From positions 868,001 to 932,000 of the forward strand of contig AAXZ01000001.1 in assembly GCA_000169395.1 (NCBI GenBank): a stretch of DNA of 64,000 nt, written 5' to 3'. Both the position numbers and the translations under genes were made by a program. The notes beneath the pieces were generated by a model. That model was not told the origin of the DNA. It worked only from the letters and a program-made list of their open reading frames with translations, and ran no database searches. Shown in pieces: positions 1-64,000 of the stretch (its first letter is position 1; the number at the start of each line of letters is the position of its first letter). Source of the DNA: Rhodobacteraceae bacterium HTCC2150 (GTDB lineage: Bacteria; Pseudomonadota; Alphaproteobacteria; Rhodobacterales; Rhodobacteraceae).

Positions 1-2
1 TT

Positions 3-1654
<1,652 letters not shown>

Positions 1655-1666
1655 GGAGGCCGATCA

Positions 1667-2062
1667 ATGGCTATGATGCAATATGACCTCGTCTCACCCG
1701 AACGCAGCCTTGCGTCGGGTCAGGCATCCGAGGTGCGCATTCCAGGTTCCGAAGGCGACATGACGGCGATGGCCGACCACGCGCCTGTTATTACAACACT
1801 GCGCCCAGGTGTTCTGACAATCGTCAGTGATGCGGGCACAGCTGAGTATGCGGTAATTGGTGGTTTTGCTGAAGTCACAGCAACAAGCACTTCGGTTCTG
1901 GCTGAAAAAGCGATGCCAGTTGCCGAAGTGACAGCCGATGTTTTGGCTGGTCTTGTAAGTGACGCTGAAACAGCGTTGGCAAATGCCAGCGTTGACGGCA
2001 AAGATAGTGCAGTGAAATATCTGGACGATCTGCGCAGCCTAGGCAGCACATTAGGTCTGTAA
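1667..2062 (+). CDS. atpC: ATP synthase F1 epsilon subunit
   Basis: Epsilon subunit of F1, 131 residues, with the N-terminal beta-sandwich features (LVSPERSL near the start, the GSEGDMT turn, and the DHAPVITTLRPG strand). It links the rotor to the c-ring and can restrain ATP hydrolysis. The ATG follows AAGGAGG, 12 bases after the atpD stop. The C-terminal helical part is short, as is common in this group. A strong terminator follows directly, so this is the last gene of the operon. Confidence 0.97.
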   Translation: MAMMQYDLVSPERSLASGQASEVRIPGSEGDMTAMADHAPVITTLRPGVLTIVSDAGTAEYAVIGGFAEVTATSTSVLAEKAMPVAEVTADVLAGLVSDAETALANASVDGKDSAVKYLDDLRSLGSTLGL

Positions 2063-2080
2063 TACAACACTAAATTCAGA

Positions 2081-2108
2081 AAAAGCCCCCGTTTTCGGGG
2101 GCTTTTTT
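2081..2108 (+). terminator. Rho-independent terminator of the atp operon
   Basis: Perfect GC-rich inverted repeat (AAAAGCCCCCG, TTTT loop, CGGGGGCTTTT) followed by a T run, 18 bases after the atpC stop. It closes the F1 operon. Confidence 0.93.
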
Positions 2109-2174
2109 GTTTCTGCCCTTTTTTCGTCAGTTTTATAGGTTATCAATAACTAAAGATGATTAAGAGTAATTGGT

Positions 2175-2525
2175 ATGAAGCGTTTAAGTAGTCACCTTAT
2201 TGGCATTGACCAGGGATCGGAAATTTTGTTTTCCGATTTTGAAACTGGTGGTGTGATGTGGACGGGATCGGATTACCGTGAATGTCGCGTACCTGTAAAA
2301 TTTTCCGAAAAATATGATCAAATGCCGACGGTTCAGGTTTCGATTGCCATGTTTGATATTGGGCATACCAGCAACCAACGCGCCGACATAACCGCCGAAA
2401 ACATCACTGAATCCGGCTTTGAAATCGTTTTCCGCACGTGGAGTGATACCAAAATCGCCCGCATCCGCGCCAATTGGATGTCCATTGGCGCGTTGGCTCA
2501 CGTTGATGATTGGAACCTATATTAG
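2175..2525 (+). CDS. H-type lectin domain protein
   Basis: A 116-residue protein resembling the H-type lectin domain (the Helix pomatia agglutinin fold). The cues are the N-terminal GSEILFSDFETGGVMWTG stretch, the middle segment with a conserved PTVQVSI strand, and the C-terminal WSDTKIARIRANWMSIG pattern. No signal peptide is visible, so a cytoplasmic location is likely. It follows the atp operon but sits behind its terminator, so it needs its own promoter. In my recollection this gene often sits beside atp genes in Rhodobacteraceae; its role is unknown and carbohydrate binding is only inferred from the fold. Confidence 0.75.
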   Translation: MKRLSSHLIGIDQGSEILFSDFETGGVMWTGSDYRECRVPVKFSEKYDQMPTVQVSIAMFDIGHTSNQRADITAENITESGFEIVFRTWSDTKIARIRANWMSIGALAHVDDWNLY

Positions 2526-2528
2526 GTT

Positions 2529-3548
2529 CTAGCTTTGGTGGTAGTGGCCTTCATAGATCGGGATCAAAGTCTCGCGATCAAAAAGGCTGGAAACTGACGT
2601 ACCATTCCAAGTATTCAGAATTGCCTGCGCAAACAGCGGCGCGGTTGGTACAACGCGAATGTTTGAACATTCTTCTACTGGTACAGTGGCTTGGATCGTG
2701 TCTGTAATAACCAAAGACTTCATTTGCGAATTGGTAATGCGTTCCACAGCTGGACCGGAAAGGACACCGTGCGTGATGTAAGAGTGTACTTCTTTCGCAC
2801 CTTTTTCCATCAACAGATCCGCTGCTTTGCAAAGTGTACCTGCGGTGTCGCAAAGGTCATCAACGATAAGGCAGGTTTTGCCTTCTACATTCCCGATGAT
2901 CGTCATTTCAGCAACTTCGCCGGCTTTCTCGCGGCGTTTGTCCACTATTGAAAGGGGTGCATCGATCCGTTTTGCAAGTTCACGAGCGCGTGCCACGCCA
3001 CCAACGTCTGGAGAAACGATCATCAAATCGTCGCGTTGATCCTTAAAGTGATGTTCAATGTCGAGCGCAAAGATAGGCGAGGCATAAAGGTTATCAACGG
3101 GGATATCAAAGAAGCCCTGAATTTGTGTTGCGTGCAAATCCATGGTCAAAACACGTTGAACGCCGGCTTCAACCAACATGTTGGCAACCAACTTTGCGGT
3201 GATTGGTGTGCGTGCCTTGGTTCGGCGGTCCTGACGGGCATACCCAAAATATGGGATCACGGCGGTGATGTGACCAGCAGACGAACGACGCAGCGCATCA
3301 GCCATGACCAGCAATTCCATCAGGTTATCATTCGCTGGGTTCGATGTGGATTGAATGATGTACATATCCTCGCCACGAACGTTTTCAAAAACTTCTACGA
3401 ATACTTCGCCATCGTTAAAGCGTTCGACACGCGCATCAACCAATTTGGTCAAAATGCCACGATGCACAGACATCCGGCGGGCAATTGCTTCGGCCAACGG
3501 TGGGTTGGCATTGCCGGACATTAGTTTTGGGTCATTGTTCGTTGGCAT
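2529..3548 (-). CDS. prs: Ribose-phosphate pyrophosphokinase (PRPP synthase)
   Basis: Makes PRPP from ribose 5-phosphate and ATP, feeding purine, pyrimidine, histidine and NAD synthesis. The 339-residue product has the flexible-loop motif [11 protein letters not shown] and the PRPP-binding loop [14 protein letters not shown]. The chosen ATG at 3548 is preceded by AAAGGA eight bases upstream; a longer frame reaches 3623 but has no such site and would add unconserved residues. It converges on the lectin gene with only a few bases between the stops, and diverges from the isomerase gene at 3666. Confidence 0.96.
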
Positions 3549-3665
3549 AAGAGTTTTCCTTTGGGCGCTAAGAAACGAGGTGCAGAATCCAGATTCGTGA
3601 CGTTGACACCGCTTAGCATCCAACTAGGGTCTGGGCCAACCAGTGATCCAACAAAGGGGCCTAAA

Positions 3666-4265
3666 ATGCCGCATATAGACTACTATTTTGCAACGATTTC
3701 ACCTTTTACTTATTTGGCCTCCGGAAGTGTTGAGAAAATCGCATCCAAAAATGGTGCGACGCTGACATATAAGCCGCTCGATATCATGGGGTTGTTTTCC
3801 CAAACGGGTGGGCTGCCGCCGAAGGATCGCCATCCAAATCGCCAACAATACCGTCTGCAGGATATGGAGCGGCGGGCAAAAATTGCAGAAAAACCATTGA
3901 ACATCAAACCCGCGTTTTGGCCAACTAATCCTGCACCTTCGTCCTATGCCATTATCGCCGCACAAAATGCTGGTGGTGGGGATTTGGGTCAGCTTGTTGC
4001 ATTGATTACGGCTGCATGTTGGGCTGGTGATGAAAACGTGGCCGAGGACGAAGTTGTGCGTCGCTGTCTGTCAGAGTCGGGGTTTGATCCGGCATTGGTT
4101 GATAGTGGTATGTTAAGCGGGGCGGAAACCTACGCACGAAATCTGGAAGAAGCCGTTCAAAAAGGTGTTTTTGGGGCCCCATTTTTCATCACAGATGATG
4201 ATCAACGTTTCTGGGGGCAAGACAGGTTACATGACCTTGATTTGCATTTGTCCGGTAAAATTTAG
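3666..4265 (+). CDS. 2-hydroxychromene-2-carboxylate isomerase family protein (DsbA fold)
   Basis: A 199-residue thioredoxin-fold protein of the DsbA/HCCA-isomerase family. The N-terminus MPHIDYYFATISPFTYLAS has the serine or threonine in place of the CxxC cysteines that marks this glutathione-dependent branch, and the C-terminal GVFGAPFFITDDDQRFWGQDRL segment is typical (cis-proline loop, then the substrate-side helix). Family members isomerise aromatic catabolic intermediates or conjugate glutathione; the natural substrate here cannot be read. The ATG at 3666 is preceded by AAAGGGG. A hairpin with a T run follows the gene. Confidence 0.85.
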   Translation: MPHIDYYFATISPFTYLASGSVEKIASKNGATLTYKPLDIMGLFSQTGGLPPKDRHPNRQQYRLQDMERRAKIAEKPLNIKPAFWPTNPAPSSYAIIAAQNAGGGDLGQLVALITAACWAGDENVAEDEVVRRCLSESGFDPALVDSGMLSGAETYARNLEEAVQKGVFGAPFFITDDDQRFWGQDRLHDLDLHLSGKI

Positions 4266-4361
4266 GCTTGTCGTAGTCAAAGTTGTTTGAACGGATCAAG
4301 AGCCACCGTTCGATCTTCATGAAAAACTGATTCCCACATTATTCCAATTATTCAGAACCAA

Positions 4362-4402
4362 GACCGCTATTGAGGAGCAATTCCCAATAGCGGTCAAATT
4401 TT
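4362..4402 (+). terminator. Probable rho-independent terminator after the isomerase gene
   Basis: Perfect 10-base inverted repeat GACCGCTATT / AATAGCGGTC with a 14-base loop, then AAATTTTTT. The T run is on the + strand, so it ends transcription of the isomerase gene rather than pheA, which converges on it. Confidence 0.75.
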
Positions 4403-4469
4403 TTCGAATTTTCCCACGTGACACAACAGGTTGCGAAAACATTTGGGTCATTCGAATTCAGGTAGGGTT

Positions 4470-5303
4470 TTAACCCTCGCGTGGGATACAGGGATAAACA
4501 CCAAGAATAGATAGCTTGTTGGTAAACAGACCTAATTCTTCCATCGCCAATGCAACATTTTTGTCATCCGGATGGCCAACGATATCCGCATAAAACTGTG
4601 TCGCTGTAAACGAACCGCCTACCATATAGCTTTCGAGCTTGGTTATGTTCACGCCGTTGGTGGCAAATCCGCCCATCGCCTTATAAAGCGCGGCCGGAAT
4701 ATTTCGGACCTCGAAAATGAAGCTGGTCATCATTGGGCCGTCGCCGCGGCGTGTCAAATCGGCTTTAGGACCCATGATCAGAAAGCGTGTTGTATTGTTA
4801 TGCGTGTCTTCAATGTCACGGGCGACAACGTCCAAATTGTAAATTTTGGCAGCAATTTCAGAGGCTAATACCCCCACATTAGTTTCTGGCGTGTCCGCAA
4901 GTTCAGCCGCTGCGCCCGCACTGTCACTTGCGGCCTCGCCTTTGATGTCATTTTCTAACAAAAAATTTCGACATTGGGGAATAAGAACCATATGTGCACG
5001 AACAGTGTCGATGTCGCCCAAAGTGACGCCGCGGTTGGCCATCATCGCAATTCGCACGCGCACAAAGGCTTCGTCCAAGATGTGCAGACCACTTTCGGGT
5101 AACATGCGGTGAATGTCTGCAACGCGCCCATAAGTCGTGTTTTCAACTGGGACCATCGCAAGATCTGCTTTGCCATCATTCACGGCTGCAAAAAGGTCGT
5201 CAAACGTCACACAGGGCAACGGTTCCATGTCCGGACGGGCGTTTTGACAAGCCTCGTGCGAGTACGCACCGAGCTCTCCTTGAAAGGCAATTGTTCCACT
5301 CAT
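4470..5303 (-). CDS. pheA: Prephenate dehydratase
   Basis: Converts prephenate to phenylpyruvate in phenylalanine synthesis. The 277-residue, monofunctional form starts IAFQGELGAYSHEA as usual, carries the NNTTRF catalytic signature near residue 190, and ends in an ACT regulatory domain (LYKAMGGFATNGVNITKLES) that should bind phenylalanine for feedback inhibition. There is no fused chorismate mutase domain. The start ATG lies 112 bases from the divergent cytochrome gene; both promoters must be in that gap. Confidence 0.95.
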   Translation of the reverse strand: MSGTIAFQGELGAYSHEACQNARPDMEPLPCVTFDDLFAAVNDGKADLAMVPVENTTYGRVADIHRMLPESGLHILDEAFVRVRIAMMANRGVTLGDIDTVRAHMVLIPQCRNFLLENDIKGEAASDSAGAAAELADTPETNVGVLASEIAAKIYNLDVVARDIEDTHNNTTRFLIMGPKADLTRRGDGPMMTSFIFEVRNIPAALYKAMGGFATNGVNITKLESYMVGGSFTATQFYADIVGHPDDKNVALAMEELGLFTNKLSILGVYPCIPREG

Positions 5304-5415
5304 GTCATTTTTTCCAAAAAAGGGCGTTTGGTCGCGGTACCTACACCTTGCGCGAGCCTAGGGGAAGCGGTTAGTAAGCTTGGAAAATAATGACCACGAC
5401 TAACAATGGGACAAA

Positions 5416-5934
5416 ATGATGTTCGACACGATGACCCTTACTAAAATTACAGCCGCTTTGTGTGGCGCTTTGCTGATCTTTCTTATGGGCAGCTGGGTTG
5501 CTGAAACGGTTTATCACGGTGGTGGTGGACATGGGCACCATGCAGAAGTTGTTTACCCACCAGAAGCTGAAGGCACCGATGACGCTATCGCCGAAGAAGA
5601 AACAGTTGATTTCGCAGAAATTCTTGCGGCTGCAGACGTTTCTAAAGGCGAAAAAGTTTTCAAAAAATGTTCCGCATGTCACAAACTTGGTGAAGGCGAA
5701 AATGGAACTGGCCCAGCATTGTACGGTGTCGTTGGCCGCGCGGCGTCCGCATCAGACGGATTTGCGTATTCTGGTGCATTTGCTGAAGTTGGCACATGGA
5801 CGCCAGAAGCGCTGCAAGCGTTTCTTGAAGCGCCTAAGAAATATGCGCCAGGTACCAAAATGGCATTCAATGGCCTGAAGAAAATTCAGGATCGCGCGAA
5901 CGTGATTGCCTACATCGACAGCTTAGACGACTAA
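5416..5934 (+). CDS. Membrane-anchored c-type cytochrome (CycM/c552 type)
   Basis: A 172-residue monohaem cytochrome c. Residues about 9-31 form an uncleaved membrane anchor, followed by a flexible His/Gly- and acid-rich linker. The haem site CSACH is at residues 85-89 and the likely axial methionine is in GTKMAF (M149). This layout matches the membrane-bound cytochromes that carry electrons from the bc1 complex to cytochrome oxidase on the periplasmic face. Two adjacent ATGs (5416 and 5419) are possible starts; the second gives the more usual N-terminus. A terminator follows. Confidence 0.9.
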   Translation: MMFDTMTLTKITAALCGALLIFLMGSWVAETVYHGGGGHGHHAEVVYPPEAEGTDDAIAEEETVDFAEILAAADVSKGEKVFKKCSACHKLGEGENGTGPALYGVVGRAASASDGFAYSGAFAEVGTWTPEALQAFLEAPKKYAPGTKMAFNGLKKIQDRANVIAYIDSLDD

Positions 5935-5956
5935 GATCGTTGAAAAACTTGGATAT

Positions 5957-5982
5957 AAGCCGCCCTTTGAGGCGGCTTTTTT
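5957..5982 (+). terminator. Rho-independent terminator of the cytochrome c gene
   Basis: Inverted repeat AAGCCGCC / GGCGGCTT with a six-base loop followed by six T residues, 22 bases after the stop codon. Confidence 0.92.
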
Positions 5983-6100
5983 CATTTCTGATCACGAATG
6001 CTTCACTTTTGTTCAATTGCCGCTTGGACTTATCGAATTTTAGATTAATCTTAATCATAATGTGTTTGACCATATAGACCGACACCAAAGGAGAACTTGG

Positions 6101-8011
6101 ATGAACCGGAACAAAACAATTGCCAAAACGAGTGGCGTAACACGTCAAGGATTTACCATCCTTTGGATGGGCGTTGTTGTGACGATGGCCGCTTTAGCAC
6201 TTTCGGCCAAAGCAGCCCTATCAGAAGGGCATGTGATTAAATCGCACGGAATTTCAATATTTGGTGAATTGAAATACCCGGCAGGATTTACACACTTAGA
6301 TTACGTAAACCCAAACGCGCCAAAGGGCGGCGAAATTTCAATGGGTGTTACAGGTGGCTTTGATTCCATGCATCCTTATTCTGTAAAGGGACGTGCAGGG
6401 GCGCTTAGTTCGGTTTTCTTTGAATCACTTTTGACGGGTACGGCTGATGAGATCGGTAGCGTCTATGGTTTATTGGCAGAATCGTTAGAATACCCCAAGG
6501 ATCGGAGTTGGGTCGTTTTCAATCTGCAACCAGAAGCAAAATTTTCAGATGGTAGCCCAGTAACAACCGAAGATGTGATGTTTTCTTATGAGATATTGCT
6601 TGAAAAAGGTCTGGTATCGTTTCGCACGCAATTGCAAAAGCAGATTGAATCCGTTGAAATCCTAAGCCCACACAAAATTAAATACACATTCAAAACGGGC
6701 ATACCTACACGCGATTTGCCTTCGGATATTGGCACGTTACCTGTGTTTTCCAAGGCAGGGTATGAGGCCGCGGGCTGGGAATTTGATAGCGACAGCTTGG
6801 TTCCTTTGATTGGTTCCGGTCCGTATGTGTTGGATTCTTTGGATGTTGGGCGTCGCATCGTATACAAACGTAACCCGAATTATTGGGGGGTGAACCAACC
6901 ATTGATGAAAGGTACGAGCAATTTTGATCGTATACGCATTGAATATTATGGTGATGGTTCTGCTGCGTTTGAAGGGTTTAAAGGGGGCGATTATACGTTC
7001 CGCAGCGAAAATTCATCCAAACAATGGGCGATGGAATATGATTTTCCGGCCATTGAAAAAGGCTTCATCAAGAAGGAAGAGATCGCGCATGGCAACAAGT
7101 CGCCCGGACAATCGTTCGTTTTCAACCTGCGTCGTGAAAAATTTCAAGACAAACGTGTTCGTGAGGCTTTGGGTCTAGCGTTTAACTTTGAATGGTCGAA
7201 TGAAACGCTGTTTTACGGCATTTATCAGCGCACATCATCGTTTTGGGGTAACAGCTATCTAGAGGCGCAAGGCATGCCATCAGCCGCCGAACTCGCCATT
7301 CTTGAGCCGCTGGCAGATATTTTGCCAGAGGGTGTTTTGGATCAAGAAGTGTTTTCTTATCCAGTTGCCAATTCTAGCCAGAATGCAGATCGACGCATGT
7401 TGCGAAAAGCGTCCAAATTGTTGGAAGATGCCGGTTGGATCGTTGGTGATGACGGAATGCGCCGTAATGCGGCGGGCGAAACCTTGACTGTTGAGTTGTT
7501 GAACGACAGCCAAGCATTTGATCGCGTTTTAAACCCTTACGTTGAAAATCTGCGCCGAATTGGTGTGGATGCGACGCACACTCGGGTGGATAACGCTGAA
7601 TCAAACGAGCGCGAGGGACCGCCCAACTATGATTTTGATGTGATTACTTGGTTCACGCAAACCGGCTACATTCCGGGATCTGAGTTGCGCCAATGGTATG
7701 GTTCAGAAACGGCTGACAGTTCAACGTTTAACAAAATGGGTCTCCGAAGCCCTGCCGTTGATGCGCTGATCGATGTCGTCTTGGCCGCAGAAACACAAGC
7801 CGAATTGAACGTGGCTGTTTCGGCCCTTGATCGTGTGATGCGGTGGGAAAAGTTTGCCGTTCCAGAATGGTTCAAGGGTGCGCATACAGTTGCTTTTTAC
7901 GACATGTATGATCGCCCTGAGAACCTGCCGCCCTATTCCTTGGGGCAAATGGATTTCTGGTGGTACAATGCCGAAAACGCTGAAAAATTGAAACAGGCAG
8001 GCGCGCTGTAG
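6101..8011 (+). CDS. yejA: Periplasmic oligopeptide-binding protein of a YejABEF-type ABC transporter
   Basis: A 636-residue family-5 extracellular solute-binding protein. A long positively charged N-terminus leads into a hydrophobic stretch and signal cleavage near ALSAKAALSEG. The GYPKGG-like motif FTHLDYVNPNAPKGGEIS and the domain with YNPRNYWG-type pattern (YKRNPNYWGVNQP) are typical of the YejA branch. The ATG at 6101 follows AAAGGAGAA; an upstream GTG frame at 6062 is not supported. It is first in a four-gene operon with two permeases and a double ATPase. In enterics this system imports microcin C and peptides; here peptide uptake is the inferred role. Confidence 0.93.
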   Translation: MNRNKTIAKTSGVTRQGFTILWMGVVVTMAALALSAKAALSEGHVIKSHGISIFGELKYPAGFTHLDYVNPNAPKGGEISMGVTGGFDSMHPYSVKGRAGALSSVFFESLLTGTADEIGSVYGLLAESLEYPKDRSWVVFNLQPEAKFSDGSPVTTEDVMFSYEILLEKGLVSFRTQLQKQIESVEILSPHKIKYTFKTGIPTRDLPSDIGTLPVFSKAGYEAAGWEFDSDSLVPLIGSGPYVLDSLDVGRRIVYKRNPNYWGVNQPLMKGTSNFDRIRIEYYGDGSAAFEGFKGGDYTFRSENSSKQWAMEYDFPAIEKGFIKKEEIAHGNKSPGQSFVFNLRREKFQDKRVREALGLAFNFEWSNETLFYGIYQRTSSFWGNSYLEAQGMPSAAELAILEPLADILPEGVLDQEVFSYPVANSSQNADRRMLRKASKLLEDAGWIVGDDGMRRNAAGETLTVELLNDSQAFDRVLNPYVENLRRIGVDATHTRVDNAESNEREGPPNYDFDVITWFTQTGYIPGSELRQWYGSETADSSTFNKMGLRSPAVDALIDVVLAAETQAELNVAVSALDRVMRWEKFAVPEWFKGAHTVAFYDMYDRPENLPPYSLGQMDFWWYNAENAEKLKQAGAL

Positions 8012-8032
8012 CGCCACAGAAAGGGCAGATCT

Positions 8033-9115
8033 TTGGGCGCCTATATCCTTCGCCGCTTGTTGCTGGTGATACCCACTTTGCTAGGTATCATGATCGTCAA
8101 CTTTGCACTGATCCAATTCGTACCCGGCGGGCCGATTGAACAAATCCTTGCCCAAATGGAGGGCGAGGGGGACGTTTTTGCAAGCTTTACCAGCAACGCG
8201 GATGCGGGTGCTGACCGTGTTGGCGGTGACGAGCGCTATCAAGGTTCACGTGGCTTGCCACCTGAACTGATTGACGAGCTTGAAAAACAGTTTGGTTTTG
8301 ACAAGCCACCAGTGGAACGATTTTTCAATATGATGTGGAATTACGTTCGCTTTGATTTTGGCGAAAGTTATTTCAAATCGGCGGGCGTGATGGAATTGGT
8401 TTGGGATAAGTTGCCTGTTTCGATCACCCTTGGTCTGTGGGCGACATTGATTTCCTATATGGTTTCCATCCCTCTAGGCATTCGCAAAGCGGTGAAAGAT
8501 GGCAGTAAATTTGACAGCTGGACGTCAGGCATCATCATCGCAGCCTATTCCATTCCTGGGTTTTTGTTTGCGATCCTTTTGTTGGTCGTTTTCGCCGGTG
8601 GTTCGTATTATCAATGGTTCCCTTTACGAGGGCTTACTTCGGATAATTTTGATGATCTTTCGGTCGTTGGCAAAGTGGTTGATTATTTCTGGCACATCAC
8701 ATTGCCAGTGATTGCCCTGACGATTTCTTCATTTGCGACCCTAACTTTGCTGACAAAAAACAGTTTCCTTGATGAAATCCGTAAACAGTATGTGGTTACG
8801 GCCAAATCCAAAGGTCTAACCAGTTTCCGTGTTTTGTACGGGCATGTTTTCCGCAATGCGATGTTGATCGTAATTGCAGCTTTCCCCGCCACATTTATTG
8901 GTGTGTTCTTTGGCGGGTCGGTGATTATTGAGACGCTGTTTTCCCTAGATGGCCTTGGCCGTCTAGGTTTTGAAGCTGTGGTTGCACGGGACTATGCGTT
9001 GGTTTTCGGAACGCTATATGTCTTTACCTTGTTGGGTCTTTTTGTCGGTATTCTGTCTGACCTGATGTACGTCTTCGTTGATCCGCGTATCGACTTTGAA
9101 AAGCGCGAGGCGTGA
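8033..9115 (+). CDS. yejB: ABC transporter permease YejB
   Basis: A 360-residue inner-membrane permease of the DppB/OppB family. The start is TTG with AAGGG upstream; it gives the conserved N-terminus [18 protein letters not shown], which supports this unusual start codon. The cytoplasmic coupling (EAA) loop is seen around [23 protein letters not shown]. The insertion between the first and second membrane segments, with a Gly/Asp-rich stretch, is a YejB feature. It follows yejA by 21 bases and runs into yejE. Confidence 0.93.
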
Positions 9116-9117
9116 TC

Positions 9118-10224
9118 ATGGCCCTTTCCGGATTAAATCAACGCCGCGTTGCGAATTTTAAGAAAAATCGGCGAGCATATTATTCGCTGATCATCTTTGG
9201 CATTCTGTTCACGGTATCGCTGTTTGCCGAATTGATAGCGAATGATAAACCCATTTTGGTTCGATATCAGGGACAGTTTTACACACCGATTGTCAGCTTT
9301 TACCCCGAAACAAAATTTGGTGGTGATTTCAAAACCGAAGCTGTTTACCGAGATATCGAGGTGCAATGCCTGATCAAATCAGGTGGGTTAGACATCTGTT
9401 TTGATGATCCCGAGGGCATCATTGCTGATGCTGCTGACGGGGTGGTGAACGGGAATGAAATTCAAAAGGGGTGGATACTAAACCCTATCATCCCCTATTC
9501 TTATAACACCATCGTTGATGTGCCAGGTGTTGCCCCTGGGCCACCAGACGGTACCAATTGGCTGGGTACAGACGATACCAAACGCGATGTGCTTGCCCGC
9601 GTTATTTATGGGTTTCGATTGTCGATTGTGTTTACATTGATTGTGACCGCGGTTTCATCTGTCGTTGGGATAATCGCGGGCGCTGTACAGGGATTCTTCG
9701 GTGGACGGTTGGATTTGTTTATGCAGCGTCTTCTTGAAATATGGGGCGGCACACCCAGCCTTTATGTGATCATAATCCTATTTGCCATCTTGGGCCGCAG
9801 TTTCTGGTTGCTGGTTTTTGTGACAATTTTGTTTGGATGGACCGCACTCGTTGGCGTGGTCCGAGCAGAGTTTTTGCGCGCTAGAAACTTTGAATATGTG
9901 CGTGCCGCGCGCGCCTTGGGCGTTTCAAATTGGACGATTATGTTCCGTCACATGTTACCCAATGCAATGGTCGCAACGCTGACGCTGATGCCGTTTATTG
10001 TGACAGGCACCATCGGCACGTTGGCAGGGCTTGATTTCCTTGGTTACGGGTTGCCCTCTAGCCTGCCAAGCCTTGGGGAAATGACATTGCAAGCCAAGCA
10101 AAATCTACAGGCGCCATGGTTGGGTTTCACCGCCTTTATCGCATTTGCCGTTATGTTGTCTTTGCTTGTGTTTGTTTTTGAAGGCGTCCGCGATGCGTTT
10201 GATCCTAGAAAGACGTTCAAATGA
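9118..10224 (+). CDS. yejE: ABC transporter permease YejE
   Basis: A 368-residue permease of the DppC/OppC family. It has the N-terminal cytoplasmic tail and first membrane segment, a long periplasmic insertion typical of YejE, then GTNWLGTDDTKRDVLARVIYG, the hallmark entry to the transport domain, and the EAA loop EYVRAARALGVSNWTIMFRHMLPNA. The ATG at 9118 has GAGG seven bases before it; a GTG at 9112 that overlaps the yejB stop is the alternative. It ends in ATGA overlap with yejF. Confidence 0.92.
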   Translation: MALSGLNQRRVANFKKNRRAYYSLIIFGILFTVSLFAELIANDKPILVRYQGQFYTPIVSFYPETKFGGDFKTEAVYRDIEVQCLIKSGGLDICFDDPEGIIADAADGVVNGNEIQKGWILNPIIPYSYNTIVDVPGVAPGPPDGTNWLGTDDTKRDVLARVIYGFRLSIVFTLIVTAVSSVVGIIAGAVQGFFGGRLDLFMQRLLEIWGGTPSLYVIIILFAILGRSFWLLVFVTILFGWTALVGVVRAEFLRARNFEYVRAARALGVSNWTIMFRHMLPNAMVATLTLMPFIVTGTIGTLAGLDFLGYGLPSSLPSLGEMTLQAKQNLQAPWLGFTAFIAFAVMLSLLVFVFEGVRDAFDPRKTFK

Positions 10225-11828
10225 AAACAGTTTTAAACGTCAAAGATTTAAAAGTGTCATTTCGCCAAGACGGGGAAGTTACCGAAGCTGTGCGCGGTGT
10301 TTCATTTCACGTAGGCGAAGGTGAAACCGTTGCTTTGGTAGGTGAAAGTGGATCTGGAAAATCGGTAACCGCGCTTTCAACCGTTGATTTGTTAGCGGAT
10401 AGTGCGCGCAAAACGGGTTCAATCAACTACGAGGGCGATGAGTTGATGGCGGCTGATGAGCCGACATTACGGCGCGTTCGTGGTAACGACATCAGTTTTA
10501 TTTTCCAAGAACCGATGACATCTCTAAACCCACTGCACACTATTGAGAAGCAGTTGGGCGAGAGCATTCGTCTGCACCAAGGTTTACGCGGTGATGCTGT
10601 TCGTACTCGGATATTGGATATGTTGGCTAAAGTGGGTATTCGAGATGCCGAAAACCGTCTTGAATCATATCCTCACCAATTGTCCGGAGGGCAACGTCAG
10701 CGTGTGATGATTGCGATGGCTTTGGCGAATGGTCCCAAATTACTGATTGCGGATGAACCCACAACTGCGCTTGATGTTACAATTCAGGCACAAATTTTGG
10801 ATCTTTTGGCTGATCTGAAACGTACCGAGGAAATGAGCCTTTTGTTTATCACGCACGATTTAGCGGTAGTTCGAAAGATCGCGGATCGGGTTTACGTGAT
10901 GAAAGATGGATTAATCGTAGAAGAAGGTGTGACCAAGGAAATTTTTGAAAATCCTCAACATCCTTATACTCAACAGTTGTTGGCGGCAGAACCTACTGGG
11001 CAACCAAAGCCTGTTGCGAAAGATGCACCTGAAATTGTCAGTACACAGGATTTGCGAATCTGGTTCCCAATTCAACGTGGTTTCATGAAACGTACTGTTG
11101 GTCATGTTAAGGCTGTGAATGCTGCCACGTTGTCGGTTCGTGCTGGTGAAACACTTGGGATTGTGGGGGAAAGTGGATCGGGCAAAACCACGCTTGCCCT
11201 TGGGATTATGCGTCTTTTGGGCTCTGAGGGGAAAATTGTTTATCTTGGGCAGAATATTCAAGGCTTGAACACGAAAAGCTTGCGTCCTTTGCGTTCTGAC
11301 ATGCAAATCGTTTTTCAAGATCCGTATGGCTCGTTGTCACCGCGCATGACTGTTGAACAAATCGTGGCCGAGGGGCTGACCGTGCATGGTGTGCCAGAAG
11401 GATCAACAGAGCGCGAGATGGTTCAGAATATTCTGACAGAAGTCGGACTAAAGCCTGAAATGATGCAACGATATCCGCATGAATTTTCTGGCGGTCAAAG
11501 GCAGCGTATCGCCATTGCGCGCGCCATGATCTTGCGGCCCAAACTGGTTGTGTTGGATGAACCCACAAGTGCGCTAGATCGCACCGTTCAGGTGCAAATT
11601 GTCGATTTGCTACGTGAGTTACAGGATCGTTATGGGTTGGCCTTTTTATTCATTAGCCATGACCTAAAAGTGGTGCGCGCGCTTAGTCACAAAGTGATTG
11701 TGATGAAACAGGGTGATATCGTTGAAGAAGGCAGTCGTGAAGAGATCTTTGATGCACCTAAGACTGATTATACCCGCCAACTAATGGCAGCTGCTTTTGA
11801 TTTGGCGTCTGTTGAAGATGACGATTAA
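10221..11828 (+). CDS. yejF: ABC transporter ATP-binding protein YejF (two ATPase domains)
   Basis: A 535-residue protein with two fused ABC ATPases. The first has Walker A GESGSGKS at 41-48, signature LSGGQ at 154-158 and Walker B LLIADEP; the second has Walker A GESGSGKT at 316-323 and FSGGQ and LVVLDEP further on. Each half ends with an oligopeptide-transporter C-terminal region (HPYTQQLLAAEP). It energises uptake by the YejB/YejE channel. Its ATG overlaps the yejE stop by four bases, so translation is coupled. The gene ends 12 bases from the convergent carboxypeptidase gene. Confidence 0.94.
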   Translation: MKTVLNVKDLKVSFRQDGEVTEAVRGVSFHVGEGETVALVGESGSGKSVTALSTVDLLADSARKTGSINYEGDELMAADEPTLRRVRGNDISFIFQEPMTSLNPLHTIEKQLGESIRLHQGLRGDAVRTRILDMLAKVGIRDAENRLESYPHQLSGGQRQRVMIAMALANGPKLLIADEPTTALDVTIQAQILDLLADLKRTEEMSLLFITHDLAVVRKIADRVYVMKDGLIVEEGVTKEIFENPQHPYTQQLLAAEPTGQPKPVAKDAPEIVSTQDLRIWFPIQRGFMKRTVGHVKAVNAATLSVRAGETLGIVGESGSGKTTLALGIMRLLGSEGKIVYLGQNIQGLNTKSLRPLRSDMQIVFQDPYGSLSPRMTVEQIVAEGLTVHGVPEGSTEREMVQNILTEVGLKPEMMQRYPHEFSGGQRQRIAIARAMILRPKLVVLDEPTSALDRTVQVQIVDLLRELQDRYGLAFLFISHDLKVVRALSHKVIVMKQGDIVEEGSREEIFDAPKTDYTRQLMAAAFDLASVEDDD

Positions 11829-11840
11829 GTTGCCTAATTG

Positions 11841-13250
11841 TTAGGGCCCGAAGGGTGTGCACTTAAATCCGCGAGCATTTAGGCGTGAACAGGCAAGGCT
11901 TGCACGGTGTTCTGACATGCCGACAAAGTTGGCTTCCCATCCACGGCTACGCTTGACGACTTTGCGCAATGCATCCTCTAGGGTTTCAATCTCTGACAAC
12001 GCCGTTTTCAAAAGCAATCGTTCGGCCTTTGCGTGGGTGTAGTAATACCCCAGTGATATGCCCCAATGTTTACCACCTGATGTTGTTGCGCGCGTAACAA
12101 CCTCAAGGGGCGGGGGCTCTGTTGGGAATACGTGTTTTGGCAAGGAGGCGGCCAAATCTGCAGGTCTAGCCACTGGTACAACCGCCGAAACGGTTTGCAC
12201 GTTTTCTATCTTTTCATTTTCAAGAACCGCAACAACCTCGAGCGCTTGGGCAACGCCATCCGCGACCGCGATCATGGTTTCTTCTGTTGGCTTTGCTGTA
12301 ATTGGGCGTGACTTAGGGCGCAGGCTTTTGTTAACGGCCATGACCAAACGAATTGTTTTGCCTTTGCCGCCGGCAACGACGTCATTGCCATACACGGGCG
12401 CATTAGGTTTGATGACTTTGCTAGTACTTGGCGCGCGGCGGAAACCAAGGTCAAGTAATTCGGCAACCTTGGCATTGCGGTTCGCAGTTGAACGACCGCC
12501 AAACACAGTGGCAATAATCCGTTCGTTTCCACGTACGGCTGAGGCCACAAGGTTAAATCCAGCCGCATTCGTGTAGCCAGTTTTAATCCCGTCTGACCCA
12601 CGATAGCTGTTTAGGAATCTGGTGTTTGTGTTGTTTACCTTCTTTACGCCTGCATCCGTCGTGCGGCGGGAAAACAAATTGTAATATTGCGGATAATCGA
12701 AAAACAAACGGCGACCCAATGTGGTCATGTCTCGGGCCGTTGAAAGATGCCCACTTTCCGTCAGTCCGTGTGCATTTTTGAACGTGGTCCGTGACATACC
12801 CAGTGCCTTGGCAGTACGATTCATACGGCGTGCAAACGCGGCCTCAGACCCGGAAACCGCTTCGCCCAATGCTGTGGCAGCGTCATTGGCAGATTTAACC
12901 GATGCTGCGCGAATAAGGTAACGCAACTGAATGCGCTGACCCGCTTGCAGTCCCAATTTTGATGGCGGTTCTGCGGCGGCCTTTTTGGAAATACGAACGC
13001 GCGTGTCCAGTGAAATTTCGCCCTTACGAATTGCTTCAAAGGTTACATAAAGTGTCATCATTTTTGTCAAAGAGGCAGGGTGCAATCTGGAATCTGCATT
13101 GCGAGAGTGCAAAACCTCTCCGCTTCGAGCATCGATGACCATGGCGGCATAAGGTGCGGCAATAGCAGAAATAGGCGCCAAAAATAGGGCGCAAAGCATC
13201 AGGACAATTACAAATTGTGACTGCAAAAACTGCAACAGACGTGTGTTCAC
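11841..13250 (-). CDS. D-alanyl-D-alanine carboxypeptidase with C-terminal SPOR domain
   Basis: Periplasmic low-molecular-weight penicillin-binding protein (peptidase S11) that trims the terminal D-Ala of peptidoglycan stem peptides. The 469-residue product has a signal peptide (cleavage near residue 32), then the three active-site motifs: SLTK at 60-63, SAN at 120-122 and KTG at 223-225. The last 75 residues (GKHWGISLGYYYTHAKAERLL onward) look like a SPOR domain, which binds denuded glycan at division sites. The start is GTG with AGGAAA upstream. A DacA C-terminal beta domain is reduced. The next gene on this strand is a HAD hydrolase upstream. Confidence 0.93.
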   Translation of the reverse strand: MNTRLLQFLQSQFVIVLMLCALFLAPISAIAAPYAAMVIDARSGEVLHSRNADSRLHPASLTKMMTLYVTFEAIRKGEISLDTRVRISKKAAAEPPSKLGLQAGQRIQLRYLIRAASVKSANDAATALGEAVSGSEAAFARRMNRTAKALGMSRTTFKNAHGLTESGHLSTARDMTTLGRRLFFDYPQYYNLFSRRTTDAGVKKVNNTNTRFLNSYRGSDGIKTGYTNAAGFNLVASAVRGNERIIATVFGGRSTANRNAKVAELLDLGFRRAPSTSKVIKPNAPVYGNDVVAGGKGKTIRLVMAVNKSLRPKSRPITAKPTEETMIAVADGVAQALEVVAVLENEKIENVQTVSAVVPVARPADLAASLPKHVFPTEPPPLEVVTRATTSGGKHWGISLGYYYTHAKAERLLLKTALSEIETLEDALRKVVKRSRGWEANFVGMSEHRASLACSRLNARGFKCTPFGP

Positions 13251-13407
13251 GTCGATTTCCTAACTCTGCCTCGTGGCCCATTTTTGGACCATTTTTATTA
13301 TGTATTACCAATCAGGTAACACTTTTCGGCCTTCAAAGGAAGTTTTTAATAAAGGCGTTTTGAGGGCGGAATGTGGCAGGAATGTGTTTTTCCCGTAATG
13401 CGTGCAT

Positions 13408-14109
13408 CTAAAATAGATCATCAATCAATTGGGGCAGATTGCTGAGATTATTAATTTCCCGATACATAGGGTGGTTTTTGGGTTTTGGGGCAGCCTCAAG
13501 CGCCCAAATTTCACCGTGCGGCACGTAAACACCCCAACCGCCAGCTGCAATTGCAGGCAAAACATCGGATTTCATCGAGTTGCCAACCATCATAGATTGA
13601 TCCGCTTGGGCACCAGCCTTGGCAAATGCATCGCGATAGATTTCAGGCGTTTTGTTTGAAACTATTTCCACTCCATCAAAATAATCACCCAAACCGGATT
13701 GAGCTAACTTCCGTTCTTGATCAAGTAAATCCCCCTTTGTGATAAGCAAAAGATGAAAATTTGGCGTCAATTCCAAGATTGTAGACTGAACATGATCTAG
13801 CAATTCAATGGGATGGCGTAACATATCCCGCCCCGTATCTAGGATTTCCTGAATAACATGGCTGCCAACTTTACCGTCTGTAATCTCAAGCGCGGTTTCT
13901 ATCATTGAAAGGGTGAACCCTTTAATGCCAAAACCATAGTGGCCAATATTTTTCCGTTCGGCGGCCAATAATCTTTCGTCCAAATGATCAGCATCCGCAA
14001 AATCCGCTAGTAGTTCCGCGAATCGATCTTGGGTTAGTTTGAAAAACCTCTCGTTGTGCCAAAGCGTGTCATCCGCATCAAATGCGATGGTTGTCAGGGA
14101 TTTGGCCAT
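13408..14109 (-). CDS. HAD-superfamily hydrolase
   Basis: A 233-residue phosphatase-like protein of the haloacid dehalogenase superfamily. The nucleophile motif FDADDTLW is at residues 9-16, the threonine/serine motif lies in LLLITKGD, and motif IV is seen as MMVGNSMKSDVLPA. The cap domain is of the small helical type. The substrate cannot be read from sequence. It stands alone on this strand, with the clpS gene diverging from it. Confidence 0.88.
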   Translation of the reverse strand: MAKSLTTIAFDADDTLWHNERFFKLTQDRFAELLADFADADHLDERLLAAERKNIGHYGFGIKGFTLSMIETALEITDGKVGSHVIQEILDTGRDMLRHPIELLDHVQSTILELTPNFHLLLITKGDLLDQERKLAQSGLGDYFDGVEIVSNKTPEIYRDAFAKAGAQADQSMMVGNSMKSDVLPAIAAGGWGVYVPHGEIWALEAAPKPKNHPMYREINNLSNLPQLIDDLF

Positions 14110-14219
14110 AGATATTTACCTTTGTTCAAAACAACTTCGTTTGGCCCCTTTTTGTGGCGCGTTAGGTGGTTTATATTGAAGCCAGCATATGCATGCAAAG
14201 CTAGGTTTTGAGGCGAGTT

Positions 14220-14567
14220 GTGACCCAAGATTATCAAATTAAAATGTCGTCCGACGATGACGGTGATAACAGCGAAGGCGACGTCGCTACTAAAACGCGT
14301 GCGCGTACAAAACGCCCGCCGATGTACAAAGTTTTGTTGTTAAATGATGACTATACGCCAATGGAATTTGTGGTGCATGTGTTGGAACGTTTCTTCGGGA
14401 TCAACAATGCGCAAGCTGTTGAAATCATGCTGACAGTTCACAAAAAAGGCATGGCCGTTGTCGGTGTTTTTTCCCATGAAATCGCCGAAATGAAGGTGAC
14501 ACAAGTCATGGATTTAGCACATCAGCAAGAGCATCCTCTGCAATGCACTTTTGAGAAAGAGGACTAG
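14220..14567 (+). CDS. clpS: ATP-dependent Clp protease adaptor ClpS
   Basis: Adaptor that hands N-end-rule substrates to ClpAP. The core [23 protein letters not shown], with the N-degron pocket residues, and the C-terminal CTFEKED are clearly ClpS. The protein begins with an acidic disordered tail. The start is uncertain: GTG at 14220 has GAGGCGA six to ten bases before it and is preferred (115 residues); TTG at 14208 and ATG at 14244 are alternatives, the last without a ribosome site. A small hairpin at the stop precedes the next gene. Confidence 0.93.
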
Positions 14568-14586
14568 GTTTAAAGCCTAGATTTTT
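14564..14586 (+). terminator. Small hairpin with T run between clpS and the methyltransferase gene
   Basis: CTAGG / CCTAG with a seven-base loop followed by ATTTTT. The left arm overlaps the clpS stop codon and the T run ends three bases before the next ATG, so it could end clpS transcription or partly separate the two genes. Confidence 0.45.
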
Positions 14587-14588
14587 CC

Positions 14589-15578
14589 ATGACCCAAGAA
14601 CGTATTTCTCTTTTTGTCGATCATATCGGCCCTTTTGACGCTCAAAAAATTGGTGTCCTGCGTGGTAAGGCAAACAGCGGGCTTGAATTGCTGAATGGAC
14701 ATAATATTGAAGTAGTTCAAGGGTTTGCTTGTGAATTTGATCGTTTAGAACGATTTGGCTTCTCTCCTGGTGCCAAGATAGGATCGGACTTCGGCGACTT
14801 GGATATGGCGCTCGTGCAAATCACGCGATCTAAGGTCGAGACCAAATTGTTAGTGGCGCAAGCTTGGGACGCGACGCGCGTTGGTGGGCGCATCGTGGTT
14901 GATGGCCAAAAGACTGATGGCATAGAGAGTATCTATAAAGCGTTGCGCAAACTTGGCATAGAGCCTGACACTTTGGTCAAATCCCATGGCCGGATATTTT
15001 GGTTTGAACGTGATGAAACAAGACCATTTGCTGATTGGTTGGAACCCAAACTTAAGATGCCTGATGGTTTTGCCACGGCGCCTGGTGTTTTTTCCGCTGA
15101 AAAGCTAGATAAAGGGTCCTTGGCCCTGATTGCCGCATTGCCACCTTTGGCGGGACATGGCGCAGATATTGGCGCAGGATGGGGTTTTCTGTCACGTGCT
15201 GCATTGGGCCATGAAAAAGTAACGAAACTTGACCTGATAGAGGCTGAAATTGCTGCCTTAGATGCTGCCCGCGTTAACATAATAGATGAACGTGCAAATT
15301 TCGAATGGGCGGATGTGACGAAAACCTCCGGCCGATTTTATGATTTCATTATTGCCAACCCGCCATTTCACACAGAACGCACCGCGAATACTGATCTTGG
15401 TGTGGCGTTTTTAACAACTGCTGCCCGAAATCTAAAACCCAAGGGTCAGTTTTATTGTGTAGCGAATCGTCATTTGCCGTATGAAGTGGTGTTGAATGAA
15501 TTGTTCCGCAATGTTGCTGAAATTGGTGGGACATCTGCGTTCAAAGTGTTTCAGGCGGCTCAACCCCGTCGTTTGTAA
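14589..15578 (+). CDS. RsmC-like class I SAM-dependent methyltransferase
   Basis: A 329-residue protein organised like RsmC/RlmG guanine-N2 methyltransferases: a degenerate N-terminal Rossmann half (about 1-165) and an active C-terminal half. The SAM-binding motif is DIGAGWGFLS at 193-202 and the catalytic NPPF is at 257-260. Members methylate G in 16S or 23S rRNA; G1207 of 16S is the expected target by likeness but is not proven. The ATG has no clear ribosome site, only T-rich sequence upstream, consistent with weak expression or coupling to clpS. Confidence 0.85.
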   Translation: MTQERISLFVDHIGPFDAQKIGVLRGKANSGLELLNGHNIEVVQGFACEFDRLERFGFSPGAKIGSDFGDLDMALVQITRSKVETKLLVAQAWDATRVGGRIVVDGQKTDGIESIYKALRKLGIEPDTLVKSHGRIFWFERDETRPFADWLEPKLKMPDGFATAPGVFSAEKLDKGSLALIAALPPLAGHGADIGAGWGFLSRAALGHEKVTKLDLIEAEIAALDAARVNIIDERANFEWADVTKTSGRFYDFIIANPPFHTERTANTDLGVAFLTTAARNLKPKGQFYCVANRHLPYEVVLNELFRNVAEIGGTSAFKVFQAAQPRRL

Positions 15579-15619
15579 TTGGTGCCAATAAGAAATCGTT
15601 TGAATCCAAAGGGCTGTGA

Positions 15620-16429
15620 ATGTCATTTTCTATTTCTGGTAAAACGGCGATTGTAACAGGTGCCGCAAATGGCATCGGTTTGGCGATTGCACGTCATTTT
15701 GTTGATCAAGGTGCCAATGTTGTATTTGCAGATCGGGACGAGGCCGCGTTGTTGCATGAAGTCGGTGAAAACACCAATGATGAGGCCACAGCCCGAATTT
15801 TTGCAGGCGACCTTCGTGAAAAACTGACGATTGAAAACCTTTTGTCATTCACTTTGGACGCGTTTGATCGTGTTGATATTCTGGTGAATGCTTCGCGGCA
15901 ATTTGGCCTTACGGATGTGCATAATCGTGACGACGATAGTGTCGATTTGCTTCTGCAGCAAAATATGGGTTGTGCAATGCAACTTAGCCAGCGGATTGCT
16001 GCACGGATGATAAAACAAGCAGAAGGTAACGAGGATGATCGGGATCAGATAGGTTCGATCGTGAACCTATCTTCAATTGCTGCATCCATGACAAACCCTG
16101 ATTTGATGGGTTTCTCTATTGCGGCGGCGGCGATGAACCAGATGACCCGTTCGATGGCGGTTTCTTTAGCGCCTAACCGAATTCGTGTGAATGCTGTGGC
16201 TGTTGGTTCAATGATGAGCGCAAGTTTGATGACCAAATTGCAAGGTTCCGAAGAAATGCGCGAAACGATCACAGAGCACACTCCCCTTGGACGCATCGCC
16301 TTGGCAAGTGAAGTGGCGGGTGTCGTGCAGTTCCTTTCAAGTGAAGCTGCAAGTTTTGTAACTGGACAGGTTATCTCGGCCGATGGTGGGCGAAGCTTGC
16401 TGGATCCAGTGAAACTGTCTCAACACTAA
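15620..16429 (+). CDS. SDR-fold protein lacking the catalytic Tyr and Lys
   Basis: A 269-residue short-chain dehydrogenase/reductase fold. The cofactor-binding motif TGAANGIG (13-20), the NLSS strand (149-152), and the C-terminal GQVISADGG are typical of classical SDRs. However, the YxxxK motif is missing: the position reads FSIAA, with Phe165 for the catalytic tyrosine and Ala169 for the lysine. Asn115 and Ser152 remain. The reading frame is otherwise intact and conserved-looking, so it is not an obvious pseudogene; it may bind NAD(P) or another ligand without redox chemistry. It follows the methyltransferase by 41 bases and may share its transcript. Confidence 0.85.
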   Translation: MSFSISGKTAIVTGAANGIGLAIARHFVDQGANVVFADRDEAALLHEVGENTNDEATARIFAGDLREKLTIENLLSFTLDAFDRVDILVNASRQFGLTDVHNRDDDSVDLLLQQNMGCAMQLSQRIAARMIKQAEGNEDDRDQIGSIVNLSSIAASMTNPDLMGFSIAAAAMNQMTRSMAVSLAPNRIRVNAVAVGSMMSASLMTKLQGSEEMRETITEHTPLGRIALASEVAGVVQFLSSEAASFVTGQVISADGGRSLLDPVKLSQH

Positions 16430-16444
16430 AGACATCATGAAATG

Positions 16445-16474
16445 AAAAAGCCCGCCTGAAACCAGACGGGCTTA
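16445..16474 (-). terminator. Rho-independent terminator of sat/cysC
   Basis: Read on the minus strand: AAGCCCGTCTG, short loop, CAGGCGGGCTTTTTC. An 11-base stem with one imperfect pair and a T run, about 20 bases after the sat stop. Confidence 0.88.
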
Positions 16475-16496
16475 GTTCTATCTAAATAGGGTAGTC

Positions 16497-18212
16497 TTAT
16501 TGCGCGGCAATTAGGCCCAAGCTTTCTAGTTTCAGCAGAACTTGATGCGCACAGTTGTCTACATCCAAGCCTTCTGTTTCCAAAACCAATTCCGCGTTTT
16601 CTGGCACATCATATGGATCAGAAATTCCTGTGAATTCTTTGATTTTGCCAGCACGCGCCAATTTATAAAGACCTTTACGATCACGTTTTTCACATTCTTC
16701 AATAGACGTTGCGACGTGTACCTCGATAAAGGCACCGTATGATTCAATGTCTTCACGAACAGCACGACGGGTCGTTGCATATGGCGCGATTGGCGCACAG
16801 ATGGCGATACCACCATTTTTGGTGATTTCTGATGCAACATAACCAATGCGGCGAATGTTCAGATCGCGGTGCTCTTTACTAAAGCCAAGCTCGGAAGATA
16901 GGTTTTTGCGAACAATGTCACCGTCAAGCAAAGTAACAGGGCGACCGCCCATTTCCATCAACTTTACCATCAAAGCATTGGCGATTGTTGATTTACCCGA
17001 GCCAGAGAAACCGGTGAAAAATACAGTGAAACCTTGTTTAGCCCGTGGTGGCTTGGTGCGACGCAATTCCTTAACAACCTCTGGGAATGAGAACCACTCT
17101 GGAATTTCCAAACCTTCAGCCAAACGGCGACGTAGTTCTGTACCAGAGATGTTCAATACAGTGATGTCATCTTTGTCTTCGATTTCATCAATTGCCTCGT
17201 ATTGCGCACGTTCTTGTACCCAAACCATGTGTTTGAAATCGACCATTTCACAGCCAATTTCGGATTGATGGGCGCGGTACATATCTTGTGCGTCATAGGG
17301 GCCGTAGAAATCTTCGCCAGCAGAGTTGCTGCCTGGTCCAGCGTGGTCACGACCAACGATGAAGTGTGTACAACCGTGGTTTGCACGGATCAAACCATGC
17401 CAAACCGCCTCACGTGGGCCGGCCATGCGCATGGCTAGGTTCAAAAGGCGCATGGTTGTTGTGGATGCTGGATACTTATCCAGAACCGCCTCATAACAAC
17501 GAACGCGGGTAAAGTGATCAACGTCGCCCGGTTTTGTCATGCCAACTACAGGGTGGATCAACAGATTTGCTTGGGCTTCTTTGGCGGCACGGAATGTCAA
17601 TTCTTGGTGGGCGCGGTGCAATGGGTTACGTGTTTGAAACGCAACAATTTTACGCCATCCCAATTTGCGGAAATAAGCGCGCAATTCATTTGGTGTGTCG
17701 CGGCTGCCGCGGAAATCATAGTGAACGGGTTGTTGGATACCAACAACGGGTCCGCCCAAGTAAATTTCGCCAGCAGTGTTGTGCAAATAGTTTACGGCAG
17801 GGTGGGCGACATCGTCGGCACCAAATACTTTTTCGGCTTCGCGGGATTTGTTTGGGGCCCAGCTGTCAGTGACAGTCATCGTCGCCAAAATCACACCTTC
17901 TTGGTCGCGAAGAGCGATATCTTGGCCGATCTCAAAGTTTTCGGCAACTTGCTTGGAAACATCCAAGGTGATGGGCATTGGCCAAAGAGAACCGTCAGCG
18001 AGACGCATATTTTCAACAACGCCGTCATAGTCAGCTTCGGTCAAGAAACCTTTCAGTGGGTTGAAACCACCGTTCATCAGCAATTCAAGATCACAAATTT
18101 GACGCGGTGTTAGATCAACCGACGGCAGTTCAGCTGCCTCAAATTTCAACTTCTGCGCTGAATCATAGGAAACATATAGCTCAGAAATCGGAGCCAGATT
18201 TTGTGTAGACAT
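16497..18212 (-). CDS. Bifunctional ATP sulfurylase / APS kinase
   Basis: A 571-residue fusion that activates sulfate: the sulfurylase part makes APS from sulfate and ATP, the C-terminal kinase makes PAPS. The sulfurylase motifs QTRNPLHRAH (193-202) and GRDHAGPG (287-294) are intact, as is the kinase Walker A GFSGSGKST (401-409) and the LDGD motif after it. The sulfurylase-first order is the one seen in roseobacters, different from the NodQ/CysNC type. It may serve assimilation or supply PAPS; a sulfotransferase-family gene occurs at 53.7 kb. A GC-rich hairpin lies in its leader. Confidence 0.95.
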   Translation of the reverse strand: MSTQNLAPISELYVSYDSAQKLKFEAAELPSVDLTPRQICDLELLMNGGFNPLKGFLTEADYDGVVENMRLADGSLWPMPITLDVSKQVAENFEIGQDIALRDQEGVILATMTVTDSWAPNKSREAEKVFGADDVAHPAVNYLHNTAGEIYLGGPVVGIQQPVHYDFRGSRDTPNELRAYFRKLGWRKIVAFQTRNPLHRAHQELTFRAAKEAQANLLIHPVVGMTKPGDVDHFTRVRCYEAVLDKYPASTTTMRLLNLAMRMAGPREAVWHGLIRANHGCTHFIVGRDHAGPGSNSAGEDFYGPYDAQDMYRAHQSEIGCEMVDFKHMVWVQERAQYEAIDEIEDKDDITVLNISGTELRRRLAEGLEIPEWFSFPEVVKELRRTKPPRAKQGFTVFFTGFSGSGKSTIANALMVKLMEMGGRPVTLLDGDIVRKNLSSELGFSKEHRDLNIRRIGYVASEITKNGGIAICAPIAPYATTRRAVREDIESYGAFIEVHVATSIEECEKRDRKGLYKLARAGKIKEFTGISDPYDVPENAELVLETEGLDVDNCAHQVLLKLESLGLIAAQ

Positions 18213-18253
18213 GGTAAATTCTCACTTTAAGATCGGTAATCATTTTCGCCAAA

Positions 18254-18276
18254 GCCCCCACACTCCGGTTGGGGGC
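18254..18276 (-). promoter_or_regulatory. GC-rich hairpin in the leader of sat/cysC
   Basis: Perfect seven-base stem GCCCCCA / TGGGGGC with a nine-base loop, ending 41 bases before the start codon. It could be a second terminator for trxB or an element in the sat leader; there is only a three-T stretch after it. Function not known. Confidence 0.4.
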
Positions 18277-18316
18277 CTTTAGGACCATATTTGAGGGCTT
18301 TTCAAGGATTATCAGC

Positions 18317-18350
18317 AAAAAAAAGTGCCAGATGCGGCAATTTAGTGCCG
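18317..18350 (-). terminator. Possible terminator of trxB
   Basis: On the minus strand, competing short stems (CGGCA/TGCCG and TGCC/GGCA) are followed by eight T residues, immediately after the trxB stop. The stems are short, so efficiency is uncertain. Confidence 0.45.
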
Positions 18351-18355
18351 TTTTG

Positions 18356-19297
18356 CTATTCTTCTTCTGCCAAGAAACGTTCAACCTCAAGTGCTGCCAT
18401 ACACCCCATGCCAGCACTTGTAACCGCTTGGCGGTAAATATGGTCTGTCAAATCACCAGCCGCAAATACGCCGGGAATAGATGTGGCTGTGCTATCAGGT
18501 GCCGTTACAACATACCCACCGCTGTGGGTTTCCAGCTGATCAATCACCAATTCAGATGCCGGCGCGTGACCGATGGCGACGAAAAAGCCCTTGCACGGAA
18601 CATCTGTAATGTCGCCGGTCTTAACATTTTTCACACGAACGCCTTCTACACCTAATGGGGCGTCTGTTCCGGTAATTTCCTCGATTGCGTGATCCCACAG
18701 GATTTCAACTTTGGGGTTTTTAAATAAACGATCTTGCAGGATTTTTTCGGCGCGCAGACTGTCGCGACGGTGGATCAACGTCACTTTGTTGGCAAACTTC
18801 GTCAAAAACAACGCTTCTTCAACGGCGGTATTCCCACCGCCCACAACAGCCACATCCAAGCCGCGATAAAAGAAACCGTCGCATGTTGCACAAGCAGAAA
18901 CGCCAAAGCCTTTGAATTTTTCCTCGGAAGGCAAGCCCATCCATTTCGCCTGCGCACCCGTTGCCAAGATCAAGGCATCAGCCGTATAGGTCGTGCCGCT
19001 GTCGCCCTTTGCCACGAATGGGCGTTTGTCTAGTTCAACGGCATTAATGTGGTCGCTGATGATTTCAGTCCCAACTGCCTTGGCGTGGGCTTCCATACGA
19101 ACCATTAGGTCTGGGCCCTGAACCTCTGTGTCGCCAGGCCAATTTTCAACTTCTGTTGTAATGGTCAACTGACCGCCAGGCTGAATGCCTTGCACCAAAA
19201 TTGGTTCTAACATTGCACGGCTGGCATAAACACCGGCTGTATAGCCGGCAGGGCCGGAGCCAATAATCAAAACTTTGGTGTGGCGCGTATCAGACAT
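18356..19297 (-). CDS. trxB: Thioredoxin-disulfide reductase
   Basis: NADPH-dependent flavoenzyme that reduces thioredoxin in the cytoplasm. The 313-residue product has the FAD-binding [10 protein letters not shown] near the N-terminus, the redox-active CATC at 136-139, the NADPH motif [10 protein letters not shown], and the C-terminal FAD motif GVFAAGDL. The ATG at 19297 follows GGGGGAT; the frame extends upstream to 19366 without support. It is separated from the divergent Lrp regulator by 178 bases. Confidence 0.96.
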
Positions 19298-19401
19298 AGA
19301 ATCCCCCAGGGTTTGCTTGTTCAAACCGATATAGTCGTGTGGGTCAAAATGGGAAAGGGCCATCACGGAAATGCGATGTTTGAATTATAAAGATTATTTT
19401 G

Positions 19402-19428
19402 TTGCGCATCTTTGAAATATTATTGCGC
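19402..19428. promoter_or_regulatory. Pair of TTGCGC repeats upstream of the Lrp-family gene
   Basis: Two TTGCGC copies (19402-19407 and 19423-19428) start 21 bases apart, two helical turns, in the gap between trxB and the Lrp gene. Same-face repeats are what an autoregulating Lrp/AsnC protein would use, but no binding is shown. Confidence 0.25.
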
Positions 19429-19475
19429 GCAGGTCTGTGGTTTTGTAAGGTCACGTAAATCAAAAAGGAATACCC

Positions 19476-19976
19476 ATGTCTGGCAGCAAACTTGATCCAA
19501 TCGACCGTCAGATTTTGGCTGAATTACAGGCAGATGGCCGTATGACCAACGTTGATTTAGCTAAACGTGTTGGAATTTCCGCCCCTCCTTGTCTGCGACG
19601 GGTTCGTACATTGGAAGAGGCGGGTTTAATCCGCGGCTATCACGCAGATGTTGATGCGCGTAAGTTGGGTTTTGAAGTGCAGGTTTTCGCCATGGTCGGT
19701 TTGCATTCTCAGGCGGAAGTGGACCTCAGCGCATTTGAAGAACAGTGCAATGGTTGGTCGTTGGTTCGTGAATGCCACATGCTCAATGGTGAAATCGACT
19801 TTATTCTAAAGTGTGTCGCACCCGATTTGTCGACATTTCAGACGTTTTTGACAGAAAAACTGACAGCGGCCAGCAATGTGGCAAGCGTGAAAACCTCGCT
19901 GGTAATTCGCGGTGCCAAAGATGAGCCAGGCGTACCTTTTGACGTTTTAGAGGAACGAATGATCGCGGAAGATTAG
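19476..19976 (+). CDS. Lrp/AsnC family transcriptional regulator
   Basis: A 166-residue regulator. Residues about 7-55 form the AsnC-type winged helix-turn-helix (IDRQILAELQADGRMTNVDL, then the recognition helix ISAPPCLRRVRTLEE), followed by the RAM ligand-binding and oligomerisation domain with the C-terminal SLVIRGAKDEPGVP. Such proteins sense amino acids. The target genes are not evident; divergent trxB is a candidate. The start has AAAGGAAT upstream. It ends nine bases from the convergent acetyltransferase. Confidence 0.93.
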   Translation: MSGSKLDPIDRQILAELQADGRMTNVDLAKRVGISAPPCLRRVRTLEEAGLIRGYHADVDARKLGFEVQVFAMVGLHSQAEVDLSAFEEQCNGWSLVRECHMLNGEIDFILKCVAPDLSTFQTFLTEKLTAASNVASVKTSLVIRGAKDEPGVPFDVLEERMIAED

Positions 19977-19985
19977 ATTTAACCT

Positions 19986-20699
19986 TTACAGGGCGGGATC
20001 AGTTGCAACGCGAACCAGCCCAGTTAAATCCGCTAGTCTTTCCCTTTGACGACCAGTTTGATCAAAATTTGAGGGCGCCAACCAAGCCTGAAAAGCCGCT
20101 TTAAGTGCCGGCCATTCTGCATCAATTGCGCCGAACCATGCGGTGTCACGATTGCGACCTTTTACAACGCCGGCTTGGCGGAAAATGCCTTCGTAGCTAA
20201 AGCCCAATCGTTGTGCTGCCCTTCGCGATCCAAGGTTTTGTGCGTTACATTTCCACTCATATCGCCGATAGCCAGCCTCAAATGCCCATTGCATCATTAG
20301 AAACATCGCTTCTGTGGCGGCGCGGGTTCGTTGCAGTTCCTTTGAAAAATTTATGTGCCCAACCTCGATTGAACCGCTTTCAGGGCTAATTCTTAAGTAA
20401 CTGGCAACACCGCAATAATGGCCGGTGTTTAGGTCCTTTATCGCATAGAAAACCGTATCATCTGCCGCTTCAAAGCCGCGTACCCAGCGGTGATATGCCG
20501 AAGCAGAACTGTAGGGGCCATAAGGTAGGTATTCCCAGATACTATCGTCTTGAGAATTTGCGCGGAATAGATCAGCAGAATGTTTGTTGGCTGATAGAAA
20601 TTCTAGTTGAACCAAATTACCGGTAAGGACGTCAGCGTTCGGGCGTGGTGGTTCTTGCCAATTGTCGACCTTGGCGCCAATATCACGCGTTTCAAACAT
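19986..20699 (-). CDS. GNAT family N-acetyltransferase (RimJ/RimL type)
   Basis: A 237-residue GCN5-related acetyltransferase. The central region SIEVGHINFSKELQRTRAATEAMF holds the beta4 strand and the pantetheine-binding RTRAATE loop, and NLGSRRAAQRLGF is the late motif with the Asn that is typical of RimJ/RimL and SpeG relatives. The acceptor could be a protein N-terminus or a small molecule; this cannot be decided. The last 30 residues are not part of the fold. Confidence 0.88.
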   Translation of the reverse strand: MFETRDIGAKVDNWQEPPRPNADVLTGNLVQLEFLSANKHSADLFRANSQDDSIWEYLPYGPYSSASAYHRWVRGFEAADDTVFYAIKDLNTGHYCGVASYLRISPESGSIEVGHINFSKELQRTRAATEAMFLMMQWAFEAGYRRYEWKCNAQNLGSRRAAQRLGFSYEGIFRQAGVVKGRNRDTAWFGAIDAEWPALKAAFQAWLAPSNFDQTGRQRERLADLTGLVRVATDPAL

Positions 20700-20746
20700 G
20701 CTTGTTCACCCCTTACACTTGTTGCAACCTTACAGCGTGCGCACGT

Positions 20747-21991
20747 CTATGCAAGTATTCTGGGATCACGGCCCATATCAAGATCTGGAAAAATTGTGGA
20801 TTCTAACAACGATTTTTCGATGCCATAAAGATTATGCATTGCCCATGCCGCGTAACTACGCACATCCGTTGCAGGCATTAAATCACGGCCCCCATAAAGG
20901 TCACGGTCGCGTAAACCGGGCCATTTTCCATGTACCTTTGCCCCTGACAAGGCGCCGCCTGCCATGATCATTAGTCCACCGGTGCCATGATCGGTGCCGC
21001 CGGTACCATTTTCACGAACAGAACGTCCAAATTCTGTCATCGCCAAAACAGTGGTTTTTTCCCAAATTGGGCCAAGATCTTTTTTCAACGTAAGCAAGGC
21101 AGATTGCAGTTGCCCAGCTCCACGTTTTAGCGCTCTGGATTGGTTGTTGTGTGTATCCCAACCACCAATTGAAAAAGACGCAATGCGCGATTCTTCTTGC
21201 AAACGTGCGGCAGTGAATGACGCCAGTTGTCTAGGGGCGTCGGCCTTGCTGGCGGCCTTGTCGGTCATCATTTCCATGGACATTTGTGAAGGGAGTTCGC
21301 CATTTTCGTCGATCATTGCATTGGCATCTAAAGTTTGGGCCAAGTTCATGGCCTCGGTGCTAGCCATCTGAAATAGGGGATCATCATGATAAATCAGTTC
21401 CAGCAATGACCGGCTGGCTGGCGATATGTCTAATCGGGTTGAGGGCGCCCAATTTAAAACGGGGGCATCACCAGATAGAATTTGCAATTGATCCCGCCCA
21501 ACGGCGAATGCGGTTTTTGCATGCACACCGGGGACCGTTTGAAGTACCCGATTTAACCACCCATCTTTGATGCGCCCATCTGGTACGTCCAATCCAGTTC
21601 CTGCCTCTAGGATGTCTTGTCCGTCAAAATGACTTCGTTTGCTGCGATAGGGCGTTGATACCGCTTGGGCAAAGGCAAGTTCGCCCGCCTTCCACATTGG
21701 TATTAAGGCGCTGAACGCTGGATTTAATGCGTAAAACCCGTCGAGGCCATATTTTGTTAAGTTGCTTCCAGCCAGAATACCTGGGCGCAGGTTTTTATAA
21801 TTTTTGTCACCGATTGGCCGGACGACATCCAAGCCATCCATGCCGCCCCGTAAAACGATAATAACCAAGCGGTTGTCCCAAGGTGCCGATGCGGTCGTGA
21901 TGCAGGACACCAAAGGAAAAGCAGCCGCAGAACACCCCAAAATCGAAGCGCTTCGGGTTAGGAATTTTCGTCTGTTAAACTTGTTTTCCAC
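20747..21991 (-). CDS. DUF1501 family protein with Tat signal
   Basis: A 414-residue exported protein of the DUF1501 family, which is related to sulfatase/alkaline phosphatase folds. The N-terminus has a twin-arginine signal (FNRRKFLTRSASILG) and then RLVIIVLRGGMDGLDVV, the family's opening strand; TEFGRSVRENGTGGTDHGTGG is its most conserved region. It lies eight bases after the DUF1800 gene and the two form an operon, as they do in many bacteria. The biochemical role is not known; the Tat signal implies folding with a cofactor or metal before export. Confidence 0.9.
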   Translation of the reverse strand: MENKFNRRKFLTRSASILGCSAAAFPLVSCITTASAPWDNRLVIIVLRGGMDGLDVVRPIGDKNYKNLRPGILAGSNLTKYGLDGFYALNPAFSALIPMWKAGELAFAQAVSTPYRSKRSHFDGQDILEAGTGLDVPDGRIKDGWLNRVLQTVPGVHAKTAFAVGRDQLQILSGDAPVLNWAPSTRLDISPASRSLLELIYHDDPLFQMASTEAMNLAQTLDANAMIDENGELPSQMSMEMMTDKAASKADAPRQLASFTAARLQEESRIASFSIGGWDTHNNQSRALKRGAGQLQSALLTLKKDLGPIWEKTTVLAMTEFGRSVRENGTGGTDHGTGGLMIMAGGALSGAKVHGKWPGLRDRDLYGGRDLMPATDVRSYAAWAMHNLYGIEKSLLESTIFPDLDMGRDPRILA

Positions 21992-21999
21992 TTTGTTTC

Positions 22000-23385
22000 C
22001 TAACGGCGGTTAAAATCAGGTGAAGCAAGGATTAGGCCAATTCCTTCCCATCTGCTTTCGGCCGCTTTCGCGGCAAATCGCAAATTGTCGCTGGCAATGT
22101 CACCAAGGGCACTTTTCACAAATTCGCGCGGGTCTATATTTGAGCGTCGAAACGCGCGCGGCGCGGCCATGGCCCATTGAATGCGTCCCGCAAGGGATTG
22201 CGGTGAGGTCCATGCTTGGGCGTCCTCGGGCCATCCATCTGGTCCAGAAGGTTGTTGGAATGGTTGGTCCATCAACGCCAAAGGTCCAAGCAACAATCTT
22301 GAAACGTTCGTTTTATTCATGCCTAACAGCGTTCCCTGGCGAACCCCCAAAGCGCGTATGGCTGAAAATAAATATTCGTCAGGCCTTTTAATTTTCGCAC
22401 CAAAATTATTCCAGGCATCATCATGCGAAAGCATGGCTGCATATACGGCCATGAAATCCCCATTGCTTTTGGTATATGCCGAAGACATTTTTTCAAGAAT
22501 GTCATCGCCAGGTTCATCCGAAATAAAATGAACAGCTAATTTTTTGGTAATGTGTTTGGCGGTGTTTGGATGTTGTGCCAAATCCCTTAGAACCAGTTTA
22601 ATATCGTCAATACTAGGAAGGCCACCGCCATATTCCGTTCCTAAAATCGTTTCAGAACCTGGCTCGGCACGCGAAGGAACAAATTTTAATTCTCTTTGTA
22701 CGTTCCCAATTAAGCCTGTCAGCAATTCAGCCAATTGGCGAACGTCGTTCTGAGAATACGCTCCGGCAACACCCAACGTATGAAGCTCGAGAACTTCGCG
22801 GGCCAAGTTTTCATTTAAGCCACGACTTTTTGATATCCCAAAATCGGAATTGGGCCCGACAGAAGCATTCTGATCTAAATATACCAACATTACCGGATGT
22901 AATGTGGAGGCGAGCAACATATCGGTAAAGTTTCCGGCGACATAGGGGCGGATTGCTTCTGCGACAAAGCTTGAAACAAGGCCCTCATTGACTGTTCGTT
23001 TTGCACGTGTCGTAAAGTGATCCGTCCAAAACATAACCAGCCGTTCGCGAAATCCGTGGGGGCCATAGATTGGCTGTGCCATCGAGTTCAAAAGATCGGC
23101 TCTTTTGGTTTGATTTAACGTTTCTTTCGCGGCAAGAAAATTTGGCTCTTTGGTTTTATCCGTCTTACGTGCGCGATTAGTCTTGTCATAGGTCACCGAC
23201 AATTTTGCGCGGTCCCTGAATTGCGTGATTGGAAAAGAATTTGCCGCTAAGTCCACATTAGTCAATTGCGCGAGCAAGGCATCCGCGCCAGAAGGCGGGG
23301 TTTCGTTAGGGCTAAATCCTAGTCCGAACCTGATAGCTGAGTAAGTCGATTTGTTATTCACGCGCACCGCCTTTATTGTTACCAA
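22000..23385 (-). CDS. DUF1800 family protein
   Basis: A 461-residue protein of the DUF1800 family. Recognisable parts are the LVMFWTDHFTTRAKR segment, the NLAREVLELHTLG segment and the late KRPDEYLFSAIRALG segment. No obvious signal peptide is seen at the N-terminus, which begins with a basic stretch, whereas its partner DUF1501 has a Tat signal; the pair may be co-exported. Function unknown. The upstream start is uncertain by a few codons. Confidence 0.88.
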   Translation of the reverse strand: MVTIKAVRVNNKSTYSAIRFGLGFSPNETPPSGADALLAQLTNVDLAANSFPITQFRDRAKLSVTYDKTNRARKTDKTKEPNFLAAKETLNQTKRADLLNSMAQPIYGPHGFRERLVMFWTDHFTTRAKRTVNEGLVSSFVAEAIRPYVAGNFTDMLLASTLHPVMLVYLDQNASVGPNSDFGISKSRGLNENLAREVLELHTLGVAGAYSQNDVRQLAELLTGLIGNVQRELKFVPSRAEPGSETILGTEYGGGLPSIDDIKLVLRDLAQHPNTAKHITKKLAVHFISDEPGDDILEKMSSAYTKSNGDFMAVYAAMLSHDDAWNNFGAKIKRPDEYLFSAIRALGVRQGTLLGMNKTNVSRLLLGPLALMDQPFQQPSGPDGWPEDAQAWTSPQSLAGRIQWAMAAPRAFRRSNIDPREFVKSALGDIASDNLRFAAKAAESRWEGIGLILASPDFNRR

Positions 23386-23458
23386 ATTCTACTCAAGATG
23401 GCGAAACAATGAAAGGCGGTAGCATTGCCGGGTGGCGATCAATCGCCTATGTTTGAAA

Positions 23459-25426
23459 TCAATCTTCTGGCGGAAGAACGCGCAAGCGCAGTTCTCGAAG
23501 TTGTTCGTTCAATGGCTCGCTTGGGGCTTCCATCATCGAATCTTCGGCGCGTTGGTTCATTGGGAACATGATCACTTCGCGAATGTTCGCCTCGTCAGCC
23601 AACAACATTACGATACGATCAATACCTGCGGCACATCCACCGTGGGGGGGCGCGCCATAGGTGAAGGCCTTGACCATGCCGCCGAAGCGTTTCTTGACCT
23701 CGTCATTGCCATAACCAGCCAGCTCAAATGCTTTGAACATGATTTCAGGTTGGTGGTTCCGGATTGCACCCGAGATTAGCTCATAACCGTTACAAGCCAA
23801 ATCATACTGGTAACCAAGAACTTTAAGGGGATCTTGGTTCAATGCCTCAAGGCCACCTTGCGGCATCGAAAACGGGTTGTGGCTGAAATCAACTTTACCA
23901 GATTCCTCATCAACCTCGTACATTGGAAAATCAACGATCCAAGCAAAAGCAAAACGGTTTTCATCAACCAAGCCTAGTTGCTCACCAATTTCGGTACGCG
24001 CACGACCTGCAACAGCCTCAAACGCTTTGGGTTTACCGCCCAAGAAGAAGGCCGCGTCGCCAACACCAAGATCAAGTTGCTTGCGGATTGCTTCGGTGCG
24101 TTCTGGACCAATGTTTTTAGCCAATGGACCCGCGGCTTCTAGATATTCTTCGCGCAGCTGAACCGCTTTGTCTTCAGCACCTGCCGCAACCAGTGCACCG
24201 ATAAGATGCGAAAGAAACGGTGTTTTGATGCCTGAAACGGCCTGACCCTTTGAAACAGCGGCCATGCCCATCTTTTTGGCAACGGCTGCGTTCACGTCAG
24301 CAATCAATTCCATGAATGCATCGTCAACCTTAACGTCTGGTTTAGCCCGCCAGAAGATATAACCCATTCCAGGCAAACCCTCTTTTTGAGCGAATGCGTT
24401 CATCCGGTCACAGAATTTGCGGCTGCCGCCACCTGGGGCGGGGATGGCGCGAATTTGTGTGCCTTCTTGTTCAAGAAGCTTTGCAAAAATCGCAAAACCT
24501 GATCCTGCAAAGTGCTCGGACACAACTTGCATCTTAATTGGATTACGAAGGTCAGGTTTGTCTGTGCCATACCAAAGTTCACTGTCTGCATAGGAGATTT
24601 GTTCCCATGTTTGGTCAACTTTGCGACCCTTGCCGAATTCTTCGAATACGCCGCCAATTACTGGTTGGATTGTATCAAAAACATCTTGTTGCGTGACAAA
24701 CGACATTTCCAAATCCAGCTGATAGAAATCAGTGGGCGAACGGTCAGCGCGTGGGTCTTCGTCGCGGAAGCAAGGCGCGATTTGGAAATATTTGTCAAAG
24801 CCTGACACCATGATCAGCTGTTTGAACTGCTGGGGCGCCTGTGGAAGCGCGTAGAATTTGCCTGGATGCAAACGTGATGGCACCAAGAAATCACGCGCGC
24901 CTTCAGGGCTGGATGCCGTAATGATCGGTGTTTGGAATTCATTGAACCCCTGATCCCACATACGTTTGCGCATAGAGGCGACTACATTGCTGCGCAATAA
25001 CATGTTGTTTTGCAGCTTTTCGCGACGCAAATCCAAGAAGCGATATTTTAGACGGGTTTCTTCTGGGTATTCTTGATCGCCAAACACCATCAACGGCAAT
25101 TCAGCCGCGGCACCCAAAACCTCAATGTCGCGAATGAACACTTCGACTTCACCGGTTGGGATTTTGGTGTTGATCAGGCTTTCGTCGCGAGCCTTAACTT
25201 CGCCGTCAATTCGGATACACCATTCAGAGCGTACCTTTTCAACGTCTTTGAAAACAGGACTGTCTGGGTCAGCCAAAATTTGCGTCATGCCATAATGATC
25301 GCGCAAATCGATAAACAAAATACCGCCGTGATCGCGTACACGATGCACCCAACCAGAAAGGCGAATGGTTTCGCCAACGTTTGATTTATTCAACTGATTG
25401 CAGTTATGAGAGCGGAAACTGTGCAT
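23459..25426 (-). CDS. aspS: Aspartate-tRNA ligase with an internal insertion
   Basis: Charges tRNA-Asp (and, in organisms relying on GatCAB, possibly tRNA-Asn). At 655 residues it is about 60 longer than I expect for bacterial enzymes. The N-terminal OB fold, class II motif 2 ([21 protein letters not shown]) and motif 3 ([19 protein letters not shown]) are intact. The extra residues, about 361-428, sit between GYIFWR and [10 protein letters not shown], inside the bacterial GAD insertion domain where relatives have a short linker. The frame is open and the composition matches the host, so the insertion looks functional. Confidence 0.95.
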
Positions 25427-25593
25427 TTTACGGGCTTTCTAGGCGTATTTATGAAACGCTGTTGATAGACGGGTTAGGGGGCAAGTTGTCAAGGGGCAAA
25501 GGTCAGGAATCCATGACTCGCGTTCATGAAAGATTTCAAGTAAAGTGAATAGATAATTAACTACGTGATTAGTGAACGATTAAAAGGTCTGAC

Positions 25594-25722
25594 ATGGCAA
25601 TTTCTAATTCAGAACAATCTATTGAAATTTTTTCTAGAACAGAAAGACGAAAAGACTGGCAAAAACACATGGTTATTTGTCTAGCATTGGCAATATTGGC
25701 CGCAGGTGCGTTTTTCCTTTGA
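25594..25722 (+). CDS. Small single-pass membrane peptide (42 residues)
   Basis: A short frame beginning ATGGCAATTTCTAATTC, with AAAGG five to nine bases upstream. The product has a polar, basic N-terminal half (SRTERRKDWQKH) and a hydrophobic C-terminal half (VICLALAILAAGAFFL) that ends right at the stop, like a tail-anchored peptide or small inner-membrane protein. No family is recognised. It lies alone between divergent aspS and carB. The composition and ribosome site make it plausible, but no homology was tested. Confidence 0.5.
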   Translation: MAISNSEQSIEIFSRTERRKDWQKHMVICLALAILAAGAFFL

Positions 25723-25939
25723 TTCTTTAATTTACTGCATTTCTGGGTAATGGATTGGTCGGCTCGGTCATTTGGAAGCCTAAATTCACCCTTTCAAACA
25801 AATTCGATCATTTTTTGTGAAGTTGTGCAGAATTTCGGGTGGAATAGGTCTTGCACCTAAGGGCGTCAAAACGATAAACCCTCAACAATTTGCGCGATCC
25901 TGCCTATCGCGCCCAATGTTGTCACTTGGGGATCATCAT

Positions 25940-28900
25940 ATGCCAAAACGTTCAGATATTAATTCAATCATGATCATCGGTGCGGGCCCCATCGTGATTG
26001 GGCAAGCCTGCGAATTTGACTATTCAGGCGCACAAGCTTGTAAAGCCCTTCGCGAAGAAGGGTATCGTGTCATTCTGGTTAACTCTAATCCAGCAACGAT
26101 CATGACAGATCCTGGATTGGCTGATGCGACATATATTGAACCCATCACACCTGAAATTGTTGCAAAAATCATCGAAAAAGAACGTCCCGATGCATTGCTG
26201 CCAACGATGGGCGGGCAAACGGGTCTGAATACGTCTTTGGCCTTGGCTGACATGGGCGTTTTGGAAAAATTCAACGTTGAACTGATCGGGGCAAACCGCG
26301 CGGCCATCGAGATGGCTGAAGATCGCAAATTGTTCCGCGATGCCATGGATCGTATTGGTCTTGAAAATCCACGGGCAACAATTGTTACCGCACCTAAAGA
26401 TGAAAATGGCAAATTTGATCTTAAATCGGGCGTAGCAACAGCACTTGAGGCGCTTGAGGATATCGGATTACCCGCAATTATCCGCCCCGCTTTTACCCTA
26501 GGGGGTACCGGTGGTGGTGTTGCGTACAACCGTGAAGAATACGAACACTTTTGCCGAACTGGTATGGATGCTTCGCCAATGGGGCAGATACTTGTCGATG
26601 AGTCACTGCTTGGGTGGAAAGAGTTTGAGATGGAAGTTGTGCGCGACACAGCCGACAACGCCATCATTGTTTGTGCCATTGAAAATGTTGATCCAATGGG
26701 CGTGCACACGGGCGACAGTATAACTGTGGCGCCTGCATTGACGCTGACGGACAAAGAATACCAAATCATGCGCAACGACTCGATCGCTGTATTGCGCGAG
26801 ATTGGTGTTGAAACGGGTGGCTCTAACGTTCAATGGGCAATTAACCCAGCCGACGGACGTATGGTTGTCATTGAAATGAACCCACGCGTGTCACGTTCAT
26901 CTGCTTTGGCGTCCAAAGCCACAGGTTTCCCGATTGCCAAAATCGCGGCGAAACTGGCTGTTGGTTTCACGTTGGACGAATTGGACAATGACATCACAGG
27001 CGTAACACCTGCCAGCTTTGAGCCGACTATTGATTATGTCGTCACTAAAATTCCACGCTTTGCGTTTGAAAAATTTGCAGGATCTGAGCCATACCTGACG
27101 ACAGCGATGAAATCAGTTGGCGAAGTGATGGCAATTGGCCGTACGATCCATGAATCTCTGCAAAAAGCACTGGCGAGCATGGAGACGGGTTTAACCGGTT
27201 TTGACGAAGTTGAAATCGAAGGTGCGCCTGAAAAAACAGCTATTGTGGCGGCGATATCCAAACAAACACCTGACCGGATGCGCACCATTGCCCAAGCAAT
27301 GCGTCATGGATTGACCGATGATGAAATCCACGGCGTAACGTTGTTTGATCCTTGGTTCTTGGCGCGTATTCGCGAAATCGTTGATGCAGAAGCTGTTATT
27401 CAACGAGACGGTTTGCCCACGACAGAGGCTGGTTTGCGAAACGTGAAAATGTTGGGCTTCACTGATGCCCGTTTGGCAACCCTATCAGGCCAATCAGAAA
27501 CTGATGTTCGCCGCGCCCGTCGTGGATTAGGCGTGAACGCAGTGTTCAAGCGGATTGATACTTGTGGTGCCGAATTTGAGGCACAAACGCCCTATATGTA
27601 TTCAACCTATGAAAACCCAGTGATGGGCGAAGTAGAGTGCGAGGCGCGCCCTTCTGATCGCAAGAAGGTTGTTATTCTGGGGGGTGGTCCAAACCGCATC
27701 GGCCAGGGGATCGAGTTTGATTATTGCTGTTGTCACGCGTGCTATTCGCTGACGGATCAGGGCTATGAGACGATTATGATCAATTGTAACCCAGAAACGG
27801 TTTCTACGGATTATGACACGTCTGATCGCTTGTACTTTGAACCATTGTCTTTTGAACATGTGATGGAAATCCTACGTGTTGAACAGGAAAATGGCACCCT
27901 TCACGGCGTTATCGTTCAATTTGGTGGTCAAACACCACTTAAATTGGCCAATGCTTTGCACGATGAAGGTATCCCAATTTTGGGTACCACACCGGATGCC
28001 ATCGATTTGGCTGAAGACCGCGAACGTTTTCAGCAGTTGGTTCAATCGCTTGACTTGATGCAGCCAAAAAATGGCATTGCGCATTCTGACGCCGAGGCGA
28101 TGGCGATTGCTGATGAAGTTGGTTACCCACTGGTTATTCGTCCAAGTTACGTTTTGGGTGGCCGTGCGATGGAAATCGTCCGAGATACGCCTCAATTGGA
28201 ACGCTACATCAAAGAGGCGGTTGTTGTTTCTGGTGACAGCCCAGTTTTGCTGGACAGCTATCTTGCCGGTGCGATTGAGATCGACGTCGATGCAATTTGC
28301 GATGGGGAAACGGTGCATGTTGCTGGCATTATGCAACACATCGAAGAAGCCGGCGTGCACTCTGGTGATTCTGCGTGTTCCTTGCCGCCTTATTCATTGT
28401 CTGCTGAAATTATTACTGAATTGCACCGTCAAACAAAACTGTTGGCCCTCGCGTTGAATGTTGTGGGTTTGATGAATATTCAGTTTGCGGTGAAAGATGG
28501 CGATGTCTATTTGATCGAAGTGAACCCGCGTGCCTCTCGTACGGTGCCGTTTGTGGCCAAGGCCGTAAACTCACCTATCGCCAGTATTGCGGCGCGTGTC
28601 ATGGCTGGTGAAAAGCTAAGCGCATTCGATTTGGTTGATCCAAATATCGACAGTTTTGCCGTTAAAGAAGCCGTGTTGCCTTTCGCACGTTTTCCTGGTG
28701 TTGATACCGTTCTTGGTCCAGAAATGCGCTCAACAGGCGAGGTTATGGGGTCTGACAAAAACTTCCATCTCGCATTTCTAAAGGCGCAAATGGGGGCGGG
28801 TACGTCTTTGCCGACTGAAGGCAATGTTTTCATCTCGATTAAAGATTTTGACAAAACGCCGATGATGTTAGAGGCGGCACAAGTTTTGACCGAATTGGGA

Positions 28901-29212
28901 TTTGGTATCTTCGCAACTGGCGGCACCGCCGCATGGCTGAACGAGAATGGTGTGAGCTGTGAAAAGGTTCTTAAAGTTTACGAAGGACGCCCAAGCATTG
29001 TGGACCGTATGAAAGACGGCGACATTCATCTTGTAATGAATACAACTGAAAGCATGCAGGCGGTTAACGATAGCCGTGAAATTCGCTCGGTGGCATTGTA
29101 CGACAAAATTCCATATTTCACGACAGCAGCAGCCAGCCATGCAGCGGCATTGGCCATGAAGGCGGCGGTGCAAGGTGTGATTGGTGTAAAGTCGTTGCAA
29201 AACGCCAGCTAA
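25940..29212 (+). CDS. carB: Carbamoyl-phosphate synthase large subunit
   Basis: Makes carbamoyl phosphate from bicarbonate, ATP and ammonia delivered by CarA; it feeds arginine and pyrimidine synthesis. From the ATG at 25940 the product has 1090 residues. Two homologous ATP-grasp halves are visible, each with its own NP-binding start ([17 protein letters not shown] and [17 protein letters not shown]), and the last about 150 residues form the MGS-like regulatory domain ([10 protein letters not shown]). Upstream codons from 25817 lack a ribosome site. carA is not adjacent. A long hairpin follows. Confidence 0.97.
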
Positions 29213-29240
29213 TTGAACGCCTTGCCTTTAGGTCAGCTTT

Positions 29241-29280
29241 TTCAAAGAATTTTGCTCACAGTTGAGTGAAATTCTTTGAA
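29241..29280. repeat. Long inverted repeat (18-bp stem) after carB
   Basis: Arms TTCAAAGAATTT and AAATTCTTTGAA match perfectly (12 pairs). Inside, two wobble pairs and a CTCA/TGAG stem close a CAGT loop, giving an almost continuous 18-pair hairpin. It starts 28 bases after the carB stop. No T run follows, so it is not a classical intrinsic terminator; it may protect the transcript 3' end. Confidence 0.7.
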
Positions 29281-29404
29281 AACTGAAAATATTCGAATTT
29301 TGAAAGATTAAAACGCAAGTATTAAGATTTCTAAAGCGTTTTGAGCAGTTTTTCGTTTTTCGGTAACGCCGCCCAAATTCAATGATTCTATAGAAAATTG
29401 TGCC

Positions 29405-29617
29405 TTAGGTTGAAGATTCATCTTCAAGGTGCAACTTCATTTCCAACAGCACTTGTTGAATTTCTGTCGTTTCACGAAGCAACCTTTTCGCCTCATTGAT
29501 CGAGATGATCCCATCCGCAATCGACAAGTTATATTCGCCCATTAAAGACGCAAATCGTTGGCTAAGGGCCACAACGTTTGCATTTACACCACTGGTTCGC
29601 AGTTCTTTGTTGTCATT
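29405..29617 (-). pseudogene. Downstream part of the HTH gene, same frame after a TAA
   Basis: Directly after the TAA that ends the gene at 29618-29860, the same frame stays open for 70 codons to a second TAA. It reads NDNKELRTSGVNANVVALSQ, then a helical, heptad-like segment with LRETTEIQQVLLEMKLHLED. There is no in-frame ATG at the beginning (a GTG is available at GTGGCCCTTAGC), and the out-of-frame ATG at the junction soon meets a stop. The simplest reading is the C-terminal half of one ~151-codon gene cut by a nonsense codon; readthrough or an independent start is possible. Confidence 0.5.
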
Positions 29618-29860
29618 TTAACTTATTGTTATTCCACCTAAATCTGCAAGTGCAGACGTGACATGAGGAAAGCTAGAGGCTTGTTCTAGCGCTGCAACCG
29701 CATCCACAGGCATAAATCTATCAGCGTGTTCTGGGGCCGAAGAATAGTAACGACCCAAGGTTGCCTTAGACTTGCCAGTCAATGCACAGGCCGCTTCAAA
29801 ACCCACATCCTTGACCAATGCCTCGGTGTGTTTCTTTAGATATCCACCATTATTCCCCAT
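29618..29860 (-). CDS. Small helix-turn-helix-like protein, probably the N-terminal half of a split gene
   Basis: An 80-residue protein. Residues about 14-40 (VKDVGFEAACALTGKSKATL) look like a helix-turn-helix of a phage CII or Cro-like type, followed by a tyrosine-rich turn and a helix (MPVDAVAALEQAS). It is likely a DNA-binding regulator; no precise family is claimed. The stop TAA is followed in the same frame by 70 more open codons. A structured segment lies 122 bases upstream of its ATG and could be its leader. The start has AGAGAGTGG upstream, a weak ribosome site. Confidence 0.6.
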   Translation of the reverse strand: MGNNGGYLKKHTEALVKDVGFEAACALTGKSKATLGRYYSSAPEHADRFMPVDAVAALEQASSFPHVTSALADLGGITIS

Positions 29861-29899
29861 GGTCCACTCTCTGCTTTTCTTGTTTCTTTATTAAGAAGG

Positions 29900-29922
29900 G
29901 GGAAAACCGAAACGGCTTTCCC
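29900..29922. other. Hairpin between the candidate RNA and the HTH gene
   Basis: Inverted repeat GGGAAAACCG / CGGCTTTCCC, three-base loop; one A-C mismatch on the + strand is a G-U pair on the minus strand. On the + strand it is followed by ATTTTTG, on the minus strand by a C/T-rich stretch. It could end the upstream RNA or sit in the HTH leader. Confidence 0.4.
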
Positions 29923-29982
29923 ATTTTTGCTATGACAGAATCTGCGTAATTTTCAAGGTATTCCAGACATTGTTTGGAATGC

Positions 29983-30154
29983 GTGCGCGTGGTCGGAGCT
30001 GGTTCCGGTGCGTTTGCCCAGTGGATGATGCAAAGTCCCTAACTTTGCTGTTAACCGTCTTTGGGCCTAACATTGGGAACAGACAAGGATCGTCCCCAGG
30101 CTTCCGCCAGTCCTTGTTGATGTCTCATATGTCGTGATTTTCCGACCACCGCAC
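29983..30154 (-). ncRNA. Candidate structured RNA (orphan RNA or long leader)
   Basis: A GC-richer island between the HTH gene and tdk folds into nested helices: a closing stem of 14 pairs with one bulge (29983-29997 with 30141-30154), an arm 29999-30006/30075-30082 enclosing 30016-30020/30062-30066 and a perfect hairpin 30030-30036/30042-30048, and a second arm 30083-30089/30111-30117 capped by 30099-30101/30106-30108. On the minus strand the last loop is GGAA, a GNRA tetraloop, and a TATGAA box lies at 30162-30167, so the minus strand is preferred. No protein frame spans it. I do not recognise a known family; 6S RNA is the nearest possibility and SRP or tmRNA signatures are absent. Confidence 0.5.
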
Positions 30155-30218
30155 TGCAAGTTTCATAAGACGTAAATCTAAACTTGAACCCATCGCTCGT
30201 CACGGTTAGGCCATTTAG

Positions 30219-30800
30219 ATGGCCAAACTATATTTTCACTATTCGACGATGAATGCAGGCAAGTCGACAATTTTGCTGCAGGCATCTCACAACTACATCG
30301 AACGCGGAATGCAGACCTATCTGATTACCGCACAGCTGGATAATAGGGCAGGGGATGCGCGGATCGCCTCGCGCATTGGCATTGGTGCCAGTGCAGATAC
30401 TTTTTCAGATGAAACCGATCTGTTTGCCAAGATTCAAACGCGGCTGGAAACAGGGCCTTGCGCCTGTATTTTCATCGACGAAGCGCAATTTCTATCTGAT
30501 GAACAAGTCTGGCAATTGGCCCGAGTTGTTGACGATTTGAATGTGCCGGTGATGTGTTACGGGTTGCGCGTGGATTTTCGTGGTAAGTTGTTTCCTGGGT
30601 CCGCAACATTATTGGCGTTGGCAGACGTCATGCGCGAAGTAAGAACCATTTGTCATTGTGGAAAAAAGGCCACGATGGTTGTACGTCGCGATGAAGACGG
30701 CAAGGTGTTGGCTGATGGTGAACAGGTTCAGGTAGGTGGAAACGAAACCTATTTGTCATTGTGCCGTGTTCATTGGCGCCAAGCAGTAAACGCAGATTAA
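30219..30800 (+). CDS. tdk: Thymidine kinase
   Basis: Salvages thymidine to dTMP using ATP. The 193-residue type II enzyme has the P-loop STMNAGKS at 9-16, the Walker B IDEAQ at 86-90, the lasso-loop tyrosine region, and a zinc site formed by C145, C147, C182 and H185. The ATG lies just after ...GGCCATTTAG, and no good ribosome site is visible. Its stop TAA overlaps the stop of the convergent dehydrogenase gene. Confidence 0.95.
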   Translation: MAKLYFHYSTMNAGKSTILLQASHNYIERGMQTYLITAQLDNRAGDARIASRIGIGASADTFSDETDLFAKIQTRLETGPCACIFIDEAQFLSDEQVWQLARVVDDLNVPVMCYGLRVDFRGKLFPGSATLLALADVMREVRTICHCGKKATMVVRRDEDGKVLADGEQVQVGGNETYLSLCRVHWRQAVNAD

Positions 30801-31753
30801 ATCGCGTTCGGAACTGGATTTCCATCAAAAAACGCGATGAGATTGTCCAATGCCATCATGCCCATTCCCGTGCGTACATCAAGCGCGGCCGTTCCAAGAT
30901 GCGGCAGAAGTGTTACATTCTCCATAGATGTTAAAGCGGCTGGAACCCTTGGTTCGTGCTCATAAACATCAAGACCAGCACCGGCAATTTTGCCAGTCTC
31001 AAGGGCATTGATTAACGCTGCCTCATCCACAATATCACCACGTGCGATGTTCACAAAAATAGCGGTAGTTTTCATGGCATTGAAAAATTCAGCATTGATC
31101 ATGTGATACGTCGCGGGGCCGCCGGGTAGGGCAACGACAACAACATCTGCTGCGTTGGCAACGTCGAACATAGTTTCAAGTTGTTCTGCAGGAACACCTG
31201 CATCTTCAATCTTTGATCGATTGAAAAATACCACCTTCATACCAAAACCAAGGGCGGCGCGTTTAGCAATGGCTTTGCCGATGCGACCCATCCCAATAAT
31301 GCCCACCGTTTTTCCCGAAACATGAAGACCTAACATTTGTGTTGGGTGCCAGCCTGCCCAATTTCCGCTGCGCACCAATCGCTCGCCTTCGCCAGCGCGG
31401 CGCGCGCTCATCAGCATTAATGTTAAGGCAATGTCAGCGGTCGCGTCGGTTACGGCACCAGGTGTATTTGAGACGGTGATGCCAGCAGTTTTTGCCGCGG
31501 CGACATCAATATGGTTATACCCGACTCCAAAGTTGGCGAGAATTTTTGCGCGTGGCGATACAGGGTTGAATATTTCAGCACTGAAATGATCACCCAATGT
31601 AGGAAGAACTGCATCATAATCGGTTAGTGCGCTTAGCATTTCGTCTTGTGACAATGATGTTGTTTTATCCCGCAACGTAACATCAAAAAAAGTATTGGCA
31701 CGATCCAAAACGGTATCGGGTAGACGACGGGTAATCAGCAAGCGTGGTTTCAA
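30797..31753 (-). CDS. D-2-hydroxyacid dehydrogenase (glyoxylate/hydroxypyruvate reductase type)
   Basis: A 318-residue NAD(P)-dependent dehydrogenase. The cofactor motif GIIGMGRIGKAIAKRA is in the middle, followed by NRS, suggesting NADPH preference. Catalytic Arg (ARGDIVDE), Glu (VYEHEP) and His (LPHLGTA) are present. The likely reaction is reduction of glyoxylate or hydroxypyruvate. It is the last gene of a three-gene run, proC-csaA-this gene; its ATG overlaps the csaA stop by four bases. Confidence 0.9.
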   Translation of the reverse strand: MKPRLLITRRLPDTVLDRANTFFDVTLRDKTTSLSQDEMLSALTDYDAVLPTLGDHFSAEIFNPVSPRAKILANFGVGYNHIDVAAAKTAGITVSNTPGAVTDATADIALTLMLMSARRAGEGERLVRSGNWAGWHPTQMLGLHVSGKTVGIIGMGRIGKAIAKRAALGFGMKVVFFNRSKIEDAGVPAEQLETMFDVANAADVVVVALPGGPATYHMINAEFFNAMKTTAIFVNIARGDIVDEAALINALETGKIAGAGLDVYEHEPRVPAALTSMENVTLLPHLGTAALDVRTGMGMMALDNLIAFFDGNPVPNAI

Positions 31754-32088
31754 AATAATCGTCCCCCAAGTGGTACGTCTTGGTTTGGCGAAATTAAGAC
31801 AACCTCGCCGTTTTCATCGGGCACCCCCAAAACCAATATTTCGGACATGACTTTACCGATTTGGCGCGGAGGGAAGTTTACAACCGCCATCACTTGCAGG
31901 CCCATCAACCCCTCGGTTGTGTAATGTGCCGTGATCTGTGCGCTGCTCTTTTTGGTGCCAAGATCGCCCCCAAAATCCACCCATAGTTTAAATGCTGGTT
32001 TACGCGCTTCGGGGAATTCTTCGGCCTGAACGATTACACCCACGCGGATATCTGTTTTCAAAAAGTCGTCAAAGGTAATCTCGGTCAT
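31750..32088 (-). CDS. csaA: CsaA-like tRNA-binding protein
   Basis: A 112-residue stand-alone tRNA-binding OB-fold domain (Arc1p/Trbp111 family). The strands IRVGVIVQAEEFPEARKPAF and the C-terminal LGVPDENGEVVLISPNQDVPLG are diagnostic. CsaA has been described as a tRNA-binding, chaperone-like protein of uncertain function. It is translationally coupled on both sides (four-base overlaps with proC and the dehydrogenase gene). Confidence 0.92.
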   Translation of the reverse strand: MTEITFDDFLKTDIRVGVIVQAEEFPEARKPAFKLWVDFGGDLGTKKSSAQITAHYTTEGLMGLQVMAVVNFPPRQIGKVMSEILVLGVPDENGEVVLISPNQDVPLGGRLF

Positions 32089-32909
32089 GATTTACCCAAT
32101 TCACGGCCGCGATCTGCAGCGGCTTTGACGGCCTTGTTTAGTAAGGTTGGAAATCCGATCTCTTCATCCATCAAGACGTCTAGTGCCGCGGCGGTTGTAC
32201 CGGCTGGGCTTGTGACATTGATGCGCAATTGGGCGGGATCTTCATTGGCATCCTCGGCCAATTGCCCTGCACCTGCGACGGTCGCTTTTGCCAGCTTCAT
32301 TGCAAGATCGGCGGACAGCCCTTGGGCGACACCTGCGGCTGCAAGTGTCTCAATCAGATGAAATACATAGGCAGGGCCGGACCCAGAAACAGCAGTTACT
32401 GCATCCATGTGAATTTCATCGTCTAGACGCACTGTTTGCCCAACAGCGGACAACAATCCCTCGGCCATGGCCAGTTGGGATTCGTCAATCAATTCATTTC
32501 CAACCAATGCCGTAATTCCACGCGCAATTGCGGCAGGCGTGTTGGGCATGGCGCGAATAATTGGGGTGTTTTCACCTAGAAGGGCGGCAAAACTGGCAAT
32601 CGATGTGCCCGCCGCGATGGATAGAAAAACGGTTTTTCCATCACCCAGTGGGCGTAGAACTGGCAATGCATCGCCCATCATTTGTGGCTTTACGGCAATC
32701 AGCACAATTGCGGGGTTTTCAGGAACATCACCATTCAACGTCAGCCCGTCGGCAACCAGCCCTTGCACCCATTCAGATGGATATGGATCGATTACCGAAA
32801 CGGCGCTAGCGTGCAGACCATTTGCAAGCCAACCTTGCAACATTGCAGAACCCATTTTACCGCAACCCAACAACACTAGCCCTTGAGCAGAAATTTTACT
32901 GAAATCCAT
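32085..32909 (-). CDS. proC: Pyrroline-5-carboxylate reductase
   Basis: Last step of proline synthesis, reducing pyrroline-5-carboxylate with NAD(P)H. The 274-residue product has the N-terminal Rossmann motif GCGKMGSAM, the RAMPNTPAAIARGITAL segment and the C-terminal signature NVTSPAGTTAAALDVL. It is the first of a three-gene coupled operon. A YbjN-domain gene lies upstream on the same strand, 53 bases away, and may be in the same unit. Confidence 0.96.
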   Translation of the reverse strand: MDFSKISAQGLVLLGCGKMGSAMLQGWLANGLHASAVSVIDPYPSEWVQGLVADGLTLNGDVPENPAIVLIAVKPQMMGDALPVLRPLGDGKTVFLSIAAGTSIASFAALLGENTPIIRAMPNTPAAIARGITALVGNELIDESQLAMAEGLLSAVGQTVRLDDEIHMDAVTAVSGSGPAYVFHLIETLAAAGVAQGLSADLAMKLAKATVAGAGQLAEDANEDPAQLRINVTSPAGTTAAALDVLMDEEIGFPTLLNKAVKAAADRGRELGKS

Positions 32910-32962
32910 AAGTTCCCCGTTTGTGTTTTAGGCGCTCAAGTCGCACCTAAGTTTGGGGTAGT

Positions 32963-33466
32963 CTAGGCCCGTCCGTAGGCCTCGGCAATGGCAACTTGCA
33001 ACGCTTCTTTGCCGTCGCGTTTGCCCCAGCTAACCAATTGGAAGGCTGGGTAATACTTTTCGGCGTTTGCAACCGCGGTAGACATTAAACGATCGATTTG
33101 CGCAGGGGTTGCAGCACTGTCTGGGCATAGAACTAAACCGTATCGATACACCATTAGGCGTTGTGTTTCCCAATATGAAAATGCCCCAGCCCAACACATA
33201 TCATTGGTGCGATTTAACATTTCATACAATGCTGGCAGGCGCTCTTTGGGCGGATCCATATCAAATGTACAAATCATTCGCAGCATTTCGTCATAATCGG
33301 ACCATGCCAAAGTGATCGAATAATTGCGCCATTGACCCTCGATTGTCATGGCAATTTGGTCATCGGCAACGCGATCAAATTCCCAATCACGATGTTCAGC
33401 CAAAGATTCAACAATATCAATTGGATGCATGTCTTCTGCATGCAGAAACTGCTCGGAAAATGCCAT
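32963..33466 (-). CDS. YbjN-domain protein
   Basis: A 167-residue cytoplasmic protein of the YbjN family, which resembles type III secretion chaperones in fold. The core is MTIEGQWRNYSITLAWSDYDEMLRM, then a long helix and the paired MVYRYGLVLCPDSAATPAQIDRL segment. YbjN homologues are linked with stress and motility regulation in enterics, but no function is established here. It may be co-transcribed with proC. Confidence 0.88.
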   Translation of the reverse strand: MAFSEQFLHAEDMHPIDIVESLAEHRDWEFDRVADDQIAMTIEGQWRNYSITLAWSDYDEMLRMICTFDMDPPKERLPALYEMLNRTNDMCWAGAFSYWETQRLMVYRYGLVLCPDSAATPAQIDRLMSTAVANAEKYYPAFQLVSWGKRDGKEALQVAIAEAYGRA

Positions 33467-33887
33467 GCTCGCCCCTTTTTGTTGTCACCTGCGGATTATC
33501 AACCACTAGGCGCTGGGTGTTTTTCTAGGGGTTTTACGTTTGCCTGTTGCCCCTACTAGATATGGTGTGCCTAAATCGTTGCTGAGTAAAGGTATTTTTA
33601 AGAGTTTTCCCCAAGTTATTGGCTATTTACAGGGTTTTCCACAGTTTCGGCAGGGTTTCGCCTGAAAGGTGTAAACAGCGCGCGCGTTTTTTGGGCTTCC
33701 AGCGAAATTACTGCGATTTTGTGCTGCCCTGGGTTGCAGCAATGGTCACGATTCAATCACGTTTCGGTTAGGTAACTTGCGCAACAATGTTGTGTGACTA
33801 GGGTTAATGTCATTGGGCCGAGGGGTAACTTGGTCCAATTATTTGCCATTTAAGCGCCTAATTGCGCACAGATTTATGAGGAATTTT
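33467..33887. other. 421-base gap upstream of the cupredoxin gene
   Basis: No convincing gene. It holds a TAGGGG/CCCCTA inverted repeat (33526-33531/33550-33555), a TGCTGC/GCAGCA hairpin (33722-33727/33736-33741), a CAACAATGTTG dyad at 33782-33792 and a DnaA-box-like TTTTCCACA at 33635. It presumably holds divergent promoters for the YbjN and cupredoxin genes. Confidence 0.4.
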
Positions 33888-34229
33888 ATGACCAACCCCA
33901 TCACCCGCCGTGCCTTTATCGCCACGACACTCACAGTTGCAGCCGTAGCTCAAACCGGTGTTGCCTTGGCACAATCCACGGAACACGCCGTTGAAATTAA
34001 AAGTTTTGCATTCCAACCGGCGGATATCAAAGTGAAAGTTGGTGATACTATCACATTCACAAACGCAGACGGCGCGCCGCACACAGCGACATCCAAATCG
34101 GGTACTTGGGGTACAAAACGACTTAACCGCCGTAAATCCGAGACAATGACCGTGACCAAGGATTTCGCCGGTGAATACTTCTGCAAATTCCATCCCAATA
34201 TGAAGGGATCGATTACAATCGTTGGTTAA
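33888..34229 (+). CDS. Exported cupredoxin (amicyanin/plastocyanin-like)
   Basis: A 113-residue type 1 copper protein. It has a twin-arginine-like signal (MTNPITRRAFIATT) ending near ALAQS, then the cupredoxin barrel. The four copper ligands are clear: H65 in GAPHTAT and the loop C99, H102, M105 (FCKFHPNMKG). It is likely a periplasmic electron carrier. The ATG at 33888 has GAGGAA upstream; a longer frame from 33807 lacks such support and would obscure the signal. It is divergent from the YbjN gene across a 421-base gap. Confidence 0.9.
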   Translation: MTNPITRRAFIATTLTVAAVAQTGVALAQSTEHAVEIKSFAFQPADIKVKVGDTITFTNADGAPHTATSKSGTWGTKRLNRRKSETMTVTKDFAGEYFCKFHPNMKGSITIVG

Positions 34230-34243
34230 ACAACTTTACGCTT

Positions 34244-34522
34244 TTAGGTTTTAGGCTTGGTCGCCTTTTTAGACTTGGGCGCTGGTTTGCTTTCTAGCGC
34301 ATCAAGGCGCGCGCGTAACGCTTCGTTTTCTTCGCGGGCCTTTTGTGCCATTGCACGCACTGCATCAAACTCTTCGCGGCTTACAAAGTCACGATCTGCA
34401 AGCCAGCGATCCATCATGCTTTTGGCTGCGGTTTCAGCCTCGGTTTTCGCGCCCTGTGCCACGCCCATGGCGTTGGTCATTAGTTTGGAAATATCATCCA
34501 TAATTTTGTTGCGTGTTTGCAT
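34244..34522 (-). CDS. ubiK: UbiK-family accessory factor (BMFP/YqiC)
   Basis: A 92-residue protein with a predicted amphipathic N-terminal helix and a C-terminal coiled coil (REENEALRARLDALES) and lysine-rich tail. The layout matches the YqiC/BMFP family; in enterobacteria UbiK assists ubiquinone synthesis under aerobic conditions. The ATG at 34522 follows GGAGG seven bases upstream; a TTG two codons earlier is less likely. It converges on the cupredoxin gene. Confidence 0.88.
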   Translation of the reverse strand: MQTRNKIMDDISKLMTNAMGVAQGAKTEAETAAKSMMDRWLADRDFVSREEFDAVRAMAQKAREENEALRARLDALESKPAPKSKKATKPKT

Positions 34523-34624
34523 GTGCAATCCTCCGAGATACTGAGATGTATATGGGCATCTTTGTTGCCGTCTTCAAGGTTGACTTCGTCGCACCTAAGG
34601 GCAAGGTAACGGCTGTTAGATAGG

Positions 34625-35515
34625 ATGTACAATATGCAGGCTGTTCTCAACTTTCCGAACGTGTCGCCGGAACTGTTCAGTATCACAATCGCGGGTTTTG
34701 AATTCGCATTACGCTGGTATGCGTTGGCCTATATTTTCGGGTTGTTGATTGCATGGCGCATGGTGCTGATCTTCATTCGGAAACCAGAAAAATGGCCCAA
34801 TGAAAAGCCACCCTTTACCCCAGAATTGCTAGAAGCATTTTTGACGTGGGCAATTGTCGGCGTGGTCATCGGTGGGCGTGTTGGATATGTTTTCTTTTAC
34901 AATCCACAAGACTTTCTGCGTGACCCCTTGGAAATATTGAAGGTTTGGCAAGGCGGCATGTCATTTCATGGTGGTTTTGCCGGTGTTGCAATTGCGGGTC
35001 TCCTGTTTAGCCTTCGTCATAAGTTGCCAATTCTGTCAGCGGCAGATGCCATCGCCATGGCAACGCCGCCAGCCTTGTTATTGGGGCGACTGGCAAATTT
35101 CATTAATGCGGAATTATGGGGGCGACCAACGGATATGCCATGGGGCGTTATTTTCCCCGGTTTTTATGCCCAAGATTGCCCTGATGTTGTTGGAGAATGT
35201 GCAAGACACCCCTCGCAGTTATACGAGGCGGGTCTTGAGGGGGTCATTTTGGGGGTGGCCGTTCTAATCCTTGCGCGAGGTACAGCGTTCTTGCGCCCAG
35301 GCCTCATTACAGGCGTGTTCATCGCGGGTTATGGAATGGCGCGGATAATCGTAGAACTTTTCCGCCAACCAGATGCGCAATTCACAAGCGATACAAACCC
35401 AATCGGTTACGCATTTCAATTTGGTGAATTCGGATTGACCATGGGACAGGCTCTTTCATTACCGATGGTTCTTGTCGGTCTGATGTTGATTATTTTGTCG
35501 CGACGTTCTGCATGA
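34625..35515 (+). CDS. lgt: Prolipoprotein diacylglyceryl transferase
   Basis: Integral inner-membrane enzyme that transfers diacylglycerol from phosphatidylglycerol to the lipobox cysteine of prolipoproteins. The 296-residue product has seven predicted membrane segments and the signature GGMSFHGGF, with the catalytic His and the later R residues ([21 protein letters not shown]). It opens a coupled run lgt-midA-like-pgeF; its stop overlaps the next ATG by four bases. Confidence 0.96.
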
Positions 35516-36576
35516 CGAAACTAAACGCCATATTACAAGCCCGTATTGGCAATCATGGGCCAATTTCAATCGCTGATTATATGGCCGAATGTCTGTTGCA
35601 TCCGGAATTGGGATACTATTCGCGACGTGACCCATTTGGGGCCAAGGGCGATTTCACAACTGCGCCGGAAATTTCCCAAATGTTTGGTGAGCTTTTGGGG
35701 TTGTGGCTGGCGCAATCTTGGATTGATGCTGGGCAACCGCCATCATTTGTGTTGGCCGAGATCGGCCCTGGGCGCGGAACTTTGATGGCTGATGTGTGGC
35801 GCGCGACCAAGGGTGTGCCGGGTTTTCACGACGCTGCAAAACCATATTTGATAGAGGCTAGCGCGCATTTGCGTAGCGTTCAAAAAGCTACGTTGGGTGG
35901 CGTAAATGCCAATTGGGTTGGAACGATTGACGAATTGCCGGATGCCCCACTGTTTCTTTTGGCAAATGAATTTTTCGACGCTTTGCCCATTCGTCAATAC
36001 AAACGCCAAAAAAGCGGCTGGTCAGAATTATTGATTGGTGGCAATGCTGATGGTCTTTGTTTTGGGCAAGCTGCACCAAGCCCAAATACATCGCTGGATC
36101 ACCGATTGGATGACACGAACGAGGGTGATTTGGTCGAGGTTTGCTCGGCAATGCAAGGTGTTATGGAAACCGTAAATGATCGGATCAAAACCAACGGCGG
36201 TGTTGCCTTGGTTGTTGACTATGGTGATTGGCGGTCGCTTGGATCAACGCTGCAGGCCATTAAATCGCACGCATTTGTCGATGTGTTAACGAATTCAGGG
36301 GAAGCAGATTTAACGGCGCATGTCGATTTTGAAGCCTTGGCAAATGCTGCACCCGATCTGAATTACAGTCGATTAACGCCACAGGGAATTTTCTTACAAC
36401 GGTTGGGCATTGACCATCGGGCCGAAGTTTTGGGCAACCAGTTAAGCGGAGCCGCGCTTGAATCGCACAAGGCAGCCCACCACCGCTTGACGGCAGCCGA
36501 CGAAATGGGGACGCTGTTCAAAGTTATGGCTTTTTACGCCCCCAACAGCCCTTTGCCGCCCGGATTTCAACAATGA
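35512..36576 (+). CDS. MidA/NDUFAF7-type SAM-dependent methyltransferase
   Basis: A 354-residue class I methyltransferase. The motifs [22 protein letters not shown] and the SAM site [16 protein letters not shown] are typical of the MidA family, whose eukaryotic member NDUFAF7 methylates an arginine of complex I subunit NDUFS2. A role in complex I assembly is likely but inferred. It is coupled to lgt upstream and to pgeF downstream by four-base overlaps. Confidence 0.88.
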
Positions 36577-37325
36577 CTTTGAATATCATCACGCATCCAT
36601 CCCTTGCCCCCCTAAGACACGGCTTTTTCACACGTAAAGGTGGTGCATCTTCTGGTGTTTTTTCGGGATTAAACTGTGGGTTGGGATCATCAGATCAGCG
36701 CGAAGTTGTCATGCTTAATCGCGCACGTGTCGCCGAGGCAATGAACGTGCCCGCCTTGGCGTCTGTTTATCAAGTGCATTCAGCGGATGTTGTTGTGGTT
36801 CACGATCCAAGTGATGCCGAGGGTATAAAAGCGGATGCAATGGTTTGTAATGCACCAGATGTTGCGTTGGGGATATTGACGGCTGATTGCCAACCCGTGC
36901 TGTTTGCGGATGTAGAAAACCACGTCATTGGGGCCGCGCACGCAGGATGGAAGGGTGCATTAAATGGCGTAATGGACGCCACCGTTGAAAAAATGATCGG
37001 TTTGGGTGCACAACGCGAAAATATCGTCGGTGTTATTGGGCCATCCATAAGTCAGAAATCCTACGAGGTAGGGGCTGAATTTCTTGACGATTTTATGTAT
37101 GAAGACGACCAAAATACCCGTTTTTTTGCCAATGGCCAAAAAGGAAAATATCAATTTGATTTACCAGGATATGGTCTTCATCGCTTGCGCGCGGCTGGCA
37201 TAAAATCCGCCAAATGGACCGGGCATTGCACTTATAGCGATCCTAACCTTTTCTATTCTTACCGTCGTACGTGTCATGAAAATGCCGCAGACTACGGCCG
37301 GCTTATTTCCACAATCAGCTTGTAA
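36573..37325 (+). CDS. pgeF: PgeF/YfiH-type multicopper-like purine nucleoside phosphorylase
   Basis: A 250-residue member of the YfiH (DUF152) family, once called polyphenol oxidase, later shown in relatives to have purine nucleoside phosphorylase/deaminase or peptidoglycan-editing activity. Conserved metal and active-site motifs TADCQPVLFAD and AAHAGWKG are present, as is the C-terminal CTYSDPNLFYSYRR. It is the last gene of the lgt operon. The substrate is not certain. Confidence 0.88.
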   Translation: MTLNIITHPSLAPLRHGFFTRKGGASSGVFSGLNCGLGSSDQREVVMLNRARVAEAMNVPALASVYQVHSADVVVVHDPSDAEGIKADAMVCNAPDVALGILTADCQPVLFADVENHVIGAAHAGWKGALNGVMDATVEKMIGLGAQRENIVGVIGPSISQKSYEVGAEFLDDFMYEDDQNTRFFANGQKGKYQFDLPGYGLHRLRAAGIKSAKWTGHCTYSDPNLFYSYRRTCHENAADYGRLISTISL

Positions 37326-37505
37326 ATAAGAAGTTTTGGTTGGTCAGGTATTTCTGTGAGCGGCGTGACTTTCACTAAAAAGTACATCTAACGCCCAAGC
37401 ATTGTCACATTCCTTTGGCATTTTGATCGTGTTCCAAAGATGCATCTTCGGGGAATGTTGGTGCGCGGAATGTCGTATGTAGTAATTTAGTGAGTGAGTA
37501 GTAAA

Positions 37506-37625
37506 ATGAAAAGAATGCCACGATGGTTAGTCAACGTAATCCACGCAAGCAAAACTGAAAAAGTTACGCTGCCTTGGACTCGTGCGACACAAGCAGAAAA
37601 ATTGAAAATGGCGAAGTCTGCCTGA
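37506..37625 (+). CDS. Small basic protein, 39 residues
   Basis: A short frame starting ATGAAAAGAATGCC, 39 codons long. The product (MKRMPRWLVNVIHASKTEKV, then a PWTR motif) is basic and short, with a plausible amphipathic N-terminal helix. It resembles a small conserved protein I associate with Rhodobacteraceae, but I cannot name it. The ribosome site (GTGAG) is weak. It lies alone in a gap of over 300 bases between pgeF and a convergent response regulator. Confidence 0.45.
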   Translation: MKRMPRWLVNVIHASKTEKVTLPWTRATQAEKLKMAKSA

Positions 37626-37652
37626 AATCAATAAGCTGGCCCAAACAGATTC

Positions 37653-38366
37653 TTAGATTGTTGGGGCCGCTTCAATTTTCTTGCGAATTAAGCTTTCCAA
37701 CGCATTCGCGCAGTCATGCGCGGCGGTTGTTCCCAAAGAGTTTTGCAACTGACCGCTTGCCTTTGACAGCGCTTGGTCCATTGTTTCGTTGGCAATGCTG
37801 GCCGAAAACTGACAGATATAACTCAAATAATTTTCGCGATCGCTTTGTGACAACAATTCCTTCTTTTGCATCAAATCATCGCGCAATGCGATAAGATCGG
37901 GATCAACCTGTTCATTATGGACAACCCGTAAACCAGGCGGTTGCGCATTTGTTGGTAAAATAGACAATATTTGGTTTTGAAAAACTGACAAGCTTGGGAT
38001 GGGTTTGCTCAGGAAGCCATCCGCCCCCGCGTTTAGTGCTTTTTTGGCTAATTCATCTGATCCACTGGTCGCTAAAACAATGGGTCCACCTGGATGCTTT
38101 TTTAGTTCCAAAATTAGATCCAATCCCGATCCATCTGGCAACCCAATATCAATGATTGCCAGTCCGGGCCTGTATACCCCTAGATGGCGCCTTGCCGAGG
38201 CCACGCAATCTGCGCGCCGCATCCTTGCGCCACTGGTGCGCATCATTAATCGAATGGCTTCGGATGCAAAGCGGCTGTCTTCGACCAGCAATGCGGTAAG
38301 ATCCGTCAAAGGGCGTTCTTTTGTGGGAGCAGGGCTAAAGAAAAGATCGTTGATGTCATCCGTCAT
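37653..38366 (-). CDS. Response regulator with unusual C-terminal half
   Basis: A 237-residue protein. Residues 23-145 form a receiver domain: acidic pair around D30, phosphoacceptor D73 in LAIIDIGLP, T100/S101 and K121 in FLSKPIP. The remaining 90 or so residues are helical, without a DNA-binding, GGDEF or HPt motif I can recognise. No histidine kinase is adjacent. The start ATG follows AAAGGAAA; a longer frame to 38573 is unlikely. Its partner and target are unknown. Confidence 0.85.
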   Translation of the reverse strand: MTDDINDLFFSPAPTKERPLTDLTALLVEDSRFASEAIRLMMRTSGARMRRADCVASARRHLGVYRPGLAIIDIGLPDGSGLDLILELKKHPGGPIVLATSGSDELAKKALNAGADGFLSKPIPSLSVFQNQILSILPTNAQPPGLRVVHNEQVDPDLIALRDDLMQKKELLSQSDRENYLSYICQFSASIANETMDQALSKASGQLQNSLGTTAAHDCANALESLIRKKIEAAPTI

Positions 38367-38583
38367 GCATTTTCCTTTCAAAAACGATTTGCCCTCAGTT
38401 CGAAGGCGTAGCCCCATCAAAGCGCCAACATCTTTACCAAAATGTAAAAAAATCGAGGAAAATTTGAAAATCGCAAGAAAGTGAAGGAATTGATCGTCTA
38501 AATATTCAAACTGCGACTTTGCGACCCTTGCGTCAGTGCAATTAGCATCACAAGTATATGACAAATTGAACAAGGAATGTCAG

Positions 38584-38988
38584 ATGATTGGCAAATTAAA
38601 CCACGTCGCGATTGCGGTACCAGATCTTAACGCCGCAGTTGCGCTTTATCGTGATACGCTTGGTGCCGATGTTGGCGCACCGCAAGACGAACCAGATCAT
38701 GGTGTCACAGTTGTTTTTGTAACTCTGCCCAATACGAAGATCGAATTTCTGTATCCCTTGGGGGAAAATAGCCCAATCACCGGTTTTCTTGAAAAGAACC
38801 CAGCCGGTGGCATTCATCATATTTGTTATGAAGTCGACGATATCATCGTTGCACGCGACAAACTTAAAGCAGACGGTGCGCGTGTTTTGGGAACGGGTGA
38901 ACCAAAGATTGGCGCCCATGGAAAACCTGTTTTGTTTCTGCATCCCAAAGATTTCACTGGAACTTTGGTCGAACTGGAGCAAGTGTAA
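38584..38988 (+). CDS. mce: Methylmalonyl-CoA epimerase
   Basis: Interconverts (S)- and (R)-methylmalonyl-CoA in propionyl-CoA degradation, linking odd-chain and branched-chain catabolism to succinyl-CoA. The 134-residue vicinal-oxygen-chelate protein has metal-binding histidine and glutamate motifs in KLNHVAIAVPDL, GGIHHICYEV and GTLVELEQV. The ATG at 38584 has AAGGAA upstream. The DUF1467 gene follows three bases after the stop, as it does in other alphaproteobacteria. Confidence 0.95.
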   Translation: MIGKLNHVAIAVPDLNAAVALYRDTLGADVGAPQDEPDHGVTVVFVTLPNTKIEFLYPLGENSPITGFLEKNPAGGIHHICYEVDDIIVARDKLKADGARVLGTGEPKIGAHGKPVLFLHPKDFTGTLVELEQV

Positions 38989-38990
38989 TC

Positions 38991-39284
38991 ATGTCAATAA
39001 CTGCTATTCTTGTCGTCTTGGCGATCTGTTGGTTTATGGTCCTTTACGTGGTTTTACCGCTTGGCGTGAAATCCCAAGGTGAATCAGGCGAGGTTGTACC
39101 TGGCACACCCGCATCCGCACCTGCGGGGGCGGTGATCAAACGAAAGTTCATAATAACAACCTTAGTGGCTGTACCGATTTGGGGCATTATCTGCGCCATC
39201 ATTATGTCGGGCGTTATTTCGTTGGCTGATATTGAATCTTTCCACCGCTTTCTGGGGAAGCCAGTCGATGGAATAGGTGAGTAA
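38991..39284 (+). CDS. DUF1467 family membrane protein
   Basis: A 97-residue inner-membrane protein with two hydrophobic segments (about 3-23 and 55-78) and a short polar loop (GVKSQGESGEVVPGTPASAP). It belongs to DUF1467, which usually follows the methylmalonyl-CoA epimerase gene; function is unknown. Its last 71 bases overlap the end of the convergent EI24-family gene on the other strand. Confidence 0.85.
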   Translation: MSITAILVVLAICWFMVLYVVLPLGVKSQGESGEVVPGTPASAPAGAVIKRKFIITTLVAVPIWGIICAIIMSGVISLADIESFHRFLGKPVDGIGE

Positions 39285-39933
39285 AAGTTGCTACGCCCAA
39301 AATCGGAATCAGTAGGTTAATAACCGGGATCGACAAAGGCATAACCATCAAAATGCCCGCAAACCAAATCACTGGCATGTGTTTGGCGCGGGCTTTTCGG
39401 GCCTCGGTGCGGCCCAAGTGACGCACAGCGACCATGAAGAAATATTCCCGCCCTAACAAAAATCCGTTCAGGCCCCAGAAAACAAATGGTGCAAACGGGG
39501 TGAAGTAAAGGATCAATGCCAAAACATTGGCCCCGATCATCACACCCAAAAATGACAAGCTTTCGCGAATGTTTTCACCCAAGGACACTGGTTTTGCGCT
39601 TGTTAAATGGGGGTAGTGCTTGTCTTCAACGGCCTCGGCAACTTCGTCCAAGAAAAAACCTGTAAACGCTGATGCAACAGGTACCATCAAGAAGACTGAA
39701 AATACCATCATCATCAAAATGCCTGCTGCTGATGCGACGGATGAAAGCCAAGTGACCTCGCCAATCCACCAGATGTTCACAGTGTCTGGTACAAAGAGAC
39801 CGATGAACCACAGGAATACTGATGTGATTGCAACCAGCAAGGCGACGGTCAAGCCAAGACCCATCGCTAATACACGTAAAAAGCGGGGGTCACGCATTTG
39901 CGCCAGTGCATCAAAAAAGGATGTAAAAATCAT
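39214..39933 (-). CDS. EI24-domain membrane protein (CysZ-like)
   Basis: A 239-residue membrane protein of the EI24 family, with about four hydrophobic segments, including an early one (ITSVFLWFIGLFVP) and the central VKP-type region VASAFTGFFLDEVAEAVEDKHYP. CysZ members mediate sulfate uptake in some bacteria; here the role is not proven. Its ATG overlaps the stop of the nitroreductase gene upstream by four bases. The 3' end overlaps DUF1467. Confidence 0.85.
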   Translation of the reverse strand: MIFTSFFDALAQMRDPRFLRVLAMGLGLTVALLVAITSVFLWFIGLFVPDTVNIWWIGEVTWLSSVASAAGILMMMVFSVFLMVPVASAFTGFFLDEVAEAVEDKHYPHLTSAKPVSLGENIRESLSFLGVMIGANVLALILYFTPFAPFVFWGLNGFLLGREYFFMVAVRHLGRTEARKARAKHMPVIWFAGILMVMPLSIPVINLLIPILGVATFTHLFHRLASPESGGKIQYQPTK

Positions 39934-40508
39934 GATTTAACCCACGTAGTGATACGGGATAGATCGGGGCGAGGGCGTTCAGGTGGAATGTTTGTTTCTG
40001 TGCCCAAATGTATAAACCCAGCAACGGTTTCGTTTGCGTCACAGTCCAATCCTTGCCTGATGAAATCAGGATCGTGGGATGCCCACCCCGACAACCAATT
40101 GGCACCCCAACCCATAGCCAGCGCGGCATTGACCATCGCCAGACATACAGCACCCGCTGAATGTTGTTGTTCAATCAAGGGGACTTTGGGTGAATCGACG
40201 GGGGATGATATTACGGCAATGGCCAAATCTGCCTTGGCAAACTGGCCGTGCATTTTTGTGATTTTTTCAGGCTCAACATTCGTCGTTGAACCTATTTCCG
40301 TCACCAAATTCGCCAATCTTTGCAACGCGGCTTTTTCTAAAACGATAAAGCGCCAAGGTTCCAGTTTACCGTGATCCGGGGTTCGTGCCGCCGCTGTCAA
40401 AATTGTCATAACCTCATCATGCGATGGGACGGGCCCTGTTAGGGTTTTTGCCGGGCGAGAACGGCGAGTAAGTAAAAATTCCAGAGCAGAGGGATTAGGC
40501 GTTGGCAC
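39930..40508 (-). CDS. Nitroreductase family protein
   Basis: A 192-residue FMN-dependent reductase. The N-terminal FMN contact RRSRPAKTLTGPVPS, the TAARTPDHGKLEPWRFIV segment and the C-terminal GFIHLGTETNIPPERPRP are typical of the YdjA branch. It could reduce nitro or quinone compounds with NAD(P)H; the substrate is unknown. The start is GTG with GAAAG upstream. It is coupled to the EI24-family gene. Confidence 0.88.
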   Translation of the reverse strand: MPTPNPSALEFLLTRRSRPAKTLTGPVPSHDEVMTILTAAARTPDHGKLEPWRFIVLEKAALQRLANLVTEIGSTTNVEPEKITKMHGQFAKADLAIAVISSPVDSPKVPLIEQQHSAGAVCLAMVNAALAMGWGANWLSGWASHDPDFIRQGLDCDANETVAGFIHLGTETNIPPERPRPDLSRITTWVKS

Positions 40509-40559
40509 TATAATATACTTTCAATTGTTTGTTCAGACCTAGGGTGAAGTACATTTTTT

Positions 40560-41681
40560 TCAACCTGATACGGGTAAATTGGGAAAATTTTGTTCGATTA
40601 TTTCGTCCAGATGCGCAGAATAAGCCGCCTCAAATTTTGAACTTGGCTGGCGCAAATCAAATGTTTTGCCAAACGGATCAGGGGCTATGATTTTACTACC
40701 CGTCATTTCAGCCAAAACAGCATGTCCACAAAAGGGGACATAAACCTCTGAATATCCACCTTCATGCGCCATCATCAAACGGCCATCGCATATTTTTGAC
40801 GCTAAGGTTTTAACCTGTTCAGTCATGGCGCGGAAAGTTTCCATCGTTGCCAACATCCGTGACAAAGGATCAACCGCCGAGGCATCAAAACCACAAGCGA
40901 TGATAATGATATCGGGCGCGAAATTTTCAATCGCGGGCAGCGCGATGCGTTCCATTGTTTCAATATACGTATTGTGACCCGCACCAGGCGGTAGTGGGAT
41001 ATTCATGTTGTATCCCAGGCCGGCACCCTTGCCTTGGTCATTAACGCTGCCTGTATCCATCGGATAGTTGTTTTCTTGGTGAATCGAGATGGTCAAAACG
41101 TCATTGCGATCATAAAAAATCGCCTCGGTTCCGTTACCGTGATGTACATCCCAGTCCAAAACGGCAAATCGTTTTCCCTTGCCTTCAGCAATGGCCGCTT
41201 TGATGCCCACAGCAATGTTTGCAAGCAAGCAAAATCCGTTTGGGAAATCTGGCAGACAATGGTGACCCGGCGGGCGGGACAGAGCATACGAATTTTCATG
41301 TGTGCCGTTGAGAACAGAAAAAATCGCGGATTTTGCAAGGCCCGCAGACACGGCTGCGATTTCGTAGCCGCCTTTGCCAAATGGCGTGCGAAGCCCCAAC
41401 TCGCCGCCGCCACCATCGGAAAGGCTTTTAAACTCATTCAAATAGTTTTCTGGATGCACGCGTGCCAATTCTTGAAATGTTGCCGCATCAGAACCCAGCA
41501 TATCTAGTTCCTGACTAAGGCCTGTGACATCCATTAGATTCTTTAAACGACGTTTGGTTTCCGGGTTCTCAGGTAATCCACCAAAGATTGGCTGTACCAA
41601 ATCCCCAACGGGCAGGGTGAACGCATAGTTGCCGCCACCATGCCAAAAACATCGCTCGTCGTAAAAGAAACCCGTTGTCAA
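40560..41681 (-). CDS. Histone deacetylase superfamily amidohydrolase
   Basis: A 373-residue zinc-dependent deacetylase-type protein, as used on acetylpolyamines or acetylated lysine in bacteria. Active-site elements are clear: ALSRPPGHHCLPD (tandem His), DWDVHHGNGTEAIF (Asp-His zinc site), and ACGFDASAVDPLSRM. The start is TTG with GAGGG upstream. The 82-residue hypothetical gene lies upstream on the same strand. The substrate is not readable. Confidence 0.9.
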   Translation of the reverse strand: MTTGFFYDERCFWHGGGNYAFTLPVGDLVQPIFGGLPENPETKRRLKNLMDVTGLSQELDMLGSDAATFQELARVHPENYLNEFKSLSDGGGGELGLRTPFGKGGYEIAAVSAGLAKSAIFSVLNGTHENSYALSRPPGHHCLPDFPNGFCLLANIAVGIKAAIAEGKGKRFAVLDWDVHHGNGTEAIFYDRNDVLTISIHQENNYPMDTGSVNDQGKGAGLGYNMNIPLPPGAGHNTYIETMERIALPAIENFAPDIIIIACGFDASAVDPLSRMLATMETFRAMTEQVKTLASKICDGRLMMAHEGGYSEVYVPFCGHAVLAEMTGSKIIAPDPFGKTFDLRQPSSKFEAAYSAHLDEIIEQNFPNLPVSG

Positions 41682-41790
41682 TTGTTCGCCCTCTCGTATT
41701 GGTCAGACGAAGCCTATGACAAAGTGTACTTAGGTTCCAGCGCTCGCTTGTCGGGAAACCATTCTGTTGGTTTGCAGCCCAAAACCAATA

Positions 41791-42039
41791 TTAGGTGTCG
41801 GCATCACTGGGTTTGTTGATGCGATACACACCCTCTGGTAAATCCAAAGCGGCGGCCAAATCCGTCATCATTGCCAGGGATAACGTCAGTTTGTTCACCC
41901 TATCTAATCGTGGATCCCATTGTTCAACTGTAATGCATTCCTCAAAGGCATGGATAACCACGTCTTCTTGCAAAGCGCTGCTTTCTTCGTCGATCAAAGT
42001 GATGATAGTCGCGTCAAAATCGTGCTCAATTGTAAACAT
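41791..42039 (-). CDS. Hypothetical protein, 82 residues
   Basis: A short acidic protein (MFTIEHDFDATIITLIDEES...) with a hydrophobic C-terminal helix. No family is recognised. A frame on the opposite strand also stays open here, but this strand's N-terminus is the more natural protein. It lies about 110 bases upstream of the HDAC-like gene on the same strand and may share its transcript. The ribosome site (GAAGGT) is too close to the ATG to be convincing. Confidence 0.55.
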   Translation of the reverse strand: MFTIEHDFDATIITLIDEESSALQEDVVIHAFEECITVEQWDPRLDRVNKLTLSLAMMTDLAAALDLPEGVYRINKPSDADT

Positions 42040-42195
42040 ACCTTCACTGTAGATCGCTTGGTTATCTTTGCAAGTATGAGAGCTGAAATTGAGTGAAATG
42101 AGGGCAATCAGGTAAAATTGTTGTTAAAAACTAGGATGAAAAGTTTGAAATTGCTGTACTCTGAATGGGGCATTTGATTTTGAAAGACCAAACTA

Positions 42196-42864
42196 ATGTC
42201 CGTTTTTGGGAAAATGATAGGTGGAATCGCGATATGGTTTGTGCCGCTGGCAGCAAATTCATTCAACGTTGAAACGCTTTATACCCCCAAAGCCGCCATC
42301 CTTTTTCAACAAAATCAAATGGTTCAAATTGGGCCGCTGTCGGTGGGAAAATATGCGCTGAATAAAAATGAAACCGCCTTGATTGATTTGGGCCATACAG
42401 AATGGATCGTGGACTGTAGCACCGAAAATTGCTCAGCTGAAAGTGGACCCGTTGCATTGGTTTGGACCGCTGAAAATCAAATGAGTATGAATGTCGGGAC
42501 CATAGAAACGGCAAGGGTTTCTTTGAAAAGATCAAACCGGACACGTGATTTTTTCGTAGATGACGAAACTGAATTGTCAGAGGCAGAGATTCATCTGCTT
42601 CGCACCGGAGGGATACTAATATTTGAGCAGGATGAGTTTATTGTCGCGAGCGTGAATTTCACAGACTTTGATGTGGTTTTCCGGTTTGTTCAGTGGTTGC
42701 GTGCCGATCAACGGATTGACCCTATTACGATTAAATCTCCTTTAAGCTATCTTGGCACAATTCAGGATATCGCCAACGCGCCTCCTAATATCCTTGTCCC
42801 ATTTACCAAGCCGCAGGTTCAATTTGCGGTAAGGGGACAAAACGGAAATCCCTTTGTGCCTTGA
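42196..42864 (+). CDS. Unknown exported protein, 222 residues
   Basis: The N-terminus (MSVFGKMIGGIAIWFVPLAANS) looks like a signal peptide, with likely cleavage near residue 22. The mature part is mixed alpha/beta with two cysteines (CSTENC) near residue 75 and an acidic loop (VDDETELSEAE). I recognise no domain. It lies 108 bases upstream of the CsgG-like lipoprotein on the same strand and could belong to the same unit. The ribosome site is weak. Confidence 0.6.
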   Translation: MSVFGKMIGGIAIWFVPLAANSFNVETLYTPKAAILFQQNQMVQIGPLSVGKYALNKNETALIDLGHTEWIVDCSTENCSAESGPVALVWTAENQMSMNVGTIETARVSLKRSNRTRDFFVDDETELSEAEIHLLRTGGILIFEQDEFIVASVNFTDFDVVFRFVQWLRADQRIDPITIKSPLSYLGTIQDIANAPPNILVPFTKPQVQFAVRGQNGNPFVP

Positions 42865-42972
42865 TGGTCGTTGACAGTTTGAACCGCTTTTTAAACATTC
42901 TGATCATTTGGGTTTTCACTAAATATAAAAATATTCCTCTTATGCCGAGTATTAGCAAAATTCAGGGGCAAT

Positions 42973-44202
42973 ATGATGAATATAAAAACTGGCAAGCGTT
43001 TCGGGTTGGTTCTGTTCGTAAGTAGTATATTTTTGATTGCCCTTTCAGGATGTGCGACGATCAACCCGTCGCTGGCACCAAAAGTTGCACACCCACGAAC
43101 GCCCCCAGCGCGCAATTTCACCTCATTTAATGACACCCTAAGATGCATGGATAACATGTTGGCGCGAGCGGGCCGTAAAACGGTTTTAATCTCATCATCA
43201 GGAATTCCTGATCTAACAAGTAAGATCAGGGTGGGGGCGGATGATATGTTGGTGAATGCCGTTAACCAGATGAATGTTAACAGCAAATCCTATGTATTCA
43301 TCGATCAGCCACTTGAACGAAGAGATGCCCAGATTGTCTGGTTAACCAAACGAGAGGGCGATTTGACGCCACAATTCTATATTCGTGGATCGATCTCTCA
43401 ATTGGACGAGGGCGTGGTGAAGGACAGTTTTTCATTTGGAATTAACAATGATCTTGCACCCAACCGAGACGTAGAAAGTGGTTCAAATCGGTTTTCGCGC
43501 AGGCTGTCTGTGGTTACGGTTGATTTGCATTTAGTCACTTATCCCGACCGCAAGATTATTCCTGGCGGGTCCGTTGCGAACTCTATGGTCATTGTTGGGG
43601 CTGGGCTTACTGGGATCATCGACTTATCTGAAATTGGGGTGACCATTGGCATGGAACGCATCGAAAGCATTGGGCAAGCTGTTCGCAATTTGGTGGAATT
43701 GGGGGTGATTGAATTACTTGGTAAACACTCGCGTCTGCCTTATTGGAATTGCCTAAGTCTGCCCACGGTGAAAACTGAACGCAAGGGCGTAAAAGAAGTC
43801 GCCGCAGCAGCACTGGGCGCCACGCCGATTATCTCAAAGGCACAAACCCTTTTGTCAGAATTAGGGTATTATCATGGTACAGTCAGTGGCAATCGCGATA
43901 AGGCCACGCGATTGGCAATTGCCCAGTTTCAATCTGACGAAGGTTTAATTGCATCAGGTGAGGCAGACTATGATTTGTTGCGCCGATTGCGTGAAAAACA
44001 GGTTGTTTTGAACCAAGTGAAGGAAAAATTACGTGCGCAAAGACAGGCCGCTGCTAAGTTAAACGAGACGGTTGCCGAACCTGTTGCTACCGAAATTAAG
44101 GCTATGGCTGTACATTCGACACCATTGTGCCCCGAAGGGCATGTATTGTCGCAAAACGAATGCGTTACAGAAACCAACATTCTCGCCGGATACCTAAACT
44201 AG
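42973..44202 (+). CDS. CsgG-like lipoprotein with peptidoglycan-binding region
   Basis: A 409-residue exported protein. The lipobox LSGC places a lipidated cysteine at residue 27. About residues 60-245 resemble CsgG/HfaB, the pore-forming lipoproteins of curli and holdfast export (FYIRGSISQLDEGV, VVTVDLHLVTYPDRKIIPG, and the C-terminal helix AVRNLVELGVIELLGK). Residues about 285-335 resemble a PG_binding_1 domain (LLSELGYYHGTVSGNRDKATRLAIAQFQ), followed by a basic coil and a cysteine-containing tail. HfaB-type CsgG proteins with such an added domain are known in caulobacters. No csgA-like or hfaA/D gene is next to it. Confidence 0.75.
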   Translation: MMNIKTGKRFGLVLFVSSIFLIALSGCATINPSLAPKVAHPRTPPARNFTSFNDTLRCMDNMLARAGRKTVLISSSGIPDLTSKIRVGADDMLVNAVNQMNVNSKSYVFIDQPLERRDAQIVWLTKREGDLTPQFYIRGSISQLDEGVVKDSFSFGINNDLAPNRDVESGSNRFSRRLSVVTVDLHLVTYPDRKIIPGGSVANSMVIVGAGLTGIIDLSEIGVTIGMERIESIGQAVRNLVELGVIELLGKHSRLPYWNCLSLPTVKTERKGVKEVAAAALGATPIISKAQTLLSELGYYHGTVSGNRDKATRLAIAQFQSDEGLIASGEADYDLLRRLREKQVVLNQVKEKLRAQRQAAAKLNETVAEPVATEIKAMAVHSTPLCPEGHVLSQNECVTETNILAGYLN

Positions 44203-44217
44203 ACAAGGCAAGTGGTA

Positions 44218-45603
44218 TCAGGCGGTATCGACTAGCCGCCCCCAAAGATCGTAATCACCGGCCTCATCCACCTCTACTGTCAACAAATCACCGGCGACAA
44301 GTTTTTCAAAGCCTTCATCAATGAATAGATTGCCATCGATTTCAGGTGCGTCGGACATTGTGCGGCAGGTGGCACCATCGTCTTCTACTGAATCCACGAT
44401 TACCTCAATCTTGCGGCCTACTTTTGTCGCCAGCTTAGCCTCGGAAATCGCTTGAGATTTTTCCATGAAACGGTTCCAACGATCCTGCTTAATCTCATCG
44501 GCTACGTGATCTGGCAGGGCGTTTGACCGTGCTCCTTCGACGTTTTCGTACTGAAAACACCCAACCCGATCAAGCTGTGCCTCGTCTAACCAATCAAGCA
44601 GTGTTTGAAATTCTGCCTCGGTTTCCCCGGGATAACCCACAATAAAAGTACTGCGTAAGGTTATGTCTGGGCAATCTTTACGCCAAGCTGCGATTTCATC
44701 TAGTGTTTTTGCCGCTGCAGCTGGTCGCGCCATGCGACGTAAAACATCTGGATGGGCGTGCTGAAATGGGATGTCCAGATAAGGTAAAACGCCATTAGTG
44801 GGATCAGCCATGATAGGAATTAGATCGCGCACATGCGGGTAGGGATAAACATAGTGAAGGCGAACCCAAGCCCCCAACGAGCCCAAATCCCGCGCCAAAT
44901 CTGTTATATGTGCACGGTGATCCCGATCTGTCGCATGCCGCAAATCCAAACCATAAGCAGAAGTGTCTTGCGAAATAACCAATAATTCTTTGACACCGGC
45001 ATCCACCAACCGTTCAGCCTCGCGAACAATTGCATGGGCAGGGCGTGACGATAAACGACCACGCATATCGGGGATGATGCAGAATTTGCATTTGTGATTA
45101 CAGCCTTCGGAAATCTTCAAATAACTATAGTGGCGTGGCGTTAGTGAAACGCCTGACGATGGCAATAGATCAATAAAAGCATCTGGCGCAGGGGGTACGG
45201 CCGCATGCACGGCATCCAAAACCTGTTCATATTGATGCGGGCCAGTAACGGCCAGAACTGTTGGATGGTGCCCCAAAATGTATTCAGAATCCGCACCCAA
45301 ACATCCGGTAACAATGACGCGCCCGTTTTCCTGAAGTGCCTCGCCAATGGCCTCGAGGCTTTCAACCTTGGCGCTGTCAAGAAAACCGCAAGTGTTCACA
45401 ATCACAGCCTCTGCCCCCGAATAATCAGGGGAAATTGCATAACCTTCGGCTCGCAGGCGGGTCAAAATGCGCTCGCTGTCTACAAGTGCTTTGGGACAAC
45501 CCAAAGACACCATGCCAATTTTTGGCTGACCCGGACGAGCGGATTCACGAATTTTGGCGGATGGGGCAAGATCGGGGCGAAGGGAAGGCGGATTTTGTGT
45601 CAT
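44218..45603 (-). CDS. rimO: Ribosomal protein S12 methylthiotransferase
   Basis: Radical-SAM enzyme that methylthiolates Asp of ribosomal protein S12. The 461-residue product has the N-terminal auxiliary-cluster cysteines C36, C72 and C101 (methylthiotransferase domain), the radical SAM motif CNHKCKFC with C168, C172 and C175, and a C-terminal TRAM domain ending [12 protein letters not shown]. The ATG at 45603 is chosen; a much longer frame to 46026 runs antisense to the AsmA gene and is not protein-like. It diverges from asmA over 111 bases. Confidence 0.95.
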
Positions 45604-45714
45604 ATCCGCCCTATAACGGCATGCGTCGCTTGGGGGAAGGGGCAGTACAACCCTTTGTTGCGCGAATGCAGAGCCTAAAATATAAGTGCGGAAAGAAATG
45701 GGCAGGGATAAAAA

Positions 45715-47700
45715 ATGCGATTTTTGATTCGAGCATTGTTCGTCATAATGTTGGCCGTCGTTGTTTTTGTTGTTGGTGTCTTTTTCTTGGTGCCATCCGA
45801 TCGCATTGCGCGCGTCGTTGAAAATCAATTTCAACAGGCAACAGGGCGGTCCATGCACATCGGGGGTAAGATTAGCCCAACGTTTTTCCCAAGCATGGGC
45901 GTCAACGCAACCGACATTCGGATTGATAACGCCGATTGGGCTGGGACAGAACCGATGGTTACAGCCCAAAACTTGGCAGTGAATGTTTCGACACTGGATT
46001 TTTTCCGCGGAAAAATCACGGTCCAAGGCATAGACCTAAAATCCCCGATAATTCGTTTGCAAGTTGCCACTGATGGACGTGCAAATTGGGATTTCTCAAA
46101 TGGTACCGAAAGTTCAACGAACGATAACGCAGTGGAAACCGGCGGTGGCGCGACAGTGCCGAAATTTACCATCGACAAAGGTGAAATTTCTAATGCGCAC
46201 CTAATTTACGATGATGCGGCTGGCGGACAATTTTATGATATTTCCTCGCTTAACGCCCTTTTGCAATTACCCGACTTTGACGGCGAAGCACAGATTGATG
46301 TCGATGGTGAAATGAATGATCAAAGCTTTGCTATTAAAGGAACACTCGCCGAATTTAGCACCTTTTTGGCAGGCAAACTAACGCCAGTTTCATTGAACGT
46401 TGGGGTTGGGGCAAACAGTGTAAGCGTTGAAGGGAACTTGGGGCATGCACCACTTGCCGCAGATATGAAGATTGATGCAGACGTGCCTGAATTATCCGCT
46501 GTGTTTGCATTGATAAATCAAGTGGCCCCTAAATTGCCTCTTGGGTTTGGCCAAAAAATCGCGGTTAAGGGGGATCTTAAATACACACCAGACGGGGCCG
46601 TATATTTAAGAGAAACGGAAATAATTCTGGATCAGAATAGTTTAAATGCTGATGTAGATTTGTTTTTAACTGATAAGCCCAAATTACGAGCACTTGTTTC
46701 GGCAGATACGCTTGATTTTTCGGGTGCAATGGCAGGTGGTTCTGAGGCGTCTGCCGAAGCAGAGAATGCCGCGGATACTGGTTGGTCCAAAGCACCGATG
46801 GATTTCAGTTTTCTTAGTCTATTTGACGGCGACATTGCCTTGCGCGTTTCAACTGTAAACCTTGGTGATGTAGTGATCGGCCCGATTGACACGCTTTCAA
46901 AACTTTCAAACAGCCGTTTGGTTAATGAAATCAACAAAATGGGTGTCTATGGCGGCGATGTCGACGGTAAGTTTGTGGTAAATAATCGCAATGGATTGTC
47001 GGTCGGTGGCAACTTGGCGGTCGCAGATATTGCGCTTAATCCGCTATTGAAAGCGATGGCGGGCTATGAACGTGTGCAAGGTGCGGCCAAGGGGAAAATC
47101 AAATTTCTAGCTTCTGGCAATTCTCTGAATTTAATCATGAACAGCCTTTCTGGTTCTGGAAAATTCAATATTGGAAAAGGCGAAATAATTGGGTTCGATT
47201 TGGCCGGTATGTTGCGCAATCTTGATGCATCTTATCAGGGCAGTGGCAACAGCACGATCTTTGACGGAATTTCTGCCAGTTTTGATATCGAAAACGGCAC
47301 ACTTTCTAACAACGACCTGTTGTTTGATGCGCCTTTGTTAACAGCAAAAGGTGCTGGCGACGTTGGAATTGGGAAACAAACGCTTAATTATCGCGTGACA
47401 CCCACCGAGGTACTGGGTGGAAATATCAAAGTGCCTGTTTTGATTTCAGGAACTTGGGCAAATCCAAAATTCAGACCAGATCTTGAAAACCTCTTTGATG
47501 CTGAATTGGAAGAGCAAAAGAAAAAACTAGAAGCTCAAGCCCAGGCAGCAATCGATGCCGAAAAGAAAAAACTTGAGGATAAAGTGAAAGACAATCTTGG
47601 TCTTCAGCCTGATGGCGAAGGTTCTGTTGAGGACCAATTGAAAGAAAAGCTCGAGGACGAGCTGATCAAAGGTCTTGGAAACTTGTTTGGCAATAATTGA
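45715..47700 (+). CDS. AsmA family protein
   Basis: A 661-residue protein anchored in the inner membrane by one N-terminal segment (about residues 3-25), with the body in the periplasm. The AsmA domain shows [19 protein letters not shown] at the start and the conserved C-terminal strand pattern ([21 protein letters not shown]). AsmA-type proteins are bridge-like lipid transport proteins implicated in moving phospholipids to the outer membrane. The C-terminus (about 595-660) is a charged coiled coil. A bidirectional terminator follows. Confidence 0.9.
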
Positions 47701-47702
47701 TC

Positions 47703-47735
47703 AAAAAAAATCCAGGTTCATGACCCGGATTTTTT
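47703..47735. terminator. Bidirectional terminator between asmA and gcrA
   Basis: AAAAAAAATCC-A-GGT, TCATG loop, ACC-C-GGATTTTTT. One mismatched pair interrupts the stem; it has A and T runs on both sides, so it serves both convergent genes. Confidence 0.85.
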
Positions 47736-47758
47736 CAATCTAATTTTTTCAAACTAAA

Positions 47759-48343
47759 CTAGCGACGACGATCGCGACGTGATGACATTGGCTGAAATGC
47801 TACGCCCACATGCGCCTCGCAGTATGGTTTGCCCGTTTCAGATGGCAGGCCACAGAACCAAAAATCATCGGTCGCTGGATCACCAACAGGCCACTTGCAT
47901 GTTCGCTCTGTCAATTCCATCAACGAAATCTTTTTGGATTTCTTTTCTACTTCGGAAACGCGCGCCAATGCTTCGGGGCTAATTTCATTGGCAGAAGGCT
48001 GTGGAGGCAAAGGTTGCCCCGCAGGAACAATCGCTTTGCGTGCTGGAATTGGGCGTACGTTTTCGGCTGCTGCACGTGCTGCTGCTGGTGCCGGTTTAGC
48101 AGCGGCCGCTTTGGGTGCAGGTTTTGCCGCAGGTTCAGCCTTTTTCGCCGCACTCGCCGCTGGTTTTTCTTTAACACTGGCTTTGGTCGACGTGGTCGCG
48201 CGGTTAGATAAGCCCAAGCGGTGAACTTTACCGATCACAGCGTTACGGGTCACACCACCAAGTTCTTTGGCGATCTGTGACGCGGATTTACCCTCGCCCC
48301 ACATGGTTTTCAAAACTTCTACGCGTTCATCTGTCCAGGACAT
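47759..48343 (-). CDS. gcrA: GcrA cell-cycle regulator
   Basis: Alphaproteobacterial transcription factor that cooperates with sigma-70 and CcrM-methylated promoters to drive cell-cycle genes. The 194-residue product starts MSWTDERVEVLKTMWGEGKS, the family's N-terminal helix-turn-helix (SASQIAKELGGVTRNAVIGK), followed by an Ala/Lys/Pro-rich linker of about 80 residues and the C-terminal segment TCKWPVGDPATDDFWFCGL that binds RNA polymerase. No anomaly is seen. The 340-base gap to argD follows upstream. Confidence 0.95.
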   Translation of the reverse strand: MSWTDERVEVLKTMWGEGKSASQIAKELGGVTRNAVIGKVHRLGLSNRATTSTKASVKEKPAASAAKKAEPAAKPAPKAAAAKPAPAAARAAAENVRPIPARKAIVPAGQPLPPQPSANEISPEALARVSEVEKKSKKISLMELTERTCKWPVGDPATDDFWFCGLPSETGKPYCEAHVGVAFQPMSSRRDRRR

Positions 48344-48683
48344 TCTATCACCTTATTTTTCAGCGACCCCTAATATATGAAACACGAGAGGCTTTTACCA
48401 GCGCCTTTGACGCCTTGATATTCAAGTGTTTAATTTAGCGCTGTTCGGGGACAGGTTACAAGTTGAGATGTGGCTAAAATGCTAAGATCACGTCTGGACA
48501 GCGCGTTATTTTGCCGCTAGGTCTGCGTTTATGAACAATATTATGGCTCTCCGACGATAAATTGCCCCCGCCCATGGTACGCCTTGGGCGCATGTTCTGC
48601 CGCGCTATTGCGCAATCTTCATTCAAAACTTGACGTTATGCGAGTGTTCAGGCACTCAAACACCCTCTTTCGAAGGAAATACA
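48344..48683. other. 340-base gap between gcrA and argD
   Basis: No convincing gene. It should hold the divergent promoters of gcrA and argD. Visible elements are a perfect palindrome ATTGCGCAAT (48607-48616), a TTGACG box (48630-48635) and a GAGTG/CACTC dyad (48642-48657) just before the argD ribosome site. None is assigned a regulator. Confidence 0.4.
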
Positions 48684-49856
48684 ATGACCAATTCAATTCT
48701 TCCGACATACGCACGTGCCCCGATGACTTTCGTCAAAGGCGAAGGCAGCTGGCTTATTGCGGACGACGGTCAGCGATATTTGGATTTGGGGGCAGGTATT
48801 GCTGTGAATGCACTTGGTCACGCAAACCCCGATCTTGTAGCGGCCCTTACAGAACAAGCGGGCCAACTTTGGCACACCTCAAATTTGTATAATATCCCGG
48901 GGCAAGAAAAACTGGCGGATCAGCTGGTCGATGCCACGTTTGCGGATAACGTATTTTTCACCAATTCTGGAACTGAGGCATGCGAGCTGGCCGTCAAAAT
49001 GGCACGCAAATATTGGCATGAAAAAGGTCAGCCTGAGCGGGTCGAAATTTTGGCGTTTGAAGGATCATTCCATGGCCGCTCATCTGCAGGGATTGCGGCA
49101 GCTGGCGGTGATAAGTTGACCAAAGGTTTTGGCCCTTTATTACCTGGTTTTAAACATTTGCCGTTTGGGGATCACGACGCAATTATTGCTGCAATTGGTG
49201 ACACGACTGCGGCTATTATCGTTGAACCAGTTCAGGGCGAGGGTGGTATCAAACCCCTTTCAGATGCGTGTCTCAAAGGGTTGCGCGATGCGTGTGATAG
49301 TGCGGGCATCTTGTTGATTTACGATGAGGTGCAATGTGGCGTTGCGCGTACAGGTAAACTATTCGCGCATGAATGGTCTGATGCTGAACCCGACATCATG
49401 ATGGTTGCCAAGGGTATTGGTGGTGGCTTTCCACTGGGTGCCGTTTTAGCCACGAATGAAGCCTCAAGCGGAATGGGTGCTGGCACACATGGGTCCACAT
49501 ACGGCGGTAATCCACTTGCTATGGCGGTTGGAAATCGGGTTGTGGAACTGGTCAATGATCCTGAATTTTTGTCCGAAGTGAACCGCAAGGCGGGGCTAAT
49601 GCGTCAGAAACTAGAGGGGTTGGTCGCCAGCCATCCTGACGTGTTTGAAAGCGTTCGTGGCATGGGATTGATGTTGGGCATAAAGTGTAAAGCCGTGAAC
49701 ATGGATGTGGTCAATGCCGGCTATGGTGCTGGTGTGTTGACGGTGCCAGCCGCCGATAATGTCATCCGTATCTTGCCTGCTTTGAACATTCCTGATGAGG
49801 ACATCGGCGAAGCGATTTCTCGTTTAGATACAGCGGCAACGACGTTAGAAAAATAG
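48684..49856 (+). CDS. argD: Acetylornithine aminotransferase
   Basis: PLP-dependent class III aminotransferase of arginine synthesis (N-acetylglutamate semialdehyde to N-acetylornithine). The 390-residue product shows the FTNSGTEACELAVKMARKY region, DEVQCGVARTG and the PLP lysine in VAKGIGGG (the residue before GIGGG). The ATG at 48684 follows CGAAGGAAAT; an upstream start at 48630 is not supported. argF follows after 75 bases, the usual order in this group. Confidence 0.93.
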   Translation: MTNSILPTYARAPMTFVKGEGSWLIADDGQRYLDLGAGIAVNALGHANPDLVAALTEQAGQLWHTSNLYNIPGQEKLADQLVDATFADNVFFTNSGTEACELAVKMARKYWHEKGQPERVEILAFEGSFHGRSSAGIAAAGGDKLTKGFGPLLPGFKHLPFGDHDAIIAAIGDTTAAIIVEPVQGEGGIKPLSDACLKGLRDACDSAGILLIYDEVQCGVARTGKLFAHEWSDAEPDIMMVAKGIGGGFPLGAVLATNEASSGMGAGTHGSTYGGNPLAMAVGNRVVELVNDPEFLSEVNRKAGLMRQKLEGLVASHPDVFESVRGMGLMLGIKCKAVNMDVVNAGYGAGVLTVPAADNVIRILPALNIPDEDIGEAISRLDTAATTLEK

Positions 49857-49931
49857 CCAGTGCGGGGCAAGATACAGCTTGCTGCGACGGTTTCACCATA
49901 AAGTAACACTAAGAAAAAGGCCGAAATTTTC

Positions 49932-50855
49932 ATGGCACACTTTCTAGATATTCATAAAACAGACAAAGCCGCATTGCGCGGCATCATTGATCAGGCGCGT
50001 GGCATGAAAGATGCGCGCGGTGATGCTAGCAAAGGGGCATTGGATGCAGCATTGCCACTAGATGGTAAAATGGTCGCGATGATTTTTGAAAAACCGTCAA
50101 CGCGGACGCGCGTTTCATTTGATGTGGGCGTTCGCCAAATGGGCGGTCAATCGATGATTTTGTCAGGCGCTGATATGCAGTTGGGTCACGGCGAGACAAT
50201 TGCCGACACGGCAAAGGTTTTGTCGCGCTACGTGGATTTGATTATGATCCGTACGTTTGACGAAAATACGCTGTTGGAATTGGCCGAGGCATCTGACGTG
50301 CCGGTGATTAATGGCCTAACGGATCGTACGCATCCTTGTCAGATCATGGCGGACGTCATGACATATGAGGAACATAAGGGACCGATAAAAGGCAAAAAGG
50401 TGGTTTGGACAGGCGATGGTAACAACGTTTGTGCCAGCTTTCTACATGCAGCGGGTCAATTTGGTTTTGACTTTACCTATACCGGCCCTGAAACTCTGGA
50501 TCCAGAGGCCGAGTTTATTGAACTGGCTCGTAAGCAAGGCGTGAATGTAACGATTGATCGCAATGCCCAACGTGCTGTTGAGGGTGCTGATTTGATTGTC
50601 GCTGATACATGGGTTTCCATGCACGATCCGCAATCCAAACGAGAACGCCGCCACAACCAGTTGCGCCCCTACCGTGTTGACGATGCGTTGATGGCACAAG
50701 CGCCGAACGCATTGTTTATGCATTGCCTGCCAGCTCACCGCGAAGAAGAAGTGACCTCATCTGTAATGGACGGGCCACAATCAGTAATTTTTGATGAGGC
50801 AGAAAACCGACTGCATGTGCAAAAGGCAATTATGCGCTGGGCGCTGGACGTTTAG
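49932..50855 (+). CDS. argF: Ornithine carbamoyltransferase
   Basis: Makes citrulline from ornithine and carbamoyl phosphate, using the CarB product. The 307-residue enzyme carries the carbamoyl-phosphate site STRTR at 56-60, HPCQ at 134-137, and the ornithine-binding HCLP near residue 262. It is likely co-transcribed with argD. A perfect inverted repeat overlaps its stop and that of the convergent gene. Confidence 0.96.
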
Positions 50856-50872
50856 AATTATACTCTAATTCT
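50854..50872. repeat. Inverted repeat spanning two convergent stop codons
   Basis: AGAATTA / TAATTCT, five-base loop TACTC. The left arm covers part of the argF stop and the right arm includes the stop of the minus-strand gene, so transcripts from both sides end in the same hairpin. AT-rich and without a T run, so termination is not certain. Confidence 0.5.
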
Positions 50873-51881
50873 GGCAAATGCCCTGCAATCGGACCCAATC
50901 AGCATCAGGCAACAAAGGTGGCGTAATTTCGTTTGCTAACGTATCGCCTTCTATCAATGCCAAGGTGGATTCCCCTAAAGGATCCAATGCATATGCAAAA
51001 GGTGTCGAGCGAAGCTGTGCTTGTTTGAAGCGATTCAAAAGAATTTCCATATTGGGCAAATTTGTCGCTTCGCTTAGAACATGCTCGGCGTAGGCGTCAG
51101 TGGCCTCTTTGGAAACGGCACCTGTTGTCAAAAGACGAAAACTGACTTTGATGCCACTAAAGCGTAAGAAACCTTCGAATGGGTCAAAATGTTCGTTGTG
51201 GACGAGCGCGGACAAAATGAACCCGGCGGCAACTTCGGGGCTTTCGTAGTCTTCAACAAGGGTTCTGTTCAATAGAACGAATCCCCCCGGTAAGTTGGTC
51301 GTGGTTGTCGTCATGCCGCGCATAACAAGCGCACTTCCTTCGCTTTTTACACCTAGGCGATCATAAAGGTCGGCTAATGTGCCAGCACTTCGGCGGCTGT
51401 GGCACGGGCTGCCTGCCAGTGTTTTTACATGTTCCAACATGGTGTTCCCAATCTCAGCCTTGGTCACGTTGGGCACAACTTTCAATGTCTGCAAAACCAA
51501 TTGTTCGGGCAAGGTGAACAGCGCAAATGCGCCTGCCGCCAACAGAAAGAAGGAAAAGATAAATATTCTAAGACGGCCTGGTCGAGGGCGCCGATTTTTG
51601 ATGACGCGACGCAGTTTTTCAATCGCACCAATCATGACTTCGTCATCAATCTCGATTGTTTCGTCACCCTCTTCGTCAGGGTGATAAATGGCGGGTCTAT
51701 GGCCTTTGTTTTGTCTTTTGACCGTTGGTAATGACCAATGGGCCAGTGCCGTGCCGTTTGACGCAGATATCACCAAAGAGTTTTGGCCAAGCGACACCAA
51801 CACGTCACGACGTTGCTCATCTGGCGATGCGCGCCAAATGCCTGTGGATTCCAATCGGTCGAATTCTTTTAAGGCCGTCAT
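50865..51881 (-). CDS. Membrane protein with a degenerate M48-like domain
   Basis: A 338-residue protein: a cytoplasmic N-terminal part of about 100 residues with an acidic loop, one membrane segment (about 104-124), and a C-terminal domain of about 200 residues outside. The segment SPEVAAGFILSALVHNEH (214-231) resembles the helix that carries HExxH in M48 peptidases (SPEEVAGVLAHEIGH type), but the HE pair is missing, so it would be an inactive homologue. This assignment is tentative. No function is claimed; it is convergent with argF. Confidence 0.55.
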   Translation of the reverse strand: MTALKEFDRLESTGIWRASPDEQRRDVLVSLGQNSLVISASNGTALAHWSLPTVKRQNKGHRPAIYHPDEEGDETIEIDDEVMIGAIEKLRRVIKNRRPRPGRLRIFIFSFFLLAAGAFALFTLPEQLVLQTLKVVPNVTKAEIGNTMLEHVKTLAGSPCHSRRSAGTLADLYDRLGVKSEGSALVMRGMTTTTTNLPGGFVLLNRTLVEDYESPEVAAGFILSALVHNEHFDPFEGFLRFSGIKVSFRLLTTGAVSKEATDAYAEHVLSEATNLPNMEILLNRFKQAQLRSTPFAYALDPLGESTLALIEGDTLANEITPPLLPDADWVRLQGICQN

Positions 51882-51950
51882 TGCGGCAATCTGCTCTTAT
51901 TGGTTATTGGGTGAGGCCACTATAAACTGGTTTTAGGGGCTGAACAACTT

Positions 51951-53579
51951 TCACAAGTCTTTGGCAACACCACGCAATTCAAACTTCTGGATTTTACCCG
52001 TGGATGTTTTAGGAAGTTCTTGGAAAATAACGCGTTTTGGGGTTTTAAAGCCTGCTAAACGTTCGCGCACGAATGTGATAACTTCGCTTTCGGTGGCGGT
52101 TTCGCCCTCTTTCAATTCAACAAAAGCACAAGGTACCTCGCCCCATTTATCGTCAGGTTTGGCGACAACGGCACATAATGAAATTGCCGGATGGTTCATC
52201 AGTGCACCTTCAACTTCGACTGATGAAATGTTTTCGCCACCTGATATGATGATATCTTTGGCGCGATCTGCGATTTGGATGTAGCCGTCGTCATGTTGAT
52301 TGGCCAAATCGCCGGAATGGAAATATCCACCCGCAAAGGCCTCTGCCGTAGCCTCTGGATTTTTCAAATACCCTTTCATCACGGAGTTCCCGCGGATCAT
52401 TATCTCGCCTTGTGTCGCACCGTCGCGGTTCACCGGCTGCATATCGCCGTCCAAAACGGCGATGTCTTCCATCATTGGAAAGGCCACGCCTTGGCGTGCT
52501 TTGATGTTGGCACGATCTGCCCCGTTAAGTTCGCCCCAACGTGTATCATCCCAAACGCATTCGGTAACGTGACCATAGGTTTCAGTCAGTCCATATACCT
52601 GCGTGATGTTGAACCCAAGGCTTTCAATTGCGGCAAGGGTTGCAGGTGCGGGTGGGGCACCTGCCGTAAACACCTCAACTGTGTGATCAAAGTCGCGACG
52701 ATCTTCATCTTTGGCGTTCACAATCATATTCAAAACAATCGGTGCGCCACCGAAATAAGCCACGCCCTCGTCGGCAATCGCATCATAAATGGCGGCAGGC
52801 GTAATATCGCGGCAACAAACTACCGTTCCCCCAAGAACAGGCATCATCCAAGTGTGGTTCCATCCGTTGCAATGAAATAGTGGAACGATCGTAAGATACT
52901 TGGGGTAAAGTTGCAGTCGCCAGCTAACAACCGTGCCCATAGTCATCAAATAAGCACCACGGTGGTGTGCGACGACACCTTTAGGGCGGCCAGTTGTGCC
53001 GGACGTATAGTTTAAGGAAATGCTTTCCCACTCATCCTCGGGCATTGTCCAAGGCGCATTTGGATCACCAGCAGCCAGCAAATCATCGTATGTCTCATAA
53101 CGACCTGTTGCAGGGAAACCTGCGCCTGCATCAGGCACCTCAATTACACGAGGTTTTTCGCCAGTCATATTTGCGATTGCCGCTTCGGCCAAAGGCAAAA
53201 ACTGTGTATCTACCAATAGCGCGACTGCTTCGCCGTGTTCTAAAATATAAGTGACAGTATCGGTGTCTAGGCGGATGTTGATCGTGTTCAGGACACCACC
53301 CATGGCGGGTACGGCAAAATGGGCCTCTACTTGAGCAGGGATATTGGGTAAAATGGTTGCCACAACATCACCGGGCGTGATCCCTTTCTTGCGCAATCCA
53401 TCTGCAAGAGAACTAACACGATTGTGGTATTGCGCGTAACTTAAGCGCAAATCTTGATAGACAAGGGCTGTACGGTCCGCAAAAACAATCGCTGCGCGTT
53501 GTAAATGCGATAGCGGGGTTAATGCGACGTGGTTTGCAGGGGTCCGGTCCAACCCTGTTTCATCATTCATCCAGCCCAT
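51951..53579 (-). CDS. Acyl-CoA synthetase (AMP-forming)
   Basis: A 542-residue member of the ANL superfamily that activates a carboxylic acid through an acyl-adenylate. The P-loop-like motif YTSGTTGRPKGVV, the adenylate-binding YGLTETYG and HSGDLA motifs and the C-terminal catalytic lysine in PKTSTGKIQKFEL are present. The chain length cannot be deduced; likeness to medium- or long-chain fatty acid ligases is likely. It may feed the beta-oxidation operon at 55-61.6 kb, but the two lie in different transcription units. Two nearby ATGs (53579 and 53570) could be the start. Confidence 0.9.
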   Translation of the reverse strand: MGWMNDETGLDRTPANHVALTPLSHLQRAAIVFADRTALVYQDLRLSYAQYHNRVSSLADGLRKKGITPGDVVATILPNIPAQVEAHFAVPAMGGVLNTINIRLDTDTVTYILEHGEAVALLVDTQFLPLAEAAIANMTGEKPRVIEVPDAGAGFPATGRYETYDDLLAAGDPNAPWTMPEDEWESISLNYTSGTTGRPKGVVAHHRGAYLMTMGTVVSWRLQLYPKYLTIVPLFHCNGWNHTWMMPVLGGTVVCCRDITPAAIYDAIADEGVAYFGGAPIVLNMIVNAKDEDRRDFDHTVEVFTAGAPPAPATLAAIESLGFNITQVYGLTETYGHVTECVWDDTRWGELNGADRANIKARQGVAFPMMEDIAVLDGDMQPVNRDGATQGEIMIRGNSVMKGYLKNPEATAEAFAGGYFHSGDLANQHDDGYIQIADRAKDIIISGGENISSVEVEGALMNHPAISLCAVVAKPDDKWGEVPCAFVELKEGETATESEVITFVRERLAGFKTPKRVIFQELPKTSTGKIQKFELRGVAKDL

Positions 53580-53734
53580 AACAAATCCTCAGCCTAGTGG
53601 TTAACTACGACTCTACTATTGGCAAAAAGAGGATGCGTTGGAAAGGGGTTTTGAATTCCGACGTTACGTTTGAAAATCCTTTTATCTGTCAAAGATTGCT
53701 TTCACAAACCGTGGTCGCGACTTAGGTTGTTTTC

Positions 53735-54382
53735 ATGATAATTTCTCATGGCCGAAAATACATCTTTGTACATATTCCAAAAACTGGCGGCACTTCTATG
53801 GCGCTGGCTTTGGAAAGCCGTGCGCAAAAAGACGATATTATGATCGGCGATACGCCCAAAGCACTCAAACGTCGGCGGCGGTTGAAGGACGTGAAATCAT
53901 CAGGGCGCCTTTGGAAACATTCGCGCTTGATCGATGTTTACGGGCTGATCAGTGATGCAGAGATCGCCGATTTTCATGTATTTACAATGGTACGAAATCC
54001 CTGGGATCGCATGGTCAGTTATTACAATTGGCTTAAGGGTCAAGGCTTTGATAATCCAGCTGTAATAGCAGCCAAAACACTGGAATTTAGCGATTTTATT
54101 CGCGATTCCGCAGTTGTTTCTTCGCTTCAACAGAACCCTTATTCAAGCTATGTCAAAGATCGATTTGGTCAGGATCAATGTAATTTTTATATACGCTTGG
54201 AGAACCTATCCGAAGATGTTCCAAAGCTTGAAAAAACGCTGGGCGTAAAAATTGGTCCACTTCCGGTATCGAACCAATCCAAACGGAAACAAGATTACCG
54301 TCTTGCATATTCAACCGCTGATCAGGCGTGGATAAATGAACTTTGCGCTGAAGATATCGCGCAGTTTGGGTATCGGTTTTGA
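53735..54382 (+). CDS. Sulfotransferase family protein
   Basis: A 215-residue protein with the PAPS-binding 5'-phosphosulfate loop IPKTGGTS (14-21) and the 3'-phosphate motif RNPWDRMVSYY. The family transfers sulfate to carbohydrate or other acceptors. PAPS could come from the sat/cysC product. The acceptor is unknown; some proteins of this short type may not be enzymes. The start ATG is preceded by a weak ribosome site. Confidence 0.85.
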   Translation: MIISHGRKYIFVHIPKTGGTSMALALESRAQKDDIMIGDTPKALKRRRRLKDVKSSGRLWKHSRLIDVYGLISDAEIADFHVFTMVRNPWDRMVSYYNWLKGQGFDNPAVIAAKTLEFSDFIRDSAVVSSLQQNPYSSYVKDRFGQDQCNFYIRLENLSEDVPKLEKTLGVKIGPLPVSNQSKRKQDYRLAYSTADQAWINELCAEDIAQFGYRF

Positions 54383-54500
54383 TGCTTTAAAAAAGGTGGG
54401 AAAAGTCGAAATGCCCAACTTATTTCACAATTACCCCTCAACTTCGCCTTTTGCCTTTAGTTAACCTAACGGAAGTCTGCTAAGGCAGGAAGGAACTAGA

Positions 54501-55223
54501 ATGCCACTTTTTGGTTTGCCACGGTTAACGTTTGGAAGATCGTCGTCCGTGACAGAAGAGAATTTCGATACGCAAAATGACGTATCGGCTGCACCGCCTG
54601 ATTATGTCGGCGATGCGGGTGGTATTGTATGCGATACTTTGATCGGCAGGTCGCGTGGCTGGCTGCAGGCGGATGAAATTCAAGTTGGCGACAAGGTCTT
54701 GATGGCAGACATGGTTTGGCAAAAGGTTGTTAGCGTCGCAAGCAGTCACCTTTGGTCCGGATCTGCGACATGCCCAGCACCCGCATGTCCCTTGTTTGTG
54801 CCCTCGTGGGTTTTGGGAAACTCTGAGCCAATGACGTTGTTACCCGAGCAATATGTTTTGTTTGAAGACATTGAGGTTGGCGATTTGATCGGGGAAGAAG
54901 GTGTTTATATCAAAGCCGAACATCTTGAGGGTTTCTTTGGTATATATCGATTTTCGCCTGCAGAACCCGTTGCTGTAATTCACTTAGAATTTGAGGATCC
55001 GGAAATTGTTATGGTGCAAGGTGGCACCAAGGTTTTGTGCCCTCATGGTATCGTTCACCGTGGCAAAATGGGTGAAATAACGGATACTGATTTGATCAAC
55101 GACCCCCTCGCACCGGCCATGGGCATCATGGCTTTGGATGCGAAACAGGCCCAACATTTACTGTCGAGCCTGTATCGGCAAACTGCCACCAGTAGGGTCG
55201 ATCCCTCACTTTACGTGGCTTAA
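54501..55223 (+). CDS. Hint-domain protein
   Basis: A 240-residue protein dominated by a Hedgehog/intein-type (Hint) domain. C44 in GIVCDTLI would be the nucleophile, followed by the LQADEIQVGDKVL strand and a late GGTKVLCPHG segment. Roseobacters often carry several such proteins, many at the ends of repeat-rich exoproteins; this one is small and free-standing, with no repeat partner. No signal peptide is visible. It stops three bases from the convergent fadJ-like gene. Confidence 0.85.
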   Translation: MPLFGLPRLTFGRSSSVTEENFDTQNDVSAAPPDYVGDAGGIVCDTLIGRSRGWLQADEIQVGDKVLMADMVWQKVVSVASSHLWSGSATCPAPACPLFVPSWVLGNSEPMTLLPEQYVLFEDIEVGDLIGEEGVYIKAEHLEGFFGIYRFSPAEPVAVIHLEFEDPEIVMVQGGTKVLCPHGIVHRGKMGEITDTDLINDPLAPAMGIMALDAKQAQHLLSSLYRQTATSRVDPSLYVA

Positions 55224-55226
55224 TCT

Positions 55227-57425
55227 TTAGGCGGCTGTTGGTTGCGAAAAACGATCGTAGAAACCTTCGCCTTTATCAGCAAGTGAGCGCAATAGGGCAG
55301 GTGCCGTAAAACGATCGCCGTAGGTTCGGGTCAAGTGTTCACAAATTTCTACGGCTTTGGCGGCGCCAATCATATCCAACCAACTAAGCGGTCCACCGGA
55401 CCATGGGGCAAACCCCCAGCCCAAAATAGCCCCAACATCACCTTCACGAATATCCGTCAAAACGCCGTCTTCCAATGCGCGAACCGCCTCAAGCGCTTGT
55501 GCCATCATCAAGCGGTTTTGTACGTCATTTAGGGATGGTTGAGAACTGTCCACAGGATATTTATCCCCAATGATCTGTGTAAGGCCAGTACGTTTCCCTT
55601 TAGAATCATAGTCATAAAAACCAGCGTTCGACTTACGACCCAAACGACCCTCGGACTCCATCCAAAAAATGATTTCATCCACAACACCATCTGGATAAGA
55701 ATCTCCCATAGCGGCTTTCGTTGCGCGGGCGATTTTTGCCCCTAAATCAATGGAGGTTTCATCAACCAATTGAAGTGGGCCCAATGGCATGCCCAGCATT
55801 TTAGCGCCGTTTTCAATGAATGCTGGTGCCACACCTTCGCCAAGCATGCGAATACCCTCGTTGATGTAAGGAATGATGCAACGGTTTGCATAAAAGAACC
55901 GCGCGTCGTTCACAACGATTGGAGTTTTTCGAATCTGGCGTACGTAATCCAACGCTTTGGCAACGGCGCGATCACCTGTATCGCGACCTTTGATGATTTC
56001 AACCAATAACATTTTTTCCACAGGACTAAAGAAGTGAATGCCAATGAACTGTTCTGGTCGTTTGCTTGCACGTGCTAAATCGGTGATGGGCAGTGTTGAT
56101 GTGTTGGTCGCAAAGATACAATCTTGGCCAACAACGGCCTCGACCTTTGCGGTAACTTCAGCTTTGATTTTAGGGTCTTCAAAAACCGCCTCAACGATTA
56201 AATCGGAACCTTTCAACGCATCATAATCTGTCGTGGCCGTAATCAACGCCATGACCGCGACCTTTTTCTCAGGTGACGTTTTCTTGCGCTTTATTCCTTG
56301 ATCCAGATACGCCTCGACATAGGCTTTGCCTTTGTCAGCGGAATCTTGGTTTTGATCAATTAACACAACTTCAATACCAGCCATCGCTGAAACCAGCGCA
56401 ATGCCCGCACCCATCATGCCAGCACCCATTACGCCAACTTTGGATACCTTTTGATCTGGCACATCAACAGGACGAACCGCACCCTTTTCCAGGGCTTCTT
56501 TGTTGATGAATAGGGACCGGATCATGTTTGTAGAAGACGGGTTCATCAAAACATTGGTGAACCAACGCGCCTCAATCTTCAGTGCGGTGTCAAAAGGAAC
56601 CAACGCACCCTCGTAAACCGCTGAAAGCAGGGCCTTGGCCGCAGGGTAAACACCCTTTGTATTCCCATTTACCATTGCAGATGCCCCAACATAGGTCATG
56701 AACCCAGCTGGGTTATATGGGGCGCCACCTGGCATTTTGTACCCTTTGGCATCCCAAACTTTAACGCAATCAGCATCTGTCGCATTGGCAACCCATTCAC
56801 GCGCGGCGGCCAATGGATCGGCGACAACCTCGTGCACCAATCCAGCAACCTTTGCCTTAGCAGGATCAACCAGTTTCCCCTCAAGCAGATAAGGACTTGC
56901 CGCCATAGCACCCATCAGACGAACAAGTCGTGTCGTGCCACCGGCACCTGGGAAAATGCCTACTTTGATTTCGGGCAATCCAATCTTGGCCTTGGGATTG
57001 TCAGCGGCAAAAATACGATGACAAGAAAGGGGTAATTCTAGCCCAATTCCAAGGGCCGTGCCGGGCAGGGCCGCAGCGATCGGTTTGCCACCCTTTTTGG
57101 TTTTCGGATCCATTCCCGCCAGCTCGATTTTTCTCAAAAGGCGGTGAATGTTCATGACGCCATCAAACAGCCCCTTGGCAGGGTTATCGCCTGCCATGGT
57201 TTTCATTTTGGCGATAATATTCAAATCCATTCCACCGGCAAAACTGCCAGCCTTACCAGATGTAATAACCACGCCTTTGATGGCCTCATCATTCAAAACG
57301 GTATCGATCAAAGCCTCTAAATCAACAAAGCCCTGATCGCTCATGACGTTCATGGATTTTCCGATGGTATCCCATGTGATGATTGCGACGCCGTCGGCGC
57401 CTGTTTCTAAACTAAAATCGCTCAT
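55227..57425 (-). CDS. FadJ/FadB-like 3-hydroxyacyl-CoA dehydrogenase and enoyl-CoA hydratase
   Basis: A 732-residue multifunctional beta-oxidation enzyme. The N-terminal crotonase part (about 1-310) has the oxyanion-hole SGKAGSFAGGMDL and GTALGIGLELPLSCH motifs; the dehydrogenase part has the NAD motif GVMGAGMMGAGIA at about 331-343 and FIGIHFFSPVEKM. It hydrates enoyl-CoA and oxidises the hydroxyacyl-CoA. It is the last gene of the MerR-regulated operon; its ATG overlaps the stop of the cupin gene by four bases. Confidence 0.93.
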   Translation of the reverse strand: MSDFSLETGADGVAIITWDTIGKSMNVMSDQGFVDLEALIDTVLNDEAIKGVVITSGKAGSFAGGMDLNIIAKMKTMAGDNPAKGLFDGVMNIHRLLRKIELAGMDPKTKKGGKPIAAALPGTALGIGLELPLSCHRIFAADNPKAKIGLPEIKVGIFPGAGGTTRLVRLMGAMAASPYLLEGKLVDPAKAKVAGLVHEVVADPLAAAREWVANATDADCVKVWDAKGYKMPGGAPYNPAGFMTYVGASAMVNGNTKGVYPAAKALLSAVYEGALVPFDTALKIEARWFTNVLMNPSSTNMIRSLFINKEALEKGAVRPVDVPDQKVSKVGVMGAGMMGAGIALVSAMAGIEVVLIDQNQDSADKGKAYVEAYLDQGIKRKKTSPEKKVAVMALITATTDYDALKGSDLIVEAVFEDPKIKAEVTAKVEAVVGQDCIFATNTSTLPITDLARASKRPEQFIGIHFFSPVEKMLLVEIIKGRDTGDRAVAKALDYVRQIRKTPIVVNDARFFYANRCIIPYINEGIRMLGEGVAPAFIENGAKMLGMPLGPLQLVDETSIDLGAKIARATKAAMGDSYPDGVVDEIIFWMESEGRLGRKSNAGFYDYDSKGKRTGLTQIIGDKYPVDSSQPSLNDVQNRLMMAQALEAVRALEDGVLTDIREGDVGAILGWGFAPWSGGPLSWLDMIGAAKAVEICEHLTRTYGDRFTAPALLRSLADKGEGFYDRFSQPTAA

Positions 57426-57895
57426 GATTTGTCCTCCTCGATGGGAGAGCCATCTTTCTTGGTGAAATTGAAACCGGATTGATCGACCGTAACTTTCATG
57501 TCGATATCACTGTAATGGGCGCGTTCGGTTGGCGTATGTGTTCCAACAACGACAAAGGTAGCAGGCGAATTTGTTTTGTTTACGAGGTGATGACCATTCG
57601 CGTCACCGGCAGGAAATGCGGCTGTTTCCCCCACATGCAGGTCAGTTTCTCCGTGTTCATCTATAAGCGTGCAAACGCCTGACGTTACGACCAAAAATTC
57701 GTCTTGGTTTTCGTGCCAATGGCGCAGGGATGACAAGGCGCCTGGGGCCAATGTTACAAGGTTGGCGCCAAATTGGGTCAAACCGCTTGCCTTAGATAGG
57801 CTTTGTTGGCTGCGACCATCCATTTGTGCGGATAGTTTTCCGGGATAAGAGGAACCAGTTTTTACGGGGATTACGCTGTGATCAATTTTCGGCAT
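57422..57895 (-). CDS. Cupin-domain protein inside the beta-oxidation operon
   Basis: A 157-residue single-domain cupin (residues about 25-130). The metal-binding pattern HWHENQDEFLVVTSG is followed by the second cupin motif (FPAGDANGHHLVN). Relatives are often small-molecule or oxidoreductase accessory enzymes; the substrate is unknown. Its ATG overlaps the thiolase stop (TAATG) and its stop overlaps the fadJ-like ATG, so it is translated as part of the operon. The ATG is at 57895; a longer frame into the thiolase is rejected. Confidence 0.9.
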   Translation of the reverse strand: MPKIDHSVIPVKTGSSYPGKLSAQMDGRSQQSLSKASGLTQFGANLVTLAPGALSSLRHWHENQDEFLVVTSGVCTLIDEHGETDLHVGETAAFPAGDANGHHLVNKTNSPATFVVVGTHTPTERAHYSDIDMKVTVDQSGFNFTKKDGSPIEEDKS

Positions 57896-59106
57896 TATAC
57901 ACGCTCGATTATGGTTGCGGCACCCATGCCTGATGCGATGCACAGTGTGGCCAAGCCAACCTCTTTGTCGCTGCGTTCCAATTCGTCCAGCAATGTGCCG
58001 ATGATGATGGCACCTGTGGCACCAAGTGGGTGACCCATGGCAATAGAGCCGCCATTCACGTTTACTTTGTCGGCATCAACATCAAAGGCCTGCATAAAGC
58101 GCAGAACAACCGAAGCGAAAGCTTCATTAACCTCAAACAAATCAATGTCACCAATTGTCATGCCATGATCGGCCAAAATTTTCTGGGTCACGGGAACCGG
58201 GCCTGTCAACATGATCGTCGGTTCAGTACCGATTTTGGCAGTTGCGCGAATGCGTGCGCGGGGTTTTAGGCCATTGGCAACGCCGAACTCTTTGGATCCA
58301 ATCAAAACGGCCGCAGAGCCATCCACGATACCTGAGGAATTTCCAGCGTGGTGAATGTGGTTAATTTTTTCCAATTCAGGGTACTTCATCAACGCGACTT
58401 TGTTAAAGCCGGGCATGGCCTCACCCATCATTTGGAAAGATGCATTTAATGCGCCCAAGCCCTGCATGTCGGTGCTAGGTCGCATGTATTCATCATGGTC
58501 TAAAATTGTTAACCCGTTGATGTCTTTGACGGGAATAACCGATTTTGAAAACCGATTGTCTGCCCATGCAGCGGCAGCACGTCTTTGGCTTTCGACCGCC
58601 AATGCATCAGCATCATCCCGCGAAAATCCATATTTCGTAGCAATCAGATCAGCAGAAATGCCTTGCGGAACGAAATAAGTGTTCATGGCAATTGAGGGGT
58701 CAACAGCAATCGCGGCGCCATCTGACCCCATGGCCACACGACCCATCATTTCAACACCGCCTGCAATATAGGCTGAACCCGCGCCGCCGCGCACTTGGTT
58801 TGCGGCCAGATTTACGGCCTCCATACCTGATGCACAGAAACGATTGATTGATAAACCTGGTATGCTTTCGTCTAAATTGGAGGCCAAAACAGCGGTACGT
58901 GCCAAGCAGCCGCCTTGTTCGCCGACTTGTGTAACGTTGCCCAAAATGACGTCTTCAACGGCATGCCCCTGCAATCCATTTCGCTCATGTATTGCATTCA
59001 GCGAAACGGCGGCCAATCGGGCGCTTGTTACTTCGTGCAGGGATCCGTCTTTGCGGCCTTTGCCGCGCGGCGTACGAACAGCGTCATAAATATAGGCTTC
59101 GGTCAT
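57895..59106 (-). CDS. Acetyl-CoA C-acyltransferase (thiolase)
   Basis: A 403-residue thiolase that cleaves 3-ketoacyl-CoA in beta-oxidation. The nucleophile C91 lies in NRFCASGMEAVN; the His motif GHPLGATGA and the C-terminal CIASGMGAA are present. Two ATGs occur in tandem, at 59109 and 59106; the second has the better spacing from AAAGGA. The partner dehydrogenase/hydratase is two genes downstream. It is likely a FadA-like member of the operon. Confidence 0.93.
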   Translation of the reverse strand: MTEAYIYDAVRTPRGKGRKDGSLHEVTSARLAAVSLNAIHERNGLQGHAVEDVILGNVTQVGEQGGCLARTAVLASNLDESIPGLSINRFCASGMEAVNLAANQVRGGAGSAYIAGGVEMMGRVAMGSDGAAIAVDPSIAMNTYFVPQGISADLIATKYGFSRDDADALAVESQRRAAAAWADNRFSKSVIPVKDINGLTILDHDEYMRPSTDMQGLGALNASFQMMGEAMPGFNKVALMKYPELEKINHIHHAGNSSGIVDGSAAVLIGSKEFGVANGLKPRARIRATAKIGTEPTIMLTGPVPVTQKILADHGMTIGDIDLFEVNEAFASVVLRFMQAFDVDADKVNVNGGSIAMGHPLGATGAIIIGTLLDELERSDKEVGLATLCIASGMGAATIIERV

Positions 59107-59123
59107 CATTATTCCTTTGGATA

Positions 59124-59765
59124 TTAGGCGCGGTCGGCGGGGCTGCCGGGCATCAGGTCATACGGGTGTGCCCATCCAGGTTGTTCGGACAAGCGGGTTA
59201 ACCATGCGTCTATGTTTGGAAATTCCTTGCGATCAAATCCAAATGGTTCTGGGTAGTAAAGGTAACCACAGCAAGAAATGTCCGCGATCGTGGCGTGATC
59301 ACCAACAACCCATTCGCGTCCTTCAAGATGTTCATCCAAAACTTTGTAGGCTGCATTAAGACGGCCTTTGTTAAAGGCAATAACTTCTTGTGGGCGCTTG
59401 GCTTCGGGCAGAAAATTCATCAAAAACCGTGTTGGGCCAGCCATAGAAGACAGCTTGTGATTATCCCAAAGAACCCAACGCAAAACCTCGCGGCGTTCTT
59501 CGGGTGTTTTGCCTGTCAATTTTCCAGACAGATGCACGACATAATCTTGGATAGCCCCAGATTGTGTTAGGTGGTAATCATGATCTGTGTCGATCAACAT
59601 CGGCACTTCGCCCATCACATTCAGCGCGCGATATTCTTCGGATCGCGCTTCGCCGTTGAAAAAGTCGACATAAACAGGCTCCCACTCAAGACCAGCCATA
59701 TTTAGCGATAAGGCGGCTTTATAGGCGTTTCCGCTCTCGCCAAAACAATACAATTTCAAAGTCAT
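59124..59765 (-). CDS. Glutathione S-transferase family protein
   Basis: A 213-residue GST with the N-terminal thioredoxin-like domain (LYCFGESGNAYKAALSL), the glutathione-binding GEVPMLIDTDH segment and the C-terminal helical domain (VGDHATIADISCCGYL). It could detoxify reactive acyl products or act as an isomerase. It lies between acyl-CoA dehydrogenase and thiolase in the operon, which is unusual but clear from strand and spacing. Confidence 0.9.
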   Translation of the reverse strand: MTLKLYCFGESGNAYKAALSLNMAGLEWEPVYVDFFNGEARSEEYRALNVMGEVPMLIDTDHDYHLTQSGAIQDYVVHLSGKLTGKTPEERREVLRWVLWDNHKLSSMAGPTRFLMNFLPEAKRPQEVIAFNKGRLNAAYKVLDEHLEGREWVVGDHATIADISCCGYLYYPEPFGFDRKEFPNIDAWLTRLSEQPGWAHPYDLMPGSPADRA

Positions 59766-59818
59766 ATGAATTCTCCGTCTTAGAAAAGTGGCCTGAAATT
59801 AAGAATTGCAGGTCGTAA

Positions 59819-61597
59819 TTAGAAGTTTGCAGCGTCCAACGCCATCACAGTATCTGCGCCACTTTGAATCCGCGCAAGGTGCATTGCTACCGCTGGCAAT
59901 TGACGCGCCATATAATAGCGCCCCGTCGTGATTTTCGTTTCATAGAACGACTTGTCACCGTTGCCATTAGCTAACGCTTTGCCAGCAGCTTGTGCCATTT
60001 GTGCCCACATTAAGCCCAAACAAACGTGCCCAAAAGCATGCATGAAATCATACGAGCCAGCCAATGCATTATTAGGTTTCTTGGCCGCATTTTCTAGAAA
60101 ATACATAGATGCTGTTTGCAAATCTTTGCTGGCATTTTTTAGCGGTTCAAGAAAACCGTTTTGAAGAATTTCGTCTTTTTCATTTTCCTTGATAAAGTCT
60201 TTGACCAAGGCGAAAAACGCCATGACGTGTTTCCCGCCGTCTTGCCCCAGTTTCCGCCCAACTAGGTCAAGGGCTTGAACGCCATTGGCACCTTCATAAA
60301 TCATTGCAATCCGAGCGTCGCGGGCAAACTGCGACATGCCTGATTCTTCGATGTAACCGTGGCCACCATAGATCTGTTGCGCCGCGATTGTATTTTCAAA
60401 ACCTTTGTCGGTTAGGAAACCCTTTAACACAGGCGTGACAAGACTGACCAAACCATGGGCCTCTTTGTCATCCATGCGATTTGAGCGATCAATTAAGTTT
60501 GCCGCCCAATAGGCAAATGCGCGCGCGCCTTCGACAAAAGACTTTTGATCCATCAAGTTGCGACGAATGTCTGGATGAACGATCAGCGGATCAGCAGGTC
60601 CCTCGGGGTTTTTTGTACCCGTCACATCGCGCCCTTGCAGGCGGTCATTGGCGTAAACAACAGCGTTTTGATAGGCAACTTCGGCTTGCGCAAAGCCTTG
60701 CAGCGCAACACCCAGTCGTGCCTCATTCATCATTGTGAACATGGCGCGCATGCCTTTGTGCTCTTCACCCAGCAAATATCCCGTTGCTTCGTCATAGTTC
60801 ATCACACAGGTCGAATTGCCGTGAATGCCCATTTTTTCTTCGATTTTTCCCGCAAATGCGCCGTTTCGCGCACCGAGGTTACCATCCTCATCGACATTGA
60901 ATTTGGGAACAATAAACAATGACACACCCTTAATGCCATCGGGGCCGCCTGGTATTTTTGCCAATAACAAGTGAATGATGTTGTCAGCTAAATCATGTTC
61001 ACCAGCCGAAATGAAAATCTTTTGCCCGGAAATTTTGAAACTTCCGTCATCTTGGGGCACAGCTTTAGTGCGCATCAATCCAAGGTCGGTCCCGCAATGT
61101 GGTTCCGTCAGGTTCATGGTTCCTGTCCAATCACAGGAAACCATTTTAGGTAGGAACATTGCCTTTTGATCGTCACTTCCGTGGGCATGAATTGCACTGT
61201 AGGCACCGTGCGTAAGGCCCTGATACATATTAAATGCCATGTTCGCCGAAACAAACATCTCGCCAACGGAAGAACCCATTAAATAGGGCAATCCTTGGCC
61301 GCCGTATTCAGGGTCACAATCAAGGCCAGTCCAGCCGGCCTCGCGTATTTGATCAAAGGCTTCTTTGAAACCTGTGGGCGTTCGCACAACGCCGTTTTCA
61401 AAGGAACAGCCTTCCTGATCACCGACGGCATTCAATGGTGCAAGAACTTCTGAGGCAACTTTGCCAGCCTCTTCTAGGATCGCGGAGGTGAAATCCCGAT
61501 CCAATTCCGCATAACCAGGGATGTCACTTGCCGAAATGTTCATCAAATCATGCAACAAAAACTGGATGTCTTTAGTCGGGGCGTTATAGATCGACAT
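59819..61597 (-). CDS. Acyl-CoA dehydrogenase
   Basis: A 592-residue FAD enzyme for the first oxidation step of beta-oxidation. FAD-binding motif [13 protein letters not shown] and the C-terminal [21 protein letters not shown], followed by [11 protein letters not shown] with the catalytic glutamate, are typical of the large AcdH/DUF1974-like branch (the alphaproteobacterial FadE2 type). It starts 11 bases after the MerR gene stop. An electron-transfer flavoprotein is not in the window. Confidence 0.93.
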
Positions 61598-61608
61598 ATT
61601 AAATTTCC

Positions 61609-62007
61609 CTATTCAGCAGCGTCTTTTAGCTGAGCCGTTTTCAGCATCTGTTCGCCCCAGACCAATTGTTCCTTCAGTTCCTCAATCGCAACAGAAAGCT
61701 CATCTCGTTGGGCAATCATGACCACAAGCCGCTCTTTCGCGATTTCATACGTGCGGGCATATTGGGTGGTTTGTCCTCCGCCGTGGTTGTAAAGATCCAG
61801 CAGCTGACGAATTTCTTCGAGCGAAAACCCAAAGCGTTTCCCACGTAGAATCAGCTTTAATCGTGCACGATCACGCTTGGAATAAAGGCGCTTTTGTCCT
61901 TCACGGATTGGCGAAATCAGCTCTTTTGCCTCATAAAATCTCAAGGTGCGCGCCGTAACATCGAAGGCTTCGCACATTTCACGGATGCTCATAATAGCGT
62001 CGTCCAA
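61609..62007 (-). CDS. MerR family regulator, first gene of the beta-oxidation operon
   Basis: A 132-residue regulator with the N-terminal MerR winged helix-turn-helix ([24 protein letters not shown]) and a long C-terminal dimerisation coiled coil. There is no cysteine cluster of metal sensors; it is like LiuR-type acyl-CoA regulators. The start is TTG at 62007 (GGGAGTGG upstream) or ATG at 61992. Its gene lies 37 bases after a perfect palindrome and begins the leftward operon. Confidence 0.88.
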
Positions 62008-62043
62008 AACAAAGCCACTCCCTAATTTAACTAGATAAGAGCT

Positions 62044-62057
62044 TTACGTTAACGTAA
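62044..62057. promoter_or_regulatory. MerR-type operator palindrome TTACGTTAACGTAA
   Basis: A perfect 14-base palindrome, 37 bases before the TTG of the MerR gene. It is the right size and place for MerR (LiuR-like) binding in a spacer or core promoter. I recall LiuR-type motifs of this form in proteobacterial acid catabolism; binding here is inferred. Confidence 0.7.
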
Positions 62058-62111
62058 GGTGCTCTGCGGGTCAACTCAAATTCCCGAACCGAACTTTTGC
62101 GTAACGCTGCT

Positions 62112-62480
62112 CTATTTTAGGGCTTTTGCAGTTTCATCTTTTAGATCGGTTAGAAATTGTATCGTTTGATCCAATTGAACGGTCTGTTCCTGTAAAGCCA
62201 AAAGCTGGCGATCAGCCATTTCAACAAAGGCTTGCATTTGGGCCTCGTTGCCTTGCTCATCATAAATCAAAAGCCATTGACGCATTTCCTCTAAGGAAAA
62301 ACCAAAACGGCGGCCCCGCAATATTAATGTCATTCGAGCCACGTCTCGCGATGCATAGTATCTGTTTCGCCCTTCGCGGCGCGGCGACAAAAGTTCGATA
62401 TATTCATAATAACGCAGGGTTCTTGGTGTGACGTCAAATTTTGCGCACATCTCTTTAAACGTTAGAACTGTATCGTCCAT
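62112..62480 (-). CDS. Second MerR family regulator
   Basis: A 122-residue regulator, similar in layout to the neighbour but distinct: MerR helix-turn-helix (TFKEMCAKFDVTPRTLRYYEYIELL) then a coiled coil. The two are tandem paralogues on the same strand, separated by 104 bases that include the palindrome. The second could recognise the same operator or a different one. It diverges from the thioesterase genes. Confidence 0.9.
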   Translation of the reverse strand: MDDTVLTFKEMCAKFDVTPRTLRYYEYIELLSPRREGRNRYYASRDVARMTLILRGRRFGFSLEEMRQWLLIYDEQGNEAQMQAFVEMADRQLLALQEQTVQLDQTIQFLTDLKDETAKALK

Positions 62481-62622
62481 TCACCATTTCCCTTTATGGT
62501 ATTTTCATTCGACAAGCGCTTTGACAATGGCGCGAATCCATGGCCTTTTGTGCGCGTATTGGGGCAAAATAACTCGCGCCCGTCTAGTGTCATCCGAAAA
62601 AAGACCAAAGAAAGTCGCCTCT

Positions 62623-63048
62623 GTGCAAGATCCCGATAAAAACACCAAAATTGCTCGCCAATTTTTTGATGCCATTCCTTATTGCCGTACGTTGAACATG
62701 AGGTTGGATGAAATCGGCGCGGGGCAGGCGGAAATGTCTATGCCTTATGACGAACGATTAATTGGCGATCCCGCAACCGGTGTGATTTCAGGCGGTGCGG
62801 TATCCGCTTTGATGGATTCTTGCGGTGGTGCTGCTGTAATTTCGCATCCTGATAACACCAGCGCGACAGCAACAATTGATTTGCGCATCGACTACATGCG
62901 TTCCGCGACACCCGGTCAGCGAATCCGTGCAAAGGCAAGTTGTTTTCACGTTACCAGATCCGTGGCATTTGTTCGTGCGCAGGCATTTGACGACGATGAA
63001 ACGATACCTGTGGCAACAGCTGCGGGTGCATTTACATTTGTGAAATAG
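62623..63048 (+). CDS. PaaI-type thioesterase
   Basis: A hot-dog-fold thioesterase of the PaaI branch. The frame stays open from 62428, but the N-terminal residues up to about 65 are unlike the family; the likeliest start is GTG at 62623 (VQDPDKNTKIARQFF), giving 141 residues, with ATG at 62527 as the alternative. The core ISGGAVSALMDSCGGAAV has the Asp/Glu active-site position of PaaI. It hydrolyses acyl- or arylacyl-CoA. It is followed five bases later by a second, related thioesterase. Confidence 0.8.
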   Translation: MQDPDKNTKIARQFFDAIPYCRTLNMRLDEIGAGQAEMSMPYDERLIGDPATGVISGGAVSALMDSCGGAAVISHPDNTSATATIDLRIDYMRSATPGQRIRAKASCFHVTRSVAFVRAQAFDDDETIPVATAAGAFTFVK

Positions 63049-63052
63049 AACG

Positions 63053-63562
63053 ATGAACCGCAAAAAACCAGAACCCGTCCAAGTAATCAAAACACGTCGT
63101 GACGCCGCCCTTCAAACATTGGTTGGATCAGTACCGTTTATTGATTTTTTGGGCCTAAAATTTGATCGCCGTGGTGATGAATTGACTGCGATTTTCCCGT
63201 TTGATGACCGATTCATTGGAAATCCTGTTCTGCCTGCCATTCATGGTGGGGCAACGGCTGCATTCTTGGAACTAACGGCTGTTGTTGGTCTTGCGTGGTC
63301 AATTCTGTGGGATGCAACAGAAACGGGTGATTTTAATATAGCGGACATGACCGCTGAGAATTTGCCTCGGTTACCAAAGACCATCGATTTTACGGTAGAC
63401 TATCTGCGAACTGGCCTGCCAAGAGATGCCTATGCAAGGGCACGCATTACCCGCAGCGGTCGGCGTTATGCGTCGGTTCAGGTTGAAGGATGGCAAGACA
63501 ACCGCGACCGCCCGTTTGCCCAAGGAATTGGGCATTTTTTGATGCCAAGCAGCAAAGCCTAA
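63053..63562 (+). CDS. Second PaaI-type thioesterase
   Basis: A 169-residue hot-dog-fold protein related to its neighbour (FIGNPVLPAIHGGATAAFLELTAVVG as the active-site helix). It has a longer insertion with an Asn/Met/Glu-rich segment (FNIADMTAENLPRLP). The two thioesterases probably form a heteromer or act on related acyl-CoA esters. The start ATG is close to the previous stop. A MATE transporter gene follows immediately. Confidence 0.82.
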   Translation: MNRKKPEPVQVIKTRRDAALQTLVGSVPFIDFLGLKFDRRGDELTAIFPFDDRFIGNPVLPAIHGGATAAFLELTAVVGLAWSILWDATETGDFNIADMTAENLPRLPKTIDFTVDYLRTGLPRDAYARARITRSGRRYASVQVEGWQDNRDRPFAQGIGHFLMPSSKA

Positions 63563-63565
63563 CCT

Positions 63566-64000
63566 GTGACTGAAAGCATAAGCCATCAACGCGTCTTGAA
63601 GATTGCGGTGCCTATCGTGATCTCAAATGCCACGGTTCCGATCCTTGGGGCTGTGGATACAGGCGTGGTTGGGCAAATGGGACTTGCGGCACCAATTGGT
63701 GCGGTTGGCATTGGCGCAATTATTCTAACGGCGTTTTATTGGCTGTTCGGGTTTCTGCGTATGGGAACCGTTGGGCTGACATCACAAGCCTTAGGGCAGG
63801 GGGATCACCGCGAAGTTGGTGCGCTGTTAAGTCGTGGTTTGCTCATCGGTGGCGTCGCGGGCATGGTCATTTTTGTGCTGCAAATACCCCTATTTGCGGT
63901 AAGTTTTTGGGTTTCCCCGGCCTCAGCCGAGGTTGAAGGACTTGCGCGCGAATACATGCAAATACGGGTGCTGTCGGCGCCTGCGGCCATTGCGATGTAT
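63566..64000 (+). CDS. MATE family efflux transporter, N-terminal part (partial)
   Basis: A frame starting with GTG at 63566, three bases after the thioesterase stop, and running off the window end (145 codons seen). The product has the N-terminal MATE helices (ISHQRVLKIAVPIVISNATVP and VDTGVVGQMG, then ALGQGDHREVGALLSRG). The branch is DinF-like. It likely couples proton or sodium influx to export of organic cations or acids. The start is non-ATG, and the gene is cut by the window edge. Confidence 0.88.
   Translation, partial: MTESISHQRVLKIAVPIVISNATVPILGAVDTGVVGQMGLAAPIGAVGIGAIILTAFYWLFGFLRMGTVGLTSQALGQGDHREVGALLSRGLLIGGVAGMVIFVLQIPLFAVSFWVSPASAEVEGLAREYMQIRVLSAPAAIAMY

Follow-up and report, generated by a model that had tools for sequence, protein, structure and literature searches.

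The region between tdk and a divergently oriented HTH regulator gene appears, from sequence comparison, to carry a fast-evolving RNA family of the Rhodobacteraceae with covarying helices, whose conservation would lie in the structure, not in the letters. In Rhodobacteraceae bacterium HTCC2150, segment 29983-30154 of the 64,000-nucleotide stretch of DNA that was analysed (the window, whose numbering is used throughout) is very probably a diverged member of this family. The RNA appears to run on the plus strand, in the tdk direction and away from the HTH gene. The preferred explanation, held with about equal belief and doubt, is a stand-alone plus-strand gene for a non-coding RNA of ~200 nt, extending from ~29955 to ~30155, after the closing stem P1; its product is a candidate trans-acting RNA.

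The sequence-only reading had described a highly structured segment with a closing stem of 14 pairs and one bulged base, internal arms and a hairpin of seven perfect pairs, in a stretch without a credible protein frame. All these elements are present in the predicted fold. The segment folds with a minimum free energy (MFE) of -69.3 kcal/mol on the plus strand (z -4.38) and -63.1 kcal/mol on the minus strand (z -3.78), and none of 200 shuffles folds as well on either strand. Two overlapping ORFs that were tested had no Pfam match, and a conserved protein was rejected. Extension to 29955-30170, which includes a 5' hairpin, gives an MFE of -84.3 on the plus strand (z -5.33; 0 of 200 shuffles as good) and -71.6 on the minus strand (z -3.11; 1 of 200), and the left end of the element probably lies ~25 nt further left than 29983. 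The features of the region are the following:

29618..29860, minus strand: CII-like HTH regulator gene, cut by an in-frame stop (homology of an intact relative)
29900..29922, no strand assigned: dyad GGGAAA-N11-TTTCCC, probable operator (conservation)
29947..29952, plus strand: possible -10 element TAATTT of the RNA promoter (read from the sequence)
29958..29982, plus strand: 5' hairpin H0 (GTATTCC/GGAATGC), in the MFE and centroid structures, with hairpins seen by eye near the same spot in several relatives; outside the segment as first delimited
29983..30154, plus strand: structured RNA core closed by P1 (fold; several relatives have closing stems of other sequence)
29983-29998 with 30140-30154, plus strand: closing stem P1, 14 Watson-Crick pairs plus one G-U, one bulged base (fold prediction)
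29999..30082, plus strand: middle arm, helix 29999-30010/30071-30082 with G-U pairs and inner helix GCCC/GGGC (fold)
30030..30048, plus strand: 7-pair hairpin GCAAAGT/ACTTTGC, loop CCCTA (fold; resembles hairpin P5 of relatives, loop CCCCA)
30083..30117, plus strand: hairpin A, outer stem ACAAGGA/TCCTTGT, 5' bulge TCGTCCCCA, inner stem GGC/GCC, loop TTCC (stem score and 15-letter pattern)
30183..30211, plus strand: probable tdk promoter CTTGAA, 17 nt, TTAGGC (by eye)
30219..30800, plus strand: tdk, thymidine kinase (PF00265, E 8.9e-50)

Hairpin A is an extra arm that does not form in the minus-strand MFE structure. The place of TAATTT fits a weakly conserved t.aa after TGTCAT in the consensus of the relatives; no good -35 hexamer was seen upstream of it, it was unreported by the promoter scan, and the scan of 29840-30240 reported neither a plus-strand terminator nor a plus-strand promoter. 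The segment is single copy in its own genome, where the 16 other matches all have E >1, and a repeated or mobile element was rejected for want of a second copy.

The scan of Rfam 15 (4227 families) that the sequence-only reading had called for matched no known family: there was no match at gathering thresholds in the 64-kb window, none at E<=5 in 29860-30300, and none at gathering score in the loci of 20 relatives. Two relatives have one weak match each, below cut-off, to snoRNA families. A tRNA and tmRNA search found none in the window. Blastn with the window copy (E<=0.001) had no match among 100 relatives of the family, and plasmid and phage collections were also without a match. Three weak DNA matches (E 0.003-0.009) in 393 other genomes, considered as a TctA fragment, were rejected as chance level. 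Two of the three, in L123 and L125 (loci are designated L and a number), fall in genes read by eye as tctA (FRQSMLMS-type motif); their likeness of 23-27 nt to the 3' half of hairpin A (30102-30128) is consistent with chance.

6S RNA had been left open at first. It is a bacterial RNA that stands alone, measures 150-200 nt and has a long closing stem. The segment is like it in size class and closing stem and unlike it in having several arms with C-rich loops and no match to RF00013, either at gathering score or at E<=5. A full-length 6S candidate lies elsewhere in the same genome (G000:C10:26771-26927, 157 nt, 30.2 bits, E 3.7e-4), which makes the 6S option unlikely. The score of this candidate is below the RF00013 cut-off of 46.4, so that the model possibly under-detects 6S RNA in this group. 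The 6S RNA of R. pomeroyi is 158 nt long, according to Table 1 of PMC4809877; this paper gives E-MTAB-4468 as the deposit of its R. pomeroyi reads and refers to its Table S1 for coordinates.

The family was defined from a conserved core seen in part of the aligned tdk/HTH regions. Anchoring on the core motif gave 22 sequences, 18 of them through a pattern and 4 placed by hand, and 19 of the 22 were aligned (A1); since the first alignment was picked by this motif, the sequence sets are selected ones. Alignment A1 has two-sided changes in 17 of 20 pairs, 80.5% of its cells pair (69.3% when shuffled) and its covariation is 0.312 (shuffled 0.140). Alignment A4, fitted to model R1 and composed of 45 matches (44 distinct rows), has two-sided changes in all 20 pairs and a covariation of 0.345 vs 0.141. 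Alignment A5, made of 43 selected sequences on the plus strand, has two-sided changes in 28 of 29 pairs, 80.6% paired cells vs 70.5% shuffled, and a covariation of 0.392 vs 0.231 shuffled; its best slid register reaches only 0.143. In each of the three alignments the covariation is higher than in any of 500 shuffles or in any slid register. The compensatory changes in relatives that the sequence-only reading had proposed to look for are thus found in the core helices, and its idea of a structured RNA outside Rfam gains from covariation above all 500 shuffles. By helix, the proportion of paired cells in A5 is 90.0% for P5, 85.9% for P2, 77.8% for P3, 70.2% for the two outer P2 pairs and 62.1% for P4, which is weakly supported.

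Model R1, trained without the window copy, had matches at E<0.01 in 23 of 100 sources, of which 19 were training sequences, and in 39 of 295 family genomes with a single match each. Model R2 matched 35 of the 292 genomes in a sample of the order, all 35 from the family of the window. These fractions (only 39/295 and 35/292 genomes with a recognisable core) count against the best explanation, as do the selected sequence sets, the weak helix P4, the scan of 29840-30240 without a plus-strand terminator or promoter, and the window copy, which has no recognised core and no ACGAGT. Among 30 R1-matched loci, some of which repeat training loci, 27 have both the HTH gene and tdk.

The RNAs of relatives are organized, 5' to 3' on the plus strand, as H0, ACGAGU, P5 (loop CCCCA), GGGUGGGG, P2 enclosing P4 and P3, and hairpin A, whose bulge AUCCCCA is on the 5' side of the inner stem. 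Several species also have a closing stem P1, and some a terminator. By eye, hairpin A is absent from some members (e.g. L025, L087, L150) and the P2 domain from others (e.g. L048). The unpaired segments comprise the C-rich CCCCA of the P5 loop and AUCCCCA of the hairpin A bulge, and ACGAGU. In 96 non-redundant regions, TCCCCA is found 54 times on the plus strand (12.1 expected) and 6 times on the other, and ACGAGT 32 times on the plus strand (2.9 expected) and once on the other. Of 100 relatives, 38 have [TA]GGGGATG (minus-strand letters) at a distance of 210-300 nt from the start of the HTH gene; there are 4 other sites on the same strand and 1 on the opposite strand. A pseudoknot between the P5 loop and GGGUGGGG was tried and rejected: the letters are conserved, but covariation is no better than in shuffles, and the pairing is retained as speculation.

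The minus strand, which the sequence-only reading had considered probable, was also used for the first alignments and for model R1, until the wobble count overturned it. An A-C on one strand is a G-U on the other, and the 44 distinct rows of A4 contain 80 cells with a G-U that exists on the plus strand alone, vs 15 with one that exists on the minus strand alone. R1 and A4 having been built for the minus strand, the bias of the model runs against this result. In hairpin A, parsed by Watson-Crick scoring only, the plus strand of 34 non-redundant regions has 37 G-U vs 16 A-C. The counts of 80:15 (core) and 37:16 (hairpin A) and fold stability thus point to the plus strand, the counts applying to relatives and fold stability alone to the window copy. 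Across 85 intergenic regions the fold z is better on the plus strand in 65 and on the minus strand in 20, with a mean of -2.71 vs -1.84 (-5.3 vs -2.9 in the window). A rough scan of 101 regions for terminators gave candidates pointing to tdk in 55 and to the HTH gene in 21, at places that vary and are in some cases not downstream of the RNA. A weak minus-strand terminator was rejected by the wobble count. An RNA on the plus strand would not be the leader of the minus-strand HTH gene (start at 29860), as had been suggested, nor would it have the TATGAA box (30162-30167) as promoter.

The window copy is placed in this family by its position and by 15 hairpin letters that it shares with two related RNAs. 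Like the family, it lies in the tdk/HTH intergenic region with its RNA in the tdk direction, and at 210-300 nt from the start of the HTH gene it has a hairpin A with CCCC in its bulge. It holds H0, P1, a middle arm containing G-U pairs, the 7-pair hairpin (loop CCCUA) and hairpin A; ACGAGU is absent. Among the 31 [TA]GGGGA sites of the window, that of hairpin A scores best for its stem, and 1.4% of 364 comparison sites in relatives score as high. Where 38 of 100 relatives carry [TA]GGGGATG (minus-strand letters), the window has TGGGGACG. The 15-letter pattern TCCCCAGGCNNNNGCCAGT at 30093-30111 is found once in 64 kb and in none of 100 window shuffles, a figure that overstates its weight since the pattern was picked after seeing these sequences. 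Among 161 loci it occurs only in copies of the window locus, in L018/L093/L126 and in L023/L133, in the latter two groups inside hairpin A of two related RNAs. A 14-letter pattern matches 95 of 394 genomes, mostly background (a reversed control pattern also matches), and only once in the genome of the window. The P5-P2-P3-P4 core is recognised in the window copy neither by R1 (2.8 bits) nor by R2 (4.8 bits), neither score being significant; many other relatives are likewise without a match. The middle domain is therefore diverged or replaced relative to the family core, and arm 29999..30082 is not recognisable as the P2-P3-P4 domain of relatives. The partial R2 match to the 7-pair hairpin (30031-30047, E 0.14) is not significant.

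The HTH regulator family is found in 30 of 101 genomes, that of the window included; at least 80 further named loci bring the set to 110 loci (L012-L121), some genomes being represented twice. Its members include an intact relative in L043 with a match to phrog_101, the CII-like activators, at E 1.9e-13, and weak matches below cut-off to YmfL and Phage_CP76. Among the matches listed, the open frame has 149-184 aa in 108 of 109 relatives, the exception being L105, where a stop precedes the likely start as placed by script. The frame of the window gene is interrupted by a TAA at codon 81, and the rest of it (29405-29572, minus strand) is still conserved; recent loss, readthrough or a split gene are possible. 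The gene adjoins tdk divergently in 101 of the 110 loci, among the matches listed, with 136-555 nt between them. An HTH gene without an adjoining tdk match was observed in L066, L067, L082, L108, L109, L116 and L120, of which 6 of 7 are named Roseovarius; no RNA of this kind was seen by eye in L066, L067, L109 and L116.

The dyad lies between the RNA and the HTH gene, upstream of the latter. In the intergenic regions of loci among the matches listed, it has a spacing of exactly 11 with <=2 mismatches in 95 of 101, and 48 are perfect, window included. This fixed spacing suggests a DNA site bound by a dimer, for which the adjacent CII-like protein would be the obvious candidate binder. In L148 and L150, which both lack an HTH match, no dyad was detected beside the RNA. 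A conserved ATGACA box precedes it on the minus strand, where in the window the dyad also scores as a terminator-like hairpin. At the other side of the RNA, the probable tdk promoter CTTGAA-N17-TTAGGC is 3' of the RNA and ends 7 nt before the tdk ATG; it was not reported by the consensus promoter scan. Its CTTGnn box (CAAG in minus-strand letters) is kept just upstream of the tdk ATG in 72 aligned regions. With the box just before the ATG, the tdk transcript is possibly leaderless.

The RNA is found without an HTH match in ~1.5 kb on each side in L148 and L150, and without a tdk match in L147 (~1.5 kb on each side) and L042 (R2 30.4 bits, E 0.0013); by eye such an RNA is also seen in L082, L108 and L120, likewise without a tdk match. 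Its presence without one or the other neighbor makes it probably a stand-alone RNA gene. The gene would lie between that of a divergent, domesticated CII-like regulator and a probable separate tdk promoter, and would be transcribed from a promoter adjoining the GGGAAA-N11-TTTCCC dyad. The CII-like protein probably controls the RNA and may control both its own gene and the RNA. The RNA would then act in trans, its C-rich segments pairing with G-rich, Shine-Dalgarno-like sites of mRNAs, which is the weakest step. Its function is perhaps that of a small RNA with C-rich loops under the control of its CII-like neighbor, mRNA pairing ranking first among the conceivable modes of action and protein titration second.

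Titration as the main function has a small share of our confidence. The plus-strand RNA would bind protein through ACGAGU/GAGUGA repeated unpaired between hairpins, in the manner of CsrB. CsrB and RsmZ are protein-titrating RNAs with several hairpins and a GGA motif repeated in loops. The likeness is a repeated short motif, which in the relatives is ACGAGU in linkers, absent from the window copy. The excess of ACGAGT favors this function, as does the presence of two or more GAGT per region on the plus strand of 43 of the 96 regions, compared with the minus strand of 5; against it, GAGT is absent from 24 of 96 regions and from 29955-30170 of the window, and a protein candidate is lacking.

A 5' leader or riboswitch within the tdk mRNA is somewhat less credible again, and the RNA is probably not of this kind. 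It shares the direction of tdk, which adjoins the HTH gene in most loci and the RNA in both HTH-less loci. The conserved CTTGnn box, promoter-like although unflagged by the scan, stands between RNA and tdk, as do terminator-like hairpins in some species (e.g. L103, L046, L078), and both argue against a common transcript, as does the RNA in loci without tdk. It is rather improbable that the CII-like, phage-derived activator and the large structured RNA form a conserved two-gene module of the Rhodobacteraceae whose RNA is a new class, switchable or ligand-binding rather than a simple antisense, in that its C-rich loop and bulge would fold back on G-rich stretches of the same molecule, the P5 loop on GGGUGGGG and the bulge of hairpin A on the loop of P4.

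We give little credence to a real family with a window copy that is decayed or unrelated and folds by chance. The failure of R1 and R2 on the window and the in-frame stop of the HTH neighbor would agree with it; the z of -5.33, the perfect dyad and the 15 fixed letters of hairpin A, shared at the same place with two relatives and absent from 100 shuffles (the pattern having been picked afterwards), oppose it. The initial proposal of a minus-strand RNA or HTH-gene leader is very improbable, its fair fold (z -3.78), the 20 regions with a better minus fold and the HTH gene in that direction being outweighed by the G-U/A-C asymmetry, the more stable fold of the plus strand, both for the window copy and for 65 of the 85 regions, and the RNAs that lack an HTH match.

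The proposed stand-alone RNA gene can be set beside known RNAs. The alphaproteobacterial anti-Shine-Dalgarno "cuckoo" RNAs and CcsR have ~80-100 nt and CUCC-type loops, C-rich and unpaired, in hairpins. Compared by their general description, they share C-rich loops with the present RNA, which differs in its ~200 nt, closing stem and CCCCA bulge. In the part of the source available, the structured motifs HRC-8-4 and uORFC-8-2 are reported only from Rhodobacterales, HRC-8-4 resembling the stem of an intrinsic terminator, and are located mainly in the ccoNOQP-ccoGHIS interval and 5' of cysS (PMC8632094). The restriction to Rhodobacterales is the same and the genomic places, as given there, are different. 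The SAM/SAH riboswitch RF01727, likewise a structured RNA found only in Rhodobacterales according to the available part of its description, is located upstream of metK (PMC2864571); this position differs, and an Rfam match is absent here. An RNA beside tdk in this group is undescribed in the open-licence papers searched, and an earlier unnamed sighting may exist in supplements.

The RNA family would be one that is missed by nucleotide search and yet recoverable by position and structure. A regulator family of unknown role would gain an RNA partner as well as an operator-like dyad that is conserved.
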